Shown: piece after piece, positions 1 to 41,031 of the stretch
Layout: every line of letters begins with the position of its first letter
Position numbering within the stretch: position 1 is the first letter of the stretch
Assembly (NCBI GenBank): GCA_027013225.1
Contig: JALUXU010000056.1
Span: forward strand, 1-41,031
DNA from: Acidihalobacter sp.
GTDB taxonomy: Bacteria > Pseudomonadota > Gammaproteobacteria > DSM-5130 > Acidihalobacteraceae
Direction of reading: 5' to 3'
Length of the DNA stretch: 41,031 bases
Translations under genes and position numbers: made by a program
The notes under the pieces: model-generated
Databases searched by the model: none
What the model saw: only the letters and a program-made list of their open reading frames with translations
Told to the model about the DNA's origin: nothing

Positions 1-201
1 CCAGGCAACTGTTCGGGTTGTGGTCAGATGAGGGGGAGGCGATCCGTGCTGCTAGCGGTGTGCGTCACCAAGGCTGTGTCGACCTACCTCCCCCGAGCCT
101 CAACATAACGCTTTTTGGATATACAAGAATGTCCATGATGTTGCTCACTCGCAGGTTCGATGGTCGGCAAAGGCGAACATCACCCGATTCCGCGCCGCGG
201 T
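1..201. other. window edge, no gene supported
   Basis: No reading frame here resembles a known protein. The frames that cross it are antisense to fkpB or too short to judge. In many gammaproteobacteria ispH follows fkpB on the same strand, but no IspH-like start (a GFCAGV-type motif) is visible on the minus strand here. An 8-bp inverted pair (GGGGGAGG at 32-39 and CCTCCCCC at 87-94) is present, with no clear role. A 3' end of a plus-strand gene cannot be excluded. Confidence 0.5.
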
Positions 202-660
202 TCATCCTCGGCGGAGGCGGGGAGATGCGGTCTGTTCCCGCGCCAGCACATGGACTTCGAACACGATGTCCTGCCCGGCCAGCGGGTGATTGAAATCGAC
301 TTTCACCGTATCCGCCTCTAGGGCCAGCACGCGGCCAGGCAGACTTTCCCTCGCCGGGGTGTCGAACATAATCACCGCGCCGGGTTCGAGCAGGGCCGGG
401 TCGGTGAACAAGGCGCGCGCCAGGCACTGTATCTTGGCCGGCTCATAGGGGCCGAAGGCCTGTTCTGCGGGCAGTTCGAAGCGCGCGCGCTGGCCGGCCT
501 GCAAGGGCCGGAGGCAGCGTTCCAGCGCCGGATGCAAGGCACCGTCGCCAAGGGTGATCTCCAGCGGTGCAGCGGGGTCGCTGCAATCGAACAACGCGCC
601 ATTGGCAAGAAAGATGGCGTAGTGCAGCCGCAGCCGGCAGTTCGGGACGGAATCATCCAT
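202..660 (-). CDS. fkpB: FKBP-type peptidyl-prolyl cis-trans isomerase (SlpA/FkpB-like)
   Basis: Predicted 152-aa cytosolic prolyl isomerase of the short SlyD/SlpA class, which catalyses cis-trans isomerisation of X-Pro bonds and often has chaperone activity. The opening strand LRLHYAIFLANGALFDCS is typical of the FKBP fold. The middle (about residues 65-125, with PAEQAFGPYEP and later VDFNHPLAGQ) matches the insert-in-flap arrangement of this class. Length fits the family (about 150 aa). I start at ATG 660; an in-frame TTG two codons upstream is possible. It diverges from the peroxiredoxin gene. The usual partner ispH is not seen downstream. Family assignment is firm; substrate is unknown. 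Confidence 0.92.
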   Translation of the reverse strand: MDDSVPNCRLRLHYAIFLANGALFDCSDPAAPLEITLGDGALHPALERCLRPLQAGQRARFELPAEQAFGPYEPAKIQCLARALFTDPALLEPGAVIMFDTPARESLPGRVLALEADTVKVDFNHPLAGQDIVFEVHVLAREQTASPRLRRG

Positions 661-687
661 GGGCAAAATCTTTTCAGCGGTTGCTTA

Positions 688-716
688 TATACATTTGGAA
701 TTGGACTGAGTATAAT
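688..716 (+). promoter_or_regulatory. putative sigma70 promoter of the peroxiredoxin gene
   Basis: A perfect -10 box TATAAT (711-716) lies 17 bp downstream of TATACA (688-693), a 4/6 match to the -35 consensus. It would give a leader of about 130 nt before ATG 855. No binding site for an oxidative-stress regulator could be recognised by eye. Confidence 0.45.
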
Positions 717-854
717 TCACGACAAGCACCGGAAGACGACCCCAGTCGAATGCACGATGCGGCCAGCGCCGCCGCGCCATTCGACCGGCATTTCTCTGAA
801 GGTCGCTACACAGTCTCAAATTTTTCACCTCACAAGTCACGCAGGAGCCACATC

Positions 855-1529
855 ATGGAGACGACCGTACAGACACAGACCTTTGCCACGACCCTGCCCC
901 GGCTGAACGAGCCGGCACCGCAATTCAAGGCGAAAACGACGCACGGCGAGCGTTCGCTCGCGGATTACAAGGGGCGCTGGCTGATTCTGTTTTCGCATCC
1001 GGCCGATTTTACGCCGGTTTGCACCACCGAGTTCATCGCCTTCGCCCGCCATTACGAACAGTTCAAGGCGAAGAACTGCGATCTTCTCGGCCTGTCCATC
1101 GACAGCAATTACGCCCATATCGCCTGGGTGCGCAATATCAAGGAGAAATTCGGCGTCGAGATTCCGTTCCCGATCATCGAAGACCTGAACATGAAAGTGG
1201 CGCATGCCTACGGCATGATCCACCCCGGCGCTGACGATACTTCGGCGGTACGCTCGGTGTTTTTCATCGATCCGGAAGGCATGCTGCGCGCCATGGTCTA
1301 TTACCCGATGAGCAATGGTCGCTCGATTCCGGAATTTTTACGCCTGCTCGAGGCGATGCAGACCTCGGACGCCAATGCCTGCGCCACGCCCGAGGGATGG
1401 CGGCCGGGCGAGCCGGTGATCGTGCCGCCGCCGGCCACGGCCGATGGTGCCGAGCATCGGATCGAGGCAGGCTATGAGTGCGTGGACTATGAGTGCGTGG
1501 ACTGGTATTTTTGCAAGAAAACGCTGTGA
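855..1529 (+). CDS. peroxiredoxin, Prx6 / AhpC-TSA type
   Basis: Predicted 224-aa thiol peroxidase that reduces H2O2 or organic hydroperoxides through a peroxidatic cysteine. The active-site segment DFTPVCTTEF places Cys56 in the PxxxT/SxxC-type motif, and the PVCTTE form is characteristic of Prx6. The long C-terminal dimerisation arm is present. The end carries CVDWYFC (Cys214, Cys220), resembling the CxDWWFC tail of archaeal Prx6 enzymes, where these residues can resolve the peroxidatic Cys. A 15-bp in-frame duplication just before it adds Cys209. Start ATG 855 is preceded by AGGAG; longer in-frame extension upstream is unlikely. Monocistronic, with its own promoter and terminator. Confidence 0.94.
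   Translation: METTVQTQTFATTLPRLNEPAPQFKAKTTHGERSLADYKGRWLILFSHPADFTPVCTTEFIAFARHYEQFKAKNCDLLGLSIDSNYAHIAWVRNIKEKFGVEIPFPIIEDLNMKVAHAYGMIHPGADDTSAVRSVFFIDPEGMLRAMVYYPMSNGRSIPEFLRLLEAMQTSDANACATPEGWRPGEPVIVPPPATADGAEHRIEAGYECVDYECVDWYFCKKTL
1473..1502 (+). repeat. 15-bp perfect tandem duplication inside the peroxiredoxin gene
   Basis: TATGAGTGCGTGGAC occurs twice without a gap (1473-1487, 1488-1502). It encodes YECVD-YECVD immediately upstream of WYFC. The frame is kept and the copies are identical, so the duplication looks recent or selected. Confidence 0.97.
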
Positions 1530-1554
1530 TCCGCGCCCGCTGAGCGTTGTTTGG

Positions 1555-1583
1555 AAAAACCGGCCTTGGCCGGTTTTTCTTTT
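1555..1583 (+). terminator. Rho-independent terminator of the peroxiredoxin gene
   Basis: AAAAACCGGCC followed by GGCCGGTTTTT forms a GC-rich stem closed by a CUUG-type loop, followed by TTTTTCTTTT. It lies 26 nt after the stop codon. The A-run before the stem could also let it work on the other strand. Confidence 0.88.
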
Positions 1584-1712
1584 GGGCATTTGAGTGGTGC
1601 GAGGTTTGGACAAGGATCTGCCGTCCCTGTTTGCGCGGGGCTGCTACAATTTGCGCCTTATGAACGTCTATAAAACAATGCGACTTCCAGGAACGGTAGG
1701 TGGAGCGGACCG

Positions 1713-3536
1713 ATGACGCTCTCTACAGGAAAGAAACCGGATCGGATTACCCCCGATGAGGCGGGGAATCTGAGCGGCCTGTTTCACGCACGGGTCACCC
1801 GCAGTCCTGATGCGGTCGCCTATGTGCAATACGACAACGGCGGCAAGATCTGGCAGGAGACTACCTGGGCCGAAATGGCGCTGGAGGTCGGCCGCTGGCA
1901 AGCGGCGCTTCGCAAGGAGGGTCTGCAGGCGGGCGATCGCGTCGCGTTGATGTTGCGTAATGCGCGCGAATGGGTGGTGTTCGATCAGGCGGCATTGGGT
2001 CTGGGGTTGATCACGGTGCCTCTATATACCGACGACCGCCCTGATAACGTCGCGCAAATCGTCGAGGAGACCGGCGCCCGATTGCTGGTGGTGGACGGCA
2101 AGCGGCAATGGCGACGCCTGCAGGCTGTGAGCGAGCGATTCGAAAGTCTGCAGCGCATCGTGAGCCTGGCGAATATCGAGGTAGAGGATGGTTCGATGGA
2201 TTCCAGGCTCGAATCGCTGGCGGCCTGGAGTTTCGGTTGTCACGGTCCGGCCGAGCGCTTATCGGCGGATGCGGATGCGCTCGCGAGTATCGTCTATACA
2301 TCCGGCACTTCCGGCCGGCCGAAAGGCGTCATGCTCAGCCATCGCAATATGCTGGAAAACGCTTATGCGCCCTCGCTGGTGGCCGATATCACTCCTGAAG
2401 ACGTGTTTCTTTCCTTTTTGCCTTTGTCGCACACTTTGGAGCGCACCGCCGGTTATTACATGCCTATGGTGTGCGGCGCGCGTGTCGCATTCGCCCGCGC
2501 GGCGCAGCAACTGGGCGAAGATCTACAAGCGATCAGGCCGACCTTGCTGATTTCGGTGCCGCGCATCTACGAACGCGTGCATGCGCGCTTGCGCAAGCAA
2601 CTGGAAAAACAGGGCGGGTTTTCGCGCCGTCTGTTCGATGAGGCCGTGGACATTGGCTGGCGGCGCTATCTGCGTGCGCAAGGGCGCGGCGGTTGGCATC
2701 CGAAGCATCTGGCGGGTCCGGCGCTCGATCGCCTGGCGGGAGCCAAATTGCGTGAACGGCTGGGTGGACGGCTTCGCTTCGCCATCTGCGGTGGCGCGCC
2801 ACTGTCACCTGAGCTGGCGCGGGTGTTCACGGCATTGGGTATTCCCTTGCTGCAAGGCTATGGCCTGACCGAGGCCAGCCCGGTGGTCAGTGTCAATCGC
2901 CCCGAGAGCAATGCCGTCGAGAGTGTCGGCCCACCTTTGGGAGGCGTAGAAGTTCGCATTGGTGAAAATTCGGAATTGTTGGTGCGCGGACCCAACGTGA
3001 TGTTGGGTTACTGGAACAACGAAGAGAGCACCCGCGCAGCGATCGATGCGGAAGGCTGGTTGCATACCGGCGATCAGGCGCGATTGGACGAAGCGGGCCG
3101 AATCCATCTGACCGGACGCATAAAGGACATCATCGTATTGGCGAACGGAGAAAAGGTGTCGCCCGCGGAGATGGAACTCGCCATCGGCCTGGATGCGCTG
3201 TTTGATCAGGTGGTGGTGGTGGGCGAAGGCCGGCCGTATCTGGCTGCGCTGGCGGTTGTTAACGAAGATGCCTGGATCGATTTCGTCCGCGAGTGCGATG
3301 CCGATCCCGACGACCTCGCTTCACTGCGCGACCGGTTCGTGGAGCGTCGCGCATTGCAGCGCATTGGCCGCGCTTTGTACGCCTTCCCAGGCTATGCCCA
3401 GGTGCGCCGGATTCGCTTGTTGCGTCATCCATGGACGGTGGAGGATGGGCTGATGACGCCCACGCAGAAACTGAAAAAGGCGCGCATTCTGGTCGAACAT
3501 GCCGAGGACATAGCCACAATGTACGAGGAGAAATGA
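1713..3536 (+). CDS. long-chain acyl-CoA synthetase (AMP-forming, FadD15-like)
   Basis: Predicted 607-aa adenylate-forming ligase that activates fatty acids with ATP and CoA. The AMP-binding signature YTSGTSGRPKGVMLSH lies near residues 195-210. Later motifs include QGYGLTEASPVVS (adenine-binding region), GWLHTGDQA and the hinge-type segment GRIKDIIVLANGEKVSP. The 600-residue length and the extended C-terminus fit the bacterial long-chain (FadD15/FAA1-like) group rather than short-chain ligases. ATG 1713 is preceded by GGAG at good spacing. Its stop overlaps the thioesterase start (ATGA), and a FadL-type porin and an AcuI-like reductase follow, indicating a fatty-acid uptake and activation operon. 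Confidence 0.92.
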   Translation: MTLSTGKKPDRITPDEAGNLSGLFHARVTRSPDAVAYVQYDNGGKIWQETTWAEMALEVGRWQAALRKEGLQAGDRVALMLRNAREWVVFDQAALGLGLITVPLYTDDRPDNVAQIVEETGARLLVVDGKRQWRRLQAVSERFESLQRIVSLANIEVEDGSMDSRLESLAAWSFGCHGPAERLSADADALASIVYTSGTSGRPKGVMLSHRNMLENAYAPSLVADITPEDVFLSFLPLSHTLERTAGYYMPMVCGARVAFARAAQQLGEDLQAIRPTLLISVPRIYERVHARLRKQLEKQGGFSRRLFDEAVDIGWRRYLRAQGRGGWHPKHLAGPALDRLAGAKLRERLGGRLRFAICGGAPLSPELARVFTALGIPLLQGYGLTEASPVVSVNRPESNAVESVGPPLGGVEVRIGENSELLVRGPNVMLGYWNNEESTRAAIDAEGWLHTGDQARLDEAGRIHLTGRIKDIIVLANGEKVSPAEMELAIGLDALFDQVVVVGEGRPYLAALAVVNEDAWIDFVRECDADPDDLASLRDRFVERRALQRIGRALYAFPGYAQVRRIRLLRHPWTVEDGLMTPTQKLKKARILVEHAEDIATMYEEK

Positions 3537-3937
3537 GTATGCGGGATGGCAAGGGTCTGCTCAGCGGCGAGGAACCGGTGCTGCGCGTGCCGGCGCGGCC
3601 GGGCGATATCAATCTGGGTGGAGATATCTTCGGCGGCTGGATTATGTCGCAGATCGACATTGCAGGCAGCATTCCCGCGGTGGCCCGCAGCCGCGGACGC
3701 GTGGTAACCGTGGCCGTCGATCATCTGGTGTTCATGAAGCCGGTAAAGGTGGGCGACATCGTCAGCCTGTACGCGGATGTCGTTGAGGTGGGGCGGACAT
3801 CGATGAAGGTTTCGGTCGCCGTCTATGTGCATCGCGGTTGGCTGGATCCGCAATTCATTCAGGTGTCCGAGGCGAAATTGACGTATGTCGCCGTTGACGA
3901 CGATGGACATCCACGACCGGTGCCGGTTGCGGATTGA
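3533..3937 (+). CDS. acyl-CoA thioesterase, YciA-like hotdog fold
   Basis: Predicted 134-aa cytosolic hotdog-fold thioesterase that hydrolyses acyl-CoA to free acid and CoA. The N-terminal segment GDINLGGDIFGGWIMSQID matches the YciA/BACH signature (N-x-x-G-x-x-FGG, with Asp at the helix start). The central VDHLVFMKPVKVGD strand is also typical. The start is the ATG that overlaps the synthetase stop as ATGA, preceded by GAGGAG at 3525-3530, so translation is probably coupled. A synthetase and a thioesterase made from the same message suggest control of the acyl-CoA pool; this role is inferred. Confidence 0.9.
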   Translation: MSMRDGKGLLSGEEPVLRVPARPGDINLGGDIFGGWIMSQIDIAGSIPAVARSRGRVVTVAVDHLVFMKPVKVGDIVSLYADVVEVGRTSMKVSVAVYVHRGWLDPQFIQVSEAKLTYVAVDDDGHPRPVPVAD

Positions 3938-3981
3938 ACAGTTCCTTCACAAAAAATATATTCAAACGAGGAGGAGGAGAG

Positions 3982-5346
3982 ATGGCCATGAAAAAGTGCA
4001 TTACGATTCCCTGTCTGATGGCGGCCGCCGGCCTGAGCCTGCCGGCGATCACGCAGGCCGCGGGTTTTGCCATCACCGAACAGAATGCCACCGGCTTGGG
4101 CACCGCCTACGCCGATATGGCAACGGGCAACGGCAATGCCAGCGGAATGTTTTTCAATCCCGCGGCAATGAACCTGTTGCCCGGGTCGCAGCTCAGCGGC
4201 GGATTGATCTATATCGATCCACGTTTCCAGTTGCATGACGGCAAGAGCATCACTCCGCTCCATACCTCCATTTCCGGAGGCGACGGCGGCAATGCCGGCG
4301 TGGCCGCGCCTGTGCCCAACTTTTTCATTACGCATGCCATTGATCTGCGTTGGCATATCGGTTTTGGCATCAGCGTTCCGTATGGCTTGTCCACTAAATA
4401 CAATGCCGGCTGGCTTGGTCGCTATCACGCCATTGACAGCCGCGTGGACGTGATCAATCTCAATCCGGCTTTCAGTTATCAGGCGACTCAGCGACTCAGC
4501 CTGGGCTTCGGCATCGACGTGCAATACGCCAAGGCGCATCTGACGAGCGCCGTGGATAGCGGTTCCTTGTGCTACGGAGCGGCGCTGCGTGGACAGGTTC
4601 CGGGGGGAATCAGTACCTGTAAAGCCTATGGGCTGACGCCTGGCAACGCCGCCGCCGATGGCAAGGCGACGGTCAACGGCAGCGACTGGGCCGTGGGCTG
4701 GAACGCCGGCCTTTTGTGGCAGGCTTCGCCTGCCACACGCGTGGGCCTTACCTATCGCGCCGCGGTTGATCACACCCTCAAAGGCAGCGTGGACTATGTC
4801 GGTATTCCCCGGCTTCTGGCTTCCAATCCGCAACTTGCCAACAGCAGCGCTTACGCCGCCTTGAACCTGCCGGCCACAGCCAATCTCGGCGTCAGCCAGA
4901 AGATTTCACCGCGCTGGACGCTTCTGGCCGATCTTTTGTGGACCCAGTGGAGCCGCTTCAAGGAGTTACGCGTGGTCAAGGATAATGGCCAGCCGAGTCT
5001 GGTGACCACAGAGAACTGGAAGGATACCTGGCGGATTACCGTCGGCGCACGATACAAACAGAATCAGAGGCTGACTTGGCGCATGGGCGTGGCCTATGAC
5101 CCCACCCCGGTGCCCAATGCGCAGCATCGCACTGCACGCCTGCCCGACAGCGACCGCACCTGGCTGTCGCTGGGTATCGGCTATGTCATCAATCCGCGGG
5201 TCACGCTCGATGTCGCCTACACGCATATCTGGTTCCCCAGCGCCGCCATCGACAACACCACGGAAGGCGCCTACAAAAACACCCTGACCGGCAATTACAC
5301 CGGCTCGGTGGACATGCTCGGAGCGCAAGTCAGCTACCGCTTCTGA
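3982..5346 (+). CDS. FadL-family outer-membrane long-chain fatty acid transporter
   Basis: Predicted 454-aa outer-membrane beta-barrel of the FadL/TodX family for uptake of hydrophobic substrates (fatty acids, possibly hydrocarbons). A signal peptide (about residues 1-26, ending ITQA) precedes AGFAITEQNATGLG, the N-terminal hatch sequence typical of FadL, followed by the family FFNPA segment. The protein ends in QVSYRF, a C-terminal aromatic outer-membrane sorting signal. ATG 3982 was chosen for the very strong AGGAGGAGGAG just upstream; ATG 3988 is an alternative. It sits in the acyl-CoA synthetase operon. Actual substrate cannot be read from sequence. Confidence 0.92.
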   Translation: MAMKKCITIPCLMAAAGLSLPAITQAAGFAITEQNATGLGTAYADMATGNGNASGMFFNPAAMNLLPGSQLSGGLIYIDPRFQLHDGKSITPLHTSISGGDGGNAGVAAPVPNFFITHAIDLRWHIGFGISVPYGLSTKYNAGWLGRYHAIDSRVDVINLNPAFSYQATQRLSLGFGIDVQYAKAHLTSAVDSGSLCYGAALRGQVPGGISTCKAYGLTPGNAAADGKATVNGSDWAVGWNAGLLWQASPATRVGLTYRAAVDHTLKGSVDYVGIPRLLASNPQLANSSAYAALNLPATANLGVSQKISPRWTLLADLLWTQWSRFKELRVVKDNGQPSLVTTENWKDTWRITVGARYKQNQRLTWRMGVAYDPTPVPNAQHRTARLPDSDRTWLSLGIGYVINPRVTLDVAYTHIWFPSAAIDNTTEGAYKNTLTGNYTGSVDMLGAQVSYRF

Positions 5347-5361
5347 AGTGTAAGTAAAACC

Positions 5362-6360
5362 ATGAGCGAGACTTTCCGCGCTTTTCGCATTCACCGCGAC
5401 GAATCCGGCCTCACCCGCGCCGGCATCGAGACGCTGCGCCTCGATGATCTTTCCTCAGGAGAGGTGTTGATCCGCGTGGCCTATTCCGCGGTCAATTACA
5501 AGGATGCGCTGGCCGGCACCGGCCAAGGCCGCATTCTTCGACGTTCGCCGCTTGTCGGCGGCATCGATGCCGCCGGCACAGTGGTGCGCGATGACACCGG
5601 CCGCCTGACTGCCGGCACGCCGGTGGTCGTTACCGGCGGCGGTTTGTCGGAGACTCGTGACGGCGGCTATGCAAAATTTCTGCGCGCTCCGGCAGAGATT
5701 GTGATTCCACTTCCGCCGGACATCACTTTGTTCGAGGCCGCCGCCATGGGTACGGCGGGTTTTACCTCTGCCCTCGCGATCCAGCGCATGGAGGACAATC
5801 ATCAGCGCCCCGAGAACGGCCCTGTCCTGGTCACTGGCGCAAGCGGCGGCGTCGGTAGTTTTGCCATAGACATGCTTTCTGAGCAGGGTTATGAGGTTCA
5901 TGCCCTCACCGGCAAGCCCGAGACCAGCGGCGAGTTGCTTAGCGAACTGGGCGCAAAGGAAATCGTCGACCGACGAACGCTCGATCTTGGCGCGCGGCCG
6001 CTGGAGAAAGCGCTGTGGGGCGGCGCGGTGGACAATGTCGGCGGTGATGTCCTGGCCTGGCTCACGCGCACGTTACGCCCTTATGGGAATATCGCTGCGG
6101 TGGGGTTGGCAGGGGGTATCGAGCTGCATACCACGGTCATGCCTTTCATTCTGCGCGGCGTCAGTTTGCTTGGCATTCATTCGGTGGATTGCCCCTACGA
6201 ATTGCGCCGGCATCTCTGGTCTCGGCTCGCCACCGATCTGCGCCCCCGTCATCTGGATCGCGTTGTGCAGGGTATGGTTCGCATAGATGGCTTGGAATCC
6301 GTTTTCGAGGACATGCTGGCCGGAAAACGTCACGGTCGCTTGGTAGTGCAGGTGGATTGA
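5362..6360 (+). CDS. NADPH-dependent quinone/acrylyl-CoA reductase (AcuI/YhdH type)
   Basis: Predicted 332-aa zinc-independent medium-chain dehydrogenase/reductase. The N-terminal GroES-like domain contains YSAVNYKDALAGTGQG, the YhdH/AcuI signature. The Rossmann domain carries VTGASGGVGSFAIDML for NADPH binding near residues 155-170. Characterised members reduce acryloyl-CoA to propionyl-CoA. It starts 15 nt after the FadL stop and is probably the last gene of the lipid operon, so it may handle an enoyl-CoA-type intermediate or a toxic acrylyl species; this role is inferred. The next genes are convergent. No terminator is evident in the 64-nt gap. Confidence 0.9.
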   Translation: MSETFRAFRIHRDESGLTRAGIETLRLDDLSSGEVLIRVAYSAVNYKDALAGTGQGRILRRSPLVGGIDAAGTVVRDDTGRLTAGTPVVVTGGGLSETRDGGYAKFLRAPAEIVIPLPPDITLFEAAAMGTAGFTSALAIQRMEDNHQRPENGPVLVTGASGGVGSFAIDMLSEQGYEVHALTGKPETSGELLSELGAKEIVDRRTLDLGARPLEKALWGGAVDNVGGDVLAWLTRTLRPYGNIAAVGLAGGIELHTTVMPFILRGVSLLGIHSVDCPYELRRHLWSRLATDLRPRHLDRVVQGMVRIDGLESVFEDMLAGKRHGRLVVQVD

Positions 6361-6424
6361 CGCGGTAACCAAACGAGGTTGCCGAAGTCGGCTCTCGAAA
6401 GGGGGCGCTTGCAGGTGGTTGCGC

Positions 6425-7348
6425 TCACTTCAGGCGGGCGATGTCAGCGAGTACCGCGTCCATGGAACGACGGAACATGGCGGCTTCTTCCGTCTGCAGA
6501 TCGAGTTCGACGATGCGCTCCACGCCGTTCTTGCCAAGGACGCACGGCACTCCCATTGCGCCCTCTTCATAGCTGTACTCTCCTTGAAGGATGGCGATGG
6601 CGGGCAGAACGCGCTTGCGATCTGTGATCATCGCCTCGGCCATCTGCGCGATAGCGGCGCCAGGAGCGTCATAGGCGCTGGAATTCTGGCGCAAGGCCAG
6701 TACCTCCGCGCCGCCTTGACGCGTGCGCGCGACGATTCGGGCCAGCGTTTCTTCATCGAGAAAATGCGCGATTGGAATTCCGCTGATGGTGGTATAGCGC
6801 AACATCGGCACCATGGCGTCGCCGTGGCCGCCCAGCACCATGGCCTGGATATCGCAAGTGCAAAGGCCGGTTTCCATCGCTACGAAGGCCGCCATCCGGG
6901 AGGAGTCGAGCACGCCGGCCTGGCCGATGACGCGCTCGCGAGGCCAGCCGCTTTTTCGCCAGGCGCGCCAGGTGAGTACATCGACCGGATTGGAAACGAC
7001 CAGCAAGATGGCCTGGGGCGCATGTTTCTGGATATCGGCAACGATGCCGTCGATGATACCCACATTGGTGTCGAGCACGTCGGAGCGCGACATTCCAGGT
7101 TTGCGTGGTATGCCGGCGGTGATGATGACGAGGCCAGCGCCTGCCATGAGGGCGGGGTCGGCGCCACCGCGCAGATGAGTGTCGAAACCGAACAGAGGCG
7201 CGGTTTCCTGGATATCCAGCGCGCAGCCTTCAGCTGCGCCTTCGCGAATATCGATGAGAACGAGTTCGCGGGTAAGATCGCGCTGGGCGATGAACTGTGC
7301 GGCGGCTTCGCCCACACGACCGGCGCCGATGATGGCGATTTTCTGCAT
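6425..7348 (-). CDS. mdh: malate dehydrogenase (LDH-like, NAD-dependent)
   Basis: Predicted 307-aa malate dehydrogenase interconverting malate and oxaloacetate in the TCA cycle. The N-terminal GAGRVGEAAA is the dinucleotide loop, with LIDI (Asp33) favouring NAD. The substrate loop reads AGIPRKPGMSR; Arg82 at the specificity position indicates malate rather than lactate. The catalytic pair Asp148 and His175 (GVLDSSR, GGHGD) is present. It belongs to the type-3, LDH-like MDH group, not the E. coli type. A good ribosome-binding site (GGAGG) precedes ATG 7348. It lies 56 nt downstream of the malic enzyme gene and is probably co-transcribed with it. Confidence 0.94.
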   Translation of the reverse strand: MQKIAIIGAGRVGEAAAQFIAQRDLTRELVLIDIREGAAEGCALDIQETAPLFGFDTHLRGGADPALMAGAGLVIITAGIPRKPGMSRSDVLDTNVGIIDGIVADIQKHAPQAILLVVSNPVDVLTWRAWRKSGWPRERVIGQAGVLDSSRMAAFVAMETGLCTCDIQAMVLGGHGDAMVPMLRYTTISGIPIAHFLDEETLARIVARTRQGGAEVLALRQNSSAYDAPGAAIAQMAEAMITDRKRVLPAIAILQGEYSYEEGAMGVPCVLGKNGVERIVELDLQTEEAAMFRRSMDAVLADIARLK

Positions 7349-7404
7349 GTCTAACCTCCAGGGCCTCTCAGGAGTTTAGACCATGGCGTTGCCATTCGCA
7401 GTGG

Positions 7405-8625
7405 TCATGTCCGGGCGACGCCACTGCGTCGGGCAGCGGCTGAAATGACCGGAGGCAGCCAGTCGATCAGGCGCGGATCGAAAGGTTTTGGCACGATGTA
7501 GTCCGGGCCAAAGGAAATATTTTCCAGTCCGTAGGCATCCAGCACGGGACGCGGTACGGGCTCATGCGTCAGCTCGGCCAATGCCTTGACCGCGGCGATG
7601 AGCATGTCGTCGTTGATCGCACGCGCCCGCGCGTCGAGCGCCCCTCTGAAGATGTAAGGAAATCCGAGTACGTTGTTGATCTGATTGGGGTAGTCGCTGC
7701 GTCCAGTGGCGATGATGACATCCTCGCGGGTTTTTTTTGCGAGTTCCGGCAGGATTTCCGGGTCGGGGTTGGCCAGGGCGAATACGATCGGCGTGTCGGC
7801 CATGCTGCGCAGCATGTCAGGCGTGAACAGATCGGGGCCGGAAACACCGATGAAAACGTCCGCGTCAGCGCAGGCATCGGCCAGCGTGCGCCGTTCCGTG
7901 TCGGCCGCAAAGCGTTGCTTGTATTCATTGAGATCGTCCCGGCCGCGGTGCACGACGCCCTTGCGATCCACCATTAACAGGTTCTCCCGTCGTGCACCCA
8001 GTTTGAGCAACAAATCCATGGTGGCGATGCCGGCCGCGCCGGCGCCCAGGCAAACGGCATGCATGTCTTCTATGCGCTTGCCGGCGATTTTCAGAGCATT
8101 GAGCAGGCCGGCGGCAGTGATCACGGCGGTCCCATGCTGATCATCATGAAAAACCGGGATGTCGAGGCGCTCGCGTAATTCGCGTTCGATGCGAAAGCAA
8201 TGCGGGGCGGCGATGTCTTCGAGATTGATGCCGCCAAAAGTAGGTGCGATGCGAGCCACGGTTTCGATGAACGCTTCGGGCGATTCGGCATCGACTTCGA
8301 TATCGAATACATCGATATCGGCGAAAGCCTTGAACAGCACGCCCTTGCCCTCCATCACCGGCTTACCGGCCAGGGGGCCCACCTTGCCGAGGCCGAGCAC
8401 GGCGCTGCCGTCGGTGATCACCGCGACAAGATTGCCCTTGGCGGTATAGCGATAGGCGTCTTCGGGATCACGGGCGATGTGGCGCACCGGCTCGGCGACA
8501 CCAGGCGAATAGGCCAGGGCGAGATCATGGGGGGTGCGCGTCGGTTTGGTGATCTGAATGGCGATTTTCCCCGGTGTGGGCGAGGCATGGTAGGCGAGTG
8601 CTTCTTCGTTGAGCTTGTTTGTCAT
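7405..8625 (-). CDS. NADP-type malic enzyme, short form without phosphotransacetylase domain
   Basis: Predicted 406-aa oxidative malate decarboxylase (malate to pyruvate, CO2 and reduced cofactor). The N-terminal part contains [13 protein letters not shown] and [13 protein letters not shown]. The metal and substrate region has [10 protein letters not shown], and the Rossmann domain has [16 protein letters not shown]. The length corresponds to the catalytic module only; E. coli MaeB has an extra phosphotransacetylase-like half of about 330 aa that is absent here. With mdh next, the pair controls flux between malate, oxaloacetate and pyruvate. No obvious ribosome-binding site precedes ATG 8625. 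Cofactor preference is inferred from the family. Confidence 0.92.
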
Positions 8626-8697
8626 GATGGAATGAATTTGTGGATGAGTGGATGCGCGGCATCCTACTCCAAGCGGCCATGAGTCGCCAGATGAACA

Positions 8698-8706
8698 TGC
8701 TAGAAT
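8698..8706 (+). promoter_or_regulatory. putative extended -10 promoter of pyrE
   Basis: TGCTAGAAT fits an extended -10 element (TGnTAnAAT) in the roughly 100-nt divergent gap between the malic enzyme and pyrE. No good -35 box is visible, as is common for this class. The leader would be about 18 nt. Confidence 0.4.
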
Positions 8707-8730
8707 TTGAATTTTTTAAGGAAAATAACG

Positions 8731-9372
8731 ATGACTCCTCATCAACGGGACTTTTTGGAATTCGCTATCGAGCGGGGCGTGCTCCGTTTTGGCGAGTTCA
8801 CCTTAAAATCAGGGCGGGTCAGCCCGTATTTCTTCAATGCCGGTTTGTTCAACACGGGCGAGGCGCTTTCTCGTTTGGGCAAAGCCTATGCCCGCACCAT
8901 CGTAGAAGCCGGTTTCGAGTTTGACATGCTATTCGGTCCGGCATACAAGGGGATTCCGCTGGTGGCTGCTTCCGCCATTGGTATGGCCGAGATCTACGGC
9001 AGGGATTTGCCCTGGTGCTTCAACCGCAAGGAAACCAAAGATCACGGCGAAGGCGGCAATCTCGTTGGCGCCCCGTTGCGAGGGCGGGTGTTGATCGTCG
9101 ACGACGTCATTACCGCGGGGACAGCCATCAGGGAAGCGGTGGATATCATCCACGCCGCCGGCGCCACGGTGGCGGGAGTGGTAATTTCTCTTGATCGGGA
9201 GGAACGCGGCCGTGAAGGACGTTCTGCCATTCAGGAAGTCGAGGAAATGTTAGGGGTACAAGTCGCAAGCATTGCGCGTTTGTGCGATCTGATCGACATG
9301 CTTGCAGCCAATCCGGATCGTGCTGAGGTTCTCGAACGAGTCCAGGCTTATAGACAAGACTATGGGGTTTGA
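8731..9372 (+). CDS. pyrE: orotate phosphoribosyltransferase
   Basis: Predicted 213-aa enzyme joining orotate and PRPP to give OMP in pyrimidine synthesis, the same length as the E. coli enzyme. [16 protein letters not shown] is the orotate-binding segment near the N-terminus. [17 protein letters not shown] is the PRPP-binding motif near residue 120. The flexible-loop segment [14 protein letters not shown] is intact. I start at ATG 8731, preceded by AAGGAAAA; an in-frame TTG at 8707 would overlap the likely promoter. The next gene on this strand follows after 73 nt and may be co-transcribed. Confidence 0.95.
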
Positions 9373-9445
9373 CCCCCCGAAAGCGAATGCCGCGCCTCGG
9401 GCGAGGGCAAACGGCGGAGCATGGCAGGCAAGGAGGATGTGATTG

Positions 9446-10965
<1,520 letters not shown>

Positions 10966-12345
10966 TCAGAAAGGCAATTTCAGGTTGGGGTCGACGCGCT
11001 GCATCTCGCGACGAAAAACAGACTGGATATCGCTGAGCGTCTCGGCGTCGTCGGCTTCGAAACGGATGACCAGGCTGGGCGTAGTGTTGGAAGGGCGCAC
11101 CAATCCCCAGCCATGCGCGAAGTCTGCGCGCAGGCCATCGATGGTGGTGAGTTCGGCCTCGCCAAAATCGGCTTGATCGGCCAGTTTACGCATAAACTCG
11201 AAATGCGCGCCTTCGCGGTCGAAGTGCACATTGAGTTCGGGCGTATTGAGGCTGTCCGGCAAGGCGGCGAATACGGCATCAGGCGCGCGCTCATCATGGC
11301 TTAGAATCTCCAGCAGGCGCGCGGCGGCGTAGAGAGCGTCATCGAAGCCGTACCAGCGCTCCTTGAAGAAAATGTGACCACTCATTTCGCCGCCGAGCAG
11401 GGCGCCGGTTTCACGCATCTTGGCCTTGACCAGTGAATGGCCGGTCTTCCACATCAGCGGCCGGCCTCCATGGCGGGCAATCTGTTCGCCGAGATGGCGG
11501 GAGCATTTGATGTCATAGAGGATGGTGGCGCCGGGGTTGCGCGAGAGCACATCGGCGGCGAACAATATCATCTGCCGGTCGGCCCAGATGACATGTCCTG
11601 CGTTGTCGATCACGCCCAGGCGGTCACCGTCGCCGTCGAAGGCCAGCCCAAGATCGAGATTTTCAGATTTTACGCGGGCGATCAAATCGGCGAGGTTCTT
11701 CGGTTCTGAGGGATTGGGGTGATGATGGGGAAAATGGCCGTCAACATCGCAATACAGCGGCGTCACCTCACAGCCGAGACGCTCGAACAGCAGCGGCGCC
11801 AGTTCGCCGGCCACGCCGTTTCCGCAGTCGACGCCCAGCCGCAGCGGACGGCCGAGCCGGATGTCGCCGGTGATGCGATCGAGATAGCGCTCGGCGATGT
11901 TTTCCTCGCTGAAACGGCCTTTGCCATGGATGAAGTCATTGTTCTCGATGCGATGACGCAGGTGCTGGATGTCGTCGCCGTATAGCGTTTCGCCGCCGAT
12001 GACCATTTTCAGGCCGTTATATTCCGGGGGGTTATGACTGCCGGTTACGGCGATGCAGGTATGCGTGCCAAGAGACTCGGCTGCGAAATAGACTACCGGC
12101 GTCGGCACGCGGCCGACATCGATCACGTCGATGCCACTGGTAAGCAATCCCTCACTGAGGGCGGAGATCAGGCGCGGGCCGCTGAGGCGGCCGTCCCGGC
12201 CTATGGCCACCGCCTGCTGGCCGCGCGCCAGGGCTTCGCGGCCGAAGGCGTGACCAATATGGCGTACCGCCTCCTCGCTCAGGTCGCGATCGACCACTCC
12301 ACGGATGTCATAGGCGCGAAACAGGGATGGACTAATTGAGCTCAT
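10966..12345 (-). CDS. algC: phosphomannomutase/phosphoglucomutase
   Basis: Predicted 459-aa alpha-D-phosphohexomutase interconverting hexose 1- and 6-phosphates for LPS and exopolysaccharide precursors. FRAYDIRGVVD is the N-terminal signature. The phosphoserine loop TGSHNPPEYNG lies near residues 105-115. The metal loop DGDGDRLG lies near 240, the sugar-specificity loop GEMSGH near 325, and the phosphate loop (RPSNTTPSLVIR) close to the C-terminus. All four are intact. ATG 12345 gives the usual length; the frame is open for another 28 codons but that stretch overlaps dut and is not conserved-looking. The enzyme may serve both sugars, as P. aeruginosa AlgC does. Confidence 0.93.
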   Translation of the reverse strand: MSSISPSLFRAYDIRGVVDRDLSEEAVRHIGHAFGREALARGQQAVAIGRDGRLSGPRLISALSEGLLTSGIDVIDVGRVPTPVVYFAAESLGTHTCIAVTGSHNPPEYNGLKMVIGGETLYGDDIQHLRHRIENNDFIHGKGRFSEENIAERYLDRITGDIRLGRPLRLGVDCGNGVAGELAPLLFERLGCEVTPLYCDVDGHFPHHHPNPSEPKNLADLIARVKSENLDLGLAFDGDGDRLGVIDNAGHVIWADRQMILFAADVLSRNPGATILYDIKCSRHLGEQIARHGGRPLMWKTGHSLVKAKMRETGALLGGEMSGHIFFKERWYGFDDALYAAARLLEILSHDERAPDAVFAALPDSLNTPELNVHFDREGAHFEFMRKLADQADFGEAELTTIDGLRADFAHGWGLVRPSNTTPSLVIRFEADDAETLSDIQSVFRREMQRVDPNLKLPF

Positions 12346-12406
12346 AGGGGCGGCCTCGATGGAAGGAAGATCAAGTAAGCGGCTGATAAAACTGTACGGT
12401 GTTATG

Positions 12407-12862
12407 TCAATGCTTGCCGGTATGTCCAAAACCTCCGGTGCCGCGTTCGCTGGCAGCGAATTCTTCGACCACCTCGAATTTTGCCTGAACCACCGGCACG
12501 AAGACCAATTGCGCGATCCGTTCGCCGGGTGAAATGGTAAAGGGCTGGGCGCCGCGATTCCAGCATGACACCATGAGTTCGCCCTGATAATCGGAGTCGA
12601 TCAGGCCAACCAGATTGCCTAGCACGATGCCATGTTTGTGTCCGAAGCCAGAGCGCGGGAGGATCACGGCAGCGAGTTGCGGATCACCGATGTGAATTGC
12701 AAGACCGGTCCTGATCAGTTCCGTCGTTCCGGGTGCGAGATTGAGGGGTTCATCAAGCAAGGCGCGAAGATCGAGGCCGGCAGAGCCCGGGGTGGCGTAG
12801 GTCGGCAAGGGCAGCTCGTCGCCAATACGGGGATCGAGGATTTTCAGTTGGATTTTGTGCAT
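12407..12862 (-). CDS. dut: dUTP diphosphatase (trimeric dUTPase)
   Basis: Predicted 151-aa dUTPase that converts dUTP to dUMP, keeping uracil out of DNA and feeding dTMP synthesis. Trimeric dUTPase motifs appear in order: [48 protein letters not shown] and the C-terminal P-loop-like [10 protein letters not shown]. Start ATG 12862 gives the usual length and leaves a 4-nt gap after coaBC. A GTG eight codons upstream would overlap coaBC. Neither has a clear ribosome-binding site. Confidence 0.95.
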
Positions 12863-12866
12863 GTCG

Positions 12867-14072
12867 TCAAGATGTTCTGGTATCACGGGTTTGGAAATAG
12901 CGCTCGCCGATCAGGACAATGAGTTCGCGGGCAAGGCGCTCTTTCGGCGCGCGCTGCAGGCTTCGCTGCCCGCCGCTCCAGAGCACTTCCAGGGCATTGT
13001 CCGGTTGTTCTATGCCCAGCCCCTGATCGACGCGGTTGGCGGCGATCATGTCGAGGCGCTTGTTTTTCAGTTTCGTGCGCGCATTTGAGAGAAGATCCTC
13101 GGTCTCGGCGGCGAAACCTACGCAAAAAGGCCGCGGAGAGGCCGTGGCGACGGCGGCGAGAATGTCTGGTGTACGCTCCAGTTCGAGAGAGAGGGCGGCT
13201 GCGTGTTTTTTTATCTTATGGCTGGCGGCTTGTGCCGGCCGATAATCGGCTACAGCGGCGGCGGCAATGAAAATATCGGTATGAGGAAGCGCTTCAAGCA
13301 CCGCCTTGTGCATTTGTTCTGCGGTTTCCACATCGCTGCGCACAACGCCGGACGGGGTCGGCAGGGCCACCGGGCCGGTGATCAGGCGCACTTCGGCACC
13401 CGCTTCACGCGCCGCCGCGGCCAGGGCGAATCCCATGCGTCCGGAACTGCGGTTGCTGAGTACCCGAACCGGATCGATGGGCTCGCGCGTGGGGCCGGCA
13501 GTGAGGGTGACGCGAACTCCGTAAAGTAACCCCTTGCCGTGTAGGAGAGCGATTATTTCGGCGGGTTCCAGCATGCGGCCTGCGCCGGTTTCGCCGCAGG
13601 CCTGCTCTCCTTCGGCCGGGCCGAGCAGCATCGCTCCGCGAGATTGAAGCACGGCGCCGTTGGCCTGAGTGGCGGGGTGTTGCCACATGAGACGATTCAT
13701 GGCGGGGGCCAGATACAGCGGCGCTGAGGTCGCGAGGCAAAGGGTCGAAAGTAGATCATCCGCCAGCCCATGAGCGAGTTTGGCCATGAAATCGGCGCTC
13801 GCTGGCGCCACCACGACGGCATCGGCCCAGCGAGCGAGTTCGATGTGCCCCATGCCGGCTTCGGCAGTCGCGTCCAGCCACGCAGTGTGCACCAGCCGGC
13901 CCGAGAGCGCCTGAAAGGTGAGGGGCGCGATGAAGCGGGTGGCCGCATCGGTCATCACCACGCGCACTTCGTGGCCTTCTTTGACCAGTAAACGCGTCAG
14001 CTCGCACGCTTTATAGGCAGCAATCCCGCCTGTCACGCCCAGGAGAATGTGCTGATGATGCTTATTAGACAT
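12867..14072 (-). CDS. coaBC: bifunctional phosphopantothenoylcysteine decarboxylase / phosphopantothenate-cysteine ligase
   Basis: Predicted 401-aa fusion enzyme for two consecutive steps of coenzyme A synthesis. The N-terminal CoaC flavoprotein half has [20 protein letters not shown] and the PAMNRLMW active-site clamp, with conserved His in the flavin region. The C-terminal CoaB half begins near residue 190 with [15 protein letters not shown] and contains SNRSSGRMG and [12 protein letters not shown]. It is the first gene of the minus-strand coaBC-dut-algC-argB block and diverges from folB, with 93 nt between the starts. Confidence 0.95.
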
Positions 14073-14165
14073 GCGGCGCAGTGTATCGTATCCATAAGCG
14101 AAATCACGAGAACTTTTGCGTTTGTTATTCTATCGCGCTTGGGTGAATTTGCTTGGGAGCGGGAA

Positions 14166-14534
14166 GTGGATACGGTTTTTCTGCATGGCCTGGAAATAGA
14201 GGCCCGCATCGGTGTGTATGACTGGGAACAACGGATCACGCAGGTGCTGCGGCTCGATATTGATCTGGCCAACGATAATGCGCGTGCGGCGGAAGCAGAT
14301 GACATTGGAGTGACAGTCGATTATGCGGCTGTCGCCGTTCGCCTACAGGCGTTGGCGTCTAGCCGACCATGGACTTTGGTGGAAACCTTTGCCGAAAGCG
14401 CCGCCGCGCTGATTCTGGAGGTGTTCGCCGCGCCCTGGGTGCGGCTGGTGGTCACCAAGCAGGTGCGTTTGCCGGAACGCACCGCGGTCGGTGTGTGCAT
14501 AGAGCGCCGCCGTGCGCAGGCGCAGGGCGCATGA
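14166..14534 (+). CDS. folB: dihydroneopterin aldolase
   Basis: Predicted 122-aa enzyme cleaving 7,8-dihydroneopterin to 6-hydroxymethyl-dihydropterin and glycolaldehyde in folate synthesis. Seen motifs: FLHGLEIEARIGVYDWE (N-terminal pterin-aldolase signature), VTVDYAAVAVRLQ, and VETFAESAAALIL with the conserved Glu. The C-terminal half has VTKQVRLPE. I start at GTG 14166, preceded by GGGAGCGGGAA, because it gives the family length; the open frame upstream (from 14049) overlaps the coaBC start and looks unrelated. The stop overlaps the start of the next gene (ATGA), so the two products are probably made together. Confidence 0.92.
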   Translation: MDTVFLHGLEIEARIGVYDWEQRITQVLRLDIDLANDNARAAEADDIGVTVDYAAVAVRLQALASSRPWTLVETFAESAAALILEVFAAPWVRLVVTKQVRLPERTAVGVCIERRRAQAQGA

Positions 14535-15265
14535 CGGCGGCGCGGCTGCGTTTCATCGGCACCGGCGATTCGGAAGCCATACGCTTCTGGAACACCAATC
14601 TGTTGCTGGAGGCGGGCGGCCGACGGCTGTTGATCGACTGCGGCTATACCATCAAGTATGCGCTGCGCGACGCCGGCCTCGGTATCCCCGACATCGACGA
14701 GATCCTGATCACGCATACCCATGCCGACCACGCTTGGGGTCTCGAGCGCGTGGGCGTGGAAACCCGCTATCGCTACCACCGTCGCGTGCGGCTGCATGCC
14801 GCGCCCGAGGTGCTGGCCCTCTTGTGGGAACACAGCCTGAAAGGCAGCATGGGCTTTAGCAGCGACGGCGAGAACCGACTGGAGGATTTTTTCGACGTGT
14901 CGCCGCTTCGCAAGGGCGTATTGCCCTTCGCCGGCCTGCGCTTGTCCTTGTTCCCGACCCTGCATACCGAGGGCTTGCCGAGCTATGGCGTCGAAATCGG
15001 CGACCGGGTGATCTTCACCTCCGACAGCAAGCCGCTGCCGTGGCTCGCCCGCGATTGCAGCGATCGCCTCATCCTGCACGACTGTAGCCTGCAGGAGGAC
15101 AATCCGGTGCACGCCACCCTGAGCGAGCTGATCGTCTTCTATCCGCGCGAAGTGCGCCGGCGCATGCTGGCGATCCATTACGGCGACGCGCTGGAGGCAT
15201 TCCGTCCCTGCGTCGAGCGCGCGCTCGGCGGGGTGGCCGAGCAGGGCGGCTGGATCGCGCTGTGA
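14531..15265 (+). CDS. MBL-fold metallo-hydrolase coupled to folB and folK
   Basis: Predicted 244-aa metallo-beta-lactamase-fold hydrolase. All five metal-ligand motifs are visible: His62, His64, Asp66 and His67 in THTHADHAWG, His145 in PTLHTEG, Asp165 in FTSDSKPLP, and His216 in LAIHYGD. The N-terminal FIGTGDSEAI and the absence of an RNase Z exosite insertion place it near the RNase Z/PhnP-like phosphodiesterases. HDCS (183-186) and VHATLSEL are also typical of that branch. It overlaps folB by 4 nt at the start and folK by 4 nt at the end, so all three are likely translated as a unit. A role in pterin phosphate hydrolysis is inferred from context only. Confidence 0.85.
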   Translation: MTAARLRFIGTGDSEAIRFWNTNLLLEAGGRRLLIDCGYTIKYALRDAGLGIPDIDEILITHTHADHAWGLERVGVETRYRYHRRVRLHAAPEVLALLWEHSLKGSMGFSSDGENRLEDFFDVSPLRKGVLPFAGLRLSLFPTLHTEGLPSYGVEIGDRVIFTSDSKPLPWLARDCSDRLILHDCSLQEDNPVHATLSELIVFYPREVRRRMLAIHYGDALEAFRPCVERALGGVAEQGGWIAL

Positions 15266-15798
15266 ACGGCGCCGTGCACAGGCTGGGCCATGTGATCGCC
15301 ATCGGCAGCAACATCGACCCCGAGAACAATATCCCGCGCATCCTGCGCCACCTGGTGGATCGCTTCGGTGGTTTGCGCATGAGCCGCATCCTGCGCACCC
15401 GTCCGGTGGGCATGGCCTCGCGGCGCGACTTCCTCAATCTGGCAGTATTCGTCGAAACCGATCTCGACGCGGCCGCACTCAAGGCTGCGTGCAACCAGAT
15501 CGAGACCGCGCTGGGGCGCAACCGCAGCCTGCCCGACCGCGCCCATCGCGACCGTCCCGCCGATCTGGACATCCTGTTCCCCCTGCGCCCCGGGCGGAAG
15601 CCGCGGGTGCGGGTGGAAGGCCCTTATCAGCGCGCCGTGGTTGATGACCTGTTGGCGGCGCTCGGCCTTGGGCCCGCGCCGTCCCTGCCGCCGGGGGTAG
15701 CGGTCGATCTGGGCGGCGTTTCAGCGGGCGAGATGCCGGCCGCCATCCACCGGCAAGGCGGCGCCGGTGATGAAATCGTTGTCCAGCAATGCGCGTAG
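15262..15798 (+). CDS. folK: HPPK-like 6-hydroxymethyl-dihydropterin pyrophosphokinase
   Basis: Predicted 178-aa kinase transferring pyrophosphate from ATP to 6-hydroxymethyl-dihydropterin. HVIAIGSNIDPENNIPRIL is the N-terminal signature. RTRPVGMASRRDFLNLAV and IETALGRNRS follow in the expected order. The metal/ATP motif reads HRDRPADLDILF: the DxD is present, but the usual GPRxxDLD form is altered, so catalytic properties may differ from standard FolK. GTG 15262 overlaps the preceding stop (GTGA). The last 26 codons overlap the 3' end of folM on the other strand. The tail after about residue 150 is not recognisably HPPK. Confidence 0.8.
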   Translation: MNGAVHRLGHVIAIGSNIDPENNIPRILRHLVDRFGGLRMSRILRTRPVGMASRRDFLNLAVFVETDLDAAALKAACNQIETALGRNRSLPDRAHRDRPADLDILFPLRPGRKPRVRVEGPYQRAVVDDLLAALGLGPAPSLPPGVAVDLGGVSAGEMPAAIHRQGGAGDEIVVQQCA

Positions 15799-16440
15799 CG
15801 CGCGATAGACGGGCTCGGGGCCGCCCTCGCGCCCCAGCGGGGTTTCAGCCAGCACCTTGGCCCGCGCCTCTGGGGTGTGCGAAGGCATGAACAGGATCGG
15901 GCCGGGGCGGATGCAGTTGACCTTGATCCGTGGCGCGAGGCGGCGGGCGAGGGACAGGCTCAGATTTTCCAGACCGGCCTTGGTGGCGCAGTAAAGATCG
16001 AATTCAGGATGAGGGCGTTCGGCAAAGATGTCGGTAATATGCACGATATCGGCGGGGTGGCTGGCTGAAGCACGCAACAAGGGCTCGAGTGTGGTATTAA
16101 GGAGCCAAGGCGCCTGCATGTGGATGCCGAAAAATTGGATGAACTGTGAGGCCGCTTCGCGTGGATCATCAGCGGTTGGAGAAAACGCCGATGCGTTGTG
16201 TACGATGGCTCGCAAGGCGGGAGTCATTGCCCGTACCGCCTCGGCCACCGCCAGCGAGCCATCAACGGTGGCCAGGTCGCCTTGCACCAGCTGTGCGCCT
16301 TCGGCCCGTAGTGTTTCGAGGTTCTCACCGCTGCTGCGGTAATGGGCGATGACCCGGGCGCCGTCTTGCAACAGCCTTCGCGCCAGGTGCAGGCCTACAC
16401 GTCGGCCCGCGCCGGTGATGAGAACAGGATCGGAAAACAT
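15721..16440 (-). CDS. folM: dihydromonapterin reductase-like short-chain dehydrogenase
   Basis: Predicted 239-aa NADPH-dependent SDR, the same size as E. coli FolM, which reduces dihydromonapterin and, weakly, dihydrofolate. LITGAGRRVGLHLARRLL is the cofactor loop, with Arg residues favouring NADPH. HNASAF, the catalytic YCATKAG (Tyr-x-x-x-Lys) and VNCIRPGPI follow in order. It sits convergent to folB-MBL-folK, overlapping folK by 78 bp, so the whole neighbourhood concerns pterins. ATG 16440 matches the family start; the frame runs 25 codons further upstream but those look unrelated. Ptr1-like pteridine reductase activity is an alternative. Confidence 0.87.
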   Translation of the reverse strand: MFSDPVLITGAGRRVGLHLARRLLQDGARVIAHYRSSGENLETLRAEGAQLVQGDLATVDGSLAVAEAVRAMTPALRAIVHNASAFSPTADDPREAASQFIQFFGIHMQAPWLLNTTLEPLLRASASHPADIVHITDIFAERPHPEFDLYCATKAGLENLSLSLARRLAPRIKVNCIRPGPILFMPSHTPEARAKVLAETPLGREGGPEPVYRALRALLDNDFITGAALPVDGGRHLAR

Positions 16441-16491
16441 TGGATGTTCTTGTGGACAAGAATTCTTGACAGGGTCGAAGTATAGCAAGCG

Positions 16492-17655
16492 ATGAATAAA
16501 AACGATCTGCATCAACAGCCGGATGCTTTACCGGTTCCTGAAGAGACCGAGCGGGAACGCAGCGCCCGTCTTGCGAGCTCGATCGCCGCAAAAATCGCAG
16601 TCGCCGGTGGCTGGATATCTTTCGATCATTACATGCAAGAAGCTTTGTATTCTCCTGGCATGGGTTATTACAGCGCCGACGGGCATGTATTCGGCGCAGG
16701 CGGGGATTTCGTGACCGCGCCGGAACTCGGCTCCTTGTTCGCCAGAACTCTCGCACTTCAGTGCGCTTCGGTGCTGAACCGGCTAGGAGGAGGCGATATC
16801 CTTGAATTCGGCGGCGGCTCGGGCGCGCTCATGGCGGAATTGATGCTCGAACTCGATCGCCTTGGCAAACTTCCCGAACGTTATCGCATCATCGAACTGA
16901 GTGCCTCCATGCGAGCCAGGCAGCGGACGATGCTCCTGGAGCGGGCGCCCCATTGTGCGGAACGGGTCGAATGGCTGGATTCCTGGCCGAGCTCGCCCTG
17001 GCATGGCGTGGCCTTGGCCAATGAAGTGCTCGATGCCATGCCGGTGCGTTGTTTCAGCCTGCATGAAGGCGAGGTATTTGAACGGGGAGTGAGCTACAGG
17101 GAGAACGCCTTTGTCTGGAGCGAGCGTCCGGCGGATCCTGACTTCTCGGCAGCCGTCCTCGCCGCCTTGCCAGAACCCCCGGACCGCTATCCTGACGGTT
17201 ATCAAAGTGAATTGAATCCAAGCCTTGCTGCTTGGATAGCGGGCTTGTCCGAAAATTTCGCCGCCGGCGCGGCCCTGCTCATCGATTACGGCGACCTGTG
17301 CGCCGGCCGTTATCACCCTGCCCGAGCGCAGGGAACGCTGCGCGCCTATTATCGTCATCGTACGCTCAATACGCCTTTTTGGTATCCAGGCCTTTGCGAT
17401 TTGACTGCGGACGTGGATTTCAGCGGCCTCTCCAACGCGGCGGTGTCCGCCGGTTTTGAAATAGCCGCGCTGGATACGCAGGCAAACATGCTCCTCGCAG
17501 CGGGGCTTGAGGAGGTTTTTGCCCAAAGCTGGGAGGGCGCGAAAGATACTCAGCAACAACTGCGCCTTGCACAAGAGGCCAAGCAGCTGACCTTGCCGGG
17601 AGAAATGGGTGAGCGTTTTCGCGCGATTCTGCTCAGCCGGAAGATGGATCTTTAA
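16492..17655 (+). CDS. SAM-dependent methyltransferase, MidA/NDUFAF7 family
   Basis: Predicted 387-aa class I methyltransferase of the COG1565 family. In eukaryotes the homolog NDUFAF7 methylates an arginine of the complex I subunit NDUFS2; bacterial targets are not well established. The N-terminal segment ISFDHYMQEALYSPGMGYY is the family hallmark. GDFVTAPELGSLFARTLA follows, then the SAM loop DILEFGGGSGALM near residue 105. ALANEVLDAMPV and LLIDYGDL are also characteristic. It diverges from folM with 51 nt between the starts and is convergent with glk. No operon partner is visible. Confidence 0.9.
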   Translation: MNKNDLHQQPDALPVPEETERERSARLASSIAAKIAVAGGWISFDHYMQEALYSPGMGYYSADGHVFGAGGDFVTAPELGSLFARTLALQCASVLNRLGGGDILEFGGGSGALMAELMLELDRLGKLPERYRIIELSASMRARQRTMLLERAPHCAERVEWLDSWPSSPWHGVALANEVLDAMPVRCFSLHEGEVFERGVSYRENAFVWSERPADPDFSAAVLAALPEPPDRYPDGYQSELNPSLAAWIAGLSENFAAGAALLIDYGDLCAGRYHPARAQGTLRAYYRHRTLNTPFWYPGLCDLTADVDFSGLSNAAVSAGFEIAALDTQANMLLAAGLEEVFAQSWEGAKDTQQQLRLAQEAKQLTLPGEMGERFRAILLSRKMDL

Positions 17656-17714
17656 CTCAAGCCGACCGGGAATGCCAGCCCGTTAATGCGAGTGAGGACG
17701 CTGTGAGGCAAGGC

Positions 17715-18722
17715 TTATGCCACGGCCTTCCGCCAAGCGACTTCCAGCGCCCCCTTTAGAGCGGCGCGTTCGTCGAGTAAAACTTCCACATGAAAAGCTT
17801 TAAGAAGATGTTCCATCGGCGTACGGTCGCAAAGAGCCGCCCTAAAAGCCTCCGTTTGCAAAAATGGCAGAATCTTGGGAGGGACGCCGCCACCGATGAA
17901 TATACCTCCCGTGGGTAAGGCACTTAATGCCAGATCGGCGACTTGGCCAGCAAGAAGCTGCGCATAGAACTCGAGCGTGGCCACGGCCAAAGGGTCGCTG
18001 CCAGTGACGGCGGCCGAGCCGATGGCTGCCGAGGCATCGCCATGCGCCATGGCGGCCCGCAGCTCATCTCCCGCTGAGCAGCCGCTTTCCATGCCGATGA
18101 ATTCCAATAGACTTGGCAAGGCGGGGCCGGCGATCACCTGCTCTCGCGAGCAATGGCCTTCGCGGGCTTGAATGAATTGCGCAAGGGCGAGTTGGCGATC
18201 CTCTCTGGGAGAAAAAGCCGCATGCCCCGATTCGGCCGCCAACACCCGGAGACCATCGGCGGAAGGGCAGGAGATGGCGCTGTTGAAGCCGGTCCCCGGC
18301 GCGGCTATCAGTCGTGGACCCTCTGTTTTTCGGCGACCCGCCTGAATGACACTACGTTGTTCGGGCGGCAATACCTCGGCGGCATGGGCGATTCCGCTCA
18401 TATCATTGATCAGGCATACCTTTGGGAAGCCGGTGCGGCTGGCGATATCGAAATTGTCCAGTCCCCATGGCAGATTGGTTAGATGGGAGATTTGACGATC
18501 ACCCTGTTCCTCGACCGGCCCAGCGATGGCGAAACAAGCGGCTTTTATTTGCGTCCCCGACCCAGTTATGGAGCCGAGCAGCTCCTCTATCATGGGCGCG
18601 ATGTCGGTATAGGCAGTGCTGCTAAACTTTTTTTCTACTAGGAATTTTGGTTGGCCTTTTTCGATACGGGCGAGGGCAAGCAGGGTTTTAGTACCCCCAA
18701 CATCGCCAGCGAGGAGAAACAT
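17715..18722 (-). CDS. glk: glucokinase (Glk family)
   Basis: Predicted 335-aa ATP-dependent glucokinase of the proteobacterial Glk type. LLAGDVGGTKTLLALA is the N-terminal phosphate loop. CFAIAGPVEE, the catalytic-Asp segment CLINDMSGIAHA and APGTGFNSA follow. AAESGHAAFSPR contains the conserved Glu and His of the sugar site. FIGGGVPPKILPFL lies in the C-terminal lobe. ATG 18722, preceded by TGGAGG, was chosen over a start 13 codons upstream that would overlap pgl. It is the last gene of the tal-pgl-glk set, 14 nt after pgl, and would supply glucose 6-phosphate to the pentose-phosphate route. Confidence 0.93.
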   Translation of the reverse strand: MFLLAGDVGGTKTLLALARIEKGQPKFLVEKKFSSTAYTDIAPMIEELLGSITGSGTQIKAACFAIAGPVEEQGDRQISHLTNLPWGLDNFDIASRTGFPKVCLINDMSGIAHAAEVLPPEQRSVIQAGRRKTEGPRLIAAPGTGFNSAISCPSADGLRVLAAESGHAAFSPREDRQLALAQFIQAREGHCSREQVIAGPALPSLLEFIGMESGCSAGDELRAAMAHGDASAAIGSAAVTGSDPLAVATLEFYAQLLAGQVADLALSALPTGGIFIGGGVPPKILPFLQTEAFRAALCDRTPMEHLLKAFHVEVLLDERAALKGALEVAWRKAVA

Positions 18723-18736
18723 GGATTTGCCTCCAG

Positions 18737-19447
18737 TCAATGCGCTGCGGTTACGAACCACTGCATCTCGCCATGGGGATGCAGACGCTCGACGGGCAAC
18801 AATTCCTCTCCAGGAGCGGGCCCATTTTCCAGTCGTTGCAGAATATCCGCTTTGCCTTTGCCATCCACTAGAAAAAGGATATGGCGCGCGTTTTCTATCG
18901 CCGGAATGGTCAGCGAAATACGCCAGGCATCGAGTTTGGGCACGAAAACGGCCGCCACATTTTTTTCTTTCTCATCGAGAATCGGCGTATCCGGAAACAG
19001 GGAGGCTGTATGGCCATCCGGGCCCAGCCCAAGAAGAATCAGATCCAGCTGAGGCCGGTTTTGTACTTGAGGGGCATGGCGAGCGAGAAGATGTTCATAG
19101 ATTTCGGCCGCTTCTTCGGGGCGTTTTGTCGGGTCAGGATACATGGGGTAGATGTGAGAGGCCGGTATGGGGACACGATCGAGCAATGTTTGGCGTGCCA
19201 TAAGATAGTTGCTTTCAAGGGAATCCGGGGGGACGCAGCGCTCATCGCCGAACCAGATGAGCCACTGCTCCCATTCGATTTCTGGTTGATCGGCCAGCCG
19301 GCGATAGAGGGGGCGGGGCGTATTTCCCCCTGCCAACGCGATGTGAAAGCTATCTCTTTCGCCTGCTGTTTTGGCGGCCAGTTCGCTTATATGAGCTGCG
19401 GCGGTTTCCAACAGACTGTTGGCATCCGCAAAGTATCGGAAGTTCAT
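18737..19447 (-). CDS. pgl: 6-phosphogluconolactonase (DevB type)
   Basis: Predicted 236-aa lactonase hydrolysing 6-phosphogluconolactone to 6-phosphogluconate. Family motifs: IALAGGNTPRPLYRRLA, WFGDERCVPPDSLESNY and LILLGLGPDGHTASLFP, all in the expected order. Length is typical of the DevB/SOL family. ATG 19447 overlaps the transaldolase stop by 4 nt (ATGA), indicating coupled translation. No glucose-6-phosphate dehydrogenase (zwf) or 6-phosphogluconate dehydrogenase lies in the window, although the enzyme needs zwf to supply substrate. Confidence 0.94.
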   Translation of the reverse strand: MNFRYFADANSLLETAAAHISELAAKTAGERDSFHIALAGGNTPRPLYRRLADQPEIEWEQWLIWFGDERCVPPDSLESNYLMARQTLLDRVPIPASHIYPMYPDPTKRPEEAAEIYEHLLARHAPQVQNRPQLDLILLGLGPDGHTASLFPDTPILDEKEKNVAAVFVPKLDAWRISLTIPAIENARHILFLVDGKGKADILQRLENGPAPGEELLPVERLHPHGEMQWFVTAAH

Positions 19448-20574
19448 GCGCCCCCCAAGAGTGCGGCGCGGCGTTCCTTGAGGCGGGTGAGCAAGGCATG
19501 GATGGCCTGGCTGAAAGCATCCACGCCTTCGCGTTCCAGAGTTTGGGTAATGGTGTTTAGAGAGATGCCGAATTCCGGGAGGCGGGACAGAAGCGCGCGA
19601 GCCTCATCCAGATCCCTGTCGATGCTGATATCAAGAGAGTCTGGCGGCACTTCAAGGAGTTTTTTATAGGTGGCCGGCGGCAAGGTGTTTACTGTATGCG
19701 GGCCGATCAAAGTCTCTACATACAACAGCGGAGGGTAGGCCGGGTTTTTTGTGCTGGTGCTGGCCCACAGCAAGCGCTGAGGTTTCGCACCGGCGGAGGC
19801 CAGCCGTTCCCATCGCTTGCTTTCCATCTGTTTACGAAAATGCGCATAGGCCACTTTGGCATTGGCGACGGCCGCGTGCCCTTTCACGGCGAGTGCTTCG
19901 GGAGAGCCGTTGGCCTCAAGCGCGGCATCGACCTTGGTGTCCACCCGGCTGACGAAAAAACTGGCCACGGAGTTGATGTCAGTCAGCGACAGACCAGCGT
20001 CCACACGCATTTCCAATGCCTCGAACCAGGCGGCGAGCACGCTTTCATAACGTTCCACGGAGAACAGCAAAGTGACGTTGACATTGATCCCCGCAAAAAG
20101 CAGTTCGTTGATGGCGGGCAGACCTTCCAGCGTGGCGGGAACCTTGATCATCAGGTTGGGCCGGTCGACTTGACGCCACAGCGCTTTGGCTTCGCGGATA
20201 GTGGCATCGGTGTCATTGGCAAGATCCGGGGAAACCTCGAGACTGACGAGGCCGTCGCTGTGATCGCTGTTTTGATAAACCGGAGCGAACTGATCGCAGG
20301 CCGCGCGCACATCTTCTATGGCCAGGCGAAAGAAGAGCTCTTCATCGCTTTGAGAGGGATTTTGGGCCAAAGCAGTCTTGATGGCGTCGTCATACAGAGT
20401 TGACTCGGCGATGGCTTTTTCGAAAATCGAAGGATTCGACGTTATTCCACGTAGGCCATCGTGTTCAATCATGCGTTTGAGTTCGCCGCCTTCCACGAGA
20501 TCACGGCGAACGTAATCCAGCCAGATGCTTTGGCCGAGTTCAAGGAGTTTTTGGATGGAGGTGGCTGCTGTCAT
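19444..20574 (-). CDS. tal: transaldolase (long form)
   Basis: Predicted 376-aa transaldolase moving a dihydroxyacetone unit between sugar phosphates in the non-oxidative pentose-phosphate pathway. The N-terminal SIWLDYVRRDLVEGG and GITSNPSIFEKAI are typical of the longer bacterial Tal found in actinobacteria, cyanobacteria and some proteobacteria, rather than E. coli TalB (317 aa). The Schiff-base Lys lies in NLMIKVPAT near residue 145. INVNVTLLFS and LLWASTSTKNPAY are also conserved. A clear AGGAG precedes ATG 20574. The 151-nt gap upstream is AT-rich, with an AAATAT/ATATTT inverted pair around CGAGA, and may hold its own promoter. Confidence 0.93.
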   Translation of the reverse strand: MTAATSIQKLLELGQSIWLDYVRRDLVEGGELKRMIEHDGLRGITSNPSIFEKAIAESTLYDDAIKTALAQNPSQSDEELFFRLAIEDVRAACDQFAPVYQNSDHSDGLVSLEVSPDLANDTDATIREAKALWRQVDRPNLMIKVPATLEGLPAINELLFAGINVNVTLLFSVERYESVLAAWFEALEMRVDAGLSLTDINSVASFFVSRVDTKVDAALEANGSPEALAVKGHAAVANAKVAYAHFRKQMESKRWERLASAGAKPQRLLWASTSTKNPAYPPLLYVETLIGPHTVNTLPPATYKKLLEVPPDSLDISIDRDLDEARALLSRLPEFGISLNTITQTLEREGVDAFSQAIHALLTRLKERRAALLGGA

Positions 20575-20725
20575 GACCTTGTCTCCTGTCGAGATGATGG
20601 TAAATATATTTCGAGATATTTTTTCTAGATAGTACTCCCAGTGGCGTTATTTTGCAGGGGAAGCGCAGCCGTGTTTTTGGGCCAGCAGCCGTCAAACGAT
20701 GCCAAAATCAAGAGGCGCAAGTGCC

Positions 20726-21505
20726 TTATTCGCAAGCAAGCGCAAACGCATTGCTGAGCTTGACGAACTCAGCGACGCTGAGGGTTTCAGCGCGTCGGCG
20801 TGGATCGATTCCGGCGATCTCGAAGGCGGGCGGCGGGATCCGGCCGGCGAGTGCGCGACCCAGGGTTTTGCGGCGTTGTGCAAAGGCTTGATTGACGAGG
20901 TTGGCGAAAACCGCTTCATCGTTTGCAGGCCAGGGAATCGGGTTGGATGGAGTGAGGCGCACCAGGGCGGAGTGGACTTTCGGCGGCGGGCGAAAGGAAC
21001 CGGGGCTTACCTGAAAGAGAGCTTCCACACGGCAGTGGTATTGCGCCATGACCGACAGGCGGCCGTAGGTTTTATTCCCGGGGGAAGCGGCCAATCTTTG
21101 CACCACCTCGAGCTGCAAGAGGAATGTCATGTCGAGGATACGGGCCGGAGTCGAGAGAAGATGAAAGATAAGCGGCGTGGAAATGTTGTAAGGCAGGTTG
21201 CCGACCACGCGCAATCCTCTCTCATTGGCAAGCGTGCTGAAATCGAAGCGCAATGCATCGGCCTGGTGAATTTTCAGGGCACCGCCGAATCGTTGTTGCA
21301 AGCGTGGGACCAGGTCGCGGTCGAGTTCTACGGCATGCAGGAATCGAATGCGTTGCAAAAGGGCGGCCGTGAGCGCACCTTCACCCGGCCCGATCTCGAC
21401 CAGAGTATCTTCCTCACGCGGGTTGATCGCCCCGGCGATGCGTTCTATGACAGCTGGCGCATGGAGAAAATGCTGGCCGAAACGTTTGCGCGGCGTATGT
21501 TTCAT
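20726..21505 (-). CDS. rsmA: 16S rRNA dimethyladenosine transferase
   Basis: Predicted 259-aa methyltransferase that dimethylates two adjacent adenosines (A1518 and A1519 in E. coli numbering) near the 3' end of 16S rRNA during 30S maturation. [18 protein letters not shown] is the N-terminal signature. The SAM loop [12 protein letters not shown] is near residues 36-47. [15 protein letters not shown] contains the catalytic NLPY. The start ATG 21505 overlaps the pdxA stop (ATGA). This keeps the conserved lptD-surA-pdxA-rsmA order. Also known as ksgA. Confidence 0.96.
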
Positions 21506-22494
21506 GGCGCAAAAGAGGCGCGATCGGCAAGTTTTGCCGCCAGCTCGAAGGCAGCAATCAAGCTGCCCGCGTCGGCTTGCCCACTGCCTGCCAAATCGAG
21601 TGCGGTGCCATGATCCACGGAAGTACGGATGATCGGTAGTCCAAGAGTAATATTGACTGCCCGGCCGAAACCGGCATATTTGAGCACCGGCAGGCCTTGG
21701 TCGTGGTACATGGCAAGTACGGCATCGGCATGCTCGAGATGGCGGGGAGTAAAAAGAGTGTCGGCCGGCAGAGGGCCGATTAGATCGAGACCTTCTGCGC
21801 GTAGCGCTTCTATCGTGGGAGCGATGACATCGATTTCCTCGCGCCCGAGATGACCGCTTTCACCGGCATGCGGATTGAGCCCGCACACGAGGATGCGCGG
21901 TTTGGGAAGTTTGAAGCGGATACGCAGATCGTGGTCAAGGATGGTAAGCACGCGCCATAGGCGTTCGTGGGTGATTTCAGCGCTGACTTCACACAGCGGC
22001 AGATGGGTGGTGGCAAGTGCCACGCGCAGATCACCGGCAGCCAATAACATTACCGGATGTGCGTTACCACAGCGCTGCGCAAGAAATTCCGTGTGTCCGG
22101 TGAACGGGTGGCCCGCTGCGTTGATCACGCTTTTTTGCACCGGCCCAGTGATCATGGCGGAGAATTCGCCTCGCAGGCAGCCATCCACGGCGCGCTCCAG
22201 GGTGTGCAGGACATACTCTGCGTTGGTGGTATCGAGGTGGGCGGCTTTGACCGCCGCCGCCGTGGGGATCGGCAGAATTGATATCGTGCCTTGCGGAGGC
22301 GGGGTGGTTTCCGCGCCGGAATACTCGCGTAGATTCAAGCTCAGTCCGAATCCGGCCGCTCGGGAGACGAGCAGTTCTGGATCGGCGATGAGCACCCAGG
22401 GATATTTCTGGGCGACGGGTTCCCAAGCTAATTTGGCAACCAGGTCGGGACCGATTCCGGCGGGCTCGCCTGCGGTGATGACCAGGGGGCGCAT
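21502..22494 (-). CDS. pdxA: 4-hydroxythreonine-4-phosphate dehydrogenase
   Basis: Predicted 330-aa NAD-dependent oxidative decarboxylase in the DXP-dependent pyridoxal phosphate pathway. [18 protein letters not shown] is the N-terminal PdxA signature. [26 protein letters not shown] covers the substrate pocket, where GHTE is invariant. Metal-binding His residues occur in [16 protein letters not shown] and [32 protein letters not shown] closes the active site. Length matches E. coli PdxA (329). It starts 12 nt after the surA stop and overlaps rsmA, so it is certainly within the same transcription unit. Confidence 0.96.
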
Positions 22495-22506
22495 GGGCGG
22501 CGGCTA

Positions 22507-23832
22507 TTAGGCGGAGGGGGCGCACTGTTTGAGCAGAATGTGTACGTAGGCCTGGCTTCGAATGCGGCGCAGCCAGATGTCCAGCGCTTCTTGCTGTTTG
22601 CGTTGGAACAGTATTTGTTTGGCGCGCGCTTTGAGCGCTTCCTCAGTGGCATTTTGAGTGCGCCGCCCGAGTACTTCGATGATGGCCCAGCCCTTGGAAG
22701 TGCGAAACGGCTGGCTGATTTTGCCGATCGGCAGGCCGTCCATGATTTTCTGAAACTGTGGCGAAACCTGGCCGGGAGAGATCCAGCCCAGATCACCACC
22801 CCGCGCAGCACTCGCTGGATCTTGTGAGTTGGCCTTGGCGAGGGTGGCGAAACTTGCGCCCTGTTCGATTTCCCTGCGAAGGCGTTTTAGTTTGGCTATG
22901 GCTTGGGTGCTGGTTAAGGTCGGTGAAGGTTTGATCAGTATCTCTCGCACATGGGTTTGCGTTACCTGGATTTGTTGGCCGCCGCGGATGCCAAGCAATT
23001 TGATGATATGAAAACCGCTTGGACTGCGAATCGGTTCGCTGACGTCACCTGGTTTCATCACATTGATGGCGCGCACAAAATAAGGCGGTAATTGTTGAGC
23101 GGTCAGCCAGCCCAGGTTGCCGCCTTCAAGTGCATGTTGACCCGCTGAATGCGCCACCGCCAGCTTGGCAAAGCTGGCTCCATGCAGGGCTTCTTCGCGC
23201 AGCTTCTGTGCTTCTTTGTGGGCGCGTTCAATATCCTTGGGGGAAGCGGCATCAGGAATGGGTACGAGGATTTGGGCTAGATGATATTGCTGGCCTGGAT
23301 CCATCTGATTGGCGTATTGCGCCAAAAAATCCTTGACCTCCCGGTTGGTTACGCGAATATTCTGATCGACGGGCTGTTGCTGTAGCTTCTGTATGATCAG
23401 ATGCTGGCGAAGCTGGCGTACGAATTGATTCCAGTCATGGCCCTCGGCAGTGATGCGCGCGCGCATTTCCGCTACTGTCAAGCCGTTGTTGGCCGCCAGT
23501 TGGGCAAGGGCGTCATTCACGGTTTTGTTACTCACATTGATGTCATTGGATTTGGCGATGCCGAGCTGGATCCTATTCAGGATCATGCTGTTGAGTACTT
23601 GGCACTCAAGCGCCGCTCGGGGCGGAAGGGGGGTTCCCTGTGCTTGCAGTTCAGCCATGATCTGCGCAGTGCGCTGCTGGAGTTGGCGCTGGGTGATGAC
23701 GCCGTTATTGACCACGGCGACAATGCGGTCGAGCAGTTGCATGTGAGGCGCGGCTGTAGGAGCGGCCTGGGCGGCTGGGAGCAGAAAGACGATCGAAAAC
23801 AGCGCGATTGAAAGCTTACGAAGAAGTTGCAT
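22507..23832 (-). CDS. surA: periplasmic chaperone / peptidyl-prolyl isomerase SurA
   Basis: Predicted 441-aa periplasmic chaperone that escorts unfolded outer-membrane proteins, including LptD, to the BAM machinery. A signal peptide (about residues 1-23, ending AAQA) precedes the SurA N-domain (LLDRIVAVVNNGVITQRQL). Two parvulin domains follow, starting at YHLAQILVPIPD and near THVREILIKPSPTL. ATG 23832 overlaps the lptD 3' end by 17 nt. The frame is open far upstream inside lptD, but only this start gives a signal peptide. Coupling to lptD makes the chaperone together with its main client. Confidence 0.95.
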   Translation of the reverse strand: MQLLRKLSIALFSIVFLLPAAQAAPTAAPHMQLLDRIVAVVNNGVITQRQLQQRTAQIMAELQAQGTPLPPRAALECQVLNSMILNRIQLGIAKSNDINVSNKTVNDALAQLAANNGLTVAEMRARITAEGHDWNQFVRQLRQHLIIQKLQQQPVDQNIRVTNREVKDFLAQYANQMDPGQQYHLAQILVPIPDAASPKDIERAHKEAQKLREEALHGASFAKLAVAHSAGQHALEGGNLGWLTAQQLPPYFVRAINVMKPGDVSEPIRSPSGFHIIKLLGIRGGQQIQVTQTHVREILIKPSPTLTSTQAIAKLKRLRREIEQGASFATLAKANSQDPASAARGGDLGWISPGQVSPQFQKIMDGLPIGKISQPFRTSKGWAIIEVLGRRTQNATEEALKARAKQILFQRKQQEALDIWLRRIRSQAYVHILLKQCAPSA

Positions 23833-25999
23833 AGGCGGGAATGTTCCGTTGTATATAGGTGCCGATGGAGTTTCCGAGGCCGCCCAGTCCTTTGAGGACG
23901 AGCTCGAAGTAAATGCCGTTATTGTACGTGCCTGTGGCGGTATTGATATAGCGCCGTGCGAGAATGCGGGCAGCCCAGCAACAACTGTTGTACTGTAAAC
24001 CGACGAAAGCGTCCAGAATGCGCCGTTCACGAAGGGAGTAGTCTACCCGCGAGGCACTTTGCCAGCGGAGTGTGATGGGCCATAAAAAGCTGACGTTGAC
24101 CTGATTGGTCGTGCCCCGGTTGAGTTGGTAGCCGACATTGATCAGGCGTTGCGGATCGAGATGGTATTGCAGGCCGTAATATGCCGTGTCGAATTTTCCG
24201 CTATAGGGATCGAAGGTCGCTGAGGCATGCCCTTCCCAATGTTGGGCCAGAGCGAGCCGCAGCCGGCCGGCGTAATCCGAGCGGCGTTGGATGGCCACGG
24301 GCTCGCCAGGGAGAGTGACGCTGCGGGAGCGGAAATAGAAAATCTGACCGATGCTGGCGATCAGCCGCTCCTTGCCGGTGCTTGCATCAATCAGGCGGGT
24401 GGTCAGGGCCAAGCTGAGCTGATTTGCGTCGCCCACACGGTCTCCACCGGAAAAGCGGTTGTCGCTGAAAAGCTGGCTGTAACTGAAATCGTTCAGGCTG
24501 GTATCGAATACTGGCAGATTCTGTTGGTTTCGATAGGGGACGTACAGGTAGTAGGCGCGCGGCTCGAGGGTCTGGATCCAGCGCGTGCCGACGTTACGAT
24601 CGAAGTACAGTCCGCTGTCCAGACTGAATGATGGCACGCTCAGCGAGGGTGCGCTGGGGGAGTCGGCAGTCTGGTTGTTCAGGCGGTATCCAATATAGTA
24701 GTACTTCAATGTGGGTGTGGCGAACCAGGCAGATCCCGAGAGTGGCAGGCGCAAGGTGGGAGTGATGTTCGCGCGCCAGCCGGTCACGCTGTCGGGGCGT
24801 TGAAAATTGGTCAGGCGGATGCCAAGCGAAGCTTGTAAAGCGCCGGGCGTGGCTGGCAGTTGCCCGCTGAAAGTGATTTCAGGCAGTTTTTCGTAAGGCA
24901 GTTCATTTGTCGTCAAGGTGGGGTCGAAAATCTGGTATTTGAGAAACTGAGCACCGAGTTTCCAGTGTGGTGTGCGGTAGACTCCGCTGAAACTCTGTTT
25001 GAGCTGAGTAGTGGTGCCGCCGGTCAGAGGATCGACGAGGTCATTGAGGTAAGCGTCATCCGAGACGCGGCTGTAGTCGATGCGCGTGCTCAAGCCAGGT
25101 AAGGTCTCGGCGTGTTGTTGCATGCTGTAAAACCAGCGCGAATGGTTCGTCTGGCGGTCGTGCGGCAGGAAATTACCGTCGACTACGGAATAACTGTTGG
25201 TGGTGAGGTAGCGAAACTGGGTGCCCAGGGCTACGCCCCGCTTGGAATAGAGTTGGGGGGTGAATGTGGCATCTACCCAGGGAGCGATATTCCAGTAGAT
25301 GGGTTGTTTATAGATGAAGCCGCTGTTGCTCGATTCGCCGAAAAGCGGTGTCAGAAGCCCCGATTTTCTTTTTTTGCTGAGTGGGAAGCTTAACCACGGC
25401 GAATACAGGATGGGTACGCCCTTAAATCGCAGTGTGACATTGCGGGCGGTGCCGAAGTCGGCTTTCTGATTGAGACGCAGCTTGCTGGCCGATAATACCC
25501 AGGCCTCATGGCCAATCGGGCAGGTGCTGTATGTGGCGTCGGTCAGAGTGGTCAACGTATTGTCTTTGCGCTCGACCTCATGCGCCTTGCCTTGGGCGTG
25601 AGCAGGATAATATTGATAGCGGACGTCATCGAGTTTGCCGGTGCGTTTGGCGAGATTGAATTGGCCGGAAGCCGCCTGGATTTTTAGGCTGGGGGTTTCG
25701 AGCGTGACTTTGCCGATGGATACCGCCACGCTGGCGCGGCTGTTATAAATGATGTTGTTTGAAAACAGAGATTGATCGCCGCGGGAGATAATGACGTTAC
25801 CGCGCAGATTGGACGCGCCGTTGGCTTTTAGAAACGCCTGATCAGCGAGCACGTGAATGAGCCGATCGCCATAGACGGGCACGGAGGGCGGCTTCATCGG
25901 CGGGCGTAATTTCCATCCGGAGGGCTCAAAGCCAGCCGCTTGGACGAAAAGAGGCGTGAAGGCAAGCCCCAGGAGTAGATATCTGCCAAGACGATTCAT
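23816..25999 (-). CDS. lptD: LPS-assembly outer-membrane protein LptD
   Basis: Predicted 727-aa beta-barrel that inserts lipopolysaccharide in the outer leaflet together with LptE. A signal peptide (about residues 1-22) is followed by a jellyroll (OstA-like) domain with LADQAFLKANGASNLRGNVII. The barrel includes the family-typical PWLSFPLSKKRKSGLLTP segment. The only cysteines are Cys160, in the DATYSTCP motif, and the pair Cys673-Cys674 (YNSCCW). E. coli LptD has four, forming two inter-domain disulfides; the one just after the signal peptide is missing here. It lies 195 nt downstream of adk and may have its own promoter. Confidence 0.94.
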   Translation of the reverse strand: MNRLGRYLLLGLAFTPLFVQAAGFEPSGWKLRPPMKPPSVPVYGDRLIHVLADQAFLKANGASNLRGNVIISRGDQSLFSNNIIYNSRASVAVSIGKVTLETPSLKIQAASGQFNLAKRTGKLDDVRYQYYPAHAQGKAHEVERKDNTLTTLTDATYSTCPIGHEAWVLSASKLRLNQKADFGTARNVTLRFKGVPILYSPWLSFPLSKKRKSGLLTPLFGESSNSGFIYKQPIYWNIAPWVDATFTPQLYSKRGVALGTQFRYLTTNSYSVVDGNFLPHDRQTNHSRWFYSMQQHAETLPGLSTRIDYSRVSDDAYLNDLVDPLTGGTTTQLKQSFSGVYRTPHWKLGAQFLKYQIFDPTLTTNELPYEKLPEITFSGQLPATPGALQASLGIRLTNFQRPDSVTGWRANITPTLRLPLSGSAWFATPTLKYYYIGYRLNNQTADSPSAPSLSVPSFSLDSGLYFDRNVGTRWIQTLEPRAYYLYVPYRNQQNLPVFDTSLNDFSYSQLFSDNRFSGGDRVGDANQLSLALTTRLIDASTGKERLIASIGQIFYFRSRSVTLPGEPVAIQRRSDYAGRLRLALAQHWEGHASATFDPYSGKFDTAYYGLQYHLDPQRLINVGYQLNRGTTNQVNVSFLWPITLRWQSASRVDYSLRERRILDAFVGLQYNSCCWAARILARRYINTATGTYNNGIYFELVLKGLGGLGNSIGTYIQRNIPAYATSS

Positions 26000-26113
26000 G
26001 TAGCGCGGTAAAGATAAATCAAATTTCCGCTATCGTGGGCGGCTGACCGCAAAACGAGGCCTCGGGGTTTCTTCCCGCGACGCTTGCAGCGGACGGGTTG
26101 GCTTCGATCGCAT

Positions 26114-26136
26114 GTGACGAAACAGTTGTGTTTCAC
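26114..26136 (-). other. imperfect hairpin in the lptD leader region
   Basis: In the 195-nt gap between adk and lptD, read on the minus strand, GTG-AAACA pairs with TGTTT-CGT-CAC around a 4-nt loop: 8 bp with a 3-nt bulge. It could be the adk 3' end structure or part of the lptD leader. There is no U-run after it. No promoter was convincingly recognised in the gap. Confidence 0.25.
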
Positions 26137-26194
26137 CCGAATGGTCTCCGGCATGGGCGGCGGTACGCCGCAGTCGGATTTCCCCAATTGTATT

Positions 26195-26860
26195 TCATTT
26201 TTTATGACTGCCAGCCCGTTTCTCGATCTCGCGAACAATGGCCGCAAATATGCTGTCGATTTGGTTATTCCCGTCGATCCGACCCAATTTACCTTGCTTT
26301 TCATAGTAATCGATGAGGGGACGGGTTTGTTCTTCATACACCTTGAGACGCGCGCTGACTGTTTCTTCATTGTCATCTTCGCGATGAATGAGTGGACCTC
26401 CACAAAAATCACAAATCCCGGGCACTTTCGGAGGGTTGGTGTAAATATTGAAAACCGCGCCGCAGCGGCTGCAGGTCAGGCGGCCCAAGAGGCGTTTTTT
26501 CAATGTTTCCGTGGGCACATCGATGAATACCGCCACGTCGATCGGCTGACGGATTTCATCGAGCAGGGCATCCAGAGCGCGCGCTTGGGCGATATTGCGT
26601 GGAAAGCCGTCGAGGATGAATCCCTGGCGCGTGCCTTCTTGAGCGAGGCGTTCGCGGATCATCTCCAGAACGATATCGTCCGGAACGAGTTGGCCGGCGT
26701 CCATGTAGGATTTTGCCTTCAGGCCGAGTTCGGTGCGGAGGGAGACGGCTTCCCGCAGTAAATCTCCGGTGCTGATTTGAGGGATGGAGTAACGTGCGAC
26801 GAGGCGTTTGGCCTGCGTTCCCTTGCCCGATCCTGGCGCGCCCAGTAGAACAATTCTCAT
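26195..26860 (-). CDS. adk: adenylate kinase with zinc-type lid
   Basis: Predicted 221-aa nucleotide kinase interconverting ATP, AMP and ADP. The P-loop is LLGAPGSGKGTQ (residues 5-16). ISTGDLLREA and LDGFPRNIAQA bind AMP. The lid holds four cysteines in CxxC...CxxC form (Cys130, Cys133, Cys150, Cys153), which normally bind structural zinc; E. coli Adk lacks these. AAGGAAT precedes ATG 26860. It diverges from ppa, and both genes serve energy metabolism. Confidence 0.96.
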   Translation of the reverse strand: MRIVLLGAPGSGKGTQAKRLVARYSIPQISTGDLLREAVSLRTELGLKAKSYMDAGQLVPDDIVLEMIRERLAQEGTRQGFILDGFPRNIAQARALDALLDEIRQPIDVAVFIDVPTETLKKRLLGRLTCSRCGAVFNIYTNPPKVPGICDFCGGPLIHREDDNEETVSARLKVYEEQTRPLIDYYEKQGKLGRIDGNNQIDSIFAAIVREIEKRAGSHKK

Positions 26861-26896
26861 TTGACGATTCCTTATGGCTTATAACAAATTCTGCAC

Positions 26897-26925
26897 TATA
26901 TACCGGCCGGTCGATGTGGGCGCAA
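26897..26925 (-). promoter_or_regulatory. putative adk promoter
   Basis: On the minus strand TTGCGC (plus 26920-26925) and TATATA (plus 26897-26902) are separated by exactly 17 bp. Matches to consensus are 3/6 and 4/6. An overlapping TATAGT (plus 26895-26900) with a 19-bp spacer is an alternative -10. The leader before ATG 26860 would be about 30 nt. Confidence 0.4.
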
Positions 26926-26931
26926 GTTGAA

Positions 26932-26964
26932 TTGAAATATGACTCGGCGAGAAGCGGGTATAAT
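26932..26964 (+). promoter_or_regulatory. putative ppa promoter
   Basis: A perfect TATAAT (26959-26964) lies in the adk-ppa divergent region. The best -35-like hexamer, TTGAAA (26932-26937), is 21 bp away, longer than ideal, so the -10 is the more reliable half. The leader would be about 70 nt. Confidence 0.42.
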
Positions 26965-27041
26965 GCTAATCCTTTTTCAAAAGGAGCGGTGTGTCTGCGC
27001 TCGCCGCGCCTAATTCAACCCACTGTGGAGAAAGCAAAGCG

Positions 27042-27572
27042 ATGAGTCTAGAAAATGTCCCTGCCGGAAAGAACTTGCCTGATGATTTCAATGTGGTGAT
27101 CGAGATTCCAGCATTATCACCACCGGTAAAATATGAGATGGACAAGCAAAGTGGCCTGCTCATGGTCGACCGGTTCCTTGGTACTTCTATGGTGTATCCC
27201 TGCAATTATGGTTTTATCCCACAGACGCTTTCCGAAGACGGCGATCCCGTGGATGTGCTGGTGGTGACGCCTATCCCGCTGGTCTATGGTTGTGTGGTGC
27301 GTTGTCGTCCATTGGGCATGCTGAGTATGACCGATGAAAAAGGGCCGGACGCCAAAATCATTGCTGTGCCGGTTGACAAGCTCTATTCTGGCTATGAAGG
27401 AATTGTTGATGTCAGTGGTCTGCCGGCGTTTCTGTTGGGGCAGATCAAGCATTTCTTCGAACAGTACAAGGCGCTCGAAGCGGGCAAGTGGGTGAAGGTG
27501 GAAGGTTTCGATGACATCGATACAGCGCGGGATGAAATCATGGCCTGTGCCGAACGCTACGAAAAAGGGTAA
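27042..27572 (+). CDS. ppa: inorganic pyrophosphatase (family I)
   Basis: Predicted 176-aa soluble Mg-dependent enzyme hydrolysing pyrophosphate, which pulls biosynthetic reactions forward; the same size as E. coli Ppa. [18 protein letters not shown] is the N-terminal signature. [11 protein letters not shown] and the metal-binding [10 protein letters not shown] are intact. The start is ATG 27042, preceded by GGAG; an open frame 17 codons upstream has no ribosome-binding site. A 13-bp perfect inverted repeat follows the stop. Confidence 0.96.
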
Positions 27573-27580
27573 TTGTTAGC

Positions 27581-27623
27581 GCATGCTCATGGAATGTGAC
27601 CGACCTATGCTCCATGAGCATGC
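27581..27623. repeat. perfect 13-bp inverted repeat after ppa
   Basis: GCATGCTCATGGA (27581-27593) and TCCATGAGCATGC (27611-27623) are exact reverse complements around a 17-nt loop. It lies 8 nt after the ppa stop and about 120 nt before mrdA. There is no T-run on either side, so it is not a standard intrinsic terminator. It may stabilise the ppa 3' end or bind a dimeric regulator. Confidence 0.8.
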
Positions 27624-27746
27624 ATTCGCGCTTTCGAAGATTTGCCCACTCAGTCGCCTCATCCTCAGCTTGACGGGTGGTGTTTATAAACGCCCAATCT
27701 TTTCTTCCTCTATTCCGGGGTCTGCGATCACAAGGGTTTCTCCGGG

Positions 27747-29720
27747 ATGAGTAAAAAAACACTGAAAAACCCGGTCAGAGAACGACGTCAGTTCATCTGG
27801 CGTATTGGCATGGCAGGCGGATTCGTGTTGGTTCTGTTCCTTGTCCTGCTTGGGCGTTTGGTTTATCTGCAAGTGTTCGAGCATGCGCGATATGCTTCGC
27901 TGGCTCAGGAAAACCGGGTGCGTGTGGTCGCTCTCCCGCCGCCGAGAGGACTGATATACGATCGCCATGGTGTGGTGCTGGCGGAAAACGTGCCCAGTTA
28001 CAGTCTGGAGGTCACTCCAGAACACGTTCCAAATATGCAGGCGACGCTGGCGGCATTGGCAAAAGTAATTAAATTATCGCAAGACGACATGCGCCGTTTC
28101 AGGACGCGCCTGAAAGGCGGCTGGCCCTTCAAGTCGATCGCCTTGCGGCTCAACTTGAGTCCTGAAGAGGTTGCTCGTTTTGCGGTGGAACGCTATCGCT
28201 TTCCCGGGGTAGATATCGTGCCAAGATTGCGGCGTTACTATCCGCTTGGCGCTTCAATGGTCGATGCCGTAGGTTATGTGGGGCGTATCGATGTCAAGGA
28301 GTTGCGTTCGGTCGACGCCAAGAATTATGATGGCACCGCTTACTTCGGCAAGATGGGTATCGAACGCTTTTATGAGCGGCGCCTGCACGGTAAGGTCGGC
28401 TATCAGAAGCTGGAAGTCGATGCTCATGGTCGACCGCTACGGGTTTTGTCCACTCAGCCACCGGTGCCCGGCGAGGATCTTGTGCTCAGCATTGATGCCG
28501 GTCTGCAACGGATCACGGAAAAAGCTCTTGCCGGGAAGGAGGGCGCGGCTGTGGCTATCGATCCGCGCACCGGCGAGGTGTTGGCTCTGGCCAGTGCGCC
28601 TGATTACGATCCAAACTGGTTTGTCGATGGTATCAGTCGGGCCCGCTACAAGGCATTGCGAGAAGACTGGCGGCGGCCCCTTTTCAATCGTGCGCTGGCA
28701 GGTCAATATCCGCCCGCCTCGACAATCAAGCCTTTCATGGCTTTGGCAGGCATGCAATACAACATCGTCAAGCCGGCACAAAAACTCTATGCGGGACCCT
28801 ACTGGCGCATTCCGGGGGATCCGGCGAAACGCAAATATCTCGATTGGAACCGTGGTGGCCATGGCCCTACCGACGTGGTGAAGGCGATCTCAGAATCGGC
28901 GGACACCTATTTCTACCAGTTGGCTTATCGACTGGGAATCCGCAAGATGGACGCTTTTCTGGAGAAATTCGGTTTTGGCAGGCCGACGGGAATAGATACG
29001 ACTGGCGCACAGCCAGGATTGTTGCCCACGCCGGAGTGGAAGCAGCGAACCCGCGGTCGGCCTTGGTATCCTGGAAACACCGTGGTGGCAGGTATCGGCC
29101 AGGGCTTTTTGCTGGCGACGCCGCTGCAATTGGCGAACGCGGCCGCCATCTTGTCGATGCGGGGCCAGGGGTTTCGTCCGCACTTGCTACGCGCCAGCCG
29201 TGATCCTGAGCAGGGTGGCATTCATTCCCAAGTGCCGACGCCTCTACCGCCGGTGCAGTTGCGAAGCGCCGCGTATTGGGAAGCGGTGGATCGCGGAATG
29301 TGGGAGGTGACGCACCAAAGACATGGCACTGCATGGCAGGCGTTTCGGGGTTTCCCTTATTCTGTAGCCGGCAAAACGGGTACCGCGCAGGTGAGTTCCT
29401 TCTATTACTCGGATACCACTGATGAATCGACCATTCCCTATAATCTGCGCGACAATGGTTTATTCATTGCCTTCGCGCCAGTGGATCATCCCTTGGTCGC
29501 TGTGGCGATTGTGGTCGAGCATGGTGGTGGCGGAAGTCACAGCGCGGCGCCTCTGGCCAGGAAAATGATCGCTTATTACCTCGATAACAACACAATTAAA
29601 GTAGACGGTCGTTTGGTTTTGAAACCCAACGCCCCGGCCGAGCTCCATTTGCAGCCGACCCGATCTTCCGCGCCGTCTCTGAGGTTATTGCCTCAGGTAG
29701 CCCCCAATGCCGCGCATTGA
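27747..29720 (+). CDS. mrdA: penicillin-binding protein 2 (rod-shape transpeptidase)
   Basis: Predicted 657-aa monofunctional DD-transpeptidase of the elongation machinery. One N-terminal membrane segment (about residues 22-45) anchors it to the inner membrane. The pedestal domain begins at PPPRGLIYDRHG. Catalytic motifs are intact: Ser325-x-x-Lys328 in PASTIKPF, Ser-x-Asp at 384 in SADTYFY (SxD is normal for PBP2) and Lys543-Thr-Gly in AGKTGTAQVS. The gene overlaps rodA by 14 nt; PBP2 and RodA form one synthase complex, so coupled translation is expected. It heads the cell-wall block. Confidence 0.96.
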   Translation: MSKKTLKNPVRERRQFIWRIGMAGGFVLVLFLVLLGRLVYLQVFEHARYASLAQENRVRVVALPPPRGLIYDRHGVVLAENVPSYSLEVTPEHVPNMQATLAALAKVIKLSQDDMRRFRTRLKGGWPFKSIALRLNLSPEEVARFAVERYRFPGVDIVPRLRRYYPLGASMVDAVGYVGRIDVKELRSVDAKNYDGTAYFGKMGIERFYERRLHGKVGYQKLEVDAHGRPLRVLSTQPPVPGEDLVLSIDAGLQRITEKALAGKEGAAVAIDPRTGEVLALASAPDYDPNWFVDGISRARYKALREDWRRPLFNRALAGQYPPASTIKPFMALAGMQYNIVKPAQKLYAGPYWRIPGDPAKRKYLDWNRGGHGPTDVVKAISESADTYFYQLAYRLGIRKMDAFLEKFGFGRPTGIDTTGAQPGLLPTPEWKQRTRGRPWYPGNTVVAGIGQGFLLATPLQLANAAAILSMRGQGFRPHLLRASRDPEQGGIHSQVPTPLPPVQLRSAAYWEAVDRGMWEVTHQRHGTAWQAFRGFPYSVAGKTGTAQVSSFYYSDTTDESTIPYNLRDNGLFIAFAPVDHPLVAVAIVVEHGGGGSHSAAPLARKMIAYYLDNNTIKVDGRLVLKPNAPAELHLQPTRSSAPSLRLLPQVAPNAAH

Positions 29721-30819
29721 AGATCCTAACGGTTCCGGTTTGTTGCGGCGCCGCTTGCACCTGGACGGCTGGCTGCTTGCGGCGCTTCTGGCCTTGATCG
29801 GGGTCGGTCTGATCATTCTTTACAGTGCATCTGGCGGGCATATCTCAGTGGTATATCGTCAAATCACGCGTTTGGTGCTAGGGGTTGGCGTTATGTTCTT
29901 GGTCGCGCAAATCGCTTCATACCATTTGCGCCGACTTACGCCTTGGCTTTACTTTGCGGGATTGGCGCTGTTGATGCTGGTTCTGATCAAAGGAGAAGTC
30001 GGTATGGGCGCGCAGCGCTGGCTGAGCCTCGGCGTAGTGCGGTTTCAGCCTTCTGAACTGATGAAACTCGCCGTTCCCATGGCAGTGGCCTGGCTGTTTT
30101 CGGAGCGGCCTCTGCCGCCGCGCGGTCGTGATCTTTTCATCGCGATTCTGGTCGTCGTGGTGCCGGCTATTTTGATTGCCAAGGAGCCTGATTTGGGTAC
30201 CGCCTTACTAGTAGCCATGGCAGGCAGTTTCGTTATTTTCCTTGCGGGCATTCGCTATCGATACTTGTTTGGGTTTTTTGTCTCAATTCTGGCGGCTCTG
30301 CCCGTTTTGTGGCATTTCATGCATGGATACCAACGAAATCGTGTTTTGACCTTCATCAACCCCGAGCGCGATCCGCTGGGTACAGGTTATCACATCATGC
30401 AATCGATGATTGCGGTGGGATCTGGAGGAATCTATGGAAAGGGCTGGCTCAACGGTACCCAGGCGCAACTGGATTTTCTCCCTGAGCGTTCGACTGATTT
30501 CATTTTTTCGGTGTTTGGCGAGGAATTCGGGCTGCTAGGCGCAATTTTCCTGCTGGGGTTGTATGCCTTCGTCATCTTGCGCGGTTTGATAATCGCAGTG
30601 AATGCCCAAGATAGTTATTCCCGACTCCTGGCCGGCAGTATCAGTTTGACTTTCTCTGTCTATGTGCTCGTCAATATTGGCATGGTGATCGGCCTATTGC
30701 CCGTCGTTGGAGTGCCATTGCCTTTAATCAGTTACGGGGGCACCTCGATGGTGACCCTCATGGCGGCTTTCGGTATGCTAATGAGCATTCAAACCCACCG
30801 CAGGCTGGTAGCGCATTGA
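29707..30819 (+). CDS. rodA: SEDS peptidoglycan glycosyltransferase RodA
   Basis: Predicted 370-aa polytopic membrane protein polymerising lipid II glycan strands for cell elongation with PBP2. About ten hydrophobic segments are visible. SEDS motifs: RFQPSELMKLA, the catalytic-Asp region KEPDLGTALL, a QSMIAVGSGGIYGKGW loop, LPERSTDFIFSVFGEEFG and PLPLISYGGTSM. Length equals E. coli RodA. ATG 29707 overlaps mrdA. The lytic transglycosylase gene follows 13 nt after the stop. Confidence 0.96.
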   Translation: MPRIEDPNGSGLLRRRLHLDGWLLAALLALIGVGLIILYSASGGHISVVYRQITRLVLGVGVMFLVAQIASYHLRRLTPWLYFAGLALLMLVLIKGEVGMGAQRWLSLGVVRFQPSELMKLAVPMAVAWLFSERPLPPRGRDLFIAILVVVVPAILIAKEPDLGTALLVAMAGSFVIFLAGIRYRYLFGFFVSILAALPVLWHFMHGYQRNRVLTFINPERDPLGTGYHIMQSMIAVGSGGIYGKGWLNGTQAQLDFLPERSTDFIFSVFGEEFGLLGAIFLLGLYAFVILRGLIIAVNAQDSYSRLLAGSISLTFSVYVLVNIGMVIGLLPVVGVPLPLISYGGTSMVTLMAAFGMLMSIQTHRRLVAH

Positions 30820-30832
30820 AACGAGGCTATTT

Positions 30833-31864
30833 ATGTTGCTCCGTAGGTTGACTGGTTTTTTGCTCGTCGCGGTTTTTTTGATCGCCTCGCCGCTTAAGGC
30901 GGCGACGCCGAACGGCTCATCGACAAGATCTTTGCTCAAGGATCCCGCGGTTCAGGCGTTTATCGACAGCCTCGTCACTCAGGAAGGATTCAATCGCAAT
31001 CGTCTGGAAGACGAATTCCGACGCGTAAAGCTTCAGCCGGAAGTGATCGCCGCCATCACCCATCCGGCAGAGGCATTGCCTTGGTATAAGTACCGGCGCA
31101 TTTTTCTGACCGAAAAAAGGATAACGGCTGGAGTCCGGTTCTGGAATGTACACAAGGCCGCCTTGATGCGCGCGCAAGCGACTTATGGCGTGCCGCCGCA
31201 AATCGTGACGGCGATCATAGGCGTGGAAACCTTTTACGGCCGACATATGGGACGTTGGCCGGTGTTCGACAGCCTGGCTACCCTTGCTTTCGACTATCCT
31301 CCCCGAGCCCGTTTCTTCAGAGGGCAATTGAAACAGTTTTTATTACTTGCGCGCAGCGAAGGCATTGATCCTTTTTCGGTCAAGGGCTCCTATGCTGGCG
31401 CCATGGGGCTGGGACAATTCATGCCGGGTAGTTATCGGGCTTATGCGATCGATTTCAATGCCGATGACAAGAAAGACTTGTGGAACGATCCTGCTGACGC
31501 GATTGGAAGCGTGGCAAATTACCTCGCCAAACATGGTTGGAAAAGAAACGCAGGAGTCGCTGTGCCCGCCAGGGTCGAGGGCGATCCTTATGCCCGCCGG
31601 AGACCAAGCGCAAAACCCAGCTTGTATTTGCGGCAACTCGCCGCCGAGGGCATAGAACCCATGACAAGACCCGCTGGCGGTGGGCCTTACAGTGTGATAC
31701 GTCTGATAAACAGCGACGGGCAACCGGAATATTGGCTGGGAGGGCCTAATTTTTATGTGATTATGCGTTACAACTACAGCCCCCTGTATGCCATGGCGGT
31801 GTATCAGCTCAGCCAAAAGATCAAGCAGGCCTATGCAGAAACCCACGGCCATCGGAAAACCTGA
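30833..31864 (+). CDS. mltB: lytic murein transglycosylase B, non-lipoprotein form
   Basis: Predicted 343-aa family 3 lytic transglycosylase cleaving glycan strands to 1,6-anhydro-muropeptides. The catalytic Glu132 lies in IIGVETFYGRHMG. SYAGAMGLGQFMPGSYRAYA and DPADAIGSVANYLAKHGW are conserved. The N-terminus is a type I signal peptide ending SPLKA-A, with no lipobox Cys, whereas E. coli MltB is a lipoprotein. It therefore probably acts as a soluble periplasmic enzyme, like the SltB group. It lies between rodA and the first rlpA. Confidence 0.93.
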   Translation: MLLRRLTGFLLVAVFLIASPLKAATPNGSSTRSLLKDPAVQAFIDSLVTQEGFNRNRLEDEFRRVKLQPEVIAAITHPAEALPWYKYRRIFLTEKRITAGVRFWNVHKAALMRAQATYGVPPQIVTAIIGVETFYGRHMGRWPVFDSLATLAFDYPPRARFFRGQLKQFLLLARSEGIDPFSVKGSYAGAMGLGQFMPGSYRAYAIDFNADDKKDLWNDPADAIGSVANYLAKHGWKRNAGVAVPARVEGDPYARRRPSAKPSLYLRQLAAEGIEPMTRPAGGGPYSVIRLINSDGQPEYWLGGPNFYVIMRYNYSPLYAMAVYQLSQKIKQAYAETHGHRKT

Positions 31865-31876
31865 ATCGGCGAGCGC

Positions 31877-32614
31877 ATGAAAGTTCGTCGCCTTCTTTTA
31901 CTCGCCGTTTTCATGGGGCTGCTCAGTGCTTGTACAGGCTCGCCGCCCCTTCAGGTGGCCAATTCTAGCGTGCCGGCCTACAATCAATCCTACGTGGTGC
32001 ATGGTAAACGCTACCACGTGCTGGAGACTGCCAGTGGTTATGCGCGTCGCGGAATCGCGTCCTGGTATGGCCCCAAGTTCCACGGGCGCCCTACCTCGAC
32101 GGGAGAGCGCTACAACATGTATGCACTGACGGCGGCAAGCCGAGACTTGCCCCTGCCGAGCCGCGTCAAGGTGACCAATCTGCAAAATGGACGTGAGGTT
32201 GTGGTCATGGTCAATGATCGTGGTCCCTTTGTTCACAACCGGATCATAGACTTATCTTATGCGGCGGCAAAACGGCTGGGAATGATACAGAAAGGTACGG
32301 CGCTAGTAGAGGTGCGGATGATCGAGACAGGGAAAAGGCTGCGCGCACAAATTGACCATTCCAAGTCTGAGCCGCATCCACGTTATTTTCTGCAGGCGGG
32401 CGCATTTGCTTCCCTGGCCAACGCCGAGCGATTGAAGCAGCAACTTCTGAAGCAAACCCGAGCTCCGGTTGAAATCGTGGCGGGTGTTGCCAATACAGGA
32501 AGTAAGCTATATCGGGTGCGCCTCGGTCCATTTTCAGATAGACGGAACATGGATGCTGCTGTCGAACATTGGCGCATTGGTGGGATCGACGGGTTGCGCG
32601 TAATATCCGATTGA
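31877..32614 (+). CDS. rlpA: RlpA-like septal-ring lipoprotein with SPOR domain (copy 1)
   Basis: Predicted 245-aa lipoprotein. The lipobox LLSAC places the lipidated Cys at 19. A double-psi beta-barrel (about residues 58-135) has GIASWYGPKFHGRPTSTG and VMVNDRGPFVHNRIIDLS, with Asp114 conserved. A C-terminal SPOR domain (about 170-245, from YFLQAGAF) should target denuded septal glycan. Position 88, where Pseudomonas aeruginosa RlpA has a His important for lytic transglycosylase activity (TAAH), is Ser (TAAS). Activity is therefore uncertain. It starts 12 nt after mltB. Confidence 0.92.
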   Translation: MKVRRLLLLAVFMGLLSACTGSPPLQVANSSVPAYNQSYVVHGKRYHVLETASGYARRGIASWYGPKFHGRPTSTGERYNMYALTAASRDLPLPSRVKVTNLQNGREVVVMVNDRGPFVHNRIIDLSYAAAKRLGMIQKGTALVEVRMIETGKRLRAQIDHSKSEPHPRYFLQAGAFASLANAERLKQQLLKQTRAPVEIVAGVANTGSKLYRVRLGPFSDRRNMDAAVEHWRIGGIDGLRVISD

Positions 32615-32725
32615 GGCGCAGCCGGGAATTACTTCGGAATCGCTTGCTCCAAAAGGGATTATGGTGACGGCCGCGTAATGAGGTGGTCGATGGATTATCT
32701 GCCGAGAAAGTCCGCAAAAGAGCTG

Positions 32726-33487
32726 ATGTCGCTCTCCCGCTTCGCAGTCTTGGGGGCGATAAGCCTTCTTTCGGCATGCGCCTCGGCACCGCCACGTATA
32801 GTCAATTCATCCTCCACGCCGACTCCATTACATGATGCGCCCTACAACCGGGTTTATTGGGTTCATGGGCATCGTTACCATGTGCTGCCCGCGTGTGCGG
32901 GTTACCAGCAGCGGGGCATCGCTTCTTGGTATGGGCCGGGTTTTAATGGGCGGCGCACTTCCACTGGAGCGGTGTATAACATGTATGCATACACAGCGGC
33001 GAGCAAAGTATTGCCGTTGCCGTGCTGGGTACGGGTGACGAATCTGCGTAACGGACGCGAAGTTGTCGTCAAGGTCAACGACAGGGGGCCTTTCGTGGCT
33101 AATCGCATTCTGGATCTTTCTTATGGCGCGGCGCGCGCCTTGGGCATGATTCAGAGTGGAACTGCGATTGTTGAAGTCCAAGCGGTTGATCCTGCTCTGC
33201 CCGCTGCGAATCCGCCTCCGCCACCCAGCGAGGCGCAGGGGGCGCCCGTTCCGCGGCTGTTCCTGCAAGTAGGGGCTTTTTCTGACCAAGAACGGGCTCG
33301 CCGACTGGTGACTGCCCTTCGTGACATGGGGTTTGGTCCGGTTCGGCTCGCTCCGCTTTTGGCGGAGCCGCGCCAAGCGCTGTACGCCGTGCGCATCGGT
33401 CCTCTTGCGAATGTAAACGCTCTCGATGAGGCGGCGCGCCGCATGCGGAAGGTAGGAATAAAGGGGTTCAAGGTACGGGTTGAATAA
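32726..33487 (+). CDS. second RlpA-like lipoprotein with SPOR domain (copy 2)
   Basis: Predicted 253-aa paralog of the gene just upstream. The lipobox LLSAC gives lipid-carrying Cys18. The barrel retains GIASWYGPGFNGRRTSTG and VKVNDRGPFVANRILDLS (Asp119); FHG has become FNG, and TAAS is again found at residues 90-93. Extra cysteines occur at 57 and 100. A Pro-rich linker (NPPPPPSE) leads to a SPOR domain from FLQVGAF. I start at ATG 32726 because it places the signal peptide correctly; ATG 32678 or 32690 would add up to 16 residues. The pair probably arose by tandem duplication. Confidence 0.88.
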   Translation: MSLSRFAVLGAISLLSACASAPPRIVNSSSTPTPLHDAPYNRVYWVHGHRYHVLPACAGYQQRGIASWYGPGFNGRRTSTGAVYNMYAYTAASKVLPLPCWVRVTNLRNGREVVVKVNDRGPFVANRILDLSYGAARALGMIQSGTAIVEVQAVDPALPAANPPPPPSEAQGAPVPRLFLQVGAFSDQERARRLVTALRDMGFGPVRLAPLLAEPRQALYAVRIGPLANVNALDEAARRMRKVGIKGFKVRVE

Positions 33488-33920
33488 GCGGATGCAGCCG
33501 GCAAGATTCCTCCCTGTGGCAACGTCAACCCTTGTCGGCATAAACGTGGCTGACTCAATTAAATTGCATTGATACAAACTCTGTAGGGCTGGATGTTGGG
33601 TTCATCCAGGGCACTTTTCTGGTCTAAATCCGGCCATGTCAATATGCAAAGTGAGATGGTGTCTGACGGCACTCTGATATTTACCAAATGTTACTCGTAT
33701 CCACGGTTGGCAGCAGGTAGAATTCCCAGCTTTGCTAGCTTGTCGGATTTGAATGGAGCTACGGCTATGATGTGGGGCTGATGAAGGTTTTTCTCCTTTT
33801 TGGTCATGGAGTCACCGTTTTCTAGGATGACCTCTAATGTGGGCGCGCGCTCCGTCAAGATTCCATGGGTCCGGCCCGGCCTCATGCTTGTTGTTTTTTG
33901 AATACTTAAGGTTCTGATTG
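33488..33920. other. 433-nt gap between rlpA copy 2 and dacC, no gene seen
   Basis: This is the longest non-coding stretch in the plus-strand cell-wall block. Short open frames on both strands lack ribosome-binding sites and resemble nothing known. It holds one small hairpin (33589-33609) and T-rich tracts. The region just before dacC is AT-rich (TTGTTTTTTGAATACTTAAG) and may contain the dacC promoter, but no hexamer pair is convincing. Confidence 0.6.
33589..33609 (+). terminator. possible weak terminator after the rlpA pair
   Basis: CTGGATG and CATCCAG form a 7-bp stem with a 7-nt loop, followed by GGCACTTTTC. The T-tract is short and offset by four bases, so termination is only a possibility. 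Confidence 0.3.
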
Positions 33921-35120
33921 ATGCTTAAATCACTGCGAATTTTTGTCGCCTCTCTGTTTTTTCCGTTGATTATCATCGCCATGCCGTTTGCGCAGGCTTC
34001 AACACCTTCGGCGCTTCCCGTGCCGGTGCCGAAAATGCCCCCTTTACCGGCCAAAGCCTATGTGCTGATGGATTACAGAACGGGGCAGGTGCTCGTCGCA
34101 AAGAATCCCAATGAGCACATGGCGCCTGCCAGCACCACTAAACTCATGACGGCTTATGTCGTTTTCCAGGAGTTAAAGGCGGGTCGGATCACCTTGGACA
34201 CCAAGTTCCGCGTTAGCGACAAGGCTTGGCGGCAGGGGGGGTCCAGAATGTTCCTCAATCCTGGTTCAGAGGTGACGGTCAACGATCTGCTGCAGGGGCT
34301 GCTGGTGCCGTCGGGTAATGATGCCGCCATGACCTTGGCCCAAGGTGTGGCTGGCACAGAGCAGGCTTTTGTGAGCTTGATGAATAGTTACGCAAAACAT
34401 CTGGGGATGAAAAATACCCATTACAGCAACCCTACGGGGCTGCCAAATCCAGACCTTTATGTATCTGCGCTCGATCTCGCCAAGTTGGCTCGGGCGATCA
34501 TCATGCAATTTCCGCAGTATTATCATTATTTCAGCGAAAAACAGTTTACCTGGAACAATATTCATCAGTACAACTTCAATAAATTACTATGGCTGGATCC
34601 CACTGCTGATGGGTTGAAAACCGGTTATACGAAAGAGGCCGGATATTGTCTGGTTGGTTCCGCAAAGCGTGGTGATACACGTATGATTGCAGTGATCATG
34701 GGCACGAACGATCCCAAAGAGACCAGCGAGCAAAATTACGTCCGCTTGGCGCGCCTTGATGATGCCTTGCTGAATTATGGCTTCCGCTTCTACAAAACAC
34801 ACTTGCTCTATGAGGGTGGCAAGCCGTTGACTACGACGCGGGTTTGGTATGGAGCAAAGCAGACGATCGGCCTAGGTTTGGCTGCGCCACTTTATGTCAC
34901 CGTGCCGGTGGGGCAGTATTCCAAGCTCAATGCGAGCATGGATCTGCCGGCCACACTGGATGCGCCCTTGGCCAAAGGTCAGGCGGTCGGCAAGGTGGTC
35001 GTGAAACTGGGCGGGCGCGTGGTCGCCGAAAGGCCATTGGTCACGCTTGAGGCGGATCCTGTGGGGAGTCTGTGGCAACGTGTGCGCGATACGGTACTGC
35101 AATGGTTCAATAAAAAATGA
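33921..35120 (+). CDS. dacC: D-alanyl-D-alanine carboxypeptidase (PBP5/6 type)
   Basis: Predicted 399-aa periplasmic DD-carboxypeptidase that removes the terminal D-Ala of peptidoglycan stem peptides. A signal peptide ends near residue 26 (PFAQA). Catalytic motifs: Ser71-x-x-Lys74 in APASTTKL, Ser131-Gly-Asn in VPSGNDA and Lys233-Thr-Gly in GLKTGYT. A C-terminal beta-domain leads to an amphipathic tail (VRDTVLQWFNKK) like the membrane-anchoring helix of PBP5. ATG 33921 follows AAGG. Its stop overlaps the D-amino-acid transaminase start. The symbol could equally be dacA. Confidence 0.95.
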   Translation: MLKSLRIFVASLFFPLIIIAMPFAQASTPSALPVPVPKMPPLPAKAYVLMDYRTGQVLVAKNPNEHMAPASTTKLMTAYVVFQELKAGRITLDTKFRVSDKAWRQGGSRMFLNPGSEVTVNDLLQGLLVPSGNDAAMTLAQGVAGTEQAFVSLMNSYAKHLGMKNTHYSNPTGLPNPDLYVSALDLAKLARAIIMQFPQYYHYFSEKQFTWNNIHQYNFNKLLWLDPTADGLKTGYTKEAGYCLVGSAKRGDTRMIAVIMGTNDPKETSEQNYVRLARLDDALLNYGFRFYKTHLLYEGGKPLTTTRVWYGAKQTIGLGLAAPLYVTVPVGQYSKLNASMDLPATLDAPLAKGQAVGKVVVKLGGRVVAERPLVTLEADPVGSLWQRVRDTVLQWFNKK

Positions 35121-35995
35121 CCGACAGGGTTGGAGAAGTCTACCTTAATGGCCGATTTCTTCCGTTGAGCGAAGCGCATGTCTCGGTAATGGATCGAGGC
35201 TTCCTTTTCGGGGATGGTGTATATGAGGTCATTCCGGCCTTCGGGGGACATCCGTTCCGCTTGCAACACCACCTCGCCCGTTTGCGGGCCAGCCTCGCTG
35301 CCGTCAGGATTGCTTCTCCAATGGACGAAGCAGGATGGCGACGATTGGTGAATGATCTCCTTGATCACGCTGGTGCAGGGGATCATTCTATCTACCTGCA
35401 AGTGACGCGGGGCGCAGACGGCAGGCGCGATCATTCATATCCTTCCGATCTAAAACCGACGGTATTGGCCATGAGCCGTCCATTGACGGGACCATCACCT
35501 GAATTACTGACCAAAGGTCTGAAGGCGTGTACCTTGGAAGATATTCGCTGGGCGCGATGTGACATTAAATCGACTAGCCTGCTCGCCAATATCATGCTGC
35601 TCCAGCAGGCTAAAGAGGCCGGCGCGGAAGACGCTATCCTGGTGCGTAATGGCTTGGCGCTGGAGGGCACAGCGAGTAGTCTGTTTATTGTGCGGAATGG
35701 AGCGCTTCGCACGCCACCCAAAGGACCGTTTATATTGCCAGGAATAACAAGAGATCTGGTGCTCGAATTGGCTGCTGCTCATGGGATGGCCTTCGAGGTG
35801 GAGGATATCACCGCGGCAGAGTTGGCGGATGCCGACGAGATTTGGCTGACAAGCTCGACGCGTGAAATAGTGCCTGTGACTTTTCTCGATTCCACGCCTG
35901 TCGGCCAGGGCAAACCAGGCCGGGCATGGAATCGGATGAATGCCTGGTATCAAGACTCCAAAATCCGTTTGCGAATGGGGTTGAGTGCGTGTTGA
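35117..35995 (+). CDS. dat: D-amino-acid aminotransferase (class IV, PLP-dependent)
   Basis: Predicted 292-aa fold-type IV transaminase. The PLP Lys is Lys151 in CDIKSTSLLANIM. The N-terminal VMDRGFLFGDGVYEVIPAF and the cofactor-Glu segment NGLALEGTASSLFIV match D-alanine aminotransferases more than branched-chain enzymes, since LFGDGVYE is typical of DAT. ATG 35117 overlaps the dacC stop (ATGA). It could convert D-Ala released in the envelope, after import, to pyruvate, or supply D-Glu/D-Ala for wall precursors; this pathway role is inferred. Confidence 0.88.
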   Translation: MTDRVGEVYLNGRFLPLSEAHVSVMDRGFLFGDGVYEVIPAFGGHPFRLQHHLARLRASLAAVRIASPMDEAGWRRLVNDLLDHAGAGDHSIYLQVTRGADGRRDHSYPSDLKPTVLAMSRPLTGPSPELLTKGLKACTLEDIRWARCDIKSTSLLANIMLLQQAKEAGAEDAILVRNGLALEGTASSLFIVRNGALRTPPKGPFILPGITRDLVLELAAAHGMAFEVEDITAAELADADEIWLTSSTREIVPVTFLDSTPVGQGKPGRAWNRMNAWYQDSKIRLRMGLSAC

Positions 35996-36013
35996 TTCTG
36001 GCTGGAGTAACAA

Positions 36014-36289
36014 ATGGCGAGTGAGCAGGACAATGAGGAGATATTCGATTTCCCCTGTGATTTTCCAATCAAGGCTTTCGGGCCGGCCGTACCGGAATTT
36101 CCCGCCAAAGTCATGGCGCTGGTGAGGGCTCATGCACCCGAGACGCCCGATAGCGCATTGGTGTGCAGGACGAGCCGGGCCGGACGTTATTACAGTGTCA
36201 CCGTGACGGTGAATGCCCACAGCCGAGACCAGCTGGATGAGATTTATCGTGCGTTGACCCGTTGTGAACTCGTGATCATGGCGCTGTGA
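36014..36289 (+). CDS. ybeD: YbeD family protein (DUF493)
   Basis: Predicted 91-aa cytosolic protein of the DUF493 family, which has an ACT-like fold and is commonly linked to lipB and lipA; its molecular role is not established. FPCDFPIKAFG at the N-terminus and YYSVTVTVNAHSRDQLDEIYRAL in the second half (split here by function only) are family features. GGAG precedes ATG 36014. lipB follows after 12 nt, supporting co-transcription. Confidence 0.9.
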   Translation: MASEQDNEEIFDFPCDFPIKAFGPAVPEFPAKVMALVRAHAPETPDSALVCRTSRAGRYYSVTVTVNAHSRDQLDEIYRALTRCELVIMAL

Positions 36290-36301
36290 AATAAGACTGC
36301 A

Positions 36302-36937
36302 ATGCGCAACGATGCCCAGCCACTGCACATTCATCATATGGGACAGTGCGCCTATGAGCCTGTTTGGCATGCGATGCGTGATTTTACTGCCGCGCGCCGC
36401 CCATCCACGGTTGATGAATTCTGGCTCGTGGAGCATCCGTCAGTATTCACCCTCGGCCAGGCCGGGCGGTTAGAACACGTGTTGGCCGCCGGAGACATTC
36501 CCGTGGTTCGCACGGATCGCGGTGGCCAAGTGACCTACCATGGGCCGGGGCAGATTGTTCTCTATACCCTGATTGACATGCGGCGCCGGAAGCTTGGCGT
36601 GCGAACACTTGTAGATGCGCTCGAGTTTAGTGTCATTAGGTTCTTGAGCGATCATGGCGTCTCTGCGGAAAGTCGCCCCGATGCTCCGGGGGTCTATGTT
36701 CAAGAGCGTAAAATCGCTTCGTTGGCTCTGAGGATCAGGCGAGGCTGCAGTTATCATGGCTTGGCTTTCAATCTGGATATGGATCTCGAGCCATTCAACC
36801 GGATAAATCCGTGTGGATTTCGTGGATTGCGCGTTACCTGTTTGTCCGATTTTGGAGTTCGCTTGAGTTGGCACGAGTCCGCGCTGGCGTTGTCAGCGCA
36901 GTTGGCTGATATTTTGGGGTATCGGCATGAAATCTGA
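36302..36937 (+). CDS. lipB: octanoyl-[acyl-carrier-protein]:protein N-octanoyltransferase
   Basis: Predicted 211-aa enzyme transferring octanoate from ACP to lipoyl domains of 2-oxoacid dehydrogenases and GcvH. The active-site Lys137 (VQERKIASLALR) and Cys171 (RINPCGFRGL) are both present, matching Lys135 and Cys169 of E. coli-type enzymes. TDRGGQVTYHGPGQIVLY is the family signature. It lies 12 nt after ybeD and 12 nt before lipA, so octanoyl transfer and sulfur insertion are encoded together. Confidence 0.96.
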   Translation: MRNDAQPLHIHHMGQCAYEPVWHAMRDFTAARRPSTVDEFWLVEHPSVFTLGQAGRLEHVLAAGDIPVVRTDRGGQVTYHGPGQIVLYTLIDMRRRKLGVRTLVDALEFSVIRFLSDHGVSAESRPDAPGVYVQERKIASLALRIRRGCSYHGLAFNLDMDLEPFNRINPCGFRGLRVTCLSDFGVRLSWHESALALSAQLADILGYRHEI

Positions 36938-36949
36938 GAAGATAAGGCG

Positions 36950-37909
36950 ATGAATGATAAAGGCATCAGAAGGGCAGAGCGTGGAGTGAAGCAGCGGGGT
37001 GCCGAAAAGATGGCGCGCATTCCAATCAAGATTCAGTCCACGGAAGAAGTTCCACGCAAGCCCGAATGGATTCGGGTGAAGGCGCCAGTGGGCCCCAAAG
37101 TGCAACGGCTCAAGCAGGTCTTGCGAGAGCAATCCTTGCACACTGTCTGCGAGGAGGCTGCTTGTCCCAATCTTGGGGAATGTTTCTCCCACGGTACGGC
37201 CACGTTCATGATTATGGGTGATATATGTACACGCCGCTGTCCTTTTTGTGACGTGGCGCATGGGCGTCCTGCGCCTTTGAATGACATGGAGCCCCAGCAT
37301 CTTGCAGATACGGTACAAGCCATGGGGTTAAAGTATGTGGTGATCACCTCCGTGGACAGGGATGACCTGCGAGATGGTGGCGCCGCTCATTTCGCGGCTT
37401 GCATTCGCAAGGTTCGGGAGCGTAATCTGGGCATAAAGATCGAGGTATTGGTTCCGGATTTTCGCGGCCGTATGGATGTGGCGCTCAAACATCTCAGCGT
37501 GGTGCCGCCGGATGTATTCAATCACAACTTGGAAACGGTGCCGCGCCTCTATCGTCAAGCGCGGCCTGGCGCAGACTATCAGTGGTCACTAGGATTGCTT
37601 GAACGATTCAAGCAAAAGAACCCACAAGTACCGACTAAATCAGGATTGATGCTCGGTTTGGGTGAGTCATTGGTGGAGATCAGGGATGTTATGCGCGATC
37701 TACGCGAAAGTGATGTCGACATGTTGACCTTGGGACAATATCTCCAGCCATCTCGCCATCATCTGCCGGTGCGGCGATTCGTTCATCCTGACGAGTTTGC
37801 TGCCCTTGAGGAATATGGGCGGTCTTTGGGATTTGTGCATGTGGCCAGCGGCCCGCTTGTACGCTCCTCTTACCATGCCGACAAGCAAGCCTCAGAAGTG
37901 GTTGAATAG
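36950..37909 (+). CDS. lipA: lipoyl synthase
   Basis: Predicted 319-aa radical-SAM enzyme inserting two sulfurs into octanoyl groups. The auxiliary cluster Cys are 67, 72 and 78 in [12 protein letters not shown]; the radical-SAM Cys are 93, 97 and 100 in [20 protein letters not shown] and the C-terminal [13 protein letters not shown] (conserved Ser) are intact. AAGG precedes ATG 36950. This is the last gene of the plus-strand block that begins near ppa. Confidence 0.97.
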
Positions 37910-38220
37910 ATTATACAGTTTTAATATTGAGGCAGGTGGTCCACGAAAAAGAGCAATTCCTTTGCGGTCGGGGATAACCTATTTGAACATTCATGCCTTC
38001 GATAAAGGCGACAATCTCCAAGAGCATCCCGTATTGCTTTTAGGCTTTGCTTGCCGTCTATCATATATTTTAATTGTGTAAAGACCACATTATAAATTAA
38101 CATTAAGAGGCGAAAGAGGGTCTGGTTTTTTTGATCTGTGGCGCCAGCCGGATAATGCAAGGTTGCCCAGCTCACTAATTACCTGTAACGCTTAACAAGC
38201 CAAAAGCAAGATAGAACATC
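37910..38220. other. 311-nt AT-rich intergenic region between lipA and mltD
   Basis: No coding region is supported. The composition is visibly more AT-rich than the flanking genes. It contains a TATAAA hexamer at 38091-38096 with only a poor -35 (TTTTAA, 17 bp upstream) and a GATAAT at 38151-38156; either could drive mltD. A short GCCTT/AAGGC stem at about 37993-38006 is too weak to be called a terminator. Confidence 0.6.
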
Positions 38221-40248
38221 ATGGCCTCGAATAACATGAAAATGAACCTCAAGCCATTGACGTACTTTGGCGGCTTCATATTGCTCTCTACCTTGGGTGG
38301 TTGCGCCAGTTTGACTGGGACGCCTTTGGCGTACACGGGATCAGCGGGCAATGTCGCAAACACAAAGGCGGTTAAAACAAGCAATACAGGCCTTTCGATT
38401 GCCGAGCTTGCTAGTTTGCCGCTGACTCCCTCCGAACAAACCGCTGCTAAGAAAGCCAGCATCAAAGCTGAAGGTTTGTGGGCGGTTATCCGGCAAGATT
38501 ATGGTATGCCGATGGAAACCGCCCATCCGCGGGTCGAACGTGCTCTTGCCATGTTCACTCGATACCCTCACTATTTGACAAAGGTTTCTGCGCGGGCCAA
38601 ACCCTACCTGGCTTATATCGTCGCTCAGTTAAAACGTCGTCATATGCCTTTGGCTCTGGCTTTGCTGCCGATCGTGGAAAGCGGCTATGATCCTTATGCG
38701 TATTCGAGCAGCGCGGCTGGAGGGCTATGGCAGTTTACCCCCGGGACCGCGAGACATTTCGGCGTGCGCATGAACTGGTGGTACGACGGAAGACGTTCAC
38801 TATGCGCCTCAACCAACGCCGCTCTCAATTACCTTGAGCAGTTGCATCAGAGATTTGGTAGCTGGTATTTGGCGCTTGCCGCTTACAACAGTGGCGCAGG
38901 CACAGTGCAGTGGGCGATAAATTACAATAAGGCGCGAGGCTTGCCAACGGATTATTGGGCATTGCCTTTGCCGGCGCAGACGCAATTTTATGTGCCCAAA
39001 CTTGTCGCTCTGATGGAAATTTTCTCCGATCCAGCGCGTTACCATGTCAAACTTGTCGATATTCCGGCCAAAGATGGCTTGGAAGTCGTTCCCTTGCATC
39101 ATCAAATCGACCTCAATCTAGCAGCGCGTTTGGCTGGGGTGTCTTTAACAAAATTACGTGAACTCAATCCGGGCTATAGCCGGTGGGCAACGCCGCCTGA
39201 CGGGTCGTACAATCTTGTATTGCCGCGTACTCGGGCGGCAGTTTTCTTGAAGCGTCTTCAGAGCACGCCTGCCACCGAACGGGTTACCTGGGTGCGCCAA
39301 CAGGTGCGATCAGGGGATACTTTAAGTGGCTTTGCAGCTCGTTATGGTACAACGGTGGCGGTATTAAGGCGTATCAATGGACTACGGGGTAATCTGATTC
39401 GAGTAGGCCAATCCTTGCTTCTCCCCCAAGGCGCCGTGGCTTATGCGGCGGCCCACGCGCCCACAACCACTCCGCCGTTGCGCTACCGGGTTCGTAGCGG
39501 CGACTCACTTTGGTCGATTGCGAATCAGTACGGGCTGACGATTGCTGATCTGCGACGCTGGAACAACCTTCCTTCCGGACATTTGCTCCATGTGGGGGAG
39601 GTGCTGCGCTTGCGACCCGCCAAGAATGTCACGCCGCTGGCTCATATTGTGCAAGCCGCTTATGTGAAGCCTGAGCGCGCTACCGGAAAATGGATAAACA
39701 TCACGGTATCATCGGGCGAGACCTTATGGAGCATTGCCCAGAAATACCATACGTCATATACAGCGTTGGCCAAGTGGAATGATTTGAATCCAAATAAGAT
39801 GTTGTCTCCGGGCATGAAGCTTGCTGTTTATGATAATGCGTCTCTGAAAAGTTCTGTTGCTACGGGTGGATCTCCTGTTGTTGCAAGGGGCCGAGCAACA
39901 TCGGCGAACACACTGAAGGCGAAAGCAGCAGTAATTGTGCATTCCGGAGATACTCTTTGGTCTATTGCCCAGCAAGAAGGGGTTTCTCCAAAGCAAATCG
40001 CCGCTTGGAACAATATTCCGGTCGACGCTGTGCTACACCCAGGAATGAGGTTATGGTTGCATTTGGCGCCTAACCACAAAGCGGTTTCATCGGCATCATC
40101 ACGCTCACTAAAAACAGTGATCGTACGTCCTGGAGATAGTTTGTGGTCTATTGCTGCGGCGCATAATATGCCTGTCGAGCGGTTGGTGCGGATCAATGAC
40201 ATCAAGCCAAATCAGGTCTTGCGTCCGGGCATGCAGCTTCGCATCTGA
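38221..40248 (+). CDS. mltD: MltD-type membrane-bound lytic transglycosylase with five LysM repeats
   Basis: Predicted 675-aa lipoprotein cleaving peptidoglycan glycan strands. The lipobox STLGGC places the lipidated Cys at about 28. The SLT domain (about residues 100-270) has catalytic Glu153 in LLPIVESGYDP, then SSAAGGLWQFTPGTA and LALAAYNSGAGTV. Five LysM repeats follow at about 360-405, 421-466, 491-536, 570-614 and 632-675, each with a SGDTLWSIA-like core. E. coli MltD has two or three. The start is ATG 38221; ATG 38236 and 38242 are alternatives and none has a clear ribosome-binding site. It is monocistronic. Confidence 0.94.
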   Translation: MASNNMKMNLKPLTYFGGFILLSTLGGCASLTGTPLAYTGSAGNVANTKAVKTSNTGLSIAELASLPLTPSEQTAAKKASIKAEGLWAVIRQDYGMPMETAHPRVERALAMFTRYPHYLTKVSARAKPYLAYIVAQLKRRHMPLALALLPIVESGYDPYAYSSSAAGGLWQFTPGTARHFGVRMNWWYDGRRSLCASTNAALNYLEQLHQRFGSWYLALAAYNSGAGTVQWAINYNKARGLPTDYWALPLPAQTQFYVPKLVALMEIFSDPARYHVKLVDIPAKDGLEVVPLHHQIDLNLAARLAGVSLTKLRELNPGYSRWATPPDGSYNLVLPRTRAAVFLKRLQSTPATERVTWVRQQVRSGDTLSGFAARYGTTVAVLRRINGLRGNLIRVGQSLLLPQGAVAYAAAHAPTTTPPLRYRVRSGDSLWSIANQYGLTIADLRRWNNLPSGHLLHVGEVLRLRPAKNVTPLAHIVQAAYVKPERATGKWINITVSSGETLWSIAQKYHTSYTALAKWNDLNPNKMLSPGMKLAVYDNASLKSSVATGGSPVVARGRATSANTLKAKAAVIVHSGDTLWSIAQQEGVSPKQIAAWNNIPVDAVLHPGMRLWLHLAPNHKAVSSASSRSLKTVIVRPGDSLWSIAAAHNMPVERLVRINDIKPNQVLRPGMQLRI

Positions 40249-40377
40249 GGTAGGTGGGCCGAAATCGGAGTGTCGGGTTAAGTAATAACGGGTAGGGAAC
40301 GTTAGGGAATAATTATGAAAATGCGCCCTATTGGTTGGTTCAATTTTCTTGTTTTGTAATGCAGGGCCTGCGAAGGG

Positions 40378-40875
40378 TCATTTCATGCGGGGCGATCCCC
40401 GCAAATTGAATGTAGGCCTGTTAACCCTATCAATCAAATTGTGGCGCTTCAGCCACAGCCTCGCATCTTCGGCGTCCTGCTCGAACCAGGCGGAGGTTCT
40501 TCCGAGCCTAAAGCTGTAGCCCCATGCGTCCATATCTTGCATCAAGCGATTGCGGCTGATATTTGGCAAGTGGTCTGCCAGGAGTATTTGTAGGTAACAC
40601 ACCGCGTTTTCTTCGGCTTCATCTCCTCCAGCGTCGGTATGTAATTCTTCCCTGCGGAAAGGATCCATGCAGATGACATGGCATGCTTCGTGAAGCATAG
40701 AATGAATGGGGGTGTCGGGACGGACAAATATGCGGGTTCCGATCAAACCCGCCTCGGGTTCTCCCCAAAAAGACCCGGGGATGTCCTTTCCTTGAGGAAT
40801 CCAGACTAGTTCAAGCCGGTATTTATTAAGTAAATCATTCACACTTACTGGTGGAAGATTAGATAGTGTCAGCAT
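40378..40875 (-). CDS. unassigned HExxH-motif protein
   Basis: Predicted 165-aa protein I cannot place in a named family. It has no signal peptide and looks cytosolic. The central LHEACHVI gives an HExxH zinc-protease-like motif (His62, Glu63, His66). An acidic run GGDEAEENAV (residues 83-92) 20 or more residues later could supply a third Glu ligand, as in gluzincins. Other features: a conserved-looking FWGEPEAGLIGTRIFV before the motif and a basic C-terminus. A TGCGGGG/CCCCGCA hairpin (40386-40403) lies at the 3' end of the coding region. No clear ribosome-binding site precedes ATG 40875, but a structured segment does. The coding-like composition and the motif make it a likely real gene. Confidence 0.75.
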   Translation of the reverse strand: MLTLSNLPPVSVNDLLNKYRLELVWIPQGKDIPGSFWGEPEAGLIGTRIFVRPDTPIHSMLHEACHVICMDPFRREELHTDAGGDEAEENAVCYLQILLADHLPNISRNRLMQDMDAWGYSFRLGRTSAWFEQDAEDARLWLKRHNLIDRVNRPTFNLRGSPRMK

Positions 40876-40904
40876 GAATCCGCTTTACTCGAAGGTAGTT
40901 GTTT

Positions 40905-41031
40905 TGTAAGCGCCAAGGTATCCACCCCCTTGACGCCTGATCCCCAGAGGTGACAAGGCCCCACCAGCGTCCTTGCCAATGGGGCCTTACGGGAACCGGT
41001 GCGAACATTCCTTATCCGCTGATGACATTCC
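40905..41031 (-). ncRNA. candidate structured RNA or leader, cut by window edge
   Basis: Two strong hairpins occur upstream of the HExxH gene. Hairpin A pairs 40928-40936 with 40910-40918 (9 bp). Hairpin B pairs 40976-40988 with 40955-40967 (13 bp, 8-nt loop). On the minus strand all positions pair; on the plus strand the same stems contain four A-C mismatches (one in A, three in B), because G-U pairs become A-C. This asymmetry argues for a minus-strand transcript. There is no U-run, so neither is an ordinary terminator. A GTTCGCACCGG stretch loosely recalls 6S RNA but the rest does not fit. The 5' end lies outside the window. Confidence 0.4.

Follow-up and report, generated by a model that had tools for sequence, protein, structure and literature searches.

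Removal of phosphate ahead of dihydroneopterin aldolase (FolB) is among the few folate steps whose enzymes are unsettled in most bacteria (PMC1971073, PMC13259868). The later dephosphorylation has been left to a nonspecific phosphatase (PMC1971073), and a 2026 review still calls the phosphatase acting before FolB and FolM unidentified (PMC13259868); in archaea, the cyclic phosphodiesterase MptB acts at this point of the pathway (PMC3087415). In a 41,031-nt stretch of Acidihalobacter sp. DNA (the window), which is contig C56 of a 2.27-Mb genome that is 99.97% complete, a gene for an MBL-fold hydrolase lies between folB and a folK-like gene. Does this protein supply the missing phosphate removal, as an earlier note on the locus had proposed, and, if so, which bond would it cut? 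With its overlap of folB in every carrier and its strong purifying selection, the gene is a concrete candidate, and the substrates to be tested at the bench are few.

Gene arrangement at the locus

Table 1. Features of the folB–MBL–folK locus, in positions of the window
Feature	Positions	Strand	Details
folB, dihydroneopterin aldolase	14166..14534	+	GTG start, TGA stop 14534; PF02152, 85 bits
MBL-fold hydrolase, Apyc1-like (PF23023), 244 aa	14531..15265	+	ATG start 14531, TGA stop
GTGDSE loop, MBL residues 10–15	14558..14575	+	in MBL gene
HTHADH metal motif (H62, H64, D66, H67)	14714..14731	+	in MBL gene
folK-like gene, divergent HPPK	15262..15798	+	GTG start; PF01288, 63.9 bits, profile 1–91 of 116
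folM-type pteridine reductase	15721..16440	-	convergent on folB–MBL–folK; carries TGX3RXG

The coordinates confirm the arrangement described in the earlier note: folB and the MBL gene overlap by 4 bases (ATGA), the MBL gene and the folK-like gene overlap by another 4 (GTGA), and folM faces them (Table 1). The ORF of folB is open from 14049, yet homology begins only at 14166, and the PDB homolog 3o1k aligns to FolB from residue 1. Both FolB and FolK exceed their Pfam cut-offs. The folM product scores 238.6 bits against NF005066 (dihydromonapterin reductase), slightly below the cut-off of 249. At their 3′ ends, folK and folM share 78 bases (15721–15798), and a comparable overlap is found in the other loci of family f1 (described below) and in L002. 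Directly behind folM, a further folM-like reductase gene stands in tandem in L002, L005, and L042.

The FolK-like protein keeps the DLD motif, and the C-terminal, ATP-side part of the HPPK family is not recognizable in it. FolK of the window may be a second, folM-associated paralog; FolK duplicates are known. If the folK-like copy lacks HPPK activity, the pathway served by the operon may be that of monapterin and not folate. Genes resembling this FolK adjoin folM in Aeromonas and Halomonas records and folX-folE-folM in a Vibrio record (L090, L091, and L092).

A prophage or defense island was ruled out as the setting, the scanned window genes being housekeeping genes. A defense-system scan of the MBL protein and eight other window proteins gave no convincing match, with one marginal PADLOC match at 13 bits.

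Fold and nearest relatives of the MBL protein

The metal ligands that the earlier note had listed are all in place, H145, D165, and H216 accompanying those of the HTHADH motif. Its likening of the protein to RNase Z and PhnP is accurate only remotely, Apyc1 being much nearer. The best Pfam match is PF23023 (Anti-Pycsar_Apyc1), which has a gathering cut-off of 50 bits and scores 136.6 over MBL residues 5 to 224 and profile positions 4 to 228 of 250. A PDB sequence search returned three Apyc1 structures at E values of 1e-34 to 1e-42, with the next match at 6e-5. When an AlphaFold model of the protein (pLDDT 86, pTM 0.87) was compared with known structures, the matches listed were headed by Apyc1 (Z scores of 29.2, 28.8, and 24.6), followed by MBLBt2, a PhnP-family diphosphatase, and YhfI (Z ~21) and by RNase Z and PhnP (Z 19). 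Identity as RNase Z or PhnP was rejected on these structural scores and on those against the NCBIfam equivalog models, which are 44 bits against a cut-off of 293 for RNase Z and 19.4 bits against 272 for PhnP.

The closest characterized relatives of the MBL protein are thus the Apyc1 cyclic-mononucleotide phosphodiesterases, not RNase Z or PhnP. Apyc1 enzymes cleave 3′,5′-cyclic mononucleotides with relaxed base specificity, and Apyc1-like host relatives exist that break down cNMPs with broad specificity (PMC9117128). With Apyc1 of Bsp38 (7t28) and Paenibacillus (7u2r and 7u2s), the MBL protein shares the fold over its full length, ~35% identity, the HxHxDH motif, and a counterpart of the catalytic E74, with which E72 aligns. 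Apyc1 needs both E74 and Y112 for cCMP hydrolysis; the position mapped by alignment to Y112 is F109 in the MBL protein. Relatives have Y, H, L, or Q there, and two of the Paenibacillus Apyc1 proteins likewise lack Tyr. The MBL protein is predicted to be an Apyc1-branch phosphohydrolase with a dinuclear metal site, and this type of fold predicts phosphodiester chemistry.

Distribution, linkage to folB, and selection

Scanning genome contigs with the MBL sequence alone turned up a single named relative. A search by profile, covering 369 genomes from the window's class and 398 from the phylum, brought in families f117 (two genomes) and f207 (four genomes), whose MBL proteins are 45 to 49% and 45 to 48% identical, respectively, to that of the window. 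The gene is present in all five genomes examined from the window's order, the other four proteins being 68 to 75% identical, and in two of three genomes of family f128 (64–65% identity). The folB-linked subfamily thereby comprises 11 genomes: seven in two families of the window's class (f1 and f128) and four in another class (f207), a placement not beyond doubt, given 8% contamination in two of the four bins and completeness of 73% in one, although every one of the four has the folB–MBL pair with the same gene downstream. Carriage in the second class is patchy (4 of 78 genomes), and the MBL gene was not found in G232, a genome of the same family as a carrier. A subfamily so rare and patchy cannot be a general bacterial solution, and its rarity points to a lineage-specific solution or a clean-up enzyme.

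Linkage to folB is constant among these carriers. In every f1, f128, and f207 locus, folB lies directly upstream of the MBL gene, and the folB stop and MBL start overlap by 4 or 8 bases; this holds for all 12 loci, in two classes, from the 11 genomes and the named MAG L002. Downstream, the divergent folK-like gene overlaps the MBL gene in f1 and lies ~11 bases or less away in f128, and in all four f207 genomes another gene, not folK, follows. The constant partner of the MBL protein is therefore FolB. Co-occurrence with folate genes, a check suggested in the earlier note, is seen for folB in all 12 loci and for folK in one class only. The gene that follows folB–MBL in f207 (L052–L055) is conserved and encodes ~500 residues, with an N-terminal part that looks cold-shock-like by eye. 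Long open frames in G229 and G151 hinted at a FolB–MBL fusion, which was rejected since folB sits in another frame.

The two f117 loci (L047 and L048; genomes G237 and G333) carry the MBL gene with no fol gene beside it. There it adjoins a gene for an alpha-E-type protein, identified by eye, and in L047, an EAL-domain gene lies on the other side.

In a maximum-likelihood tree of 38 rows, the folB-linked MBL proteins form one clade (support 90/90), separate from the Apyc1 proteins of phage and Paenibacillus and from the remaining relatives of the class, and f117 is its sister with weak support (82/28). The folB-linked set and f117 share E15, K42, R73, and E77 without exception, whereas the Apyc1 proteins compared have Phe, Pro, Glu, and a variable residue (Arg, Gln, Tyr, or Met) at these positions. 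D13-S14 and S110/D112 set the folB-linked proteins apart from f117, and the triplet D13-S14-E15 is specific to the folB-linked clade. Acidic residues anchor the pterin in other pterin enzymes, and we speculate that E15 might do so here; the loop of residues 10 to 15 is poorly modeled, with pLDDT <50.

In the two closest pairs, dN/dS was 0.077 and 0.053 for the MBL gene, 0.21 and 0.12 for folB, and 0.34 and 0.44 for folK, the folK values being affected by the folM overlap; wider pairs are near synonymous saturation, and their ratios are uninformative. In these closest pairs, purifying selection acts more strongly on the MBL protein than on FolB or FolK, and between lineages, its identity is mostly above that of either. 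The invariant overlap of the MBL start with the folB stop and the low dN/dS (0.05–0.08) indicate that the arrangement is more than chance. Together, the folB linkage across two classes at ~47% identity, the single clade, and the translational overlap are good support for placing the protein at the FolB step or a neighboring one.

Candidate reactions at the FolB step

The window genome encodes six Nudix proteins, one of which is NudB (165.5 bits; cut-off 103), so the triphosphate step is not missing. Every f1 and f128 genome tested has a NudB above this threshold, and none of the four f207 carriers does, nor does f117. For GTP cyclohydrolase, f1 has FolE and FolE2, f128 and f117 have FolE2 alone (neither enzyme was found in G233, which is 75% complete), and three of the four f207 carriers have FolE alone. 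Association with FolE2 in preference to FolE could have hinted at an MptA-like cyclic product; it was rejected, there being no pattern among carriers. The MBL gene therefore tracks neither a given cyclohydrolase nor, consistently, the absence of NudB. The known product of bacterial FolE and FolE2 is the triphosphate; a cyclic phosphate is known as the product of archaeal MptA. Cyclic dihydroneopterin phosphate reportedly forms chemically, and the open literature yielded nothing on this compound in bacteria, nor on a folB-folK-linked MBL protein.

The conserved coupling to FolB, the intact dinuclear site, and the phosphodiesterase ancestry make a pterin phosphate hydrolase acting at or just before the FolB step the best single explanation, which we favor tentatively and rate a little short of an even chance. 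An Apyc1-branch phosphohydrolase would have been recruited to pterin metabolism and would be made together with FolB. We infer that the enzyme acts on a dihydropterin phosphate, with two probable targets: a cyclic phosphodiester of dihydroneopterin (or of monapterin) and the phosphate chain in dihydroneopterin triphosphate; cleavage would free the side chain to reach FolB and, via the epimerase activity of FolB, FolM. The target bond is probably a diester or anhydride rather than a plain monophosphate: membership in an Apyc1-type phosphodiesterase family makes a cyclic or other phosphodiester chemically likelier, and MBL phosphodiesterases are usually not phosphomonoesterases. A shift from cNMP to pterin is made easier to envisage by the relaxed base specificity of Apyc1 and the resemblance of pterin to guanine.

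The archaeal precedent of MptB and the f207 carriers with NudB below the cut-off also favor a pterin substrate. The presence of NudB in the window genome and family, the patchy carriage, the FolE and FolE2 survey, and the f117 sisters, which keep E15, R73, and E77 yet have no adjoining fol genes, argue against it. The proposal of a missing pterin phosphate hydrolase is thus strengthened by a conserved, folB-specific linkage and weakened by the presence of NudB, the likelier diester chemistry, the rarity of the subfamily, and the f117 loci. As judged from the sequences, the MBL protein most likely hydrolyzes a dihydropterin phosphate, perhaps a cyclic one, to feed FolB, and is specific to certain lineages.

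MptB is an HD-type metal hydrolase unrelated to MBL proteins. As a dihydroneopterin 2′,3′-cyclic phosphate phosphodiesterase, it would share with the MBL protein the proposed reaction and the place in the pathway (PMC3087415). The narrower proposal that the MBL protein is the bacterial counterpart of MptB, hydrolyzing cyclic dihydroneopterin phosphate and passing the product to FolB, appears unlikely; if true, this route would tie a family known only from cyclic-nucleotide signaling and antiphage defense to vitamin synthesis. NudB (FolQ), the dihydroneopterin triphosphate pyrophosphatase, likewise acts just upstream of FolB but has a Nudix fold and is encoded elsewhere in the window genome. 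FolQ2 of Clostridium is similarly an unrelated phosphohydrolase found in folate clusters with a narrow distribution (PMC1971073); it differs in belonging to the HD superfamily and to another lineage, and its role is likewise putative.

The main rival to a pterin substrate, in our judgment a rather unlikely one, is a cyclic mononucleotide phosphodiesterase (cAMP, cGMP, cCMP, or cUMP) that sits in the folate operon merely for expression. The PF23023 match, the Apyc1-like structure, the retained catalytic motif with E72, and the broad cNMP degradation by Apyc1-like host proteins (PMC9117128) are what this reading would predict, whereas the folB overlap conserved in two classes, the departure of the clade-specific E15, R73, and E77 from Apyc1, and the outcome of the defense-system scan speak against it. 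The MBL protein might instead serve in metabolite repair: it would clear a putative by-product of the pathway, a cyclic or damaged pterin phosphate that would inhibit FolB, without being a required step. Such a clean-up function, which we also regard as unlikely, would reconcile a patchy, dispensable-looking distribution with strong purifying selection where the gene is present, and it is compatible with NudB in the window family and with tolerance of either FolE or FolE2.

The reading of the earlier note, a phosphomonoesterase converting dihydroneopterin monophosphate to dihydroneopterin in the classical missing step after NudB, is improbable. It accords with the folB linkage, with the NudB of this genome, which leaves only the monophosphate step open, and with the assignment of that step to a nonspecific or unidentified phosphatase (PMC1971073, PMC13259868); against this, the nearest characterized relatives are diesterases, and in the four f207 carriers without a clear NudB, the monophosphate may not be made. 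RNase Z-type tRNA 3′ processing or PhnP-type hydrolysis of cyclic ribose phosphate is disfavored as very improbable, for all the common fold and an N-terminal motif that weakly matches RNase Z models, with scores far under the curated cut-offs and structural similarity well below that to Apyc1.

An anti-Pycsar role is disfavored by clade and context, the protein falling outside the phage and Paenibacillus Apyc1 clade with no phage or defense setting among the window genes scanned; Apyc1 is found in a phage genome, whereas the window gene belongs to a chromosomal, housekeeping folB operon. Core metabolism can include proteins to which Pfam gives the anti-Pycsar name, and in automatic annotation, the label Anti-Pycsar_Apyc1 would misname this chromosomal operon gene as antidefense.
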